Shown here: piece after piece, positions 1-64,000 of the stretch
Layout: each line of letters begins with the position of its first letter
Numbering within the stretch: the first letter of the stretch is position 1
Assembly: GCA_020029535.1 (NCBI GenBank)
Contig: JAIBJM010000007.1
Coordinates: forward strand, 1-64,000
Origin: Gammaproteobacteria bacterium
GTDB taxonomy: Bacteria > Pseudomonadota > Gammaproteobacteria > Steroidobacterales > Steroidobacteraceae
Length of the DNA: 64,000 nucleotides
Direction: 5' to 3'
Position numbers and translations under genes: made by a program
Notes under the pieces: model-generated
Databases searched by the model: none
Told to the model about the DNA's origin: nothing
The model's input: the letters and a program-made list of their open reading frames with translations, nothing else

Positions 1-1
1 G

Positions 2-210
2 ATGCCAAGACCAGGACCGAGAACGACATACAAATACAGTGAGGAGTTCAAGGCGACCGCCGTTCGGTTGAGCCAGATCGCAGGAGTCGCGGTGCAGGAT
101 GTAGCCAACTCGCTTTATATTCATCCCTTCATGTTGTCGCTTTGGCGCAGGCAGGCTCGGGATGGAAAGATCGCGGTCAAAGCCGTGGCAGTGAAAAAAA
201 GAGATCGCTG
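2..210 (+). pseudogene. IS3-type transposase OrfA N-terminal fragment
   Basis: MPRPGPRTTYKYSEEFKATAVRLSQIAGVAVQDVANSLYIHPFMLSLWRRQARDGK resembles the IS3 OrfA helix-turn-helix N-terminus. Similarity ends near KKRD and the expected coiled-coil tail is absent. Confidence 0.6.
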
Positions 211-252
211 CAGAGCTCAAGGCATGCCGCCGAACATCATTGGAGCGCACAA

Positions 253-753
253 GTGCCCATCACACCGTTCCATTTCGGGCCAGGCGCTGCGTTGCATTCG
301 GCTGCGCCACGGCAGGTCAGTTTTCTGGCATTTTGCGCGGCGAATGTATTCGTAGATATGGAGCCTGCGTATTACCTGATCACCGGTCAGTTCCCGCTGC
401 ATCGGTTCTTTCACACGTACATCGGGGTGTCCATCGTCGTTGTCGCCACGATCGTGGTGTTTCTTGCCGCGCTCAGACCGGCTGCTTTGGTTCCGCTACC
501 AGACTTGTTCCTCTGGAAGCAGCTCACACTTCGACCGGTGGCCATTGGCGCTGCACTTGGCGGCTACTCGCACATTGTCTTGGATAGCATCATGCACAGT
601 GACATTCGGCCGCTTGCGCCATTCAGCGAAAGCAATGGACTGTTCCAGCTCATCTCGCTAAGTGCCTTGCACTGGCTGTGCCTGGGGGCTGGTATCGTCG
701 GCTTGACGGTGCTGGGAATACGAAAGGTGCTCAATGAAGAACGCGCGCGCTGA
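253..753 (+). CDS. YdjM/metal-dependent-hydrolase-like integral membrane protein
   Basis: From a GTG at 253: VPITPFHFGPG...AANVFVDMEPAYYLITGQFPLHRFFHTYIG...SHIVLDSIMHSDIRPLAP, with several hydrophobic segments and conserved His/Asp. Confidence 0.55.
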   Translation: MPITPFHFGPGAALHSAAPRQVSFLAFCAANVFVDMEPAYYLITGQFPLHRFFHTYIGVSIVVVATIVVFLAALRPAALVPLPDLFLWKQLTLRPVAIGAALGGYSHIVLDSIMHSDIRPLAPFSESNGLFQLISLSALHWLCLGAGIVGLTVLGIRKVLNEERAR

Positions 754-798
754 CATTTCCTTCCATATGACAGTCCATGGCTGCGCTTTGGTCTGCAC

Positions 799-1101
799 GT
801 GAAGTCAGGCATTAGTCCTCGCACAACCACCATGCGTTGGCTCGCTGTCGTCGCACTCATGCTGACTCACCTTGCACTTGTGGCCATAGTCGGTGCACTG
901 CCTGATGCCGTCGCGCCGATCATAGCCGGCACCATCTACTTGCCACTGTGGCCACTATCCGAAATTGGCATACCCGTCTTCTCACCTGCCGAGTCAGGCG
1001 GCTGGCCCGGCCCGAACGTTCTTGGCTGGCTCGTCTTCGTCGCCATCTGGTCGCTTCTCTGGTGGCTACTCGTCGCAGTCATCATCCGGGTCCGTTCGTG
1101 A
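799..1101 (+). CDS. small hypothetical membrane protein
   Basis: 100 aa with three hydrophobic segments. Confidence 0.45.
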   Translation: MKSGISPRTTTMRWLAVVALMLTHLALVAIVGALPDAVAPIIAGTIYLPLWPLSEIGIPVFSPAESGGWPGPNVLGWLVFVAIWSLLWWLLVAVIIRVRS

Positions 1102-1396
1102 CCAACGAACTCTTCAGGAGGCGTGCCTGGAGGCCGACACCCACACCACATGTCAATAGAGCCTGAGAAGAAAACATGGGATACGCGATTACGTAGTGTG
1201 CGGTTCGCGCGGCGGCGACGGAATTGCTTTCGCGCCTCGGTTTGTCGACTGCTGGCAGAAGCGAGGAGAATCCAGGTTCTCCACTCTACAGCCAAACTGA
1301 ACGCCCGGTCGGTTTCAAGCACGACGAGGACTACGGCTCAGTAGTTAAAGGAAACTTCGTTGTCTTCTCGAAAGACGATGAGAGGCAGGCAAAAAT

Positions 1397-1723
1397 ATGC
1401 ATGCGAAGATTCATCCGACACACGCCAGAGTGACAAGGACGGCAATGCTGGCTTGCCTTGTGGTCACCATTGCAGCCTTCATTGCCGCCTTCTTCGTCGA
1501 GGACGTTATCTTGCACTGGTGCATCGTCATCGCCCTGATAAGCACCGCATTCTTTCTCTTGATCGTGGCGATGCGCGCCAAGATGTGCAGGTGTCCTCAA
1601 TGCAAATCCTGGCTCTTCAGGCAGGTCAAAGTAGATACTGACACGGAGCCAAGAGTGTTCATTTGCAGCACCTGCAACGTTGCCTGGAATTCAGGAGTCG
1701 TTCTCACATTCGGCGGAGACTGA
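1397..1723 (+). CDS. hypothetical two-TM protein with C-terminal zinc-ribbon-like CPQC...CSTC motif
   Basis: Two hydrophobic helices followed by CRCPQCKSWLF...FICSTCNVAW. Confidence 0.5.
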   Translation: MHAKIHPTHARVTRTAMLACLVVTIAAFIAAFFVEDVILHWCIVIALISTAFFLLIVAMRAKMCRCPQCKSWLFRQVKVDTDTEPRVFICSTCNVAWNSGVVLTFGGD

Positions 1724-1846
1724 GCAGGTGCGGCCGACAGTGTCGGTGAGCAGTACGTCACATCACCTCTGATACAGCTGGCAACCAGTTCACAGAACCA
1801 CACCCGTTGCCCCGGTTGACGGGACCGGAAGACATAAAGTCGGGCG

Positions 1847-3121
1847 GTGATTCCGCGCATCCTCATCGTCGACGGCGATCCGCAGTACGCCCGCTGGCTG
1901 CGTCATCACGTCGAAAGCATATGGTCCGACGCCGACCCGGATTGCCGCAACCATGAGCAGCTCGAGGCGCAGCTGGGCACCCTGGCCACCGACTTCGATC
2001 TGCTGCTGTTGGGCGCGCAGTTCGGCACGCTGCCCGATGCCGACTGCGAAGGATTCGACTGGCTGCGCAAACTGCGCAAGCGCGCCGGTCTGCCACCGGT
2101 GGTGATCATCGCCACCGGTGGCAGCGAACTGACGGCCATCAAGGCGCTGCGGCTGGGCGCGGCCGACTATCTGCCACGCGATCTGCTGACGGCACCGCTG
2201 CTGGAGGCACGGCTGCGTAATGCATTGCTGCGCCATCAGAGCCGCAGCCGTCGACGGCAACGCCGCAAGCATGCGCGCCGCGAGACACGCGGTGCCAGTC
2301 CCGAACAGCTGCGCAGCCTGATCCCGGGTTATGCGCTGATCCGTCCGATCGGCGAATCATCGCGCGCCGCGGTCTGGCTGGCGCGCAGCGAGGCGCGCGG
2401 CAACACGGTGGCGCTGAAGATCAGCAAGCCCGCCACTACCGAGCATGACCAGCAGCTGTTCGCACGCGAATACGCCGCGCTCGGTGCGCTGCGCCACCCA
2501 TCGGTGGTCGACATCTACGACTACGGCATTCATGAGCATCGTGAATACCTGGCGATGGAGTACTTCCCTTGTGGCGACCTGAAGCAGCGGCTGCTGCATC
2601 CGATCACGCCAGCGCAGGCCATCGACCATGTACGGCGCATCGCGCTGGCGCTGCAGGCCGTGCACGGCGCCGGCCTGATGCATCGCGACCTGAAGCCGCC
2701 CAACATCATGTTGCGCGCAGACCGGTCCATCGTGCTGATCGACTTCGGTCTGGCGCGGTACGTGAACTCCACCACCAGCAACACCGCAGTGGGCGTGCTG
2801 CATGGTTCGCCCTACTACATGAGCCCGGAGCAGGTGCGCGGTCTGGTGCTGGACCAGCGCAGCGATCTGTACAGCCTGGGCGTGATCTTTTACGAGATGC
2901 TCAGCGGCCGGAAGCCCTATGTGGGCACCACGGCCATCGAACTGATGGAGCAGCACGTGGCCGGCAGGCGCACGGCGCTGCCGCCCGAACTGTCGCAGTA
3001 CGAAACTCTGCTGACGCCGCTGATGGCCGCTGAACGGGATGAACGCTTCCCTGACGCCAGCGTGCTGCTGGAAGCCATCGACACGCTGTTGCCGAGTACG
3101 GAGCTGGCCCATGCAGTCTGA
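1847..3121 (+). CDS. receiver-like domain fused to a serine/threonine protein kinase
   Basis: N-terminal CheY-like fold (ILIVDGDPQYARWL...), then kinase motifs VALKISK, HRDLKPPNIM, LIDFGLAR, SPYYMSPEQ. GTG start. Confidence 0.88.
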   Translation: MIPRILIVDGDPQYARWLRHHVESIWSDADPDCRNHEQLEAQLGTLATDFDLLLLGAQFGTLPDADCEGFDWLRKLRKRAGLPPVVIIATGGSELTAIKALRLGAADYLPRDLLTAPLLEARLRNALLRHQSRSRRRQRRKHARRETRGASPEQLRSLIPGYALIRPIGESSRAAVWLARSEARGNTVALKISKPATTEHDQQLFAREYAALGALRHPSVVDIYDYGIHEHREYLAMEYFPCGDLKQRLLHPITPAQAIDHVRRIALALQAVHGAGLMHRDLKPPNIMLRADRSIVLIDFGLARYVNSTTSNTAVGVLHGSPYYMSPEQVRGLVLDQRSDLYSLGVIFYEMLSGRKPYVGTTAIELMEQHVAGRRTALPPELSQYETLLTPLMAAERDERFPDASVLLEAIDTLLPSTELAHAV

Positions 3122-4130
3122 AACGGTGCACGACGCATTGCATGGCGAGCTGGTGCACACCCGCGCCGAACGCGACCTGTGCCGTGCGTTGCTGCTGATG
3201 GATCATGGCAGCAGCCAGCACTTCAAGCGTGAGGCGCGCACTGCCATCGAACGCATACCGGCGCTGCTGCGCGAACCGGCGCGGGAATCGGCCGCCTTCA
3301 AGTTCAAGCTGCAGCGCCTCAGCGGCGAGATGCAGCGCCTGCATGAACTGGCGCTGGAACTGCAGCTGCCGCCACTGGCCGAGCAGATCGAGACTGCCGA
3401 CACAGCGCTGCGGCGCCTGTGCGCACAACTGGAACCCACCGGGGACGATTTTCTGCCGGTGCTGCCGCTGTACGACGGACTGCTGAACACGCTGCGCACC
3501 GTATGCCCGCCCGAGCTCGAACTGGACCCGTCTGATGCCGATGATGCCAAGGCCAGTGCGTCCAGCCTCAGCCTGCGCTCTGTGCCCGGCAAGCTGGAAC
3601 TGGCGCTGCAGCAGCTGGCTGCGCAACTGGTCACTCAGCATCAGAAGGAACTGCGCTTGCTGGTGCGCGGCTTTGCCGACATTCCGGGCGAATGGCACAG
3701 CACACTGTTCGACGTGGCCAGCCAGCTGCTGCGCAACGCGGTCGAATATGGCATCGAAACACCCGAAGTGCGCAGCGCGGCGGGCAAGCCGGTCAGCGGC
3801 ACCGTCGAAGTCGAATTCACGGTGCGCGATCAGCTCATCGAGCTCAGCTTCCGCGACGATGGCCAGGGTCTGGATGCCGAGCGCATTCTCGACGCGGGCA
3901 TTTCACTGGGTCTGCTGTCGGCCGAATCCGACCGCGATGTGCGTCGTGCGGCCGGCCTTATCTTCCGCGCCGGACTCAGCACCGCAGTCGACCCGCAGGG
4001 CCGCGGCCACGGCATGCAGATCGTGCGCGACCGTATCCGCAAGCTCGGCGGGCAGATACAGATCTCAACCAAGAAGGGCCGCTACACCGTGGTCCGCGCC
4101 GATCTGCCACTGAATATTTCAGCGGCTTGA
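3111..4130 (+). CDS. CheA-like HATPase-domain protein
   Basis: LLRNAVEYGIE (N box), DDGQGLD, IFRAGLSTA, GRGHGMQIVRDRI. ATG at 3111 overlaps the upstream stop. Confidence 0.75.
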   Translation: MQSETVHDALHGELVHTRAERDLCRALLLMDHGSSQHFKREARTAIERIPALLREPARESAAFKFKLQRLSGEMQRLHELALELQLPPLAEQIETADTALRRLCAQLEPTGDDFLPVLPLYDGLLNTLRTVCPPELELDPSDADDAKASASSLSLRSVPGKLELALQQLAAQLVTQHQKELRLLVRGFADIPGEWHSTLFDVASQLLRNAVEYGIETPEVRSAAGKPVSGTVEVEFTVRDQLIELSFRDDGQGLDAERILDAGISLGLLSAESDRDVRRAAGLIFRAGLSTAVDPQGRGHGMQIVRDRIRKLGGQIQISTKKGRYTVVRADLPLNISAA

Positions 4131-4179
4131 CACATTTGCTGCATCCAGCTGCAATGCGCCCGGGAAGCCGGGGAATGGC

Positions 4180-5310
4180 ATGCATCTGGTTGATACGACT
4201 CTGTTCTTTTCTCCGACCAGCGGCGGTGTCCGGCGCTATCTGACCGCCAAGCACGACTGGCTGCATGCGCACACCGCGCATCGCCATTCGCTGCTGGTGC
4301 CGGGCGCGACCGATGAATTGAATCCCGGTGGCATCAGCACCGTGGCCGGCACCCGCGTGCCCGGCACCTTCAACTACCGCCTGCCGTTGTCGCCGCATAA
4401 CTGGACCCGCATGCTGGCCGCGCTGCAGCCCGACCTGATCGAAGTCGGCGACGTCTTCCATCCGGCCTGGTGCGCCGCGCGCGTGGCGCGCGAACGCGAC
4501 GTGCCGCTGGTGGCGTTCTTTCATTCCAATCTGCCGCAGATCATCGGCCGGCGCATGGGCTCGACGCTGGAAAGAGCTGTGGGCCGCTATGTCAGCTGGA
4601 TCTACGAGCGCTGCGATCTGCTGCTGGCACCGAGCCGGCTGATGTGCCAGTACCTGCGCGATCTGGGCGTGCGCCGCACCGCGCTGCAGCCGCTGGGCGT
4701 CGATGCCGAAATATTTTCACCAGCGCGACGCGTGCTGAATCTGCGTCGCGAACTGGGCCTGCCGGAAAAAACCCGTCTGCTGGCCTATGCCGGCCGCTTT
4801 TCCGGCGAGAAGAACATCCATGTGCTGCAGGGCGCGCTGGCGCGCCTCGGCCGTCCCTACCATCTGCTGCTGATCGGTGGCGGACGCTGTTCGCGTCCGG
4901 CCGCCAATGTCACCATGCTGCCCTATCGCCGCGACAGCATCGAGCTGGCGCAATGGCTGGCCTCGAGCGATGCGCTGGTGCATGCCGGCAGCAATGAAAC
5001 CTTCGGTCTGGTGGTGCTCGAGGCCATGGCCTGCGGCCGCCCGGTAGTGGGCACGCGCGCCGGCGCGGTGGCTGAACTGGTCGATGAGACGGTGGGGACG
5101 CTGGCCGCACCGAAGGACGAACGCAGCATGGCCGAAGCCATCGCCGCGCTGTACGACCGCAATCTGGAAGTGCTGGGCCATGCGGCCCGCCAGCGCGTGC
5201 TGGCGCGCCACACCTGGGCGCAGGCGTTGCAGCAGCAGTTGAATACCTACGCCAGCATCAGCGCGCGCGTGCGCAGCGGCATCGACGAAGTTCAGCGCGT
5301 CAGCGCGTAG
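4180..5310 (+). CDS. glycosyltransferase family 4/1 (GT-B)
   Basis: DTTLFFSPTSGGVRRY...GVDAEIFSPARR...YAGRFSGEKN...GSNETFGLVVLEAMACGRPVV. Confidence 0.88.
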   Translation: MHLVDTTLFFSPTSGGVRRYLTAKHDWLHAHTAHRHSLLVPGATDELNPGGISTVAGTRVPGTFNYRLPLSPHNWTRMLAALQPDLIEVGDVFHPAWCAARVARERDVPLVAFFHSNLPQIIGRRMGSTLERAVGRYVSWIYERCDLLLAPSRLMCQYLRDLGVRRTALQPLGVDAEIFSPARRVLNLRRELGLPEKTRLLAYAGRFSGEKNIHVLQGALARLGRPYHLLLIGGGRCSRPAANVTMLPYRRDSIELAQWLASSDALVHAGSNETFGLVVLEAMACGRPVVGTRAGAVAELVDETVGTLAAPKDERSMAEAIAALYDRNLEVLGHAARQRVLARHTWAQALQQQLNTYASISARVRSGIDEVQRVSA

Positions 5311-6311
5311 ATCGTCAGCACACCGCCGCGATCCGCTGCGGCCAGCAACTGGCCATTGTTCGACCAGCGCAGCACAGCGATTTCCTCGTCCAGCAGGTCG
5401 GCGTCCAGCGGTTCACGCGACAGCGCCGGTTGCCAGAGCAACAGACGCCGGTCACGCGCGCCGGACACGAAGTGTGGACCCTGTGGCTGGCACTGCAGTT
5501 GCGTCAGCCGTCCGGTGTGGCCACGCAACTGCAACGGCTCGCTGCCTTCGGGGCCACGCCCGCCAAAGTCCCAGATCACGATCTGATCATCGGCGGCGGT
5601 CACCAGCTGACGGCCACTGGCACTCCAGCCGGTGCAGGTCACCCTGGAACCATAACCCTTCATTTCGGATTGCGTGCCGGCAGCCAGATACCAGAAGTGC
5701 ACGCTGCCATCCTGCAGCCCCGAGGCCAGCACGCGGCCATCGGGGCTGAAGCTCGCGGTCAGGCAAGCGCCCTTCCAGGGATAGTCGCGCGATTGCGCAG
5801 GCACGGGCTGCACGCGATGCACGCGCGCGCCACCGTTGCCGACAGCGGCCAGTTCGCTGGACTTTGGCTTCCAGGCCAGCGCCGCGATGTTGCCGGCGTG
5901 TTCGCCCAACCTCATCTGCTCCGCGCCATCGGCGTCATACACAGTGATCTGCCGCCCCGTGGCCACCGCCAGCAGCTTGCCGTGACCGGCAAAGGCGATG
6001 CGTTCGCTCCATTCGGCCGCCGTGTGAATGACCCGGGCCTCTCGCGTGCGCGCGTCCCACAACCGCACTTCGCCATCCTGACCTGAGGTGGCGAAGCGGT
6101 TGCCGGCGCTCTGCCAGCTGATGGCCAGCGCGCCGCCGGCATGCGCGCCCAGTGTCTGCGTGGCGGCAGTGGCAACCTCGATCCATTGCACGCTGCCTTC
6201 GCCGCCCACCAGCACCAGCGCTGCGGCATCGGGCGACCAGGCTGCGTCCACCGGATAGTCATGCAGCTCAACACGAGCGCGGCGTGTGAGCCGCAGGCGC
6301 GGTGGACTCAC
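5292..6311 (-). CDS. WD40-repeat protein
   Basis: Repeated WD-type blades ([23 protein letters not shown]). Confidence 0.8.
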
Positions 6312-7681
6312 GAGACCACGCAGGATTCGAAGCCGGCCTCGAGTTCCTTGCGATCCAGATTGCGGCCGATGAACACCAGCTTGTTGCCGCGCGACTCGCT
6401 GCCCCAGGCGCGCTCGGGCCGGCCGTCGAAGATCATGTGCACGCCGTGAAACACATAGCGGCGCGCCTCGCCGTTGATGTTCAGCACGCCCTTCATGCGC
6501 AGGATGTCGGCACCGCGGCTTTGCAGCAGGTAGGACAGCCAGTCATTGACCTTGGCCGGATCCAGCGCGCGTTGATCGGCAATACCTACCGAGGTGATCT
6601 CGGCCTCATGATGATGCGAACCGAATTCGCTGGCGGCAATCGGTGCGTGCCCGTGCAGATGCAGTCCGAATTCTTCCGGCGCGTGCTCGATGAACAGCAC
6701 CCAGTGTCCTGCTTCCGGCAGCTGCAGCACGAACTCGTCGCCCGCGGTGAGTTGCAGGGCGCACAGCCGGCCCGGTGGCAGCGTTGCGCCACCCTGCACC
6801 GGCAGCGCTTCGCCGGCAAACACTTCGCTGGCAATACCCAGCAGCGCTTCGATGCCGGCTTCGCCCGGTGCAATGGCCTGCAGCGCCACCAGCTTCACCG
6901 ACAGCAAGGCGCCGGGAGCGTGCCCATGATCGTGTTGGTGGTGATGGCCGTGATCGTGGTGGTGATGCGCGCCGGTGTGCAGCAGATGGCGGCCCGCCGG
7001 CAGCTCGAAGCTGCCAGCCCATTCGTAGGGCCGCGGCGGTTCCAGGAAGCGGTTGTCGATGCCGACGGCGCGCGCCAGATCGAAGGCACCGACATTCAGC
7101 ACCTGGTCCAGCGGCAGGCTGGCATTCTGCGTGCGAACGATGCGCGCCGTGGCATTGATGGTGCGCAGGCGCCGTTCCACCTGCGCCAATGCGGCTTCGT
7201 CCACCAGATCGATCTTGTTCAGCAGCATCACGTCGGCGAAGGCCACCTGGTCGGCGGCAATCTGCACGCGCTCGAGCTGCTGGCCGATATGCCGCGCATC
7301 CACCAGCGTGACGATGGCGTCGAGAATGAAATCTTCCTTCAGATCTTCATCGACGAAGAAGGTCTGCGCCACCGGGCCCGGATCGGCCAGGCCGGTGGTT
7401 TCGATCAGCACATAGTCGAAACGGTCGCGGCGTTTGCGCAGCTGGCCCAGCACGCGGATCAGGTCGCCGCGCACCGTGCAGCAGATGCAGCCGTTGGCGG
7501 TCTCGAAGATTTCCTCCTGCGCGCCGATCACCAGCTCGTGATCGACACCCACCTCGCCGAACTCGTTCTCGATCACCGCAATGCGCTTGCCATGCTGCTC
7601 CGACAGGATGCGGTTCAGCAGCGTGGTCTTGCCGGAGCCGAGAAAGCCGGTCAGCACCGTCACTGGAATACGTGTAGTCAC
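6308..7681 (-). CDS. CobW/COG0523-family GTPase (metal chaperone)
   Basis: [18 protein letters not shown] (Walker A), GCICCTV (CxCC), [11 protein letters not shown], His-rich [16 protein letters not shown]. Confidence 0.92.
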
Positions 7682-7685
7682 TCAA

Positions 7686-8096
7686 TCACCTCGAACGGAA
7701 CCAGCGCAGCAGGGACGCCGCACCGGGTAAACGCAACAGGGTCAGCAGTGCAGCCCAGGCCGCGCGCTGCAGCGGCCTTGCCGCCGGCGGCAGCACCGCG
7801 GCATTGAAGGTCGCCGTCATCGGCCAATGCACCTGCACCGAACGCGCCGACAACAGCATGTCAATGCCGGGCGCCTGCAGCTGCCACCGCAGCGGCTCGC
7901 CCTGCAGCTCGAACAGCCGCACATCGCGCAGCGCGGCCAGCACCGGCGGCAGATTGCGGCCATTGATCCACACATGCAGCTCGCCGTCCGCTTCGGCGTC
8001 GCGGCCGTGCAGATGCAATTGTCCGCTGCCCGCAGCGCGCTGGCATTGCACCGGGCCGGCGAAAGCGGCCACCTGTCGCAGGGTTGATGCATTCAT
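7686..8096 (-). CDS. hypothetical protein
   Basis: ORF overlaps the next gene start; coding-like; start taken at MNASTLRQ. Confidence 0.5.
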   Translation of the reverse strand: MNASTLRQVAAFAGPVQCQRAAGSGQLHLHGRDAEADGELHVWINGRNLPPVLAALRDVRLFELQGEPLRWQLQAPGIDMLLSARSVQVHWPMTATFNAAVLPPAARPLQRAAWAALLTLLRLPGAASLLRWFRSR

Positions 8097-8824
8097 GCGC
8101 TGCGCAGCGTCTCCACCTGCAGATGCGTCATGTAGGTCATCACGCACAGGAACACCAGCAGCAGCACGTAGTAGCTGCCATAGCGGATGCGCGCCTCGAG
8201 CGGCACCTCGTAATAGCGTGGATTGTGCTCGGGCACTTCGCGTCGCCAGGCGCTGCGCAGCGCGCCATAAATGGTGGGGGCCAGCAGGATCAGGATGATC
8301 AGGAACATCGGGCTGGGAATCAGCAGGAACACGCCCAGCAATATGGGCAGTCCGATCAGCCAGACGCGTGGCGAGAGAATGGCAACGATGCGTCCGCCAT
8401 CGAAGGGCGAGATCGGAATCAGGTTGAACAGGTTGAGGAAGAAGCCCGCGTAGGCCAGCGCCATCAGCAATGCGCTGCCCTGGTTCAGCGCCAGAGCCAG
8501 TGCCAGCACCGCGCCCAGCGTGCCGTAGAAAGGCCCGGCGAAGGCGATCTTCGCCTCCTGCTCCACGCTCAGCGGCTGTTCCTTCAGCTCGATCCAGGCG
8601 CCGACAAAGGGAATGAAGGTAGGCAAGCCCACATTCATGCCCAGGCGCCGCGCCACCACGTAGTGACCCATCTCGTGCACCAGCAGCAGCAGCACGAAGC
8701 CCACCGCGTACCAGATGCCGAAGATGAAGGCATAGACACCGATGGACAGCAGCATGGTGCCGCCCACCTTCAGCAACGGCCCCAGCTTGGCGGCGTTGAG
8801 CAGCAGGAACAGGATTTTCAGCAT
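8093..8824 (-). CDS. site-2 protease family (M50) membrane metalloprotease
   Basis: VHEMGHYVVARRLG and NLFNLIPISPFDGGRI. Confidence 0.9.
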   Translation of the reverse strand: MLKILFLLLNAAKLGPLLKVGGTMLLSIGVYAFIFGIWYAVGFVLLLLVHEMGHYVVARRLGMNVGLPTFIPFVGAWIELKEQPLSVEQEAKIAFAGPFYGTLGAVLALALALNQGSALLMALAYAGFFLNLFNLIPISPFDGGRIVAILSPRVWLIGLPILLGVFLLIPSPMFLIILILLAPTIYGALRSAWRREVPEHNPRYYEVPLEARIRYGSYYVLLLVFLCVMTYMTHLQVETLRSA

Positions 8825-9303
8825 GGTTGCGAGCGGTCCATTTCCCACAGGCTGAGCGGCGCCTTGCGGCGCAGCCACATGCCCAGTCCCAGCGGCTCGA
8901 AGTGGCGCTGCAGCTGGCGGCGATACCAGGCGCCGGTGCGCAGTCCTTCGATCTCGTGCGTGCGCGACTGATCGCAGTTGTGCTGCCAGTCCTCGCTGGT
9001 CAGCGCGCCGAAGTACAGCGCGCCGCGACAGACCCGCGCCAGATTGTCGACGGCGCGGCGCGCCTCGGTGGCGTTCAGGTACTGCATGACGTCGTAGCAG
9101 ATCACCAGTTCGAAGCGCTCGCGCATGCGCAGATCCTGCAGCGCGCCCTGACGCCAGCCATAGCGCTTGCACAGGTACTCGCTGTATTCGAAACCGATGT
9201 ATTCGGCGCGTTTGAAATGGCGCAGCAGCGGAGCGCGCAGCAGGCTGGTAATAGGCTTGATCAAAGGCCATCGGGGGGTTTCCAGCCGGGTCTCGTGTAA
9301 CAT
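8818..9303 (-). CDS. class I SAM-dependent methyltransferase-like protein
   Basis: [40 protein letters not shown]; divergent from rimO. Confidence 0.7.
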
Positions 9304-9327
9304 GCCGGCCCCGGTCATTTTACCCAT

Positions 9328-10662
9328 ATGAATCGAACTGCAACCGTCAAATCGCCTTCCGTGGGCTTTGTCAGCCTGGGCTGTCCCAAGGCACTGGTCG
9401 ACTCTGAACGCATCATCACCGAGCTGAAGCTGCGCGGTTACGAGATCGCGCCCGGCTACCAGGCGGCCGATCTGGTGGTGGTCAATACCTGCGGTTTCAT
9501 CGACTCGGCCATCGACGAATCACTGGACGCCATCGGCGAGGCGCTGGACCAGAACGGCCGCGTCATTGTCACCGGGTGCCTGGGCGCCAATCCGCAGCGC
9601 ATTCTCGAGCGCCATCCCAAGGTGCTGAAGGTCACCGGCCCGCATGCCACGGCGCAAGTGCTGGAAGCCGTCAACGAACATCTGCCGCAACCGCATGATC
9701 CCTTCATCGATCTGCTGCCGCCCCAGGGCATACGGCTGACGCCACGGCACTACGCCTATCTGAAGATTTCGGAGGGCTGCAACAACAAGTGCAGCTTCTG
9801 CATCATCCCGGCGCTGCGCGGCAAGCTCGCCAGCCGTCCGTTGGATGAGGTGCTGTTCGAGGCCGAGAAACTGGTGGCCAGCGGCGTCAAGGAATTGCTG
9901 GTGATCTCGCAGGACACCAGCGCCTATGGCAGCGATATCCGCTACCAGCCGGTCAGCTGGCGCGGTCAGCAGCTTGAATCGCGCTTCATCGATCTGGCGC
10001 GTTCGCTGGGCAGCCTTGGAGTCTGGGTGCGCCTGCACTATGTGTATCCCTATCCGCATGTGGATGCGGTGATCCCGCTGATGGCCGAGCGCGTGGTGCT
10101 GCCTTATCTGGACATTCCCTTCCAGCACGGCAGCCCCACAGTGCTGAAGCGCATGCGCCGGCCGGCGCATGCCGAGAACACCCTGCAGCGCATCGCGGCC
10201 TGGCGGCGCGACTGTCCCGATCTCACGCTGCGCAGCACCTTCATCGTCGGCTTTCCCGGCGAGACCGAAGCCGAGTTCGAGGAGTTGCTGCAGTGGCTGG
10301 ATGCCGCGCAGCTCGATCGCGTCGGCGCCTTCAAGTATTCGCCGGTGGCCGGTGCCACCGCCAATGACCTCGCCGATCACGTGCCGGCCGAGGTGATGGA
10401 GTCGCGCTATGAACGATTCATGGAGAAGGCGGCGACCATCAGCGCGGCGCGGCTGGCGCGACGCGTGGGCAGCAACTGCCGGGTACTGATCGACCGCATC
10501 GAGGACGGCGTAGCCATTGCGCGCAGCGAAGGCGATGCGCCGGACATCGACGGCGTGGTGCGCATCGCCAAAGCCCGCGGATTGCGGGCTGGTGAGTTTG
10601 CCGAGGTGAAGATCGAGGGTGCGGATGCCTACGATCTGGCGGCTCGCGTCGTAACGAATTGA
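9328..10662 (+). CDS. rimO: ribosomal protein S12 methylthiotransferase RimO
   Basis: [18 protein letters not shown], radical-SAM [22 protein letters not shown]-terminal TRAM domain. Confidence 0.96.
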
Positions 10663-10703
10663 TGCGGCGGCGCGGATGCGTTGCGCCGCTGCGCGCTCAG
10701 GGC

Positions 10704-10794
10704 GGCGCGCGGCCTTCGGCCGTCCCCTCGCATTGACCGGCGCTTCGCAGACTCAAGGTCTGCTCAGCGCTGATCGGTCAATGCTCGGCGCGCC
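10704..10794. repeat. large nested inverted repeat (cruciform-capable)
   Basis: GGCGCGC (10704-10710)/GCGCGCC (10788-10794); GCATTGACCG (10730-10739)/CGGTCAATGC (10775-10784); GCAGAC (10747-10752)/GTCTGC (10758-10763). Confidence 0.7.
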
Positions 10795-10898
10795 TCACTT
10801 CGCTTGCATCGGCACAACGCATCCACGCCACCACTTCCGTTCATTGCGTTACTTCCAGTCTGGAATTGCGGGAGTTTCTGAGGCCCTGCAAATTGACG

Positions 10899-10959
10899 GC
10901 ATAACAAGGCTATGCTCTAGTCAATACAGATGCTTACGCCTCTCCAAGCCGCGTTATAC
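10899..10959 (+). other. attC-like site (putative integron cassette recombination site)
   Basis: GCATAACAAGGC...GCCGCGTTATAC, 61 bp: R''-like GCATAAC and R'-like GTTATAC. Confidence 0.4.
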
Positions 10960-10965
10960 GGCCAA

Positions 10966-10992
10966 AATGCGGTAAAACACTTACCGCATTTA
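10966..10992. terminator. stem-loop, terminator-like
   Basis: Perfect 9-bp stem ATGCGGTAA (10967-10975)/TTACCGCAT (10981-10989) with a 5-nt loop followed by TTATT. Confidence 0.5.
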
Positions 10993-11018
10993 TTCGCCCT
11001 AATTAAAAGTTAGATGCC

Positions 11019-11492
11019 ATGAAGCTCTGTGGCTTTGCTCGGGTGGCGTTGCTGGGTGTAGCGGCAGGCTTCTGTGTTGCAGCCGTAGCAGCTGACGAAT
11101 CCGCGCGATTTCTCAAGGCTCACGACAAATGGAACGCACTTAGCGCAAAGACTTATACCTACGACCTCGGAGTTAGCATTGGTGCCGTCTTTGGATACGG
11201 GCACTTTCATGTGAAGGTGAAAGATGGCCGTTGTCTTGCTCGGCACTACGCTGGAGTCGGGCTCGGTCGTCCTAGCTTCGGTGATCGACTCCGATACAGA
11301 CCATGCGATGACTATCTTCCGGCGGACCTCTTTAAGTTGGTTGGAGACGACATAGCCAGAGGATGGAAGGTGAAGGATCTTACGACCGATGCCAGGTACG
11401 GGTTTCCCAGTCGCGCTTCAATCGACAACGATGGCACCATTGAGGATCAGGGGTGGGCCTTTGAGATCACCAACTTCAGGCTTCGCCAGTGA
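11019..11492 (+). CDS. secreted DUF6174-like protein, probable integron cassette gene
   Basis: Signal peptide, LSAKTYTYDLG...FHVKVKDGRC. Preceded by GTTAGAT (11009-11015) and followed by its complement ATCTAAC (11506-11512). Confidence 0.6.
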   Translation: MKLCGFARVALLGVAAGFCVAAVAADESARFLKAHDKWNALSAKTYTYDLGVSIGAVFGYGHFHVKVKDGRCLARHYAGVGLGRPSFGDRLRYRPCDDYLPADLFKLVGDDIARGWKVKDLTTDARYGFPSRASIDNDGTIEDQGWAFEITNFRLRQ

Positions 11493-11535
11493 CGTTTCGC
11501 TACGCATCTAACCCGTCGTATATGGACTCCCCCTG

Positions 11536-11786
11536 CAAGTAGCAGAGTCGATCATTTTTCTGGCTTGAGGAAACACTTGCAGTCGTATATCCGGCATCGT
11601 GAGTGGGATCTGAAAGTCCCGTGCCGACATGGAATCTGCAACTGACCAGCGCCAATCGTTGCGAACGGCAGGCAAGCTGCCGGAAGAGTTACCGGCGTCT
11701 TGATCAGCGGAAGTCATCCTGAGAGCCATGATGGGTGATCAATCTCTGCGCAAGTGAAGGATTAAAGCATCCAGGTAGTAAGTTGA
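11536..11786 (-). ncRNA. candidate seeker/bridge RNA region of the IS1111-like element
   Basis: About 250 bp with no convincing ORF, downstream of the transposase and inside the IR. Contains GTCGTATAT (also left flank 11515-11523) and TGATGGG (reverse complement of right flank CCCATCA 12956-12962). Confidence 0.4.
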
Positions 11787-12866
11787 TCAGGTGGGCATGG
11801 CAAAGGCCACGCGGCTACGTTTGTGATTCAGTCGAGTCGCGTCATACGGCGCATGATTTCTGAGCACCGCATAACAGATGCGCGCCAGCTTGTTGGCCAG
11901 TGCACAGGTGGCCTTGTTGTGGCAACTGCGCTGCTGCACGGTCAGCGCCCAGGTTCGCAATTGATCCAGTGGTCTACCCATGCGCTTGGCCACGGTGGCG
12001 GCGCGCAAGACGGCACGGGCACCATGCGTGAGCAACATGCGCAGGTAGCGATCTCCGCGTTTGGAGATGCGTCCCAAATGTCGAGTGCTGCCCGATGAAT
12101 GTTCCTTGGGTGTCAGGCCAAACCACGCGGCAAAGTGTCTGGCATCTTTGAAATGCGAGACTTCGCCGCTGGTGGCTGCCACCATCGCCGTGGCGGTGAG
12201 CAAGCCGATACCAGGAACGGAGAGTAACGTCTCGCACGCCGCTGACTGCTTGGCCAGCCTGGACAGCTCACGTTCCAGCTCCGTGATGCGCGCCTCCAGT
12301 AGACGAACTTCCGCCACCAGCAAGCTCATCGGTGGGCGCAATAGAGTCGGCAGGTCCGACTGCGGATCAGCCAAGAGTCGACTGATCTGCTCCAGTCCCA
12401 GCCGCGAACCGACGGCAATCGAAATGCCAAACTCCCGACAGAAGCCGCGCAGAGCATTGATGCGGGACGTGCGCGTGCCCATCCACAGCGAACGGGTTCG
12501 ATGCAGCGCTTGCAAAGCTTGTTGCTCTACCGACTTGATCTTGACCGGCATGATGTCGGCACAGCGGGCTGCTTCCAGCATCGCTTCGGCGTCTGCTGCA
12601 TCGGTCTTGTTGCGCTTCACGTAGGCGCGGATGTAACGCGCTGGCAGCAGCCGGACTCCGATACCCAGACCCACAAGACGACGCGCCCAGTAATGGGCCG
12701 AGCCGCAAGCTTCCATGATGACTACACCGACAGCTCGGTTGACGAAAAATCGCTCAAACTGCGTTCGAGTCAAGCGATGTCGCTCCACCACCCGCCAGTG
12801 AGCATCGGCCACGGCGACCTGGAAAACACTCTTTGCGAGATCGACCGCCACGGTATTAGCATGCAT
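11787..12866 (-). CDS. IS110-family (IS1111-type) transposase
   Basis: MHANTVAVDLAKSVFQVAV...MEACGSAHYWARRL...ARYIRAYVKRNKTDAADAEAM...LLSVPGIGLLTATAMVA...HFAAWFGLTPKEHSSG. Confidence 0.95.
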   Translation of the reverse strand: MHANTVAVDLAKSVFQVAVADAHWRVVERHRLTRTQFERFFVNRAVGVVIMEACGSAHYWARRLVGLGIGVRLLPARYIRAYVKRNKTDAADAEAMLEAARCADIMPVKIKSVEQQALQALHRTRSLWMGTRTSRINALRGFCREFGISIAVGSRLGLEQISRLLADPQSDLPTLLRPPMSLLVAEVRLLEARITELERELSRLAKQSAACETLLSVPGIGLLTATAMVAATSGEVSHFKDARHFAAWFGLTPKEHSSGSTRHLGRISKRGDRYLRMLLTHGARAVLRAATVAKRMGRPLDQLRTWALTVQQRSCHNKATCALANKLARICYAVLRNHAPYDATRLNHKRSRVAFAMPT

Positions 12867-13046
12867 GACAGGACTCCTTCTGGTTGACGCTGACACCCAC
12901 ACCACATGAGTACAGCAGGTGACATGATGCACCTTCAAAATCAGGGGGAGTCCATCCCATCACTGGAGCGCATCTATCGAGTGGTCGCTGGCAGTCAACT
13001 ATTCGAAGTTGTTTCAGTCACTGCACATGATTACCGGAGGCCTTAA

Positions 13047-13307
13047 ATGAGTCAGTTTCGTCCCGCTAAACGCCGCGTAATCGTGTCGGTTGGTGAATCC
13101 GTGCGCATCATTCGCGAGCTTCAAGAACTTAGCCAGAATCAGCTCGCGCAGCTCACGGGTATACCTCAAGCCACGATTTCGGCGATTGAAAATGACCGGG
13201 TTAGCCTTGGAGTCGAACGGGCAAAGGTTCTGGCCCGAGCGCTGAAGTGCCATCCCGCAGTACTGGTCTTTCCTGGTTGGGATTCCAGTCAGCAATCTGC
13301 GGCATAA
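13047..13307 (+). CDS. XRE-family helix-turn-helix regulator, probable cassette gene
   Basis: VRIIRELQELSQNQLAQLTGIPQATISAIENDRVSLGVERAKVLARALKCHPAVLVFP. Confidence 0.85.
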   Translation: MSQFRPAKRRVIVSVGESVRIIRELQELSQNQLAQLTGIPQATISAIENDRVSLGVERAKVLARALKCHPAVLVFPGWDSSQQSAA

Positions 13308-13360
13308 CAGATCATTCGAGGCGACGGGGAACGCGCTCCGGTTCAATAGCAACGTTATGC
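13302..13360 (+). other. attC-like 59-bp element
   Basis: GCATAAC (13302-13308) ... GTTATGC (13354-13360); the ends are exact inverse complements and overlap the stop of the upstream small gene. Confidence 0.65.
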
Positions 13361-13390
13361 CGCCATGACGTTTGCAATTGGAGAATATTG

Positions 13391-13723
13391 ATGCCGAGTC
13401 CGGTCTACGCCCTTAACCTCTTCGATGTTGCGAATCGGGATGAGTACATCGCGTACTCCCGGCGCTCGGTCAAGGAGGTCCAGGCTCACGGCGGCCGAGT
13501 AGTCGCGCTCGGAAAGTTTCGTGAGGTTGCAGTTGGCGACATGGCACCCCGCATGGTTCTCATTCTTGTCGAGTGGGCGTCCAGGGAGGCTTTTGAGAGC
13601 TACCGCGATGATCCAGCCCTCGCAGACCTCCATCCGCACCGGGTCAATGGCACTCGGAACTACATCTGGCACCTTTTCGACAAGCTTGAGGATCTCAGGC
13701 CGATACTTAAGGCGGTCTCATGA
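13391..13723 (+). CDS. DUF1330-like protein, probable cassette gene
   Basis: MPSPVYALNLFDVANRDEYIAYSRRSVKEVQAHGGRVVALGKF...ASREAFESYRDDPA. Confidence 0.75.
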   Translation: MPSPVYALNLFDVANRDEYIAYSRRSVKEVQAHGGRVVALGKFREVAVGDMAPRMVLILVEWASREAFESYRDDPALADLHPHRVNGTRNYIWHLFDKLEDLRPILKAVS

Positions 13724-13727
13724 GCGG

Positions 13728-13754
13728 AACACCTGCAGTCGTATATCCGGCATC
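13728..13754. repeat. 27-bp near-exact copy of a segment inside the IS1111-like element
   Basis: AACAC[C/T]TGCAGTCGTATATCCGGCATC at 13728-13754 and 11572-11598, one mismatch. Confidence 0.85.
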
Positions 13755-13774
13755 TTGGCTTCGAGCGCGCGCGT

Positions 13775-14167
13775 TCAGTGAGCGGACTTCAAACCCAGAT
13801 GCCTGACAAACGGATCGAAATCGCGATCGGAATACAGCAGCGGCATGCGGTTTTCGATGCACCAGGTGGCGATCACGGCGTCGATGGTCTTGCGCACGCT
13901 GATGCCGCGTTTGCGAAGCGCGCGGTAGTTGTCGGCGGTCTTGATTGCCAGCCTTGCGCCGAGCAGGTCGTAAACAGCAAGACTGGCGAGCAATTCGCTG
14001 GCTGACTTGTAGTCGGCGTCGCTGCGGAACCCCTGCAGCACTTCCACCAGAATCAGGTCGCCGATGGCGATGGGCTCCCTGCCCAGCAGGGTGTCGAGGA
14101 AATCCGCTTCAGGACTGGTGTTGCCGTTGAAGTAATCCACCCAGACGCTGGAATCGACCAGGATCAC
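13775..14167 (-). CDS. vapC: VapC-type PIN-domain toxin
   Basis: MILVDSSVWVDYFNG...ILVEVLQGF...RKTIDAVIATWCIENRMPLLYSDRDFDPF. Confidence 0.9.
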   Translation of the reverse strand: MILVDSSVWVDYFNGNTSPEADFLDTLLGREPIAIGDLILVEVLQGFRSDADYKSASELLASLAVYDLLGARLAIKTADNYRALRKRGISVRKTIDAVIATWCIENRMPLLYSDRDFDPFVRHLGLKSAH

Positions 14168-14358
14168 CGGTCAAGTCGCATCCGGTCCAGGTCGTCGCGC
14201 CACTTCAGCTTGCCGCGAAAACCCTTCAGGGCTTCCTGCTTCTTCAGCTGGATCAGGGCCTTCAGCCCCAGTTCCACGGCTTCCTTCTTGGTGCGGGCGC
14301 CGCTGGCCCTGATGGCGTCGGCGATCAGCTTTTCATCGATGACAATGTTGGTCCGCAT
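14164..14358 (-). CDS. vapB: VapB-type antitoxin
   Basis: MRTNIVIDEKLIADAIRASGARTKKEAVELGLKALI; 4-bp overlap with vapC. Confidence 0.88.
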   Translation of the reverse strand: MRTNIVIDEKLIADAIRASGARTKKEAVELGLKALIQLKKQEALKGFRGKLKWRDDLDRMRLDR

Positions 14359-14379
14359 GGCGGTTTCCATGTGTATGGT

Positions 14380-14397
14380 TGTGTCATATTATACACA
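14380..14397 (-). promoter_or_regulatory. vapBC promoter/operator
   Basis: TGTGT(CATATTAT)ACACA inverted repeat embedding TATAAT on the minus strand, just upstream of vapB. Confidence 0.5.
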
Positions 14398-14564
14398 CGA
14401 GGTGCAGCCTGCCTTTCTTGCGTGATCGGCATGATTGACGGCCCGGCCGCTTGGCTGATGGACGTCAGCCGCTTCTGACGTCGCGCATCGCCCTTTGCGA
14501 AACGCGAGGCCGGCGGCGTGGACGATAATGTACCCATGCAGGCGCCTGAGGCAGGAGGACAGCG

Positions 14565-14939
14565 ATGAGCGACCAGGTGGTATGGGTGGACATCCCGGTA
14601 CGCGACCTGGAGCGTGCGATCCGTTTTTACTCCGCAGTGCTGGGCGCCACTGTCACACGACAGGGCGGCGACAAGCTCACCTTCGGGCTGTTGCCGCATT
14701 CGGACACGCATGTGGGTGGCTGTCTGTATGTGGCGGACAAAGACAACGCACCTTCGCAGACTGGTCCGCTGATCTACCTGAATGCGGCCGGCCGGCTCAA
14801 GCAGGCCTCGGAGGCGGTGGTGTCGCAGGGTGGACAGATCATTCAACCCCTGCATCCCATTGGTTCCTATGGCTTCCGCGTGATTGCGCTGGATACCGAG
14901 GGCAACCGCATTGCCTTGCATGCGCCCACCGATCGGTAA
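14565..14939 (+). CDS. VOC/glyoxalase-family protein
   Basis: VVWVDIPVRDLERAIRFYSAVLGATVTRQ...GSYGFRVIALDTEGNRIALHAP. Confidence 0.9.
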   Translation: MSDQVVWVDIPVRDLERAIRFYSAVLGATVTRQGGDKLTFGLLPHSDTHVGGCLYVADKDNAPSQTGPLIYLNAAGRLKQASEAVVSQGGQIIQPLHPIGSYGFRVIALDTEGNRIALHAPTDR

Positions 14940-14950
14940 ACGGTCGCCAT

Positions 14951-14986
14951 GAAAAAAAGCGCTTCTCCGCGAACGGAGAAGCGCTT
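14951..14986 (-). terminator. rho-independent terminator
   Basis: 12-bp stem AAGCGCTTCTCC/GGAGAAGCGCTT followed on the minus strand by a T-run, downstream of the EF-hand gene. Confidence 0.85.
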
Positions 14987-15003
14987 CATCGCGCCGGGCG
15001 GAG

Positions 15004-15291
15004 TTACTTCTTCATCGAAGCATCGAATTCCGCCGAGCTGATCCGACCGTCCCCGTCCCTGTCCGCGGTACCCAGCTTGTTCTTGGCCCAGGAATCGCTG
15101 TCCACTTCGCTCTTGCTCAGATAGCCGTTGCGGTCCGCATCCAGTTGCGAGAACGAATGCTGGGCGCCAGCGCCGGACGACGTGCTGCCAGAAGCACCCG
15201 GTGATGCCGGCGAACTGCCGCTCTCGGGTGACTGGGCCAGGGCCAGACCGCTGATGCCAGCCAGGGTCGCTGCTGCAATGATCTTCATCAT
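15004..15291 (-). CDS. secreted EF-hand domain protein
   Basis: Signal peptide; DADRNGYLSKSE and DRDGDGRISSAE EF-hand loops. Confidence 0.88.
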   Translation of the reverse strand: MMKIIAAATLAGISGLALAQSPESGSSPASPGASGSTSSGAGAQHSFSQLDADRNGYLSKSEVDSDSWAKNKLGTADRDGDGRISSAEFDASMKK

Positions 15292-15369
15292 GATGGATCT
15301 CCTTCTGGTTTCCGCTCATGCGGAGCTGATTATGAAATCCGGAAGGAGATGAAGTTCGCGAAATTTCCG

Positions 15370-15556
15370 TCGGCGATCGGAGACTCTTACAGGAAATTTT
15401 CTGTAGGAAGTTTCCGACCGGCGCAAGCTCTGCAGGCTTTCAGACAAGCCGCCCGCGCCCGGGCAAGCTGGCCCCAAGTCGTAGTCATCGCTCCCACCGT
15501 ATGACTACCGACCTGAAGAGCCCGAGCGGTCCTCCCTCCTCTCGGGCTCTCTTTTA
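15370..15556 (+). ncRNA. candidate intergenic small RNA with C-rich loops
   Basis: Three consecutive hairpins: CTTACAG/CTGTAG core near 15385-15410; GTCGTAGTCAT/ATGACTACCGAC at 15478-15512 with loop CGCTCCCACCGT; terminator GAGCCCGAG/CTCGGGCTC with loop CGGTCCTCCCTCCT, then TCTTTTATTT. No ORF. Confidence 0.35.
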
Positions 15557-15558
15557 TT
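15518..15558 (+). terminator. rho-independent terminator
   Basis: GAGCCCGAG (15518-15526)/CTCGGGCTC (15541-15549), then TCTTTTATTTA on the plus strand. Confidence 0.8.
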
Positions 15559-17393
15559 TATTCGACGGTGACGCTCTTGGCCAGGTTGCGCGGCTGATCG
15601 ACGTCGGTGCCTTTCAGAATAGCCACGTGATAGGCCAGCAGCTGCAGCGGCACGGTGTAGATCACTGGGGCCTGGAAGTAGCTGACATGCCTGGGCATCT
15701 TGATCACATGCACGCCATCGCTGGATTCAAAACCTGAATCCGGGTCGGCGAACACGTACAGCTCACCGCCCCGTGCGCGCACTTCCATCAGGTTGGACTT
15801 CAGTTTCTCCAGCAGGTCGTTGTTCGGCGCGACCGTGATCACCGGCATGTCGGCGTCGACCAGCGCCAGCGGACCATGCTTGAGTTCGCCGGCGGCGTAC
15901 GCCTCGGCATGGATGTACGAAATCTCCTTCAGCTTGAGCGCGCCCTCCATCGCCACCGCATGCAGCGCACCGCGGCCGAGGAACAGCGCGTGATTCTTGT
16001 CGGCAAAGCGCAGCGCCAGCTTGTGGATGACCGGATCCAGCTCCAGCGTCCTCTCGAACAGCGACGGCAGTTCGATCAGTCGCTGCACCAGACCGCGTTC
16101 GCGTTCGGCGTCGGCGCTGTGATGCTTGGCCAGTGCAATCACCAGCATGCCCAATGCAATCAACTGCGTGGCGAAGGCCTTGGTGGAAGCCACGCCGATC
16201 TCCGGACCGGCGCGCGTCAGCATCACCAGGTCGGATTCGCGCACCAGCGAACTCTCGGGCGCATTGCAGATGGCCAGCGTCGAGAGATAACCCAGCTGCT
16301 TGCCAAGCCGCATGGCGGCCAGCGTGTCGGCGGTTTCACCGGACTGCGAGATCGTCACCAGCAGGGTGTTGCGGCCCACCACCGGGTTTCGGTAGCGGTA
16401 TTCGCTGGCAATTTCGACGCGGCAGGGAATGCGGCAGATCTGTTCGATGAAGTAACGCGCCACCACGCCGGCGTGATAGCTGGTGCCGCAGGCGACGATC
16501 TGCACGCCCTCGGTGCGCTTGAATATCTCGGTGGCGGCCGGGCCGAAGGCGGCTTCCAGCAGACGACCGTTGGCAACCCGCTCCTGCAGCGTGTTGGCCA
16601 CCGCGCGCGGCTGCTCGTGGATCTCCTTCAGCATGAAGTGCTTGTACTGACCTTTCTCGGCCGCATCGGCCGACAGCTCGCTGTCGCGTGCCGGCCGTTC
16701 GGCGCTGTTGCCTTCGCGGTCGATGATGCGGATATCGCCGCGCGTGACCTCGGCCACATCGCCTTCGTCGAGGAACATGAAACGGCGCGTCACCGGCAGC
16801 AGTGCGGCGACGTCCGAGGCAACGAAGTTTTCTTCGACGCCCAGTCCCAGCACCACCGGACAGCCCATGCGCGCCACGATGATGCGGCCCGGCTCGTTCT
16901 GGCTGATGACGGCCAGCGCGTAGGCGCCTTCCAGTTCCGACACCGTGGCACGTACGGCCTTGAACAGGTCGCCCAGCTTGGAGAAATGGAAGTGGATGCG
17001 GTGCGCGATCACCTCGGTGTCGGTTTCCGAGGTAAACTGATAGCCGATGCGCTTCAGTTCATCGCGCAGCTCTTCGTGGTTTTCGATGATGCCGTTGTGC
17101 ACCAGCGCCAGGCCGTCGCGCGAGATGTGCGGATGGGCATTGCGTTCGCTGGGCACGCCGTGCGTGGCCCAACGCGTATGCGCGATGCCGAGATGACCGG
17201 CCGCCGGCGTGGTGACCAGCGCCTCTTCCAGCATCTTCACCTTGCCGACGGTACGCACGCGGGCCATCTTCTGCGCGGCGTCGACCACGGCAATGCCCGC
17301 CGAATCGTAGCCGCGGTATTCCAGGCGCTTGAGGCCTTCGATCAGCACCGGCACCACATTGCGTCCCGCGACCGCTCCGACTATTCCACACAT
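15558..17393 (-). CDS. glmS: glutamine-fructose-6-phosphate aminotransferase
   Basis: [33 protein letters not shown]...[12 protein letters not shown]...[12 protein letters not shown]. Confidence 0.98.
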
Positions 17394-17395
17394 CT

Positions 17396-18790
17396 TTACT
17401 GATCCTTGTTGCGCTTGGTGGGCCGCTGCCAGGAGTCGATGGTGATCTGGCGGCCACGCTCCAGCGTCAGCTTGCCGCCCGGGACATTGAGCGTGATCGT
17501 CGAACCGGCGCCGATGGTCGCACCGGTGCCGATCTGCAGCGGTGCCACCAGCATGGCGCCGGAGCCAATGAACACGTCATTGCCAATCTCGGTGCGAAAC
17601 TTGTTCGCACCGTCGTAATTGCAGGTGATGGTGCCCGCGCCAATGTTGACGCGGCTGCCCATGGTGGTGTCGCCGACATAGCTCAAGTGATTGACCTTGC
17701 TGCCCCCGGCGATCTGGCTGTTCTTGATCTCGACGAAATTGCCCAGATGCACTTCGTCGGCGAGCACGGTGCCGGGACGCACGCGGGCGAATGGTCCCAC
17801 CTCGCAACGCGCGCCGATGGTGGCCTGCTCGATGACACAGTTGGGCTTGAAGTGTGTGCCGGCACCCACCTGCACCTTGCTCAACACGCAGTTGGGTCCG
17901 ACGCGCACGCCATCGCCCAGATGCACCGGGCCTTCCAGCACCACATTGATGTCGATGGTGACATCGCGGCCCGCCGTAACGGCGCCGCGTATGTCGATGC
18001 GCGACGGATCGATCAGCGTCACGCCGGCCTTCATCAGTTCGCGCGCGCGCGCGCGGCGGTATTCGCCTTCCAGCTCCGCCAGCTGCAGCTTGTCGTTGAC
18101 GCCCAGCACCTCGGCCGCCGTGGGCGCCAGCAGCGGGCTGACGCGGATCTGTTCGCTCACCGCCATGGCGATGACATCGGTCAGGTAGTACTCGCGCTGT
18201 GCATTGTCGGCCCGCAACCGCGCCAGCCACTGCTTCAGCAGTCCGGCCGGTGCGGCCAGCACACCGCTGTTGCCCTCGCGGATGCGCAGCTGTTCGGCAC
18301 TGGCATCCTTCTGCTCCACGATGCGTTGCACCGCGCCGCCCTCGCGAATGATGCGGCCGTAGCCGGTGGGATCGGGCAGTTCAACGGTGAGCAAGGCCAG
18401 CGCGCGCGGTCCGGCCAGCGCAATCAGCTGACGGAGCGTGGCCGGATCGATCAGCGGCACATCGCCGTACAGCACCAGCACCAGATGGTCATCGGGGATG
18501 GCCGGCATGGCCTGCTGCAATGCATGGCCGGTGCCCAGCTGCTCGGCCTGCAAGGCCCACTGAATATCGTCACGGGCCAGCGCGGCGCGCACCTGCTCGC
18601 CACCATGCCCGTACACCACATGGATGGAGGCCGACTGCAGCGTGGCAGCTCGTTCGAGCACATGGGCGAGCAGCGGCTGGCCCGCCAGCGGGTGCAGCAC
18701 CTTGGGCAGGCTGGAATTCATCCGCTTGCCCTGGCCCGCGGCGAGGATAACTATCGATAAAGGCGGGACTTTTTCGACGGGTGAGGGCAT
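17396..18790 (-). CDS. glmU: bifunctional GlcNAc-1-P uridyltransferase / GlcN-1-P acetyltransferase
   Basis: [24 protein letters not shown]...left-handed beta-helix repeats. Confidence 0.97.
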
Positions 18791-18962
18791 GAGGGCCGGC
18801 AATTTAGCACAGCGTTCCGGGCCAGAGCGGATGCGGGCCGCATTTTGCGCCGCGGGGGGCGGCAACCGTAAGTCCTGCGCCAACTTTGTCCGCGCTCACC
18901 GCATATTGTCGACTCGCGATTTGCTTTCCGCGCCGCCAGAGTCGGTGGCAAGCCTTGCCGTA

Positions 18963-19325
18963 ATGGGTCACCAAATGCCGCGGAACAAATCGTATATACA
19001 AAATGTTTTGTCAGAACTCGCGGGGGTCGATGTGGGTGGACCAATCTCCGGCGCTGGGCGGCGGCCGCGCACGCACCGTGTGCGTGCCTTGAAGTTCGGT
19101 CGCGGGCCGCAGATCGCACCACCGAAGATTGCAGTGAGCATTCGACTCAGCCCGCAGGTTCTGGCTTATTTCAGACGTGGCGGGCCACGTTGGCAGTCAC
19201 GGATCGATGAACTGCTGGGCTACTACGTGGCGGTGAGCGGGCGTCGGGCGCGCCTGCAGCGACAGCTGGAGGCACAGCGACGCGTCGAAGCTGCGCGGCG
19301 GCCGGTTGCGAAGCGCCAGCGCTAG
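18963..19325 (+). CDS. BrnA-antitoxin-like DNA-binding protein
   Basis: C-terminus PPKIAVSIRLSPQVLAYFRRGGPRWQSRIDELLGYYV matches the BrnA-type RHH pattern; no adjacent BrnT seen. Confidence 0.55.
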   Translation: MGHQMPRNKSYIQNVLSELAGVDVGGPISGAGRRPRTHRVRALKFGRGPQIAPPKIAVSIRLSPQVLAYFRRGGPRWQSRIDELLGYYVAVSGRRARLQRQLEAQRRVEAARRPVAKRQR

Positions 19326-19744
19326 CCCTTGCCCTTGCGCATGCGCTCGATCAGCTTCAGCTGCGCGGCAGCCCGCGCCAGCTCGGCCAGCGCCTCGGCC
19401 TGCTCCAGCTTGTCGATCTTGCCGGCCAGCGCCTCTTCGGCGCGCTGCCGCGCCGCCAGTGCGGCGACCTCGTCGAGATCGTGGGCGCGAATCGCAGTGT
19501 CGGCGAGGATGGTGACGCGGTTGGGCTGCACTTCCAGCGCCCCGCCGCCGACGAACACCGAGGTCTCGCCCTCGGCGGTCTTCACGCGCACTTCACCGGC
19601 CTTGATCAGCGTCAGCAGCGGAGCATGCCGCGGCGTGATGCCCAGCTCGCCTTCGGTGGCCGGCACAAACACCATTTCGGCCTCGCCAGAGAAAATCTCG
19701 CCTTCGGCGCTGACGATGTCGACGTGGATTGTTTTACCGGCCAT
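19322..19744 (-). CDS. atpC: ATP synthase epsilon subunit
   Basis: MAGKTIHVDIVSAEGEIFSGEAEMVFVPATEGELGITPRHAPLLT. Confidence 0.97.
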   Translation of the reverse strand: MAGKTIHVDIVSAEGEIFSGEAEMVFVPATEGELGITPRHAPLLTLIKAGEVRVKTAEGETSVFVGGGALEVQPNRVTILADTAIRAHDLDEVAALAARQRAEEALAGKIDKLEQAEALAELARAAAQLKLIERMRKGKG

Positions 19745-19745
19745 G

Positions 19746-22054
<2,309 letters not shown>

Positions 22055-22063
22055 CGCGTGAGC

Positions 22064-23602
<1,539 letters not shown>

Positions 23603-23627
23603 GACTTTAAGTCCTTTGAATGAAACC

Positions 23628-24164
23628 TTATGCCGTCAACTCTTGCGCCAGACGCGCCAGGCGCGCCTTGACCGAGCCGTCGATGGCCAGATCGCCCGCG
23701 CGCACCACGGCGCCACCGATCAGCGTCGGATCGACGTCCGCGGCAACGCGCACCGTGCGGTTGAAGCGTTTCTCGAGCGCCGCCACCAGCTTCGCGCGCT
23801 CGTCGGCGCCCAGCGGCGCCGCCGAGGTGATGCTGACGTCGACCACGCGCTCGGCGTCGGCCTTGAACTGATCGAAAATCCGCGAGATTTCCGGCAGCAA
23901 GGGCAGCCGCCCGTTCTCGGCCAGCAGCGCGATGAAGTTGCGGCCCTGCTGATCGAGCTCGGAGCCGGCGATATCGCTGATGAGCTCCGCCAGCTGCGCA
24001 GCCGTGACCGCAGGGCTACCGAACAACCCGCGCACACGTTCGTCGCTCACCGCGAGAGCGGCGCGGGCCAGCGCCCCGGACCAGGAGCCGAGACGCCCGT
24101 CAGCCTGCGCGCGCGCAAAGGCGGCTTTGGCGTATGGACGTGCAACTGTCAGACGGTCTGCCAT
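23628..24164 (-). CDS. atpH: ATP synthase delta subunit
   Basis: [20 protein letters not shown]...; position in the operon. Confidence 0.95.
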
Positions 24165-24171
24165 GTTGCCC

Positions 24172-24642
24172 CTAGATCTCCGTCGCCAGCTTGCCGAGGA
24201 TGTCGGCATGCCTGGCCGGATCGATCTCGCGACCCAGCACCTTCGCCGCCGAGCGCACGGTGAGATCGGCCACTTCACGTCGCAGCGTCTCGCGCGCCTT
24301 GGCCGTTTCCAGCTCGATCTGCTGCTTCGCGGCGGCGACCAGGCGATCGCCTTCCGACAGCGCGCTCTGCTTGGCAGCCTCCACGATCTCGTTCGAGCGC
24401 TTGGAAGCCTGATCGACGATCTGGTTGGCGCGCTCGCGCGCCTCGCGGATCAGCGCGTCGACCTGGCCCTTGGCCTCGTCCAGATTCTTCTGGCCTTTCT
24501 CAGCGGCTTCCAGACCCTCTGCGATCTTCTTGCGGCGGTCCGCATTGGCCTGAGCCAGTGGCGGCACCACGAACTTGTTGAAGAACCAGAGCAGGATCAG
24601 GAAAACGATGATCTGCCCGATGAATGTCGCATTGACGTCCAT
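24172..24642 (-). CDS. atpF: ATP synthase b subunit
   Basis: MDVNATFIGQIIVFLILLWFFNKFVVPPL followed by a long helix. Confidence 0.97.
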   Translation of the reverse strand: MDVNATFIGQIIVFLILLWFFNKFVVPPLAQANADRRKKIAEGLEAAEKGQKNLDEAKGQVDALIREARERANQIVDQASKRSNEIVEAAKQSALSEGDRLVAAAKQQIELETAKARETLRREVADLTVRSAAKVLGREIDPARHADILGKLATEI

Positions 24643-24659
24643 CGACTATCTCCCGGGTA

Positions 24660-24968
<309 letters not shown>

Positions 24969-24990
24969 TTAACGAAAGCGGATCAAATCG

Positions 24991-25818
<828 letters not shown>

Positions 25819-25840
25819 TTATACCGCTGCCCTGGCCAAC

Positions 25841-26239
25841 TCAATCGTGCGTCGGTGGTAACGTCCGGGCGGCCGAGAGAGCCGGCACAAACCAGAACAC
25901 CACCAGCGTCGCAATGTATGCCGTCACCAGCGGCGGCCAAACCACCCAGCTGGTGCGCGCGACAATGACGAACAACGCCACCGTCAGTCCAATCTTCATC
26001 AACTGCCCGAAGGCCAGCCGACCGAGGATCTGCCCCGGCCCCTTGCCGGGCCGCAGTGCAGTCATTGTCATGTACAGGTTGGCGATTGCGCCTATCGAGC
26101 CGCCGACCAGCGCCGACAACCCGTGCCGCGAACCCCAGACCAGCAGGCAGAGCACTGCGATTCCCAGAGTCGCCGCCGTTTGCACGAGCAGGATCCGCGT
26201 GGCGAGCCGCCGCATCTCGGGGTCGCGCGTCAGAATCAT
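25841..26239 (-). CDS. atpI: ATP synthase protein I
   Basis: Small four-TM protein directly upstream of atpB. Confidence 0.8.
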   Translation of the reverse strand: MILTRDPEMRRLATRILLVQTAATLGIAVLCLLVWGSRHGLSALVGGSIGAIANLYMTMTALRPGKGPGQILGRLAFGQLMKIGLTVALFVIVARTSWVVWPPLVTAYIATLVVFWFVPALSAARTLPPTHD

Positions 26240-26259
26240 GTCGTGAATCCTGCAGACAA

Positions 26260-26280
26260 CAAAAAAGCCACTGAGTGGCT
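26260..26280 (-). terminator. rho-independent terminator after parB
   Basis: AGCCA-CTCAG-TGGCT plus T6 on the minus strand between parB and atpI. Confidence 0.65.
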
Positions 26281-26398
26281 CGCTTTTCCTTGCCCGGCAA
26301 CCACTTACGGCTGCTGCTGCGAAGGCGCGCGATTATAGGGGGGAAGCGCAGCGGCTTCAAGAAAACGAAGGATTTTCCGCGGCAATTATGTTCGCAGG

Positions 26399-27319
26399 CT
26401 AGCGGATGTGGGCCAGGATGCCGTCCAGTTCATCAAGGCTGTTGTAGCTGACCACCAGCCGGCCCTTGCCATTGCGGGCATGCTCGAGGGCAACGCGGGC
26501 GCCCAGCTTCTCGGCCAGATCATCCTGCAGGCGCTGGATGTTGGGATCCAGCGCGCCAGCGTCGCTGCCCGCCGTGTTGGCGGCATTGGCCGTGGCCGGT
26601 TGACCGATGCGCCGCACCAGCGCCTCGGTTTCACGCACCGACAGGCTCTTGGTCACCACCAGCGTGGCCAACTCCACCTGCTTGCGTTTGTTGTCCAGGC
26701 CCAGCAGCGCGCGGGCATGGCCCATTTCCAGCTCGCGGCGCTCCAGCCGTTCGCAGACCTCGGGCGCCAGCTCCAGCAGGCGCAGCAGATTGCTGACGGC
26801 AGCGCGTGAACGACCCACGGCGTCCGCAGCCTGTTGATGTGTAAGGCGAAATTCGGCAATCAGCCGCTCGAGCGCGCGGGCCTCTTCCAGCGGATTGAGG
26901 TTCTCGCGCTGGATGTTCTCGATCAGCGCCATCGCGATGGCCGCATCGTCCGGCACTTCGCGGACCACGGCCGGAATCTCGCTGAGGCCGGCCTGCTGGG
27001 CCGCGCGCCAGCGGCGTTCGCCGGCGATGATTTCGTAGCGTTGTGCCTGTCCCGCCACCGCCGCCAGCGGCCGCACTACGATGGGCTGCACCACGCCCTG
27101 GGCGCGGATCGACGCTGCCAGTTCGGTCAGCGACTCCGGCCGCATGTCGAGGCGAGGCTGGTAGCGACCGCGCTGCAGCAGGTCGAGGGGCAGCTTGGCC
27201 AGCAGATCGCCGGCACGAGGCGTGGCGCCACTGGCGCCTGCGGCAGGTGCCGCCGGCCGTGCCTGGGCCAGCAGATCGGCGAGTCCTCGCCCGAGAGTGG
27301 GTTTCTTCGGCTGCGTCAT
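26399..27319 (-). CDS. parB: chromosome partitioning protein ParB
   Basis: LGRGLADLL...[13 protein letters not shown]...EIPAVVREV...[17 protein letters not shown]. Confidence 0.97.
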
Positions 27320-28110
27320 GAGGCCGATGATAGCGTCAGCAGTTCATCCTCGCGGCGGAGCATCTCGCCGGCCAGCGCCAGATAGGCCAGCGCACCGCGC
27401 GAATCCCTGTCGTGCTGGATGGCCGGCCTGCCGAACGACGGTGCTTCGGCCAGCCGCACATTGCGCGGCACCACGGTGCGGAACACCTTGTCACCGAAGT
27501 GCGTCATCAGCTGCGCGCTAACCTCGGTGGCCAGATTGTTGCGCGGGTCGTACATGGTGCGCAGGATCCCTTCGATTTCCAGCACCGGATTGGCGGCGTC
27601 GCGGATCTGTTCAATGGTCGAGACCAACGCTGACAGACCTTCCAGCGCGTAGAACTCGCATTGCATCGGAATCAGCACGCTGTCGGCGGCCACCAGCGCA
27701 TTGACGGTGAGGATGTTCAGCGACGGCGGGCAATCGATCAGGATCACATCGTACTGCTCACGCACCGGCGCCAGCGCTTCACGCAGCTTTGCCTCGCGGC
27801 CCGCGCCGAGCGCCAGCAACCGCACCTCGGCGGCCGTCAGATCCTGGTTGGCCGGCAGCAGCCACATCTCGGCCGTGGGCAGCGGCACGATGGCCTCGGC
27901 AGCAGTGCAGTCGCCCAGCAGCACCTCCAGCGTGCCGCGCGCCAGCGTCGATTTGTCGATGCCGCAGCCGGTGGTGGCATTGCCCTGCGGGTCCAGATCG
28001 ATCAGCAGCACACGACGCCGCGTCGCCGCCAGCGAAGCAGCGAGATTGACGGCGGTGGTGGTTTTGCCCACACCGCCTTTCTGGTTGGCAACCGCGATGA
28101 CCTTCTTCAT
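27316..28110 (-). CDS. parA: chromosome partitioning ATPase ParA/Soj
   Basis: [26 protein letters not shown]. Confidence 0.97.
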
Positions 28111-28754
28111 GCGGGCGCCAGTCTAACGCGCTCCAGCGTCAACAGATGGCGCTCGGCGTTCAGGCCCGGCACTTCAACAACCTGCGTATCACGCAGCGAC
28201 CAGGAATCCGGCAGCGCCCCGACTTCGTCGGCCGGATAGCGGCCCTTCATCGCCAGCAGGCAACCATCCTCCTCACAAAGTCCGCCAGCGGTGCGCACCA
28301 GATCGGGCAGTGCCGCGACGGCGCGCGCGATCACCGTGTCGAAGCGCTGCGCCGGCAAGACTTCCATGCGTGCATGCAGGGGCGTGACATTGCGGAGCCC
28401 GAGACTGCGCACCGCATGCGCAACGAAGCGGATCTTCTTGGCCGTGGAGTCGATCAGGGTGAAGGACAGTTCCGGCCGCGCAATGGCCAGCGGCAAACCG
28501 GGGAAACCAGCGCCGGTGCCCACATCGGCAATGCGCGTACCGCGCAATGCCACCGCTGCCGACAGGCTGTCCAACAGATGATGCGTCAGCATGGCCTGCC
28601 GATCGGTCAGCGCCGTCAGGTTGTAGGCCGCGGACCACTGCTGCAGCTCATCGAGCAGGCGGGTCAATTGCAGCAACTGTGCCTCATCCAGCGGCACGCC
28701 CAGTTGCGCGGCGCCAGCCTGCAGCGTGCGTCGTTCGCCGGACTCAGTCGCCAA
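28107..28754 (-). CDS. rsmG: 16S rRNA m7G527 methyltransferase RsmG (TTG start inferred)
   Basis: [22 protein letters not shown]...[17 protein letters not shown]. Confidence 0.93.
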
Positions 28755-29748
28755 TGCGCACCACGGTGCGACCGCGCACGCCGGCGCGCAGATAGTCGGC
28801 GAATGCCGCCGGCAGATCGTTGAATGCAATGGTGCGCGTCAGGATGCGATCCAGATGGCGTGGCCGCAGATCGGCGCCGATACGCTGCCACAACCGCCGA
28901 CGCTGATCCTGTGGCAGACCGCTGGAGCTGATGCCGAGCAGGTTCACACCGCGCAGGATGAAGGGCATCACCGTCATCGACAGCTGCGGGCTGGCGGCCA
29001 TGCCGATGCTGGCCACATTGCCCGCATCGCGGGTCGAAGCCAGCAATCGCGCCAGCAGCGTACCGCCGACGTTGTCGATGGCGCCGCCCCAGCGCGCTGT
29101 CTGCAGCGGTTGATCGCCGGCGCCCAGCTCGGACGGCGTCACCACTTCGCTGGCACCGAGGTCGCGCAGATAGTCAACCGCATCGGCCTTGCTGCTGACC
29201 GCCACCACCTGATAACCACGCGCTGCCAGCAGATCCACGGCCACCGAACCAACCCCGCCACTGGCGCCGGTGACGACGATGGGTCCCGATTCGGGGCGCT
29301 GGCCATTGTGTTCCATATGATCGATGGCCAATGCCGCTGCAAAGCCGGCGGTTCCGACCGTCATGGCCATGCATGCATCGAAGCCTGCCGGCATTGGCAT
29401 CACCGTCTCGGCCGGCACACGGGCGTAGCGCGCATAACCGCCATCGCGGGTCTCGGACAGACCGCTGCCTTGCACCAGCACCAACTCGCCGGTGCGCACC
29501 GCGGGCGCCGAGGATGCGATGACACGCCCCGCCAGATCGATGCCGCCCACCAGCGGAAAGCGGCGCAGGATGCTGCCAGCGCCGGTGGCCGCCAGCGCAT
29601 CCTTGTAGTTGATCGAGGAGTAACTGACCTCGATCACCACCTCGCCCGGCGACAGGTCTTCCAGTCGCAGCGTGTCGAAGTGCGCCTCGATGCGCCCATC
29701 GATGCGGTGAATGCGATAACCCGTGAAAGCGCCGATCTGTGATGACAT
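28744..29748 (-). CDS. YhdH/YhfP-family zinc-independent quinone oxidoreductase (acrylyl-CoA reductase-like)
   Basis: SYSSINYKDALAATGAGSILRRFPLVGGIDLAG...GPIVVTGASGGVGSVAVDLL. Confidence 0.92.
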   Translation of the reverse strand: MSSQIGAFTGYRIHRIDGRIEAHFDTLRLEDLSPGEVVIEVSYSSINYKDALAATGAGSILRRFPLVGGIDLAGRVIASSAPAVRTGELVLVQGSGLSETRDGGYARYARVPAETVMPMPAGFDACMAMTVGTAGFAAALAIDHMEHNGQRPESGPIVVTGASGGVGSVAVDLLAARGYQVVAVSSKADAVDYLRDLGASEVVTPSELGAGDQPLQTARWGGAIDNVGGTLLARLLASTRDAGNVASIGMAASPQLSMTVMPFILRGVNLLGISSSGLPQDQRRRLWQRIGADLRPRHLDRILTRTIAFNDLPAAFADYLRAGVRGRTVVRIGD

Positions 29749-29785
29749 GATTTGTCCAGCTCCCAACGATCACGATAGCAAGGGC

Positions 29786-31624
29786 ATGCAGCAATTCAAA
29801 CGCGGCGATTCGATCGGCATCCGGTTTCTGTGGGTCCTGTTGGCGCTGCTGCCACCGGCAGCAGCCGCGCAACGCCTGGAACGCGACGGCCTGGTGTTCG
29901 ATGGTGTATCCCAGATAGCGGTGGGTGCCGGACCCGAGCGCTATCGTGCCGATGAAGCCCGCTTCGTCGACTGGTTGCCGGATGGCAGCCTGCTGGTGCT
30001 GGCAGGGCCGGCCGGCCAGTTGCAGTTGCAACGCCTGCCCACGGCGCTGGCCCCCGCCGAACCGCAACCCATCGCCGGCGATCGCATTCTGCAGGCCATC
30101 ACCCCGGATCAGGGCGCTGCGGCGCTGGCATTGTTGCGCATCAATGCGCAGGGCGGCGGCACGCTGGAGAGCGTGCAGTGGCCGACACTGAACGTGCAAC
30201 GACTGGTGGATGCGGCAACACCACCGACAGCGCCGCTGTGGGCGCATGACGGGCGCCGGCTGGTGTTCTCCGGGCGGCGCGGGAGCGACGCCGATCTGTA
30301 TCTGGTTGAAGCCGGCAGCGCGGCGTTGCCGCGGCTGATTGCAGGCGGTGGCGGCCACTGGCGCGCCGAAGACTGGTCGCTGGATGACAGCCAGCTGCTG
30401 GCGGTGCGCGAGGATGCGATCGAAGGTTCGCAGCTGCATCGCGTGGATCCGCGCAGCGGCACCGTGCAGAGACTGATTACCGTGAAGAACAGGGGGCAGG
30501 ATGCCCGCCGTGTGCGCATCACGCAGGCGCGCTTCGCGGCGGCCGGCCGCGCAGTGCTGTATCTGTCGGACGAGGGCAGCGAATTCCTGCGATTGCGCCG
30601 TCTCGATCTGGAAGATGGCGTGGTCAGCGATGTCATGCCGCCGCGAGCGCAGGACATGGAGTTGTTTGCGCTCAGCACCAACGGTCGGCGACTGGCCTGG
30701 GTCTGGAACAGCAATGGCTCGCATCGCCTGGTGCTGCGCGATCTGCCCGGCGGGCGCGAGCGCATCGCGACCAGCCTGCCCGGCGGATCCATTGCCCGTC
30801 TGAAGTTCGATCGCGGCGGCGAACAGCTGGCGATGGACATCGACAGCGATTTCGCGCCGCGTGATGTCTACGTGGTCGGATTCGATTCCGGCAGCGTCAC
30901 GCGCTGGACGCGCAGCAGCGCAGGCCCCGCGGGCACGGCTTCGATGCAGATGCAGACACTGCGCTTCCCGACCTGGGATCGCGTCAATGGCCGCCCGCGC
31001 GAGCTGCTGGCGCGCGTCTACCGCCCGACGGCCGGCGGACCGCATCCGGTGCTGATCTGGCTGCCTGGCGAGGACCGCCAGCCACGCGATCATTTCGATC
31101 CACTGCTGCAGTACCTGATCGCCGAGCGCAACTACGTGGTCATCGTGCCCGCATTGCGCGGCAGTGGCGGCAAGGGGCGCAGCTTCGCCGCGCTGGATGA
31201 TGGCGCACTGCGCGACGATCCGGTGCGCGATGTGGGTTCGTTGCTGGTATGGGCCGGCTTGCAGTCCGATCTGGACCGCACGCGCACCGCCATCCTCGGC
31301 AGCGGCGACTCCGCCACGCTGGCGCTGAACTCACTGCTGCAATACGGCGAGCGGCTGCGCGCGGCAGTGACCATCGATGGCAGACCTGCGACCACGCAGC
31401 CGCAGGCCTTGCGGCGGCCGGTGCTGATCGTACGTGGAATGCAGCAACCGCTGGCTTCGCGTGCCGGCACCGAACAATCAATGTGGAGTCTGCGCGCCAC
31501 GGGAAATCAGATCTGGCTGGTTGGCCCGATGCAGGAGGCAGCACTGGTGGAGCCGGCGCAGGACGCCGAGATACTGCGCGTGATTGCGCAATTCCTGCAG
31601 GCTGCGAATCAGCCTGGCAACTGA
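29786..31624 (+). CDS. S9 prolyl-oligopeptidase-like protein (possibly catalytically degenerate)
   Basis: Signal peptide, beta-propeller-like repeats, C-terminal alpha/beta-hydrolase with HPVLIWLPGE and RGSGGKG. Confidence 0.8.
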   Translation: MQQFKRGDSIGIRFLWVLLALLPPAAAAQRLERDGLVFDGVSQIAVGAGPERYRADEARFVDWLPDGSLLVLAGPAGQLQLQRLPTALAPAEPQPIAGDRILQAITPDQGAAALALLRINAQGGGTLESVQWPTLNVQRLVDAATPPTAPLWAHDGRRLVFSGRRGSDADLYLVEAGSAALPRLIAGGGGHWRAEDWSLDDSQLLAVREDAIEGSQLHRVDPRSGTVQRLITVKNRGQDARRVRITQARFAAAGRAVLYLSDEGSEFLRLRRLDLEDGVVSDVMPPRAQDMELFALSTNGRRLAWVWNSNGSHRLVLRDLPGGRERIATSLPGGSIARLKFDRGGEQLAMDIDSDFAPRDVYVVGFDSGSVTRWTRSSAGPAGTASMQMQTLRFPTWDRVNGRPRELLARVYRPTAGGPHPVLIWLPGEDRQPRDHFDPLLQYLIAERNYVVIVPALRGSGGKGRSFAALDDGALRDDPVRDVGSLLVWAGLQSDLDRTRTAILGSGDSATLALNSLLQYGERLRAAVTIDGRPATTQPQALRRPVLIVRGMQQPLASRAGTEQSMWSLRATGNQIWLVGPMQEAALVEPAQDAEILRVIAQFLQAANQPGN

Positions 31625-31625
31625 A

Positions 31626-32282
31626 TCAATCGCCCGACTGGAACCACCAGGTGCGCTTCAGCACCGTCTTCAGCGGCGGCTTCTGCTGCGCGTAGTAGGC
31701 CGCAATCTGCTCGATGTCGGCTTTGGTCAGCGTGGTGGTGAACGGCTGCATGATGGCGTTCTTGCGACTGCCGTTCCTGTACTCCTCCAGAGCGCGCGCG
31801 AGGTAGTCGGCATGCTGACCAGTCAGCGTCGGATACTCGGGAGTGATGCCCACGCCATCCTTGCCATGGCAGGCCACGCACAGTGCAGTGACCTTGGCGG
31901 GCGCGGTGCCCGTGCTGGTGGTGGTCACCGGCAGGGGCGCCCCAGCCAGGTAGGCCGCAATGTCCTGCATATCCTGGTCGCTGAGCGAGGCGGCCTGCGC
32001 ATACATCGTGGCGTGCGACCGCTCCTTGTTTTTGTAGCCCTTCAGCGCGGCGACCAGATACTCGGGATGTTGCCCGACCAGCCGCGGCACGCTGTAGGTG
32101 GGATAGACGTTCTTGTAGTTCTCGATGCCATGGCAGCCCAGGCAGGTATAAGCCAGTGCCTTGCCGCGCCCCGGATCACCGGCGGCCTGCGCACCGTTCG
32201 CAGCCACCAGCAGCGCCACGACGCCGAGGGCCTGTACCAGGGATCGCATCGTCAAGGGCATACTCAGGCTCCGCGAAGTCAT
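31626..32282 (-). CDS. di-heme cytochrome c (c4-like)
   Basis: Two CxxCH motifs (CLGCH, CVACH), signal peptide. Confidence 0.9.
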   Translation of the reverse strand: MTSRSLSMPLTMRSLVQALGVVALLVAANGAQAAGDPGRGKALAYTCLGCHGIENYKNVYPTYSVPRLVGQHPEYLVAALKGYKNKERSHATMYAQAASLSDQDMQDIAAYLAGAPLPVTTTSTGTAPAKVTALCVACHGKDGVGITPEYPTLTGQHADYLARALEEYRNGSRKNAIMQPFTTTLTKADIEQIAAYYAQQKPPLKTVLKRTWWFQSGD

Positions 32283-32341
32283 TGAATCCGGTCGGTAAAA
32301 ACGGCCGCAAAGTGTAAGGTCTCGATCCGGGATTTGCCAGC

Positions 32342-32779
32342 ATGATTGCCCTGATCCAACGTGTCAGCGAAGCCAGCATCAGCGTCGATGGCGAGATCCG
32401 CGCGAGCATGGGACCGGGACTGCTGGCGCTGATCGGCGTGACCTCCGGCGATGAATCAGCCAGTACGCGACGGCTGCTCGAGCGCATGCTGGGATATCGC
32501 GTGTTTCCAGACAGCGATGGACGCATGAACCGCGCATTGCGCGAGCACGGCGGCGGATTGCTGCTGGTGCCGCAGTTCACGCTGGCAGCCGATACCCGCC
32601 GCGGCACCCGTCCCGGATTCTCCACCGCCGCCGAGCCGGCGCGGGCCCGGCAGCTGTTCGATGAGCTGGTTGGGCTGGCGCGCGCCGCACACCCGCAGGT
32701 GGGCTGCGGCGAGTTCGGCGCTCACATGCAGGTCCGGCTGCTGAATGACGGTCCCGTAACCTTCTGGCTGGAAAGCTGA
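32342..32779 (+). CDS. dtd: D-aminoacyl-tRNA deacylase
   Basis: MIALIQRVSEASISVDGE...VPQFTLAADTRRGTRPGFS. Confidence 0.97.
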   Translation: MIALIQRVSEASISVDGEIRASMGPGLLALIGVTSGDESASTRRLLERMLGYRVFPDSDGRMNRALREHGGGLLLVPQFTLAADTRRGTRPGFSTAAEPARARQLFDELVGLARAAHPQVGCGEFGAHMQVRLLNDGPVTFWLES

Positions 32780-32876
32780 ATTTGTGAACCGGGCCGGCGG
32801 ACTGTCCCGCTGCTGTCAGCAACTTGGCCTATGATTGATGGTCTATACAGCCTGGACCTCCAGGCGGGAGCAGAGC

Positions 32877-33140
32877 ATGGGCAACATCGGGTTCAAGGAA
32901 ATCCTGCTGATTCTGGTTGTAGTGCTGCTGGTGTTCGGCACCAAGAAACTGAAGAGCATCGGTTCGGACCTCGGTTCGGCAGTGCGCGGCTTCAAGAAGT
33001 CGATGTCGGAGGGCGAGGCCGAAGAGCAGGCATCGCTGGCGGCCAACAAGCAGATCCCGGGACCGGCGGGTCGGGATGCAGAGTTCCCCGAGACCGGCAG
33101 CGGCAATCGCGATACGCACAAGAACGGGCCGGGCGGCTGA
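32877..33140 (+). CDS. tatA: Sec-independent translocase TatA
   Basis: IGFKEILLILVVVLLVFGTKKLKSIGSDLGSAVRGFKKSM. Confidence 0.95.
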   Translation: MGNIGFKEILLILVVVLLVFGTKKLKSIGSDLGSAVRGFKKSMSEGEAEEQASLAANKQIPGPAGRDAEFPETGSGNRDTHKNGPGG

Positions 33141-33155
33141 CAGCGATCCGTCCGC

Positions 33156-33521
33156 ATGTTTGAAGTCGGCTTCTCCGAGATCGTGCTGATCTTCGGCTTG
33201 GCACTGGTGGTGCTCGGGCCGGAGAAGCTGCCCCGACTGGCCGCCAATATCGGCCGCTGGGTGGGCCGGGCGCGCGCCATGGCGCGACAGTTCCGCGATC
33301 AGCTGGAGACTGAAGCGGAAAGCCTCAAGTCCACCGTGAACGAGACGCAGACCGGCCTGCAATCGGGCATCGCCGACCTGGAAGCATCACTGTCGTCGGT
33401 GGGGCGCGATCTGAACGAGACCAGCAAACAGATCGATCTCGAACTGACGCAACCCGCGCAGCCCGACCCGGCAGCGGCCAACGCGCAGCCGGACAACGGG
33501 CCCAATGAGCACCGAACCTGA
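33156..33521 (+). CDS. tatB: Sec-independent translocase TatB
   Basis: MFEVGFSEIVLIFGLALVVLGPEKLPRLA. Confidence 0.95.
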   Translation: MFEVGFSEIVLIFGLALVVLGPEKLPRLAANIGRWVGRARAMARQFRDQLETEAESLKSTVNETQTGLQSGIADLEASLSSVGRDLNETSKQIDLELTQPAQPDPAAANAQPDNGPNEHRT

Positions 33522-34260
33522 GCCGCTTCCCGAAGGCACGCTGATCTCCCATCTGCTGGAACTGCGCACGCGGCTGATGCGCGCATTCCTGGCGGTGATC
33601 GTGGTCTTCGTGCCCTGCGCCATCTACGCCAACGAACTGTTCGAGTTTCTGGCGCGACCGCTGATCGCACAGCTGCCTGCGGGCAGCTCGCTGATTGCAA
33701 CCGGCGTCACCTCGCCGTTCACCACGCCGTTCAAGCTGGCCTTCATGGTGGCGCTGGTGATCGCCATGCCCATCGTGCTGTACCAGATCTGGGCCTTTGT
33801 CGCGCCCGGCCTGTACCGGCGCGAGAAACGTTTCGCGCGGCCACTGCTGGTTTCCTCCATCGTGCTGTTCTACTGCGGCGTGGCCTTCGCCTACTGGGTG
33901 GTGTTCCCGGTGATCTTCAGGTTCTTCGTCGCCACGGCGCCGCGCGGCGTGGCCGTGATGACCGACATCGCCAACTACATGGATTTCGTGCTGATGATGG
34001 TGCTGTCCTTCGGCGTGGCCTTCGAGGTGCCGATTGCCGTGGTGCTGCTGGTGATGACCGGGCTGGTGAGCGTGGAAAAGCTCGGTTCGGCACGCGGCTA
34101 TGTGCTGATCGGCATCTTCGTCATCGCCGCGCTTCTGACGCCCCCCGACGCCATATCCCAGAGCATCATGGCGGTGCCCATGTATCTGCTCTATGAAGGT
34201 GGCATCATCTTCGCCAGGCTGATGCGCCGCGGCGCACCCAGGGAAGATGCCGACCGATGA
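33505..34260 (+). CDS. tatC: Sec-independent translocase TatC
   Basis: LISHLLELRTRLMRAFLAV...; overall TatC family. Confidence 0.97.
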   Translation: MSTEPEPLPEGTLISHLLELRTRLMRAFLAVIVVFVPCAIYANELFEFLARPLIAQLPAGSSLIATGVTSPFTTPFKLAFMVALVIAMPIVLYQIWAFVAPGLYRREKRFARPLLVSSIVLFYCGVAFAYWVVFPVIFRFFVATAPRGVAVMTDIANYMDFVLMMVLSFGVAFEVPIAVVLLVMTGLVSVEKLGSARGYVLIGIFVIAALLTPPDAISQSIMAVPMYLLYEGGIIFARLMRRGAPREDADR

Positions 34261-35768
34261 GCGAATCCACCACCGTAGTCGCCGCCCACTCTAACCGCAG
34301 CTTCTTCGGCCAGCCGGTCGGGCTCTCGACGCTGTTCTTCACCGAGCTGTGGGAACGCTTCAGCTACTACGGCATGCGGGCGTTGCTGGTGCTGTTCCTG
34401 GTCGATGCGGTACAGGAAGGCGGCTTCGGACTCGACGATCGCACCGCCACTGCGATCTACGGCCTGTACACGGCGGCGGTATATCTGTCGGCGCTCCCCG
34501 GCGGATGGATTGCGGACCGGCTGATCGGCACGCAGGCGGCCGCGCTGTGGGGCGGCGTGATCATCGCCATCGGGCATCTGCTGCTGGGCATCTCGGGTTC
34601 ATCGCATCAGGCCTTTTATCTGGGCCTGCTGGTGATCGTGGCCGGCACCGGCCTGCTGAAACCCAATCTCAGCGCGCTGGTGGCGCAGCTCTATCCCGAG
34701 GGCGGCTCGCGCCGCGATGCCGGCTTCACCATCTACTACATGTCGATAAACGTCGGCGCCTTCCTGGGTCCGCTGCTCACCGCCTGGCTGGCGCAGCAAT
34801 ATGGCTGGCATGTCGGCTTCTTCGCCGCGTCGGTGGGCATGCTCGTCGGCGTGGCCTGGTTCCTGCGTACGCGGGCGCTGCTCGGCGATGCCGGCCGCGG
34901 TCAGCCGCCGGTGCCTGCCGGGCAGAAGCGACCCGATGTGAAGCTGTGGCTCAGCGTCTGCGCCGCGGTCATGGCGCTGATCGCCATCGTGATGGTCAGC
35001 GGTGTGATCCGCATTCCGCCTGCCGAGCTGCAGGCCCATTCCACCTGGATCATCGTCGCGATCTCGGCGGCCTATTTCATCTACTGGTTCTTCTTCGCCG
35101 GCCTCGATGCACCTGAACGCAAGCGCGTGGTGATGATGCTGGTGCTGTTCGTCGCGTGCGCGCTGTTCTGGTCGGGCTTCGAACAGGCCGGCTCCTCGTT
35201 CAACCTGTTTGCCGACCGTTACACCAATCGCGTTGTCGGCGACTTCACCATTCCCGCCGGCTGGTTCCAGTCGCTGAACCCCATCTTCATTGTGGCGTTT
35301 GCGCCGCTGTTCTCGGCCCTGTGGGTATGGCTGGGCGCGCGCGGGCTGGATCCCAGCTCGCCCACCAAGTTCGTGTTCGGCCTGCTGGGCATGGCGGTGG
35401 GCTTCCTGGTCATGGCCGCTGCCGCCCGCTACGTCGCCGCCGGCAGCATGGTGGCGCCGGGCTGGCTGGTCAGCGTGTACCTGATTCATACCTTCGGCGA
35501 ACTGTGCCTCAGTCCCGTGGGCCTGTCGGCCTTCACCAAACTGGCGCCGGCGCGCTTCGTCGGCCAGAGCCTGGGCGTGTGGTTCCTGGGCACGGCGTTG
35601 GGCAACCTGATCGCCGGCCGCATCGCCGGAGAGTTCGAGGCCGACAACCTGCCCGCCATGCCGGGGCAGTTGATGCGTATCTTCTGGTTCGGCACGATCT
35701 GCGCAATCGTGCTGGTGGTGGTCGGAACGCTGATCAACCGCTGGATCAACGCCAAGCCGCGCGCCTGA
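34257..35768 (+). CDS. POT/PTR-family proton-dependent oligopeptide transporter
   Basis: FFTELWERFSYYGMRALLVLFL...; ATG overlaps the tatC stop. Confidence 0.95.
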   Translation: MSESTTVVAAHSNRSFFGQPVGLSTLFFTELWERFSYYGMRALLVLFLVDAVQEGGFGLDDRTATAIYGLYTAAVYLSALPGGWIADRLIGTQAAALWGGVIIAIGHLLLGISGSSHQAFYLGLLVIVAGTGLLKPNLSALVAQLYPEGGSRRDAGFTIYYMSINVGAFLGPLLTAWLAQQYGWHVGFFAASVGMLVGVAWFLRTRALLGDAGRGQPPVPAGQKRPDVKLWLSVCAAVMALIAIVMVSGVIRIPPAELQAHSTWIIVAISAAYFIYWFFFAGLDAPERKRVVMMLVLFVACALFWSGFEQAGSSFNLFADRYTNRVVGDFTIPAGWFQSLNPIFIVAFAPLFSALWVWLGARGLDPSSPTKFVFGLLGMAVGFLVMAAAARYVAAGSMVAPGWLVSVYLIHTFGELCLSPVGLSAFTKLAPARFVGQSLGVWFLGTALGNLIAGRIAGEFEADNLPAMPGQLMRIFWFGTICAIVLVVVGTLINRWINAKPRA

Positions 35769-35785
35769 CAAAACCGGAGGGTCGC

Positions 35786-37612
35786 ATGCTTGCTCCGCTG
35801 ATCCGTTGCGCCGCGCTGTTTGCCGCCGGCGCCGCACTGCTGGCCGCCTGCACCGGCCGCCAATCCGCACCCACCGAAACCGCCGACCAGTTCGTTGCGC
35901 GGGTCAACCGCGAAATGACCGGGCTGTCGCGCGAGCTCAATGAAACCGGCTGGATCCAGGCCACCTACATCACGGCGGATTCGCAAAGCCTCAGCGCCCG
36001 CGCGCTGGACCGCTACCTGGCCTACTTCAGCTCGGCGGTAAAGGCCTCGCGCGCCTACGACGGCCAGCAGCTGTCGCCGCAAACCGCACGCGCGTTGCAG
36101 AAGCTGCGCCTCGGCGTCAGCGCACCGGCACCCGAGGATCCGGCCAAGCGCGCCGAACTGACCAGGTTGTCCACCCGACTCGAAGCCACCTATGGCGAAG
36201 CCAAGTTCTGCGTGGACGGCGCCGATCATCCCGACAGCTGCAAGGGCGTCGATGACCTCGGCGAAATTCTGGCCACCACGCGCGACTACGCGCGGCTGGA
36301 GAAAATCTGGACCGGCTGGCACGACCAGGGCGCGCAGATGCGCGAGGACTACGCACGGTTTATCGGGCTGGCCAATGAGGGTGCGAAAGAGCTGGGCTTT
36401 GCCGATCTCGGCGCCATGTGGCGTTCGGGCTATGACATGCCGGCCGATGAATTCACCGCCGTGGCCGAGAAACTGTGGAACCAGGTCAAGCCGCTGTACG
36501 AAGCGCTGCACTGCTACGCCGGCGCGAAACTGGCCGCGAAGTACGGCGCCGACAAGGTCAAGGCCGGCGAGCCGATTCCAGCGCATCTGTTCGGCAACAT
36601 GTGGGCGCAGCAGTGGAACCGCATCTACGACGACATCCTGATGCCGTACCCGAGCGTGCGCGTCGAATCCGCCGATCGTGCACTGAAGGCGCAGCACTGG
36701 GACGCCGTGCGCATGACGAAATCCGCCGAGAGTTTCTACACCTCGCTGGGTTTCCAGACGCTGCCGGCCAGCTTCTGGGAACGCTCCATGCTGGTCCGTC
36801 CGCGCGATCGCGAGGTGGTGTGCCACGCCAGCGCCTGGGACATCGACACGCAGGATGATGTGCGCATCAAGATGTGCATGAAGCAGACCGAAGAAGATCT
36901 GTTCACCATCTATCACGAGCTGGGCCACGTCTATTACTACCTCAGCTACAAGACGCTGCCGTACCTGTTCCAGGACGGCGCGCATGACGGTTTCCATGAA
37001 GCCATCGGCGACACCGTGAATCTGTCGGTGACGCCGGCCTACCTGACGCAGATCGGCCTGGCGCGCGCCGCCAAGCCCAGCCGCGAAGCGGTGCTCAATG
37101 CACAGATGAAGCTGGCCGCCGAGAAGATCGCCTTCCTGCCCTTCGGCAAGGTGGTGGACGAGTGGCGCTGGAAGGTGTTCTCGGGCGAGATCAAGCCGGC
37201 CGACTACAACCGCAGCTGGTGGGAACTGCGCCGCAAGTACCAGGGCATCGCGCCGCCGGTCGTGCGCGATGAGACGCAGTTCGATGCCGGCGCCAAATAT
37301 CACGTGCCGGGCAACACGCCGTACACGCGCTACTTCCTGTCTTTCATCCTGCAGTTCCAGCTGCACAAGGCGCTGTGCGATGCCGCCGGCTTCAAGGGCC
37401 CGCTGCACGAGTGCTCGGTGTTCGGCAGCAAGGAAGCCGGCGCGAAGTTCCAGCAGATGCTGGCCGCCGGCGCCAGTGAGCCCTGGCAGGACACGCTGGA
37501 AAAACTCACCGGAAAACGCGAGATGGATGCCGCGGTGATCATCGAGTACTTCCAGCCGCTGATGCAGTGGCTGGCCGAACAGAACAAGGGCCGCAGCTGC
37601 GGCTGGACCTGA
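35786..37612 (+). CDS. M2-family (ACE-like) peptidyl-dipeptidase, predicted lipoprotein
   Basis: Lipobox ALLAAC; YHELGHVYYYLSYKTLPYLFQDGAHDGFHEAIGDTVNLS. Confidence 0.95.
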   Translation: MLAPLIRCAALFAAGAALLAACTGRQSAPTETADQFVARVNREMTGLSRELNETGWIQATYITADSQSLSARALDRYLAYFSSAVKASRAYDGQQLSPQTARALQKLRLGVSAPAPEDPAKRAELTRLSTRLEATYGEAKFCVDGADHPDSCKGVDDLGEILATTRDYARLEKIWTGWHDQGAQMREDYARFIGLANEGAKELGFADLGAMWRSGYDMPADEFTAVAEKLWNQVKPLYEALHCYAGAKLAAKYGADKVKAGEPIPAHLFGNMWAQQWNRIYDDILMPYPSVRVESADRALKAQHWDAVRMTKSAESFYTSLGFQTLPASFWERSMLVRPRDREVVCHASAWDIDTQDDVRIKMCMKQTEEDLFTIYHELGHVYYYLSYKTLPYLFQDGAHDGFHEAIGDTVNLSVTPAYLTQIGLARAAKPSREAVLNAQMKLAAEKIAFLPFGKVVDEWRWKVFSGEIKPADYNRSWWELRRKYQGIAPPVVRDETQFDAGAKYHVPGNTPYTRYFLSFILQFQLHKALCDAAGFKGPLHECSVFGSKEAGAKFQQMLAAGASEPWQDTLEKLTGKREMDAAVIIEYFQPLMQWLAEQNKGRSCGWT

Positions 37613-39517
37613 GTGAACACCACCGCCGCCAGCGCCGGCGCGCAGCTGACGTTGCGCGCCGTGGTGCTGGGCATCGTGCTGGCTGCATTGCTGGCGGCCG
37701 CCAACACCTATCTCGGCCTGTTCGCCGGATTGACCATCGCTTCCGCCATTCCAGCGGCGGTGGTATCGATGGCGGTGCTGAAGCTGCTCGGCGGCGGCAG
37801 CATTCTCGAGAACAACATCGTGCAGACCGGCGGCTCGGCCGGCTCTTCCACCGCCACCGGCGTGATCTTCACCGCACCGGCGCTGGTGATGCTGGGCTTC
37901 TGGAGCGATTACCGCTACGGCTGGATCTTCGCCTTCGCCGCGCTGGGCGGCGTGCTCGGCGTGCTGTTCACGGTACCGCTGCGGCGCGCGCTGATCGTCG
38001 AACAGAAACTGCGCTTTCCCGAAGGCGTGGCCGCGGCCGAAGTGCTGCGCGCCGGTGCCGACCCGGCGCGTGGCGCGAAGTTGCTGGCCATCACCGCCGC
38101 CGCCGGTGCAGCACTGAAGCTGTGCGCCGCCAACGGCCTGCGCCTGATTCCGGATGCCGCCGCGGTGGCCGGCTTCGCCGGCAAGGGCCTGATGTATCTG
38201 GGCACCAACCTGTCGCCCGCCATTCTCGGCGTGGGCTATATCTGCGGCATCAACGCCGGCATCGTGATGATTGCCGGCAGCCTCATCGCCTGGGACATCG
38301 CGCTGCCGATCTATTCCGCCTTCCATGATGTCGCCGGCGCCAGTGCCGCCGACGCGGCCTATCTGATCTGGTCGAAACAGATCCGCTACATCGGCGTCGG
38401 CACCATGGTCATAGGAGGACTGTGGACGCTGTATTCGATCCGCGGCGCCATGATCTCCAGCGTGCGCGCTGCACTGAGCGCCACGACGCGGCTGTCGAAT
38501 GGCGGCAGCGATCATCGCGAGCAGGACCTGCCGCTGCGCTGGATGCTGATCGGTGTGGCGGTATGCACGGTACCTCTGTTCTTCATGTATCACGAAGTGG
38601 TCGGCAGCTATCTGGTCAGCATTCCGATGACGCTCGCCATGATCGTGCTGGCCTTCGTGTTCTGCGCCGTATCGGCCTACATGACCGGTCTGGTCGGCGG
38701 TTCCAACGATCCGGTGTCCGGCATGATCATCGCGACCATTCTGGCCGGCTCGGCACTGCTGCTGGTGCTGACCGGCGGCAATACCGCCGTCGGCCCGGTG
38801 GCCGCCGTGATGATCGGCGCCGCCGTGTGCTGCGCGCTGTGCCTGGCCAGCGACAATCTGCAGGACCTGAAGTGCGGTCACCTGGTCGGCGCCACGCCCT
38901 GGCGCCAGCAGCTGATGCTGGCCATCGGCGCCGTCACCAGTGCGCTGGTGCTGGCGCCGGTGCTGAACCTGCTGGCGCGCGCCTATGGCATCGGCGTGGC
39001 CGATGCGGCACATCCGAATCCGCTGATTGCCCCGCAGGCGGTGCTGATCAGCTCGGTGTCGAAGGCGCTGTTCGGCGGCTCATTGCCCTGGAACATGGTG
39101 ATCGCCGGCGTGTTGATCGGCGTGGTCGTGATCGTGATCGATGAGTGGCTGCGGCGCGGAGCGCACGGCTTCCGCGCGCCAGTGCTGGCAGTGGCCGTGG
39201 GCGTGTACCTGCCGCTGGATGTGATGATGCCGATCTTCCTCGGCGGCGTGCTGAGCTGGCTGGTGAATCGACGCAACCGCGACAACAGCGGCGAATCGCT
39301 GGCCAGCCGCGGCATGCTGTTCGCGGCCGGTCTGATCGCCGGCGAATCGCTGATGGGTGTGCTGATTGCCTTCCCCATCGTGCTGTCCGGTCGCGCCGAT
39401 GTGTTGTCGCTCCCCGCAGCCTGGCAACTACCGGCCTGGGCCGGGCAACTGCTGGGCCTGGCGGTGATGGCCGTGATCGGCGCCTGGCTGTACCGCGCCG
39501 CCACGCGCAGCAAGTAG
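37613..39517 (+). CDS. OPT-family oligopeptide transporter
   Basis: NTYLGLFAGLTIASAIPAAVVSMAVLKLL...NNIVQTGGSAGSSTATGVIFTAPAL; GTG start. Confidence 0.93.
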   Translation: MNTTAASAGAQLTLRAVVLGIVLAALLAAANTYLGLFAGLTIASAIPAAVVSMAVLKLLGGGSILENNIVQTGGSAGSSTATGVIFTAPALVMLGFWSDYRYGWIFAFAALGGVLGVLFTVPLRRALIVEQKLRFPEGVAAAEVLRAGADPARGAKLLAITAAAGAALKLCAANGLRLIPDAAAVAGFAGKGLMYLGTNLSPAILGVGYICGINAGIVMIAGSLIAWDIALPIYSAFHDVAGASAADAAYLIWSKQIRYIGVGTMVIGGLWTLYSIRGAMISSVRAALSATTRLSNGGSDHREQDLPLRWMLIGVAVCTVPLFFMYHEVVGSYLVSIPMTLAMIVLAFVFCAVSAYMTGLVGGSNDPVSGMIIATILAGSALLLVLTGGNTAVGPVAAVMIGAAVCCALCLASDNLQDLKCGHLVGATPWRQQLMLAIGAVTSALVLAPVLNLLARAYGIGVADAAHPNPLIAPQAVLISSVSKALFGGSLPWNMVIAGVLIGVVVIVIDEWLRRGAHGFRAPVLAVAVGVYLPLDVMMPIFLGGVLSWLVNRRNRDNSGESLASRGMLFAAGLIAGESLMGVLIAFPIVLSGRADVLSLPAAWQLPAWAGQLLGLAVMAVIGAWLYRAATRSK

Positions 39518-39520
39518 GCG

Positions 39521-40417
39521 ATGTCTTCGATGCCGAACAACGCCGACCGCAGGCGGCTGTATCTGGCCTTCTTTTCGGTCTATGTGTTCTGGGGCTCGAG
39601 CTTCGTGGCCGCGCGCATCGGCGTGCAGCAGCTGCCACCCTTCCTGTTCGGCGGTGTGCGCTTCATCATCGCCGGCGCCATCATGCTGCTGATCTCGAAG
39701 CTGTATCGCAATCGCGTGCAGCCGCAGCGGCACGAATGGCGGCATCTCATCGTGCTGGCCTGCTGTGGCTTCCTGCTGTCCAACGGCCTCAATGTGTGGG
39801 CACTGCAGTTCGTGTCGTCGAATCAGGCCGCGCTGCTGAATGCCAGCGTGCCCTGCTGGATCGTATTGCTGGGCGCCTTCGGCTCGCGCGCGCATCGGCC
39901 CGGCCCACGCGCCATGCTGGGTGTGCTGCTTGGCGTGATCGGCACCATGCTGGTGATCGGCAAGGGCGCCGGCAGCAGCGGCCCGTTGGGCGCGCAGCTG
40001 GTCATGCTGGCCGGCTGCTTCGCCTGGGCGGTGTCGACCATCTACCTGCGCAACAGTGGCAACGTGCTGCCGGTGCTGACACTGATCGGCTGGCAGATGT
40101 TTCTCGGCGGCGTCTCGCTGCTGCTGGTGGGTCTGGTCATCGGCGAGTTGTCGCGCTGGCAATGGACGGTGCCGGGCACGATTTCATTGGCGTATCTGAT
40201 CGTGTTCGCATCCTGCTGTGCGCACACCGCACACGCCTGGCTGGCCACGCGCACCACACCGGCACGGCTGGGCACCTACGGCTACGTGAACCCGGCCATC
40301 GCCGCGCTGCTGGGCTGGCTGGTGCTGGATGAGAGGCTGGGCGTATTGCAGCTGCTGGGCATGGCCGTGGTGCTGGGTGGCATGCTGCTGATCAATTGGC
40401 CGCGCGTGTCCAGGTGA
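39521..40417 (+). CDS. EamA/DMT-family transporter
   Basis: Ten hydrophobic segments; YVFWGSSFVAARIGVQQLPPFLFGGVRFIIAG. Confidence 0.92.
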   Translation: MSSMPNNADRRRLYLAFFSVYVFWGSSFVAARIGVQQLPPFLFGGVRFIIAGAIMLLISKLYRNRVQPQRHEWRHLIVLACCGFLLSNGLNVWALQFVSSNQAALLNASVPCWIVLLGAFGSRAHRPGPRAMLGVLLGVIGTMLVIGKGAGSSGPLGAQLVMLAGCFAWAVSTIYLRNSGNVLPVLTLIGWQMFLGGVSLLLVGLVIGELSRWQWTVPGTISLAYLIVFASCCAHTAHAWLATRTTPARLGTYGYVNPAIAALLGWLVLDERLGVLQLLGMAVVLGGMLLINWPRVSR

Positions 40418-40781
40418 TCGCTTACTGCTCCCGCACCGGCGGCGACGCCAGGGAAAACACCACTGCTCGCAGTTCCTTTTCACTGCCCGTTCACTGTTGA
40501 GAACGCTCGCAGCCATTACGGCTCCGTGCTGCCTGTTTCGCTATACACGCGGACACGATGCGTGCGCCATGCCGATCGGACAAGACGGCAATTCGGGCTC
40601 TTCACGTAGAAACGTGGTCCCGATCCTCGCGGTGGAACGCGTAGGCATCCGAGGGCAGCGGGGCGAGCGACAGCAGGATGGCCGCGCACACCGATAGAGC
40701 CCGACTCAAGGTCGTTCGCCAAGCCATGATCTGATCCTTCCCTGGTTCCTGATCTGTCTTCCGTGACGTTTTCGCTCAGCG

Positions 40782-40991
40782 CTACTTCTTCTTCACTGCA
40801 GCCGACGGCTCCTGCGGGGGCGCCTCGGCCTGCAGGCGCTGCACGCTCGAGCGGCCACCCGGCTCCGCCGGCTTGGAGATCCACACCACCTGTTTGTGCG
40901 GTTCCTTGTCTGCGCCGACGGTGGTCTCTTCAACGATGAGACGGTCGGCCAGCACCTGCGTGATCACGAGCGTGCCGCTGATGGGGGCCAT
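40782..40991 (-). CDS. hypothetical protein
   Basis: Short ORF MAPISGTLVITQVLADRLIVEETTVGADKEPHKQVVWI; divergent from the DUF433 gene. Confidence 0.35.
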   Translation of the reverse strand: MAPISGTLVITQVLADRLIVEETTVGADKEPHKQVVWISKPAEPGGRSSVQRLQAEAPPQEPSAAVKKK

Positions 40992-41021
40992 GTGCGATGA
41001 TCCGATCTGCGGAGGTGCCCC

Positions 41022-41720
41022 ATGGGAAAGGAACACGTTGATCGACTGCGGCGGACGCCCGCATACCCGTTCATCGAGGCTGCGCACTACCTCAACATGC
41101 CGGTGAGCACGCTGCGCGCGTGGTGTATCGGGCAGGATTACAAGGTCAACGGAGCGCCCCGGCGATTCCAGCCGCTCATCGAGCTGGACGGCACCAAGAG
41201 CGAGGGCCTGTCATTCCTGAACCTCGTGGAGGCGCATGTCCTGGCGGCTATCCGCCGTAAGCACGACATCCCGCTGCCCAAGGTTCGGGAGGCTTTGGCG
41301 TTCATGCAGGCGAAGATGAATACGCCGCGGCCGTTGGTGGAGCGTTCCTTCCAGACCGATGGCGTAAATCTCTTTGTCGACGAACTCAGTTCCCTCGTAA
41401 ACGTGACGCGCGAGGGCCAGATCGAAATGAAGGAGCTGCTGCTGGCGCACCTTCATCGGATCGAACGTGATCCTGCCGGCCTTCCCATCCGCCTGTTTCC
41501 GTTCACCCGGACGGGAACGCAGGAGCGGGAGGCGCCTGTGCAGATCGATCCCACCGTTGCCTTCGGGCGCCCCTCCTTGCGCGGCCGAGCGGTTCCCGCG
41601 GCGGTTCTGGCGGACCGCTTCAAGGCTGGCGAGCCGATGACTGAGCTGGCCAGCGATTTTGGCGTCACCGTGGAGGTCATTGAAGACGCCATCCGGTGCG
41701 AGCTTGATCGCGCGGCCTGA
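41022..41720 (+). CDS. DUF433-domain antitoxin (VapB45-like)
   Basis: N-terminal HTH, C-terminal DPTVAFGRPSLRGRAVPAAVLADRFKAGEPMTELASDFGVTVEVIEDAI. Confidence 0.85.
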   Translation: MGKEHVDRLRRTPAYPFIEAAHYLNMPVSTLRAWCIGQDYKVNGAPRRFQPLIELDGTKSEGLSFLNLVEAHVLAAIRRKHDIPLPKVREALAFMQAKMNTPRPLVERSFQTDGVNLFVDELSSLVNVTREGQIEMKELLLAHLHRIERDPAGLPIRLFPFTRTGTQEREAPVQIDPTVAFGRPSLRGRAVPAAVLADRFKAGEPMTELASDFGVTVEVIEDAIRCELDRAA

Positions 41721-42124
41721 GCCGACCTTCTACGTCGACGAGTCCATCTTCTCGAATGCCCTCGTTGCGGAGCTGACGGCGGCCGGCATCGCCTTCGACC
41801 GGGTCGGATTAACCGTCCCGTTGGGCGCCCCAGACGAGGTCTGGCTTTCCCATTGTGGAAAGCACTCCTACCTTGCCCTCACCCGGGATCAGCGGATCAG
41901 GTACCGCGCTCTGGAGAAGCAGGCCCTGATCGACCACGGCGTCGCGTGCTTCACATTCACTCAAGGGCAGGCAACGGCGACCCAAGTGCGCAACGCGCAT
42001 CGTCGAACTGGCGCCGAAGATGGTGGCGATCGCCGCCAGCCAATCGCGGCCGCTTCTCTACACATTTGGCCTGACCGGGGGGCTTGCGAAGGTGACGTTG
42101 CGAAGCGGCCGAGAATCGAAGTAG
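41704..42124 (+). pseudogene. DUF433-associated PIN-like toxin (VapC45-like), frameshifted
   Basis: TFYVDESIFSNALVAELTAAGI...YLALTRDQRIRYRALEKQALIDHGV, then a +1 shift near 41998 continues as IVELAPKMVAIAASQSRPLLYTFGLTGGLAKVTLRSGRESK-stop at 42124. Confidence 0.6.
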
Positions 42125-42344
42125 GCGGCGCCCAGCCAACGGCGGGGCAGCCGCTTCTCGATCTCGCGTCGCTGCTGCCCAGTGCTGAGGGCTGCCCCAA
42201 GAACGCAAAGGGCGGAACGGCGACTAAGGTTTCTGTTGGGTCGTCACCATGGGAGGCGCGGCCCAGAAGGACCCAGATTGAATAGTTTGATGAGCCAATT
42301 CGAATCGGGACGAGCAAAGGGTAGCCAGCCGCTCGCCGGACCAT

Positions 42345-42380
42345 GCAAAACGGCGCACTCGATTTGAGTGCGCCGTTCCG
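42345..42380 (-). terminator. rho-independent terminator
   Basis: 12-bp stem AACGGCGCACTC/GAGTGCGCCGTT with loop GATTT; TTTTGC follows on the minus strand. Confidence 0.8.
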
Positions 42381-42416
42381 CTGACCCGGAGCGGAACGCC
42401 CCAGGTCATTCGGGCG

Positions 42417-43439
42417 TCAATTGGTCGTGATGCGCGTCAGCGTGACCGCACTCTCGCCGGGCGGCGTGACAGTCAGCGTGTCACCGCTGACGGAGAAGCC
42501 GAAGGTGTCGCCGTCCATGCCGGCATCGCCATTGGCATCGAGTGCAAACAGCGTGCTGCTCACCGCAGCACCGGCGCTCAGATTGGAAGTGATGCTGCCG
42601 GAAGCCACGGTGTACTGGCCATCTTCAAAGCCGTTCCAGGCGCCCGCGCCGCTGCTGGCGCTGGAACTCAGAAGCTCATCGGTCGTCGTGAGCATGTAAG
42701 TACCGTCGCTGAGGAAGACGACGAAGTCCTGCGAATCAGGCATGGCCCAGCTGCCGGTCAGGCTGCCGCTGGTGCCGGTCACCGCCGTAGCTACATCGGC
42801 CGTCGTTTCCCCATCGGCCAGCAGACTCAGCGAAGTGGCGCTGGTCTGGGTCAGCGTGCCGGTGAATCCGCTCAGACCGGCATCGTTGGTGTCGGTGTCC
42901 ACCATCCGCAGCACGGTGCTGAATGCATTGGTGGTCGAGTTCCAGCTGTAGATGCCGTATTCCACCGTGTTGTCGAGGTCGCCTGCCGCGCCATTGTGCG
43001 AGGCGATTACATAGCTGCCGTCGGCATAGAACGTGACGACCGTTCGCCCAAGCATGTATGTGCCGGTCAGCGTTGAAGCGGTCTTCGCGGCACATTTCAC
43101 CTGTGCCTGGGTGTTGTTGCCGCCAGCAATCGAACCCCAGGTGTTGCCCAGAATGCAGGTCAATCCTGTCGGCTGCGCGCTCAGACTGACGTGGAATTCG
43201 GTGCCAGTGGCCAGTCGCTCGTTGAAATTGAAATTGGCGCTGCCGGAAGACACGGTGATCTCGTCCAGCTGCGCGCCGGTGTCGGCGTTGCTCAGCTTCA
43301 GCTTCAGGCCACTGGCGGTCAGGCCGGTGATGTCGCCGCTCACCTGGTAGTCGGTGACGAAGGAAGTGTCGCCGCCGCCGCAGGCGCTGAGCGACAGACC
43401 GACGACACCGGCCAACAGGCATTGACTGAGTTGCATCAT
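42417..43439 (-). CDS. secreted lipoprotein with duplicated adhesin-like repeats
   Basis: Lipobox LSAC-GGG; two related units (VVTFYADGSYVIASHN...EYGIYSWN and FVVFLSDGTYMLTTTDE...EDGQYTV). Confidence 0.75.
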   Translation of the reverse strand: MMQLSQCLLAGVVGLSLSACGGGDTSFVTDYQVSGDITGLTASGLKLKLSNADTGAQLDEITVSSGSANFNFNERLATGTEFHVSLSAQPTGLTCILGNTWGSIAGGNNTQAQVKCAAKTASTLTGTYMLGRTVVTFYADGSYVIASHNGAAGDLDNTVEYGIYSWNSTTNAFSTVLRMVDTDTNDAGLSGFTGTLTQTSATSLSLLADGETTADVATAVTGTSGSLTGSWAMPDSQDFVVFLSDGTYMLTTTDELLSSSASSGAGAWNGFEDGQYTVASGSITSNLSAGAAVSSTLFALDANGDAGMDGDTFGFSVSGDTLTVTPPGESAVTLTRITTN

Positions 43440-43981
43440 GTAAGCTTCCTCCCAGATGAATTTTCCAAGTGTATAGGCTTGACACCTGTAGCGGACGGGT
43501 GCTACCAGGACGAAAACCATGCGGCATGGTCAGGGAGAGTCTGCTTAATCCGCCTCACCCAAACGAGCGAGGTCTAACTGAACTGTGAAGCGCGCACGTC
43601 AACAGTGAAAGATCATGCTGCGGGATTTCATGTAACAGGATTTGACGGCCAATGATCCGGCATCGAGAACAACAACTATCGAATCTGATCGCTTCCATCT
43701 ACGACTCCGCCACTGATCGCAGCGCATGGGCCAGGACGCTGTAGAACAGTTGTAGCTGAATCGAGAACTGGCACGCCACTACGACGTGTGTCGGAGTTGA
43801 TGCCTCAGCGCAGCTGGCCGCGCCGCACCGCGAACGTCAACGCCGCTGATCCCGGCGTTCGCCCAGTTGCGGAACCGAGGGCAGCAATCACGATTTGCGG
43901 CGCGCCGTGCAATGTGAGGGCATGGCCGCAGGCCATGCGCCGCCATGAGTGAGCGATGCTCGCGGCTCCGCGACTGGGCGA

Positions 43982-44362
43982 TCAGCGTGGCGGCCGGTGG
44001 ATGACAATGTCGATCTTGCCGCGCGGCCCGATCAGCCAGGCGCCGATCCAGCCGGCCAGGCCGACCACGATGGCGCCCAGCAGCGCCGCGCCGAAGCTGT
44101 CGATGTGAAAGCCGGGCAGCATGGCGGCCACCAGCGCCAGCATGCCGGCATTGATGACGAACAGGAACAGTCCCAGCGTCAGCAGCGCCAACGGCAGGGT
44201 CAGGATCAACGCCAACGGCCGCACCACCGCATTGACCACACCCAGCAACACACCGGCCAGCAGCAGCGTGGCCGGGTCGTCGATGCGGATGCCATCCACC
44301 CAGAACGTGGCCAGCCACAGGCCCAGCGCGGCAATCATGGCGCGCACCAGAAATCCGGTCAT
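43982..44362 (-). CDS. phage-holin-family-4-like (YvlD) membrane protein
   Basis: ATFWVDGIRIDDPATLLLAGVLLGVVNAVVRPLALILTLPLALLTLGLFLFVINAGML. Confidence 0.88.
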   Translation of the reverse strand: MTGFLVRAMIAALGLWLATFWVDGIRIDDPATLLLAGVLLGVVNAVVRPLALILTLPLALLTLGLFLFVINAGMLALVAAMLPGFHIDSFGAALLGAIVVGLAGWIGAWLIGPRGKIDIVIHRPPR

Positions 44363-44796
44363 GGCCGCACGCGCCTTTCAGTGGCGATCTTCAGGCGCTG
44401 CAGTGCGCGGGCCCAGCCGTCGCGCAGCCGCAGATAGAACGGCTCCCACTGGGGCCCATCGGGAATGCCCGAGCCCAGCAGCCGCAGCACCGAGCCACCC
44501 TCGGCGGTATCCAGAATGAAGTCGTCGACGATGACGCTGTCGGTGGCCGGCATGCCGCGTTCCGGCATGTACAGCAGACGCAGCCGGCGCGGTGGCAGGA
44601 ACACGTCCATGTGCGCTTCGCGCTCCAGATCGCGCTCGGCGCGGATACTGAAGCTGCCGCCGGGGCGTGCATCGATGCGCGCTGCAGGGGCATACCACTC
44701 GGCCACCCGTTCAGGCTCGATCAGTCCACGCCACAATATTTCCTGCGGCGCAAGCACATCGATGCGATGCGCATAGCCGCGCGGGCGCTCAGGCAC
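44359..44796 (-). CDS. SRPBCC/AHSA1-domain protein
   Basis: LAPQEILWRGLIEPERVAEWYAPAARIDARPGGSFSI. Confidence 0.8.
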   Translation of the reverse strand: MPERPRGYAHRIDVLAPQEILWRGLIEPERVAEWYAPAARIDARPGGSFSIRAERDLEREAHMDVFLPPRRLRLLYMPERGMPATDSVIVDDFILDTAEGGSVLRLLGSGIPDGPQWEPFYLRLRDGWARALQRLKIATERRVRP

Positions 44797-45442
44797 GCGA
44801 TTGCCTCCCGCGATCACGCCACAACACCAACGCAATCGGCGCCAGCGAGACCAGGATGATCAGAATGGTCACCAGTCCGAAGTTGTTCTTCACCGGCAGC
44901 AGATTGCCGAACAGGAAACCGGTCACCATGAACAGCGCGACCCAGCCCGCGCCGCCGCCGATGTTGTAGAGCTGGAAGCGGCCCCAGTGCATGCGGCTCA
45001 CACCGGCCACGAAGGGCGCAAAGGTGCGGATGATGGGCACGAAGCGCGACAGCACGATGGCCATGCCGCCGTGACGAGTGAAGAAATCCTCGGTGCGCTG
45101 CAGATACTCCCGGCGCAGGAACCGCCCGTTACCGGCGAAGGCGCGCTGGCCGATCGCCCGGCCGATGAAATAGTTGGCGGTGTTGCCGGCAATTGCGGCA
45201 AAAATCAGCAAGGCCGTCATCCATCCCAGATGCAGCGTGCCGCTGGTATCCACTGCGGTCAGCGCGCCCAGCGCGAACAGCAGCGAATCGCCGGGAAGAA
45301 AGGGTGTCACCACCAGACCCGTTTCGGCAAAGATCACTGCAAACAGGATGGCGTAGATCCAGATGTCATAGCGCATGATCAGCTCGATCAGATGCCGGTC
45401 CAGATGCAGGATGAGATCGAGGAACTGCTGCAGCAAAGCCAT
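44789..45442 (-). CDS. DedA-family membrane protein
   Basis: FAETGLVVTPFLPGDSLLFALGAL...GRAIGQRAF...RFVPIIRTFAPFVAGVSRM. Confidence 0.95.
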   Translation of the reverse strand: MALLQQFLDLILHLDRHLIELIMRYDIWIYAILFAVIFAETGLVVTPFLPGDSLLFALGALTAVDTSGTLHLGWMTALLIFAAIAGNTANYFIGRAIGQRAFAGNGRFLRREYLQRTEDFFTRHGGMAIVLSRFVPIIRTFAPFVAGVSRMHWGRFQLYNIGGGAGWVALFMVTGFLFGNLLPVKNNFGLVTILIILVSLAPIALVLWRDRGRQSRA

Positions 45443-45451
45443 GTCGGCAGC

Positions 45452-46717
45452 TCAGGAACGACGCGGACGGCGTGGCGCAGCCGCCAGGTGCGGCCCACCG
45501 CGCAATCCCTGCAGCGCAACGCCAATGACGCTGTCGCGGCGGGCCAGCGTAGGTGCATCGTCCGCGGTGTCCAGATCCGGCAGCGGCGCCTCGTCAACAT
45601 TGATCACGACATCGGGCGTGATGCCGCGCTGGTTCAACGACTGGCCCTTCGGCGTGTAGTAATTGGCCGTGGTCAGCTTCAGCGCCTGTCCGCCAGAGAG
45701 CGGCATCACCGACTGCACCGACCCTTTGCCATAGGTGCGGCGCCCATACAACGTGGCGCGATTGTTGTCGCGCAGGGCAGCGGCGAGGATTTCCGCGGCC
45801 GAGGCCGATCCGCCATTGACCAGCACGGCGATGCGCGCGCCGGACAGAAGATCCCCCGGCTCGGCCTGCTCGATGAAGGCGGCGTCTTCGCTGCGGCCAC
45901 GACCGCTGACGATCACGCCCTGTTCGAGGAAGTTGTCGGCCACCGCCACCGCGGCATCCAGCACGCCACCGGGATTGTTGCGCAGGTCGATGACCAGACC
46001 CTGCAGCGTGTTGCCATGGGCCCGACCCTGCAACCGCACCAGCTCGCGGGCAAACTCATCGGCAGTGGATTCGGTGAAGCTGCTGATGCGCAGATAACCA
46101 TAGTCCGGAGCCAGCAGCTGCGCCGCGACGCTGGGCAGTTCCACTTCGGAGCGCACAATGTCGAAATCCAGCGGCTGTCCTTCGCGCAACACCGACAGCC
46201 GCACGCGGGTGCCCGGCTCGCCGCGCACGCTGTTGACCGCGGCATCGAGCTGATCGGCGCCGAAGCGGCGGCCATCGATGGTGACGATCAGATCGCCCGC
46301 GCGCACGCCGGCACGGGCGGCCGGCGAGCCGGTCATGGACCCGGTGACGCGCACACCGTCGGCAACCGCTTCCACCTCGATGCCGATACCCGCGTACGAT
46401 CCGCTGGTCATCAGCTTCAGCGCGGCGTATTCGTCGCTTTCCAGGAAGCCGGAGTAGTCGTCCAGACCCTCCACCATGCCGTGCATGGCCTGGCGCATCA
46501 GCTGATGATCGTCGACCGGATCGACATAGTATTCGCGCACGCGCTGCAGGATTTCCGCCAGCAGCCGCGCATCTTCCCAGGGTACGACGGGGGTCTCCGC
46601 AACGGCAGCCACCGATGAGGCTGACCGCTCAGCCATTACACGGCCAGCCACCGACAGCATGATGCCGAGCATCACTCCGGCCAGCAGGGCGATGACCCAA
46701 CGGGTGCGGGAAATCAT
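45452..46717 (-). CDS. S41-family C-terminal processing protease
   Basis: PDZ domain GIGIEVEAV...; LVIDLRNNPGGVLDAAV; VLVNGGSASAAEI; YGKGSVQ. Confidence 0.95.
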   Translation of the reverse strand: MISRTRWVIALLAGVMLGIMLSVAGRVMAERSASSVAAVAETPVVPWEDARLLAEILQRVREYYVDPVDDHQLMRQAMHGMVEGLDDYSGFLESDEYAALKLMTSGSYAGIGIEVEAVADGVRVTGSMTGSPAARAGVRAGDLIVTIDGRRFGADQLDAAVNSVRGEPGTRVRLSVLREGQPLDFDIVRSEVELPSVAAQLLAPDYGYLRISSFTESTADEFARELVRLQGRAHGNTLQGLVIDLRNNPGGVLDAAVAVADNFLEQGVIVSGRGRSEDAAFIEQAEPGDLLSGARIAVLVNGGSASAAEILAAALRDNNRATLYGRRTYGKGSVQSVMPLSGGQALKLTTANYYTPKGQSLNQRGITPDVVINVDEAPLPDLDTADDAPTLARRDSVIGVALQGLRGGPHLAAAPRRPRRS

Positions 46718-46726
46718 GCCTCGATA

Positions 46727-48982
46727 CTACACGGCAATGGCGGTAAACGGCGCGTCCGGCGGGTGAGGGCTGGCCGCGGCGGCGGCATACAGCGGCAACT
46801 GGGCCAGTACATCGGCCAGCAGCATCGGCTTGCCGATGGCGAAACCCTGACCATAGTCGACGCCCAGCTGGGCGACGCGCATGCGGATCTCATCGGTTTC
46901 CACATACTCGGCCACCGTGACCAGATTCATGGCGCGCGCCAGCTGGGCCACGGCCTGGATCATCGACTCGGCCTTGGGATCCTTGAGCACATCGCGCACG
47001 AAACTGCCGTCGATCTTCAGCATGCTGATGGGCAGCGAGCGCAGATAGGCCAGCGAACTGAGGCCGGTGCCGAAATCATCGAGCGCAATGCCGCAACCCA
47101 GCTTGCAAAGGCGCCGCATCAGCTCTTCGGCATGCTTCAGATTGCCCACCGCGGCGCTTTCAGTCAGCTCGAAGCACAGCGCAGCCGGATTGATGCCACT
47201 GGTCTGGATCAGCCCGGCCACATGGTCGGTGAAGCCTGCTTCGCGCAGCGACTGGCCGGAAAAATTGATGGTGAATATCACCGGGTCTTCGGCCAGCAGG
47301 TCGGCATGCGGCTTCAGCATTTCGATGGCCTGGCCGATCACCCAGCGATCGATCTCCGGCATGATCTGGTAGCGCTGCGCTGCTGACAGGAAGTGATCCG
47401 GTCCCACCGTCACGCCATCGGCATTGATCATGCGCAGCAGAATCTCGAAATGCGGCACGTGATGCCGCGTCGACAGCGGCGCCAGCAGCTGCGCGTTCAG
47501 CAGCAGCCGGTCTTCGACCATGGCCGTGCGCAGATCGCCAATGACGTTGATGTCGGTGAAGCGCTTGATGATGCTGGCGTCGGATTCCTCGAACACCTCG
47601 ACGCGATTGCGGCCGCGGTCGTTGGCCGCCTTGCAAGCCGTTTCGGCGGCAGCGAAGGCATGCGTGAACCCCTGGCAGCGCGCGTCCACGGCGGCCACAC
47701 CGATGCTGGCCGAAACCTGCATACTGCCATCGCCGATCTGCATGGAAATCTTCTCGACGCCCTGGCGCAACGCTTCGGCAAAGTTGCTGGCCACGTTCAG
47801 TTCGGCCAGAAACAGCAGCGCAAAGCGGTCACCGGAAATACGTGCGGCGATTGCGCCCGGCGGCAGACGCTGCCGGATCAGTTCGCCTACCTGCGTCAGC
47901 ACACGGTCGCCCACATGCATGCCGAAAGTGTCGTTGATGACATGCAACCGGTTCATGTCGAGGTACAACGCGCTCCAGCTGGAGCTGCCGCTGCGCGCCT
48001 TCAGCACGCTTTGCACGCGCTGTTCAAAGGCAGGACGGGTCAGCAGGCCGGTCAACGCGTCGTAGCTGTTGCTGATCATGGTGCCGACGCGTCGCGCCAC
48101 CAGTTCGGCCAGGCGCATATGCCGGGCCACGAACTCCGGTGCGTCATCGCGGCGGAACAGCGCCAGCACACCCATGGGCGTGCCGTCATTACGCAGCACC
48201 GGGCAGGACAGGATGCAGCAGCACGACGCCTTCTCGCCGCTCGTCAGCTTGACCCGGCTGGCAATCACGGCCTCGCGGCGCATCTGCGCCATCGACAGCA
48301 GATGACGATGTGCCTTGGCCACCAGCCCCGGATCCATCGCATCCTTTTCGCCGGCATGCACCAGCACCAGGTTCTTTTCCGGAACGATCAGTGCCGCCAG
48401 TCCCGCCGACATGTGTCGCGCGGCATTGGCAAGAATGTCCTTCAGGTCGTCGGCGGAATCGGCGTGGCGCTCGGCGCCGCTGCCAGCCACTTCCAGCAGC
48501 ATCGACAGGTCGCTGTCATGCGTGGCCACCGAATCCTGCAGATCGACGATTTCGCGGCGTGCCAGCAGCTCGCGTCGCAAGCACTCGATGGCCGGCCGCA
48601 CCAGCGCATGGAAGTAGCTGAACGGCCGCTGTTCGGCTTCGGTGCCGGCGCGACAGCGCACCGCCACCACGGCGAACACTTCGTGCTCCTCACCGTCGCG
48701 GCGCAGCCAGAACACATAGAGCGGCTCGCCTTCATCCGACTGCAGCTCTTCACCGGGTTGTCCCGGCTGCCGGGCAGCGGTGCTCAGTGATTCCCAGATC
48801 AGACGTCGCGTGGCCTGATCGATGGCCATCATCTCGCTGGACCAGCAGACTTCGGCGCGCACATTGAACACGCTGAGACCGCTCATGCGCGGCAGCAGCA
48901 CGCGCACCAGCTGCGCATAGGGATCGAGCGACGACCAGGTCACCGTCGAGGCAGTGTTGGCAGCGGAAGTGTCGTCGGTCAT
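46727..48982 (-). CDS. GAF-GGDEF-EAL-like protein with degenerate GGDEF
   Basis: SGDRF in place of GGDEF; FEILLRM in place of EALxR; ALDDFGTGLSSLAYLRSLPISMLKIDGSFV retained. Confidence 0.88.
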   Translation of the reverse strand: MTDDTSAANTASTVTWSSLDPYAQLVRVLLPRMSGLSVFNVRAEVCWSSEMMAIDQATRRLIWESLSTAARQPGQPGEELQSDEGEPLYVFWLRRDGEEHEVFAVVAVRCRAGTEAEQRPFSYFHALVRPAIECLRRELLARREIVDLQDSVATHDSDLSMLLEVAGSGAERHADSADDLKDILANAARHMSAGLAALIVPEKNLVLVHAGEKDAMDPGLVAKAHRHLLSMAQMRREAVIASRVKLTSGEKASCCCILSCPVLRNDGTPMGVLALFRRDDAPEFVARHMRLAELVARRVGTMISNSYDALTGLLTRPAFEQRVQSVLKARSGSSSWSALYLDMNRLHVINDTFGMHVGDRVLTQVGELIRQRLPPGAIAARISGDRFALLFLAELNVASNFAEALRQGVEKISMQIGDGSMQVSASIGVAAVDARCQGFTHAFAAAETACKAANDRGRNRVEVFEESDASIIKRFTDINVIGDLRTAMVEDRLLLNAQLLAPLSTRHHVPHFEILLRMINADGVTVGPDHFLSAAQRYQIMPEIDRWVIGQAIEMLKPHADLLAEDPVIFTINFSGQSLREAGFTDHVAGLIQTSGINPAALCFELTESAAVGNLKHAEELMRRLCKLGCGIALDDFGTGLSSLAYLRSLPISMLKIDGSFVRDVLKDPKAESMIQAVAQLARAMNLVTVAEYVETDEIRMRVAQLGVDYGQGFAIGKPMLLADVLAQLPLYAAAAASPHPPDAPFTAIAV

Positions 48983-49079
48983 GGCTGGGGGCATCCGACG
49001 CCCAGAATCGTCGATCCCGGTCACCCAGGACCATGAACCGCGTCGCCTTTTCTTGTAGGTAGGGGACTTAGTGCGGGAA

Positions 49080-50234
49080 TCAGCCCGGGCCGGCGCGCCG
49101 GAACCAAGGCCTGGGGTCGATGGGTTTGCTGGCACGGCGGATCTCGAAGTAGAGCTCCGGGCGGGTGCGCCCGCCGGTATCCCCAGCCGAAGCGATCACC
49201 TCTCCGGCGCTGACATTCTCACCCACCGCCTTGTGCAGCTGGTCGTTGTAGCCATACAGGCTCAGGTACCCGTCGCCGTGATCGAGGATGGTCAGCAGGC
49301 CGAGCCCGGGCAGCCAGTCGGCGTACACCACCCGGCCAGCCGACACCGCTCGTACCGCTGCGGCCCGTTCGGTGGCGATGACCACACCGTCCCAGCGCAC
49401 GCCGGAGGCACGCTGCTCGCCATAGCGGGCCACCAGCCGCCCCGACACCGGCCACTCCAGCCGGCCGCGCAGTTTGCTGAAGGCCGTGTTCGTATCGGGC
49501 GGTGGCGCCGTGCGCAGCGAGCGTTCCAGCTCCCGCAGCAGTTTTTCCAGGTCAGCCTGCTGGGCGCGCAACCGTGTCAGGGCCTGGGTGCGCGACTGCG
49601 CTTCCCGCTGCAGCGTGGCCAACACCTTCTGCCGCTCATTGCGCCGGCCCTGCAGCTGTTCCAGCCGTGTCTGTCGCTGGCGCTGCAGCTCCGAGAGGCG
49701 CTCCTCGGTGGAACTCAGTTCGGCATCGATGGCATCGAGACGCACCAGGCGCTGCTGGATGGTGGCGATCTGCCCGGCGCGGGCGCGACCGAAGTAGCTG
49801 TAATAGCCCAGCATGCGACCGACGCGCGCCGGCTCGCGCTGGTTCAGCAGCAGTTTCAGCGGCTCGGTCTGGCCGATGGCATAGGCCACCCGCAGCTGGC
49901 TGGCCAACGCGGTCCGTTCGCCATCCAGCAACTGCTGCTCCTTCTGCCGCTCCTCGGTCAGGCGCGCACGCTGCGCGCTGCTTTCGCTCTGCTGCTCCTG
50001 CACGCTCTGCAGCTGTTGCCGGGCTTCACCCACCGACAGCTCGGCCTCGCGCAGATTGCGCGTGACGCGGTCGCGCTGCGCGGCATCACGGCCCAGTTCG
50101 CCGGTCAGCTTTTCAATGCGCTCGCGGATGGTCTGCAGTTGCTGTTCGGTCTGCCGCGCCGATGTTGCGGCTGCCAGTGGCATGGCGGTCAGCAAGGCCG
50201 CGATACAGGGCAAACAGCAACGCAAGAGGTTCAT
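49080..50234 (-). CDS. EnvC-like murein hydrolase activator (M23/LytM)
   Basis: Signal peptide, coiled coil, LytM-like C-terminus ILDHGDGYLSLYGYNDQLHKAVGENVSAGEVIA. Confidence 0.93.
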   Translation of the reverse strand: MNLLRCCLPCIAALLTAMPLAAATSARQTEQQLQTIRERIEKLTGELGRDAAQRDRVTRNLREAELSVGEARQQLQSVQEQQSESSAQRARLTEERQKEQQLLDGERTALASQLRVAYAIGQTEPLKLLLNQREPARVGRMLGYYSYFGRARAGQIATIQQRLVRLDAIDAELSSTEERLSELQRQRQTRLEQLQGRRNERQKVLATLQREAQSRTQALTRLRAQQADLEKLLRELERSLRTAPPPDTNTAFSKLRGRLEWPVSGRLVARYGEQRASGVRWDGVVIATERAAAVRAVSAGRVVYADWLPGLGLLTILDHGDGYLSLYGYNDQLHKAVGENVSAGEVIASAGDTGGRTRPELYFEIRRASKPIDPRPWFRRAGPG

Positions 50235-50307
50235 GGCAAAAGTCTAGCGCAGCAGGGCTATAATGCGCGGCCCTGAAAACAGGGCAATGCATGGATCAGA
50301 GGCCGTC

Positions 50308-50730
50308 ATGGCGCAGTTGCTGCAATACATCGCCAATCATCCGTGGCTGTCCGGCTTCGCACTGGTGGCTGCGACGGCGGTGCTGATCTATGAATCGCGC
50401 GCCCGGATACAGAACGAGAATTCGGTCAGCCCGCAGGAAGCGGTGCGGCTGATGAACCAGGGGGCCGCGCTGCTGGATGTGCGTACCAGCGAGGAATTCG
50501 CCGGCGGTCATGTGCGCGGCGCGCGCAACCAGCCGCTGGCGTTGCTGGGCGAGGCCGAGGACAAGCTGAAGAAGCACAAGGACAAGCCGGTCATCGTCTG
50601 CTGCGACCGCGGTTCGCTGGCGTCCACGGCGGTTCGCGTGCTCGGCAAGCAGGGCTTCACCAAGGTATTCAACCTGCGCGGCGGCCTGACGGCCTGGCGC
50701 ACCGAGAACCTGCCGCTGGTGCGCGACTGA
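50308..50730 (+). CDS. rhodanese-like domain membrane protein
   Basis: N-terminal TM; LDVRTSEEFAGGHVRGA; CCDRGSLA. Confidence 0.9.
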   Translation: MAQLLQYIANHPWLSGFALVAATAVLIYESRARIQNENSVSPQEAVRLMNQGAALLDVRTSEEFAGGHVRGARNQPLALLGEAEDKLKKHKDKPVIVCCDRGSLASTAVRVLGKQGFTKVFNLRGGLTAWRTENLPLVRD

Positions 50731-50733
50731 CGG

Positions 50734-50997
50734 ATGGGCGCCGCGCCGGTCGTGATGTACACCCGTTCGTGGTGTCCCTACTGCCACCGCGCACGCGCCC
50801 TGCTCGAACGCCGTGGCGCGCGCTTCGAGGAGATCGACATTGAGGAACATCCGGAACGGGCAGCCGAGATGATTGCGCGCAGCGGCCGGCGCGCGGTGCC
50901 GCAGATTTTCATCGGCGATCGCCATGTGGGCGGCTCCGATGATCTGCATGCGCTGGATGCCGCCGGCGAACTCGAGCCCCTGCTGCGCGCCGGCTAG
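50734..50997 (+). CDS. grxC: glutaredoxin 3
   Basis: VVMYTRSWCPYCHRARALLERRGARFEEIDI. Confidence 0.95.
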   Translation: MGAAPVVMYTRSWCPYCHRARALLERRGARFEEIDIEEHPERAAEMIARSGRRAVPQIFIGDRHVGGSDDLHALDAAGELEPLLRAG

Positions 50998-51056
50998 AAT
51001 CCCTGCGGCCTTATTTTCACAGACAGACCCTTACAGCAATCACCAGGAACACCATC

Positions 51057-51536
51057 ATGACCGAAGCTGCTGCCACCGATAGCCAGAACAACCAGCCTGC
51101 CGCCGCCCAGCTGGCACTGCAGGCGGTGTACATCAAGGACTGCTCCTTCGAGTCTCCGCAGGGTCCGCGGCTCAATGGCGAGTGGAATCCGCAGATCGGT
51201 CTGGATCTGAACACCGCGGTGAATCCGATCGACGGCGACCTGCGCGAAGTGGTGTTGACGGTGACGGTGTCGGCCAAGCAGGGCGACCGCACCGTGTTCC
51301 TGATCGAGGTGAAGCAGGCCGGTGCCTTCGTGATGCAGAACCTCTCGCAGGAAGACTTCAAGCGTGCCGCCGGTGTCATCTGCCCTGGCGTGCTGTTCCC
51401 GTATGCGCGCGCGGTGGTCTCGAACCTGATCAGCCAGGGCGGCTTCCCGCAGCTGCTGCTGCCGCCGGTCAACTTCGAAGCGCTGTACACCGCCAGCAGC
51501 GACGCCGCCGCAGCGGCCACCGCCACCAAGAACTGA
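51057..51536 (+). CDS. secB: protein-export chaperone SecB
   Basis: IYIKD-like VYIKDCSFESPQGP...CPGVLFPYARAVVSNLISQGGFPQLLLPPVNFEALY. Confidence 0.97.
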   Translation: MTEAAATDSQNNQPAAAQLALQAVYIKDCSFESPQGPRLNGEWNPQIGLDLNTAVNPIDGDLREVVLTVTVSAKQGDRTVFLIEVKQAGAFVMQNLSQEDFKRAAGVICPGVLFPYARAVVSNLISQGGFPQLLLPPVNFEALYTASSDAAAAATATKN

Positions 51537-52555
51537 TGAGCACCAGCGCCGCGGCCGCCGCAGAGATCGCCGTGCTCGGCGCGGGTTCCTGGGGCACGGC
51601 GCTGGCGATCCAGTGCGCGCGGGCCGGCGCCGCGACACGGCTGTGGGGCCGGGATGCCGCGTTGATGCGTGACATGGCCCGCGATCGCTGCAATCGCCGC
51701 TACCTGGCTGATGCGCCGTTTCCGGAACGCCTGCAGGTGGTGGAGGATCTGGCCGCTGCGCTGGCCGGCGTCAACGACGTGCTGGTGGCGGTGCCCAGCG
51801 ACGGCTTCCGGGAGCAGCTGCAACAGCTGCGTCCGCTGCTGCGGCCCGAACAGCGGCTGTGCTGGGCCACCAAGGGATTCGAGATCGTCAGCGGCAAGCT
51901 GCCGCATCAGGTGGTCGGCGAAATCTTCGGCGCCGAACGACCCACCGCCGTGCTCTCCGGACCCACCTTCGCGCATGAGGTGGGCCAGGGATTGCCCACT
52001 GCCATGACCATTGCCTCGCTCGATGCGGATTACGCCGCCTCGCTGGCGCATGACATTTCATCGGAAAATTTCCGCGCCTACACCTCCACCGACATCACCG
52101 GCGTCGAGGTCGGCGGTGCGGTGAAGAATGTCATCGCCATCGGCGCCGGCATGCTCGATGGCCTGGGCTTCGGCGCCAACTCGCGCATTGCGCTGATCAC
52201 GCGCGGACTGATGGAGATGACGCGTCTGGGCATCGCACTGGGTGCGCGGCGCGAAACCTTCATGGGCCTGGCTGGTCTCGGCGATCTGGTGCTGACCTGC
52301 ACCGACGATCATTCGCGCAACCGGCGTTTCGGGCTGATGCTGGCGCGCGGCCGCAGCGTGGATCAGGCGCGTCATGAAATCGGTCAGGTGGTCGAGGGCT
52401 ATCACGCTGCGCGCGCCCTGCAATCGGTGGCGGCGCGCGAACGGGTCTCGATGCCGATTGCCGAAGGCATTCACGGCGTGCTGTATCACCATCTCGAAGT
52501 CAATCAGGTGGTGCGCGGTCTGATGACGCAGCCGATCGGACCGGAGTTCGATTAG
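51536..52555 (+). CDS. gpsA: NAD(P)+-dependent glycerol-3-phosphate dehydrogenase
   Basis: IAVLGAGSWGTALAIQ...ATKGFE...GPTFAHEV...GGAVKNVIAIGAGMLDGL. Confidence 0.97.
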   Translation: MSTSAAAAAEIAVLGAGSWGTALAIQCARAGAATRLWGRDAALMRDMARDRCNRRYLADAPFPERLQVVEDLAAALAGVNDVLVAVPSDGFREQLQQLRPLLRPEQRLCWATKGFEIVSGKLPHQVVGEIFGAERPTAVLSGPTFAHEVGQGLPTAMTIASLDADYAASLAHDISSENFRAYTSTDITGVEVGGAVKNVIAIGAGMLDGLGFGANSRIALITRGLMEMTRLGIALGARRETFMGLAGLGDLVLTCTDDHSRNRRFGLMLARGRSVDQARHEIGQVVEGYHAARALQSVAARERVSMPIAEGIHGVLYHHLEVNQVVRGLMTQPIGPEFD

Positions 52556-52585
52556 CGCTGGCCTGCGCCGGCCTTCGCGAGGGCT

Positions 52586-52924
52586 TCAGGCGGTCAGTTT
52601 GAGCAATCCGAACAGCACACCTGCACACGCGATTGCTACGGAACCCAGTTTGACTGTCAGCTGCGATTGCAGCTTGTCCATCTTCTGTTCGAGTCCGTCG
52701 CGGACGTGGTGCAGGCTGCCTTTGAGTGCTTCCACGTCCTTTGACAGCAATTCAAATTTTGATGCCATTTCCTGCCGGACCAGCCTCATCTCAGCACTGA
52801 ACTCGCTGCGCGTGACCAACTGGGCGAGCGCGTCCTGCTCCATCGCGTCGATGACGGCACGAGCCTTGTCATTGGGGACGTTGATGCTCACCAGCGCATC
52901 ATACAGCGAGTACAAAACGCCCAT
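52586..52924 (-). CDS. DUF1640/CCDC90-like coiled-coil membrane protein
   Basis: Coiled coil plus C-terminal TM (VKLGSVAIACAGVLFGLLKL). Confidence 0.65.
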   Translation of the reverse strand: MGVLYSLYDALVSINVPNDKARAVIDAMEQDALAQLVTRSEFSAEMRLVRQEMASKFELLSKDVEALKGSLHHVRDGLEQKMDKLQSQLTVKLGSVAIACAGVLFGLLKLTA

Positions 52925-53137
52925 GATCCCGCTCTCCACAATTGCTCTCGAACCGGGGATTCTCCGCTGGCGGAAGATCTTGTTCACCGCGCAAATCTCC
53001 GGCGTTTAGCCAAAAATCGACCACCTGCCGGGATTCACTCGGCCTGGATCTATGCGCAGCGTGTTCGCACCGCGTTGAGGGAGCGGTGGGCATGTGGTCA
53101 AATCAATGCGAAGAAGAGCGGCAGGGTTGGTGGAGTT

Positions 53138-53722
53138 ATGCACCAAATTCAATGCAGATGCGGCGCCATACGCGGTCAAATTCACGATACGGGAACCTGC
53201 AATCGGGTCGTTTGTTACTGCTCCGATTGTCAAGCCTTCGCGAAATTTCTCGGCAAGTCCGACGAAGTGCTGGATGTACATGGTGGGACTGAAATCGTGC
53301 AAGTAGCTCAGCCGCGCCTGATCTTTTCACAAGGTCAAGAGCATCTCGCCGCAGTGCGGCTCAGCGAGAAAGGCATGGTTCGGTGGTATGCGGCATGCTG
53401 CAAGACACCTATTGGGAACACCATGCTCGACCCTAAAGTCTCCTTCATTGGTCTTATTCACTCATCGCTCGATCGCTCTAAAATGGACATGGACTTCGGA
53501 AAAAACGTTGCCCGAGTGAATACCGATGCAGCGCTTGGAGAGCCGAAGCCGAAGCAGAGGGGACTTCTCGGCGTCATCCTGCGATTTCTCTGGCTCGTTT
53601 TCTCAACGCGCATAGGCGGTCGGTACAGGAAATCGCAGCTATTCAATGAGTCTGGTGCCCCCGTCGTACGTCAAACGGTACTTACTGCCGAAGAACTCGG
53701 GCACTTGAAGAGTGCCGTATAA
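53138..53722 (+). CDS. GFA/DUF6151-like zinc-binding protein, possible cassette gene
   Basis: MHQIQCRCGAIRGQI...CNRVVCYCSDCQAFAKFLG...CCKTPIGNT. Confidence 0.75.
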   Translation: MHQIQCRCGAIRGQIHDTGTCNRVVCYCSDCQAFAKFLGKSDEVLDVHGGTEIVQVAQPRLIFSQGQEHLAAVRLSEKGMVRWYAACCKTPIGNTMLDPKVSFIGLIHSSLDRSKMDMDFGKNVARVNTDAALGEPKPKQRGLLGVILRFLWLVFSTRIGGRYRKSQLFNESGAPVVRQTVLTAEELGHLKSAV

Positions 53723-53777
53723 CATGGCGCTCAAGCGGCACAGTCGCTATCGTGCCCGCCCCTTAAGCTTTACATTA
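53717..53777 (+). other. degenerate attC-like element
   Basis: GTATAACATGGCGCTCAAGCGGCAC...GTGCCCGCCCCTTAAGCTTTACATTAG: R''-like GTATAAC plus L''/L'-like complementary arms, R' degraded. Confidence 0.4.
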
Positions 53778-53816
53778 GTAGGCGGCACTACACGCGCCTG
53801 CAACCAATCAACAACC

Positions 53817-54236
53817 ATGCAAAGCAACAGCAAGATTGTCCTCCGCTTCATGGAGGAAGTTCTAAATCAGGGAAATATCGACTCCACCGGCCAGTTCTTT
53901 TGGGAGGACATGGTGGAGCAGGTTCCGTTTCCCGGTCAGGGTCCGGGCGTGGAGGGTTTGAAAGATGTCCTGCGCGGGATGCGCGCCGCTTTTCCAGATA
54001 TGCACTGGTCGATCGAGGAACAGATGGCCGATGGCGACAGGGTGCTGACCCGCTTCGAGTGGACGGGCACCCACCGGGGCGAATTTCTCGGCGTGCCCGC
54101 CACGGGGCGCCCCGTCAAGGTCTGGGGCACGGTCATTGACCGGTTTCAGGATGGCAAAATCAAGGACACGCGCCTCATCATGGACGCGCTCGGGTTGATG
54201 GTGCAGCTCGGCGTGTTTCCCCCGCCGAAGGCATGA
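53817..54236 (+). CDS. SnoaL-like ester cyclase family protein
   Basis: VEGLKDVLRGMRAAFPDMHWSIEEQMADGDRVLTRFEWTGTHRGEFLGVPATGR. Confidence 0.85.
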   Translation: MQSNSKIVLRFMEEVLNQGNIDSTGQFFWEDMVEQVPFPGQGPGVEGLKDVLRGMRAAFPDMHWSIEEQMADGDRVLTRFEWTGTHRGEFLGVPATGRPVKVWGTVIDRFQDGKIKDTRLIMDALGLMVQLGVFPPPKA

Positions 54237-54359
54237 CCGCAAAGCCGCCTATCGTCACTGCAGCTGCAGCGAACCCAGTCATCGCGTCCAGGTTGCAATC
54301 GAACGCCCTCGTGGGCCGGGTCGCTGAGCTTGGGTCGTTGGCCTTCAAGGACCAATGCG

Positions 54360-55001
54360 ATGCTTAAACAACGCGGTGAAAAAACAGCCAACGGGAAGTG
54401 GTTTACTCCTTCGGCAGAACGCAACAAGGGCCCGATACTCGATGTGCTTGCGCGCGTTCTACCCCGCCCCGGCCTGGTGTTGGAGATCGCCAGCGGCACG
54501 GGGCAGCACGTTGTGCATTTCGCCAAAGCGCTCTCAGATCTCACCTGGCAGCCGTCCGATCCAGATGCGGAGCTTCGAGAGTCTGTTGCCCTGCGGGTTC
54601 GGGAGGAACAGCGAGCCAAAGTCAATAGCCCCATTGACCTTGATGTGACCAGGCTTCCTTGGCCTTTGCAAACGGCGGATGCGGTGGTCGCCATTAACCT
54701 GATTCACGTCGCGCCGCGGTCCGCGACGCTCGCATTGTTCGAAGGTGCGAAGGCTTTGCTTTCCGCAGAGCAGGTTCTGTTCCTGTACGGCCCCTACCGT
54801 CGATTCGGTCACCATACTTCAGAGGGTAATGCGCAGTTCGATCTTGATCTTCGTGCGCACAATCCCGAGTGGGGCCTTCGCGACCTGGAGACTGTGTCAG
54901 ACGTTGCCGCTGGCGCCGGATTCGTACTGGCCGAGACTGTCGAGATGCCCGCCAACAACTTCAGTCTGGTTTTCAAACGACGTGAGCGGCCAGAGAGATA
55001 G
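54360..55001 (+). CDS. DUF938-family SAM-dependent methyltransferase
   Basis: TPSAERNKGPILDVLARVLPRPGLVLEIASGTGQHVVHFAKALSDLTWQPSD. Confidence 0.88.
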   Translation: MLKQRGEKTANGKWFTPSAERNKGPILDVLARVLPRPGLVLEIASGTGQHVVHFAKALSDLTWQPSDPDAELRESVALRVREEQRAKVNSPIDLDVTRLPWPLQTADAVVAINLIHVAPRSATLALFEGAKALLSAEQVLFLYGPYRRFGHHTSEGNAQFDLDLRAHNPEWGLRDLETVSDVAAGAGFVLAETVEMPANNFSLVFKRRERPER

Positions 55002-55035
55002 GTGACAGTCGCCGCACGGGCCGCGGTGCCGATTG

Positions 55036-55068
55036 ACATCATGATGTTCTGCTCATAGCATCATGATG
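55036..55068. promoter_or_regulatory. duplicated palindromic operator of the vapBC module
   Basis: Palindrome CATCATGATG at 55037-55046 and 55059-55068; start-to-start spacing 22 bp; second copy abuts the GTG start. Confidence 0.65.
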
Positions 55069-55316
55069 TGCGTACTACCCTGACCATCGATGATGATGTG
55101 GCTGCCCGCCTCGCGGCGGAAGCACGCCGCAGCGGCCGGCCATTCAAGGTGCTGGTCAATGAAGTCCTGCGCGCCGGTCTGGCGAAACAGAGGCCGACAC
55201 AGCGACCCCAGCGATTTCAGGTCGAACCGCATGATTTGGGTGGTCTGCGGCCGGGGCTGTCGCTGGACAAGATCGGCACCTTGCTGGAGGAGATCGAAGG
55301 CACGCAGCATCGATGA
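55068..55316 (+). CDS. vapB: RHH antitoxin (VapB-like)
   Basis: MRTTLTIDDDVAARLAAEARRSGRPFKVLVNEVLRAGL. Confidence 0.88.
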   Translation: MRTTLTIDDDVAARLAAEARRSGRPFKVLVNEVLRAGLAKQRPTQRPQRFQVEPHDLGGLRPGLSLDKIGTLLEEIEGTQHR

Positions 55317-55741
55317 TCGTGGTGGACGCCAATGTGCTGCTGTATGCCTATGACACCAGTTCGCCATCACATGCGACCTGTCGCGACTGGTTCAACGACG
55401 CCCTCAATGGTCACGAGCAGATCGGCCTGCCATGGCAGACGTTGCTCGCCTTCGTACGCATCTCGACAAACCCGCGCGCATTCAGGATGCCGCTGTCGGC
55501 GGCACGGGCCTGCGATATCGTCTCTGCCTGGCTGGACCGCCCACAGGTGATCGTGCCCGCTGCCGGGGACAATTTCTGGCCGTTGTGTCGCCAGCAGATC
55601 GAGGCCGCGAAAGTCAGTGGTCCTACGATCACCGATGCAGCATTAGCGGCCATTGCACTGGAACACGGCGCCACGCTCTGCACCACGGATCGTGATTTCC
55701 ACCGCTTTGACGGTCTGAAGTTGCTCGACCCGACCAGATAA
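55313..55741 (+). CDS. vapC: VapC-type PIN-domain toxin
   Basis: MIVVDANVLLYAYDTSSPSH...ITDAALAAIALEHGATLCTTDRDFHRF; 4-bp overlap with the antitoxin. Confidence 0.92.
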   Translation: MIVVDANVLLYAYDTSSPSHATCRDWFNDALNGHEQIGLPWQTLLAFVRISTNPRAFRMPLSAARACDIVSAWLDRPQVIVPAAGDNFWPLCRQQIEAAKVSGPTITDAALAAIALEHGATLCTTDRDFHRFDGLKLLDPTR

Positions 55742-55760
55742 CGCGCCGTCGCGGCGTGCG

Positions 55761-56222
55761 CTAACTGCCGGCAAACCCCTGCTGCCGCCACGCTTCAAAC
55801 ACCACCACCGCCACGGCATTCGAAAGATTCAGGCTCCGGTTGCCGGGCCGCATCGGTATGGACACATGCAGTGCATCCGGCAGCGCGTCCAGCACCGACT
55901 GTGGCAAACCGCTGGTCTCCCGCCCAAAAAGCAGCGCATCGCCCGGCTGATACTGCTGCCGGCTGTAGCAGTCCACTCCGCCGGTTTCGACGATCAGCAG
56001 GCGGGCCGGCTGCAGCTGGCGCAGGCAGGTCTCCAGATCCGGATAGCTGTGCACGGCCGCCATCTCGCGATAGTCCAGTCCGGCGCGCCGCACCGAGGCG
56101 TCGTCGATGCGGAAGCCCAGCGGTTCGATCAGATGCAGCTGGCAACCGGTGTTGGCGCACAGGCGGATCACATTGCCGGTATTGGGTGGGATCTCCGGCT
56201 GATACAGGATGACGTGAAACAC
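55761..56222 (-). CDS. trmL: tRNA (cytidine(34)-2'-O)-methyltransferase
   Basis: MFHVILYQPEIPPNTGNVIRLCANTGCQLHLIEPLGF...LLFGRETSGLP...IPMRPGNRSLNLSNAVAVVVFEAWRQ. Confidence 0.97.
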   Translation of the reverse strand: MFHVILYQPEIPPNTGNVIRLCANTGCQLHLIEPLGFRIDDASVRRAGLDYREMAAVHSYPDLETCLRQLQPARLLIVETGGVDCYSRQQYQPGDALLFGRETSGLPQSVLDALPDALHVSIPMRPGNRSLNLSNAVAVVVFEAWRQQGFAGS

Positions 56223-56250
56223 GACACTAGCCTAAGCGATAATTCCCGCC

Positions 56251-57210
56251 ATGAGCATCGCATCGCTTGGCATCAACTTCTGTGGCCTGGAACTGGCCTC
56301 ACCCATCGTGCTGTTGTCGGGCTGCGTGGGCTTCGGTGAGGAATACACGCGCGTCGAGGGCTTCAGCAACCGTGACGTCGGCGCCATCGTGCTCAAGGGC
56401 ACCACCGGCGCGGCGCGGCTGGGCAACCCGCCGCATCGCATCGCCGAGACCTACGAGGGCATGCTGAATGCCATCGGCCTGCAGAATCCGGGCGTAGACA
56501 AAGTGGTGCGCGAGATCCTGCCGACGCTGGATTTCAGCGAGACGCGTTTCTTCGCCAATGTCTGCGGCTCGACGATCGAGGAGTATGTCGAGGTCACGCG
56601 CCGTTTCGATGACTCGCGCATCGATGCCATCGAGATCAACATCTCCTGCCCCAACGTCAAGGAAGGCGGCGTGCAGTTCGGCAATGTGCCGGAAATGTCG
56701 GCGCGCGTGGTCGCGGCCTGCCGGGCCGTGACGAAGAAGCCGCTGATCACCAAGCTGTCGCCGAACCAGACCGACATTCGCGAAAATGCACGACGCTGCA
56801 TCGAGGCCGGCACCGATGCCTTTGCCGTCATCAACACCGTGATGGGCATGGCCATCAATGTGCAGACCCGCAAGCCGGTGATCGGCAATGTGCAGGGCGG
56901 CCTGTCGGGCCCGGCCATCAAACCAATCGCGCTGCTGAAGGTCAAAGAGGTGCATGAGATCGCAGCACCGCACCGCATTCCCATCATCGGCCAGGGTGGC
57001 ATCACCAATGCCACCGATGCGCTGGAGTTCATCATCGCCGGCGCCAGTGCGGTGGGCATCGGCACAGCGCTGTTCTACGACCCACTGGTGTGCAAGCAGG
57101 TCAACGCCGGCATCGCCGACTATCTGGCACGCCATGGCCTGTCTTCGGTGCAGGAACTGGCGGGTACATTGCAGCTGCCCGCGCCTACGGCGGCACGCGC
57201 CGCCTGCTGA
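56251..57210 (+). CDS. dihydroorotate dehydrogenase (class 1-like)
   Basis: INFCGLELASPIVLLSGCVGFGEEY...INISCPNVKEGG...KLSPN...GGITNATDALEFI. Confidence 0.9.
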   Translation: MSIASLGINFCGLELASPIVLLSGCVGFGEEYTRVEGFSNRDVGAIVLKGTTGAARLGNPPHRIAETYEGMLNAIGLQNPGVDKVVREILPTLDFSETRFFANVCGSTIEEYVEVTRRFDDSRIDAIEINISCPNVKEGGVQFGNVPEMSARVVAACRAVTKKPLITKLSPNQTDIRENARRCIEAGTDAFAVINTVMGMAINVQTRKPVIGNVQGGLSGPAIKPIALLKVKEVHEIAAPHRIPIIGQGGITNATDALEFIIAGASAVGIGTALFYDPLVCKQVNAGIADYLARHGLSSVQELAGTLQLPAPTAARAAC

Positions 57211-57228
57211 AGACACCAGGAGGTTCCC

Positions 57229-57543
57229 ATGTCGATTGCAGAGGAACTGGAACGATTGCAGGCACTTCGCGAACGCGGTGTGCTCGATGAAGGCGAGTAC
57301 GCCCGCGCCAAGGCGCGGGTGATCGGCGAGCAGAATCCGGGCGAGGCGGGTTCGTTTCTGCGGCGGCTGTCGCGGTCCGGCTCGGATCGCGTGCTCGGCG
57401 GGGTATGCGGCGGCCTCGGTCGCCACACCGGCCTGCCATCCTGGGCCTGGCGGGTCATTTTCTGCGTAACCACGCTGTACGCCGGCGCCGGACTGCTGTT
57501 CTACATACTGCTGTGGGTCTTCATTCCATCCGATGTGAACTGA
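57229..57543 (+). CDS. SHOCT + PspC domain protein
   Basis: LERLQALRERGVLDEGEYARAKARVI; RVLGGVCGGLGRHTGLPSWAWRVIF. Confidence 0.88.
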   Translation: MSIAEELERLQALRERGVLDEGEYARAKARVIGEQNPGEAGSFLRRLSRSGSDRVLGGVCGGLGRHTGLPSWAWRVIFCVTTLYAGAGLLFYILLWVFIPSDVN

Positions 57544-57629
57544 ACCACGCACGCTGTTAACTATTACAGCTGGCACCGCTGCTGCTTTGAGCTAGGTTGG
57601 CCGGGGGTACCCACAGCGCGGAGAACAGC

Positions 57630-58826
57630 ATGGGCAATGGCGGTGATCTGCTGCTGGTCGTCGACAGCGACGAATCAGGATTGCAGCAGGGTCGCGCGCT
57701 GGCGGCGCTGCTCGGTTGCGAATGCGTCACTGCCGGCAGCAGCGCCGAGCTGCGCGAAGTGCTGGCGCTGCGCACACCCACGGTGGCACTGGTGGCCATC
57801 GACATGAGCGAGGATCAGGGCGTCGGCGCCATGCTGATGCTGGCCGCCACCGCCAACCGATCGCCCACCGTGGTGTTTGGCAATGTCGACGCCCGCGTGC
57901 TGGCCAGCGCGCGCCGGCTGGCGGACCAGCATGGCCTGCCCACATTGGGCGCACTGCAGCGGCCGCTGAGTCTGGATGAGGCGGAGCTGCTGATCGCCCC
58001 GGCGCTGCGCAGCGGTCAGCTGATTGCCGAAGCCGAACTGCGCCAGGCCATCGATGAACAGCAGCTGCTGCTGTACTTCCAGCCGCAGGTGGCGCTGACC
58101 ACCGGCGCCATCAGGGTGCGCGGTGCCGAAGCGCTGGTGCGCTGGAAGCATCCGCAGCGCGGCCTGCTGTATCCGGCACAGTTCCTGCCCAGCTTCGAGC
58201 GATCAGGCCTGATCGGCGCGCTGACCGACACCGTGATCACCGAGGCCCTGCGTCAGGCCGGCGGCTGGAGCCGCATCGACAGCACGTTGACCATTACCGT
58301 GAACCTCAGTCCGCGGCTGGTACGCGACCGACAGTTCCCGACGCGGCTGGCGCTGTTGCTGCGCGAATTCGAGCTGGATCCGCAGCAGCTGCTCATTGAC
58401 GTCACCGAAGAACCGCTGCGGCGCGACTACGAACGCATCCTCGACGTGTTTACCCGGTTGCGCATCATGAATGTGGGCCTGGTGCTGGATCATTTCGGCA
58501 CCGGCTATTCGTCGATCACCGAGCTGTATCGCATGCCGTTCACCGAGGTGAAGCTCGACCAGTCGCTGATCGCGGAACTGCCCCATAACCGCGAGGCCTG
58601 CATCGTGGTCGAGACACTCGCCACGCTGGCGCACAAGCTGAGCATGAAGGCCTGCGCGGCCGGCGTGGAAACCGATCTGGCGCTGGAGACGCTGCGCAGC
58701 TACGACTTCGATTACGTGCAGGGCCAGGCCCTGTGCGAACCGGTGCCCGCTGCCGATATCGACGACCTGATCCGTCACTGGCATTGGCCACAAAAATCGG
58801 AGCCGCTACGTCGAGCAGCGGGATAG
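57630..58826 (+). CDS. receiver-like + EAL domain protein
   Basis: GAEALVRWKHP...LVLDHFGTGYSSITELYRMPFTEVKLDQSLI; DDFGTG reads DHFGTG. Confidence 0.88.
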   Translation: MGNGGDLLLVVDSDESGLQQGRALAALLGCECVTAGSSAELREVLALRTPTVALVAIDMSEDQGVGAMLMLAATANRSPTVVFGNVDARVLASARRLADQHGLPTLGALQRPLSLDEAELLIAPALRSGQLIAEAELRQAIDEQQLLLYFQPQVALTTGAIRVRGAEALVRWKHPQRGLLYPAQFLPSFERSGLIGALTDTVITEALRQAGGWSRIDSTLTITVNLSPRLVRDRQFPTRLALLLREFELDPQQLLIDVTEEPLRRDYERILDVFTRLRIMNVGLVLDHFGTGYSSITELYRMPFTEVKLDQSLIAELPHNREACIVVETLATLAHKLSMKACAAGVETDLALETLRSYDFDYVQGQALCEPVPAADIDDLIRHWHWPQKSEPLRRAAG

Positions 58827-58835
58827 ACTGGCCCC

Positions 58836-59573
58836 ATGGCTGCTCCCATCACCGACCGTCTGGCAGTACTGATCGACTCCGACAATGCCCAGGCGTCACT
58901 GATCGGCGAATTGCTGATCGAAATCGCCCGATACGGCACCGCAACCGTCAAGCGCGCCTATGGCGACTGGACCACCGCCAATCTCGGTGGCTGGAAGGAC
59001 GCTCTGCTGAAGCACGCCATCCAGCCCATACAACAGTTTCGCTACACCACCGGCAAGAACGCCACCGATTCGGCGCTGATCATCGATGCCATGGACCTGT
59101 TGCATGGCGGCCGCGTCGACGGCTTCTGCCTGGTCTCTTCCGACAGCGATTTCACGCGGCTGGCCACGCGCATTCGTGAGGCCGGACTGATCGTCTACGG
59201 CTTCGGCCAGAAGAAGACGCCCAAGCCGCTGGTCGCCGCCTGCAACAAGTTCATCTACACCGAGATTCTGGGTTCGCAGTCGTCGTCGTCAGAGAAGGAA
59301 ACCGTCGAGGCCGAGATCGAACCGCTGCAGCCGCTGCTTGTGCAGGCCATCAGCGACGCAACGCGCGACGACGGCTGGGCCGCACTGGGCGTAGTGGGCT
59401 CGCTGATCACCAAGAGCCACCCATCCTTCGACGCGCGCAACTACGGCTTTCCCAAGCTCAGCGAACTGGTGCAGAAGCAGCGCTATCTGGAGATCAGGTC
59501 CGAACCCACCGCCGACGGCACCGCCCGACACCTGTACGTGAAGATGAAGCCGGTGGCGGGGCGCAGGAATTAG
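58836..59573 (+). CDS. NYN (LabA-like) + OST-HTH/LOTUS domain protein
   Basis: RLAVLIDSDNAQASLIGELLIEI...TDSALIIDAMDLL...CLVSSDSDFTRLATRIREAGL; C-terminal OST-HTH. Confidence 0.92.
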   Translation: MAAPITDRLAVLIDSDNAQASLIGELLIEIARYGTATVKRAYGDWTTANLGGWKDALLKHAIQPIQQFRYTTGKNATDSALIIDAMDLLHGGRVDGFCLVSSDSDFTRLATRIREAGLIVYGFGQKKTPKPLVAACNKFIYTEILGSQSSSSEKETVEAEIEPLQPLLVQAISDATRDDGWAALGVVGSLITKSHPSFDARNYGFPKLSELVQKQRYLEIRSEPTADGTARHLYVKMKPVAGRRN

Positions 59574-59940
59574 CGCGAGACGCTGAGCTTGCGCGCCAGC
59601 TGGGTATTGCTTTCCAGCATGGCTCGCAACCTGACGAAGGCCCGCACGATATAGACGCTCATGGCTGCCGCTCGCGGGCTGTTGAGGATGGTGGCGGCCA
59701 TGACCGCTCTTTAAAGGTCACAAATTGTGACCTTAAAGACGCAATATCCTGATTCTTAAGAGATAATAGAAAATCAGAAGGAAATCGATCGGCGTTCCGC
59801 CTGACCGCCTGATTCAGGGCTTTGGTGCTTACGCCATAGAGGGCCGCCAGATCCGAGTCCAGCAGCACCCGCTGGCCTCGAAGGACGAGGATCTTCTTCG
59901 AGACCTCAAGCGGTGCGACGTCGGAGCCTTCGGTTCCCAT
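59570..59940 (-). pseudogene. ORF6N-domain gene, deleted and frameshifted
   Basis: KKILVLRGQRVLLDSDLAALYGVSTKALNQAVRRNADRFPSDFLLSLKNQDIASLRSQFVTFKE, then a different frame gives MAATILNSPRAAAMSVYIVRAFVRLRAMLESNTQLARKLSVSR-stop. The middle segment is missing. Confidence 0.75.
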
Positions 59941-60082
59941 GCACCCAAGCCTGCGTCACGTAGGTGGCGGTAACCAGCCGCTGAATACAGCACGTTCGTA
60001 CAGATTCAGGCTGCCCTTAAGCCGCCCCCGCCATCTGCACTATTGCCGCTTCACTGTCGGGTTCATCAGACCGAGTATCGCT

Positions 60083-60322
60083 TCAGCCTGAACTTGAGGT
60101 CGCAAATTGCGACCTCAAGTTTCCAAGCTCATGATTGGTAAGCACAAACATGAAATCACCCGGAAACCTCCTGGCATTTCGGGCAACAGCTTCATTGAAG
60201 CGCTTCGTCGCAACACCCTAGAGAGCGGCCAGGTCCGAATCAAGGAGCACTCGTTGGCCACGAATGACGTAAATCTTCTGACCAATCGTTTTCTCAACCG
60301 CCTGTTCCGCGTTCCCTGCCAT
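60083..60322 (-). pseudogene. second ORF6N-domain remnant with in-frame TAG
   Basis: Minus-strand read MAGNAEQAVEKTIGQKIYVIRGQRVLLDSDLAAL*GVATKRFNEAVARNARRFPGDFMFVLTNHELGNLRSQFATSSSG; TAG at 60218-60220 where Tyr is expected. Confidence 0.75.
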
Positions 60323-60522
60323 CTGGCAATCCTGCGCGAATGCGGTGACCGCTTCAGCCTGCATTTCCACCCTGTTCGTCCTGGAAAGCGGCTCGTTCTA
60401 CGCCCCGGCCGCAGTACGCCGCACCCACTACCCGCCGCGCGCGGTGCAGGGTTTCTACAAGAAGCCCATGGTCAATGTCACCCACGAAGAGCGCGGACCT
60501 TGGGCCGCCATCTGGGACAACG

Positions 60523-60577
60523 GGTGACCTTGTCGCGGGCGATCAGCCCGTCATAGTCGTAGACGCGCCAGCGTTGG
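60523..60577 (-). pseudogene. short HsdM C-terminal remnant
   Basis: Minus-strand QRWRVYDYDGLIARDKV resembles the (R)VYDYDELIARDKV region near the HsdM C-terminus. Confidence 0.4.
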
Positions 60578-60618
60578 CTAGCAGCTCGACGGCGAGATCG
60601 CGTCGGAGACAGCTCGCA

Positions 60619-61062
60619 TCATCCGTTCATCGTCCAATCCGCGCAAAGCAGCTCCGCCTGCGCGAGAACGGTCTTCACCGCTTCCTCCTGCAAGTCCGGC
60701 GGATAGCCGTACCTGTTCAGGATGCGCTTCACCATGACCTTGATCTTCGCCCTTGCGCTCTCGCGCAGCGTCCAGTCGATGGTCACGCTCTTGCGTACCT
60801 GGGTGATCAACTCGGCGGCAATCACCTTGAGCTTGTCATCGCCCATCGCCTCCAAGGCTGATTCATTGGCGGCGAGCGCGTCGTAGAAGGCTTTCTCATC
60901 CTCCGTCAGCCCCATCTCCTGGCCCGCCTTGGTGGCAGCGTCGAGATCCTTGGCCAGTTTGATCAGCTCAACGAATACGCGTGTGTCCGTGTGAAGTGTT
61001 ACGTCGACGAAATCCAGTTCGGCTTGCGCCTTCCCGATCTTGAATAACGTAGAGACTCTCAT
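60619..61062 (-). CDS. chimeric ORF: about 30 aa of an unrelated N-terminus fused to the HsdR C-terminal domain
   Basis: MRVSTLFKIGKAQAELDFVDVTLHTDTRVFVE then LIKLAKDLDAATKAGQEMGLTEDEKAFYDALAANESA...TVDW-like TIDWTLRESARAKIKVMVKRILNRYGYPPD, typical of the HsdR C-terminus. Confidence 0.7.
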   Translation of the reverse strand: MRVSTLFKIGKAQAELDFVDVTLHTDTRVFVELIKLAKDLDAATKAGQEMGLTEDEKAFYDALAANESALEAMGDDKLKVIAAELITQVRKSVTIDWTLRESARAKIKVMVKRILNRYGYPPDLQEEAVKTVLAQAELLCADWTMNG

Positions 61063-61071
61063 GTGAACGCT

Positions 61072-63018
61072 TCATTTGGAGCCGGGGTCGTCAAGTGATA
61101 GGTCATAGTAAGCGTGCGACTCGGCCACTTTATCCAATAGCACTTCATGACTTGCTCCAGATAGTCGGCTAAGGAAGTGCTGTTCCACAGTCTTGTCCGT
61201 GAAATAAACGAAGCATCCCTTCATACCTCTTGTCATCAACGTGCGATATGTATTCTTGATAATGAGGTTAGCCTTGCGATCAGCGTCCTCAGGGTTATCT
61301 GCCCGTAAGCGCTTATACCCATTCATGGACTTGTCGTGTTTTGAGCGCTTTAGAGGGCGCGCCACAACGCTCCCGTCCTGCATCGCCATATCCGGGCCGA
61401 CTATTACTCCTATGTATTCAACCTCTAATCCTTGGCACGTATGGATACATCCAATCTCGTTCACCGACTCTGGTGCAACCATCCATAGGCCGCCATCCTT
61501 CGTGAGATTCCACTTCATCCCGAACCCATGCTCCGGAATCACCACGTCGTAAGCGGTCGCGTCTTTCTTGCTATTCCAGTCCCAGCAATATCCCGCCACC
61601 ATTCTGGCCTTGTTGAATGTCTTGTTCCTTTCCAGAATTTCTCGACGCATTTCTTCCGGAGATGAGAACACGCGAAAGTCAAACTCATTTCTACTTAGGA
61701 CTTCATTCGCAGTTGGTCTCAACCCAAGTGTGTTGTCGAGCCAAGCCAAATACCCGTCTGATCCGTTGCACCGGAATTGAGACTCCAATTTCAACGGGGT
61801 TACTAACGCACCCGCGGCGCGAGCGAGCCGCTCGATTTCCGATCTTTCACCGATATCCTTGAATGTTACGCGCTGATCCTCGTCGAGAAAGAAGATCGAG
61901 CACTTAGCGGATCCAATTAGCTCCTGGATTTGGTTGGTCCCCAGATTGCCGAAAAGTCCAGATTTCTCGTTGAGTCTATGAGCCTCGTCGACCACAAGCG
62001 CGTCAAATACGTTCGCATGTGTTTCGGTGAATGCACCTGATCCTGAAAAGAGGTTTGAGATCTGTGATTTACGCAACGAACCAGCGAGCGCCTGTTCGAA
62101 TACGGCTCTTGGCGCGGCATTCTTAGTCACGTACTTCGTCACCAAGCGTCGACCGGTAAGTGCGACGAGCAAATTGATTGCAACCACCGACTTTCCAGTC
62201 CCAGGTCCGCCTTCGACAATCACGACGTGCTTTGATTTCTCAGACGCATGGGTAGCTAAAGTTAGCGCCGTCTCGTAGACGACCTTTTGGTCGTCGATTA
62301 GAACAAATTCCTGCTTGCCTGCCAGCATACCGGTCAAGCTATCTACCAATCCCTTGGAAGGGCGAATTCGGCCGTTTTCCATTCGGTAGAGAAGCGAGCG
62401 CTCGTCGCCATATCGAACGTGACGCTTAATGAACTCGCGGAGCTTGTCTTTCTCCGTCTCGCCCTTCAGGAATATCGGCGCTAGCTGCACATAGTGTGCG
62501 TAAAAGCTGTCCGTCAATACGCCGTTGTCCGAGTAGTTGTGTAAATACGCGCAAGGGCGAAGTCCCACCTCCGCATCGTAGATTGCCTCATTGAAATTCA
62601 GCAGCAATGAGGCGTACGACCAGGCTTGGTAGGAAGGATGGCTCGTGTCTTTCGTTCCGTGCGCATACCTCGTGTTCACAACCCCATCAATGTCGGTCTT
62701 GCTGGCGGTCTCCCACTGCTTTAGTTCAATGATTATGAGTTGGTCGAGCTTGGAATCGTTCGCGCCGGACAAAATGAAATCAATGCGCTTGGATGTTTGT
62801 GGAATCGAGTATTCAATGGCGACTCCACAATCGTGCGGTATGTCGTCATCGTTAAGAACTTTTGCGACTGCCAGCAAAGACTCCTTCCAGGATCTAATCT
62901 CTGACCGCGCCACTGAACGGCCGGTGCGAGATCGGAATGCCGTCAAGATCACGTCTTCGATATCCTTCGTGAAAGCGTCTTTAAGAAAGCTGCCTTTGGT
63001 AGCCTGGTAGACAATCAT
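61072..63018 (-). CDS. DUF2075/Schlafen-group-3 helicase-like protein with N-terminal PD-(D/E)XK-like nuclease
   Basis: RIDFILSG...LIIIELKQWE (D...ExK); VVIVEGGPGTGKSVVAINLL (Walker A); ALVVDEAHRL (Walker B); CIHTCQGLEVEYIGVIVGPD; TYRTLMTRGMKGCFVYFTD. Confidence 0.92.
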   Translation of the reverse strand: MIVYQATKGSFLKDAFTKDIEDVILTAFRSRTGRSVARSEIRSWKESLLAVAKVLNDDDIPHDCGVAIEYSIPQTSKRIDFILSGANDSKLDQLIIIELKQWETASKTDIDGVVNTRYAHGTKDTSHPSYQAWSYASLLLNFNEAIYDAEVGLRPCAYLHNYSDNGVLTDSFYAHYVQLAPIFLKGETEKDKLREFIKRHVRYGDERSLLYRMENGRIRPSKGLVDSLTGMLAGKQEFVLIDDQKVVYETALTLATHASEKSKHVVIVEGGPGTGKSVVAINLLVALTGRRLVTKYVTKNAAPRAVFEQALAGSLRKSQISNLFSGSGAFTETHANVFDALVVDEAHRLNEKSGLFGNLGTNQIQELIGSAKCSIFFLDEDQRVTFKDIGERSEIERLARAAGALVTPLKLESQFRCNGSDGYLAWLDNTLGLRPTANEVLSRNEFDFRVFSSPEEMRREILERNKTFNKARMVAGYCWDWNSKKDATAYDVVIPEHGFGMKWNLTKDGGLWMVAPESVNEIGCIHTCQGLEVEYIGVIVGPDMAMQDGSVVARPLKRSKHDKSMNGYKRLRADNPEDADRKANLIIKNTYRTLMTRGMKGCFVYFTDKTVEQHFLSRLSGASHEVLLDKVAESHAYYDLSLDDPGSK

Positions 63019-63027
63019 TGGATGTGC

Positions 63028-63405
63028 TCAAAGGTCTGTGTATTTCTTGTTGTTGCCACGAGCTTTTTGTATCGGGTACTTGGACGCATTGATTTCTATC
63101 TTCCCTTCGGCCGCCGCAGCAAGGTCAATGTCCAGTTTGTCGGCAAGCCGAATCAGATAGAGGAAGACATCAGCCACCTCTTCTCGAATCTTGGTTCGTT
63201 TTTCATTGGGCATTGACTGAGAGTCGGCTTCAGAGAGCCATTGAAAGTGCTCCATCAATTCTGCCGCTTCGACGCTGAGAGCCATAGCCAGGTTTTTTGG
63301 CGAGTGAAACTGATCCCAGTCACGCTCTTTGGCGAACCGTCGGAGTTTGTCACGCAGGATCTGAAGCTGATCCGAACTGCCGCTAGCAGAATCTTCATTC
63401 ATCAT
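63028..63405 (-). CDS. MazG-like nucleotide pyrophosphohydrolase
   Basis: [34 protein letters not shown]...[21 protein letters not shown]. Confidence 0.93.
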
Positions 63406-63884
63406 TGGAATCTGACCTCGCCGTGCCAAGTCAGGATACGGTCCTCGTAGGGAGCGAGCATCTTCATCAGGCAGCGCACCACGCAACTCGGCGTGTAGAA
63501 CTGCCCGCCGTTCTTGCCCTCGGCGCTGGCGAAGCGGGTGAGGAAATACTCGTAGACGCGACCGAGCAGGTCGACGGAACGGTGAGTCTTCTCGCCCTCG
63601 CTGGCGGCGGTGAGTTCGATGGTGGCGATGACGTCGATGAGCTCGCCGAGACGCTGCTTGTCGAGCCCGGGGCGGGCGTAGTCCTTCGGCAAGACGCCCT
63701 TGATGAGCTTGGCGCGGTGTTCCTCGAAGGTGTCGGAGATGTACTTGAGGAAGATCAGGCCGAGGACGACGTGCTTGTATTCCGCCGCGTCCATGTTGTT
63801 GCGGAGCTTGTCGGCGGTGAGCCAGAGCTTGGCTTCGAAGCCGAGGGAGGCGGAGGAGCTGGTCTTTTTCGGTGTGCGTGGCAT
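63402..63884 (-). pseudogene. hsdM: truncated HsdM (type I modification subunit)
   Basis: [47 protein letters not shown] | [26 protein letters not shown]...[39 protein letters not shown], then ends before the SAM-binding motif. Confidence 0.85.
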
Positions 63885-63905
63885 TTCTATATAAGTTCAG
63901 CAGTT

Positions 63906-64000
63906 ATGGGGCGTGCGCGCCGGGTTGCCAAATTGGAAGCTTGGGTGGTGGAGCAACTGCCAGATGTCGAGTCGATCGCTGATCGCATAGTCGTTCTGCG
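63906..64000 (+). CDS. partial ORF running off the window
   Basis: ATG at 63906: MGRARRVAKLEAWVVEQLPDVESIADRIVVL; divergent from hsdM. Confidence 0.35.
   Translation, partial: MGRARRVAKLEAWVVEQLPDVESIADRIVVL

What the first reader, a model, noticed from the sequence alone, without database searches (positions are those of the whole stretch)
11506..12962. IS1111-like element in or near an attC half-site, with guide-like matches to both flanks
The element sits right after ATCTAAC (the inverse of cassette-start GTTAGAT), matching the known behaviour of IS1111-attC elements that target integron attC sites. The ~250-bp non-coding end contains GTCGTATAT, identical to the left flank (11515-11523), and TGATGGG (11729-11735), the exact reverse complement of the right flank CCCATCA (12956-12962). 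One top-strand and one bottom-strand match is the arrangement expected for an IS1111/IS110 seeker or bridge RNA guide.
Basis: partly seen in the sequence, partly recalled or inferred. Interest (0 to 1): 0.65.

Follow-up and report, generated by a model that had tools for sequence, protein, structure and literature searches.

The report
IS1111-attC insertion sequence with bridge RNA

Summary
The element is real: a 1444-bp IS1111-family insertion sequence on the minus strand (11519-12962). It has a 359-aa DEDD transposase, 14-bp sub-terminal inverted repeats, a 7-bp left tip (TGATGGG), a 3-bp right tip (ATA) and a ~250-nt non-coding end. It sits beside the R'' box of an integron attC. Nearly all relatives with readable ends have the same tips at the same attC position. 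The closest named relative found is ISPa25 (51% identity), so it belongs to the IS1111-attC group.

Both quoted string matches exist but were misread. CCCATCA/TGATGGG is the element's own left tip, not target. GTCGTATAT is element end plus only four target bases, and is invariant across relatives with different flanks.

The non-coding RNA folds into a conserved two-loop, bridge-RNA-like structure with compensatory changes. The segments that covary with the target lie elsewhere: 11682-11691 (antisense to the right flank) and 11656-11665 (sense of the left flank). Across 37 elements they covary with individual targets (permutation p < 5e-5 and 2.5e-4; relatedness not corrected). The donor guide is 11629-11635.

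Verdict: new member of a known kind. One oddity is unexplained: a solitary 30-nt copy of one RNA segment at 13728-13757.

The parts
11519..12962 (-). Complete IS1111-attC insertion sequence, 1444 bp
   Evidence: Ends set by comparison with about 50 relatives sharing TGATGGG-sTIR ... sTIR-ATA
12956..12962 (-). 7-bp left tip TGATGGG (element, not target)
   Evidence: Near-invariant in relatives
12942..12955 (-). Left sub-terminal inverted repeat ATGGACTCCCCCTG
   Evidence: Perfect 14-bp inverted pair
11522..11535 (-). Right sub-terminal inverted repeat
11519..11521 (-). 3-bp right tip ATA
   Evidence: Invariant in relatives
11787..12866 (-). Transposase gene, 359 aa from ATG (the longer TTG start at 12938 is unlikely)
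   Evidence: NF033542, PF01548, PF02371; alignment with ISPa25 starts at this Met
11542..11749 (-). Predicted guide RNA; terminal stem 11736-11749 with 11542-11554
   Evidence: Fold z = -2.76; stem with compensatory changes in relatives
11649..11699 (-). Target-binding hairpin
11682..11691 (-). Right-target guide TAACTCTTCC, antisense to attC positions +10..+1 (R'' side)
   Evidence: Permutation p < 5e-5
11656..11665 (-). Left-target guide TTCG(C)AACGA, sense of attC positions -6..+3 with one extra base
   Evidence: Permutation p = 2.5e-4, only in this register
11579..11639 (-). Donor-binding hairpin
11629..11635 (-). Donor guide ATTCCAT, antisense to the left-end tip (ATGGGAT, +3..+9)
   Evidence: Homologous segment changes with the tip in L079/L089 and L081; perfect in L007, L077; poor in L076, L086
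11582..11590 (-).
   Evidence: Invariant in 37 aligned elements; present in elements whose right flanks lack the attC box
11729..11735 (-).
   Evidence: Exact in 21/48 relatives and does not follow tip changes
11504..11518 (+). attC left part: R'' box GCATCTAAC plus spacer CCGTCG (the target right flank in element orientation)
   Evidence: Same R''/spacer arrangement beside the right end in relatives
11009..11518 (+). Gene cassette carrying a DUF6174 ORF (11019-11492); starts GTTAGATGC, matching its own R'' box
13301..13361 (+). Intact-looking attC (GGCATAAC...GTTATGCC) after a small HTH gene
13728..13757 (-). Solitary copy of the 3' half of the donor loop; probable relic of another IS1111-attC copy

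Best explanation
An intact IS1111-attC insertion sequence. The transposase binds an RNA made from the non-coding end downstream of its gene. One internal loop of that RNA pairs with the attC target: a 5' guide is antisense to the R''-side flank (TAACNNNTC) and a 3' guide is the sense of the L''-side flank (CT[T/C]GA|CGA). The second loop pairs with the element's own joined ends: ATTCCAT with the left tip, ATATACGA with the right tip. The enzyme then inserts the circular element in one orientation between the R'' spacer and L'' of a cassette attC. Shown here: element anatomy, ends, target position, conserved RNA structure, guide-target and (in a few elements) guide-donor covariation. Inferred from published relatives: RNA expression, circular intermediate, catalysis.
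For: Transposase families NF033542, PF01548 and PF02371 and 51% identity to ISPa25, which sits at the same position beside a blaOXA-17 cassette. Relatives with readable ends carry the same tips beside attC R''/L'' sequence. RNA structure: 97.3% of cells paired and 67 double-sided changes against 18 in shuffles; slid versions pair at 19-47%. Guide-target covariation: left guide 232 matches vs 214 expected, p = 2.5e-4; right guide 245 vs 225, p < 5e-5. Natural retargeting in L045, where the RNA reads TAAGTTC and the target GAACTTA. The donor guide follows the left tip in L079/L089 and L081. An integron integrase above its cut-off lies on another contig of this genome.
Against: The second half of the attC (L', R') cannot be found to the right of the element, so either the target was partly deleted or the array was rearranged. 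The left-target guide matches this copy's left flank imperfectly (T, C and A of CTCCAG). Only one copy exists in the genome and no empty site was found, so the exact junction rests on relatives. The covariation shuffles do not correct for relatedness, the diagonals were chosen partly from the same data, and one slid control for the right guide (+3) also gave a low p, at a much lower match rate (17% against 66%).
Confidence: 0.92

Rival explanations
1. One reading: GTCGTATAT and TGATGGG are the two target guides, one per strand.
For: Both exact matches exist.
Against: Both match mostly or wholly element sequence, not target. GTCGTATAT is invariant across different targets and present in elements whose right flanks lack the attC box. 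CCCATCA does not follow tip changes.
Confidence: 0.03
2. The element is an ordinary IS1111-attC copy but is dead here: it inserted long ago, and a later deletion next to its left end removed the rest of the attC.
For: No R' box or L' arm in 12963-13046; single copy in the genome.
Against: Transposase frame is open and full length, both tips and repeats are perfect, and the RNA keeps its structure. A flanking deletion would block re-excision only if the left flank is needed for it.
Confidence: 0.3
3. The conserved non-coding end is a structural or regulatory RNA that does not choose the target; the transposase recognises folded attC DNA directly.
For: attC sites fold into hairpins, and L045 sits in the loop of a hairpin.
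Against: Two RNA segments covary with the flanks in the correct register only as a pair of diagonals, and the non-coding RNA was shown experimentally to determine the target for ISKpn4-type and other IS1111 elements (PMC11187229).
Confidence: 0.04

Closest known systems
ISPa25 (IS1111-attC group)
   Same: Same attC position and orientation, same 7/3-bp tips up to one base, same RNA core ATATACGA, 51% transposase identity
   Different: Its left-target guide reads CTTGAACGA without the extra base; left tip TGATGGA; repeat ATGGACTCCTCC
ISKpn4 and ISPst6 (IS1111-attC group with experimentally shown seekRNA, PMC11187229)
   Same: Target one end of attC sites and use an RNA from the end downstream of the transposase gene, top-strand match before bottom-strand match
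   Different: Their sequences were not compared here; the paper reports ISKpn4 and ISPa25 transposases as 46% identical
IS621 and other IS110-group bridge RNAs (PMC11208160)
   Same: Two internal loops, one for target and one for donor, each with two guides
   Different: RNA lies upstream of the recombinase gene, guide order is reversed, and inverted repeats are only 2-3 bp

Membership tests
IS1111 family | DEDD transposase with C-terminal PF02371 domain and G--P----SG motif | tested here: met
   PF01548, PF02371, NF033542; GLTPKEHSSG in the translation
IS1111 family | Sub-terminal inverted repeats of about 11-13 bp with 7-bp and 3-bp extensions | tested here: met
   14-bp perfect repeats; tips TGATGGG and ATA shared with relatives
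IS1111 family | Long non-coding region downstream of the transposase gene | tested here: met
   11536-11786, about 250 nt
IS1111 family | Circular intermediate | not testable with these tools
   Needs PCR or reads
IS1111-attC group | Fixed position and orientation in an attC, next to the R'' box | tested here: met
   Window and relatives; ISPa25 beside blaOXA-17
IS1111-attC group | Both halves of an attC recoverable around the element | tested here: inconclusive
   R'' half clear; no R' box found in 12963-13046
Bridge RNA / seekRNA | Conserved RNA structure with two internal loops | tested here: met
Bridge RNA / seekRNA | Guides covary with target and donor DNA | tested here: met
   Target: (relatedness not corrected); donor left end: a few elements only
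Bridge RNA / seekRNA | RNA expressed and bound by the transposase | not testable with these tools
   Needs RNA sequencing

The most novel reading that the evidence does not exclude
Within the IS1111-attC group the target guides are finely tuned to the particular attC each copy occupies, with a conserved extra base in the left-target guide, and at least one member (L045) has been naturally retargeted from attC to the loop of a long perfect hairpin.
Probability: 0.5. Interest if true: 0.45.

Novelty: new member of a known kind. Interest (0 to 1): 0.28.

Why it matters
It adds an apparently intact member to a group of RNA-guided insertion sequences that land in integron cassette sites. It corrects where the guides lie, which matters to anyone wanting to test or reprogram such elements. 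The set of related elements with their own targets is a ready natural test of guide rules in the IS1111 branch.

Tried and rejected
Rfam search of 9-20 kb: no IS110/IS1111 RNA model matched. Search of the own genome for sister copies: none. Search for an empty site or homologous array in relatives: only the HTH gene matched, in two genomes, without a usable attC. Search of 30 relatives for the stretch 13380-14400: no copy with the solitary fragment in the same context. Search for other solitary copies of the RNA core: none clear among 81 occurrences in the loci fetched. First version of the structure string had the wrong length. The Tetu and Holmes 2008 paper on the IS1111-attC group is not held in the library.

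Full report
What is there. Reading the window directly, a minus-strand transposase gene (11787-12866) is followed by about 250 nt of non-coding DNA and enclosed by perfect 14-bp inverted repeats, ATGGACTCCCCCTG. The protein is an IS110-family RNA-guided transposase (NF033542, 305 bits) with both Pfam domains of the family. Its only PDB sequence matches are the IS621 and ISCro4 transposases. It is 51% identical to the ISPa25 transposase.

Where the ends are. A search of bacterial genomes returned 65 loci encoding relatives, mainly Betaproteobacteria. In those with readable ends the left repeat is preceded by TGATGGG and the right repeat is followed by ATA, with rare single-base changes. These are the 7-bp and 3-bp terminal extensions described for the IS1111 family (PMC11187229). 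The element is therefore 11519-12962. Five of the nine bases of its left-flank match GTCGTATAT are element bases as well.

What it targets. Beyond ATA the relatives read mostly CGANNN-GTTAG, and before TGATGGG they read mostly [C/G]T[T/C]GAN. On the other strand this is the R'' box, the spacer and the start of L'' of an integron attC. ISPa25 itself occupies the same position beside a blaOXA-17 cassette. In the window the R'' box is GCATCTAAC (11504-11512), and the preceding cassette starts with its complement GTTAGATGC at 11009. A second attC lies at 13301-13361. The genome carries an integron integrase on another contig. The right half of the interrupted attC was not found in 12963-13046, so it is probably lost or rearranged.

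The RNA. The minus strand of the non-coding end folds better than dinucleotide shuffles (z = -2.76, none of 200 as good). On 41 relatives the structure has a terminal stem and two hairpins, each with a large internal loop. Of the paired cells 97.3% keep a standard pair, and 67 show changes on both sides against 18 in shuffles; slid versions pair at 19-47%. This is the two-loop architecture of bridge RNAs, predicted for most IS1111 elements in PMC11208160. The guide order is the one reported for IS1111 seekRNAs (PMC11187229).

The target guides. A scan of all variable RNA columns against all flank positions put column 91 versus +2 (antisense) first, with columns 126 versus -4, 90 versus +3 and 130 versus -1 among the top ten. 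Because that scan is large, I then tested the two diagonals these imply. The left-target guide (columns 124-133, one extra base at 128, sense) gives 232 matches against 214 expected, p = 2.5e-4. The right-target guide (columns 83-92, antisense) gives 245 against 225, p < 5e-5. At the other eight offsets match rates are at most 0.38, against 0.70 and 0.66 in register. The diagonals were chosen partly from the same data and the shuffles ignore relatedness, so the p-values are indicative. One slid control for the right guide (+3) also had p = 1e-4, but with only 17% matches. L045 is a natural retargeting case: its RNA reads GATAAGTTCG where most others read GATAACTCTT, and its target is GAACTTA in the loop of a long perfect hairpin.

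The donor guides. In the second loop, ATTCCAT (11629-11635) pairs with the left tip ATGGGAT with one wobble. The homologous segment changes with the tip in L079 and L089 (TTCATCG for CGATGAG) and in L081 (ATTTCAT for ATGAAAT), and is perfect in L007 and L077; L076 and L086 fit poorly. It is invariant in all 37 aligned elements. It also occurs in elements whose right flanks lack the attC box. It is therefore best read as the guide for the right tip.

Mechanism and novelty. The best-supported account is RNA-guided insertion into attC by an intact IS1111-attC element. The kind is known. What is added is one more member, corrected guide positions, and a set of relatives whose guides can be compared with their own targets.

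Loose end. A 30-nt copy of the 3' half of the donor loop lies alone at 13728-13757, between the stop codon of the DUF1330 gene and a PIN-domain gene. It shares 26 consecutive bases with other members of the group rather than with this copy, and no element ends lie near it. It looks like a relic of an earlier insertion, but its abrupt ends are not explained.

Noticed in passing
window 13728-13757 (minus): A solitary 30-nt copy of the conserved ATATACGACTGCA segment of the element's RNA, with no element ends nearby; 26 bases are identical to other group members rather than to this copy.
   Followed up: partly
L045 around 3316-3400: A relative inserted in the loop of a long perfect hairpin instead of a typical attC, with its right-target guide changed to match.
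   Followed up: partly
window 12963-13046: No L'/R' half of the interrupted attC can be found right of the element.
   Followed up: partly
L073 around 940-1300: In a same-family genome a relative of the window's small HTH gene follows the end of an integrase-like reading frame (read by eye, not scanned against a library).
   Followed up: no
G258, loci L083, L087, L090-L097: Multi-copy IS1111-type element with nearly the same RNA core whose listed copies share a non-attC right flank, CGGGCTGAGCTTCCAGCG in most.
   Followed up: no
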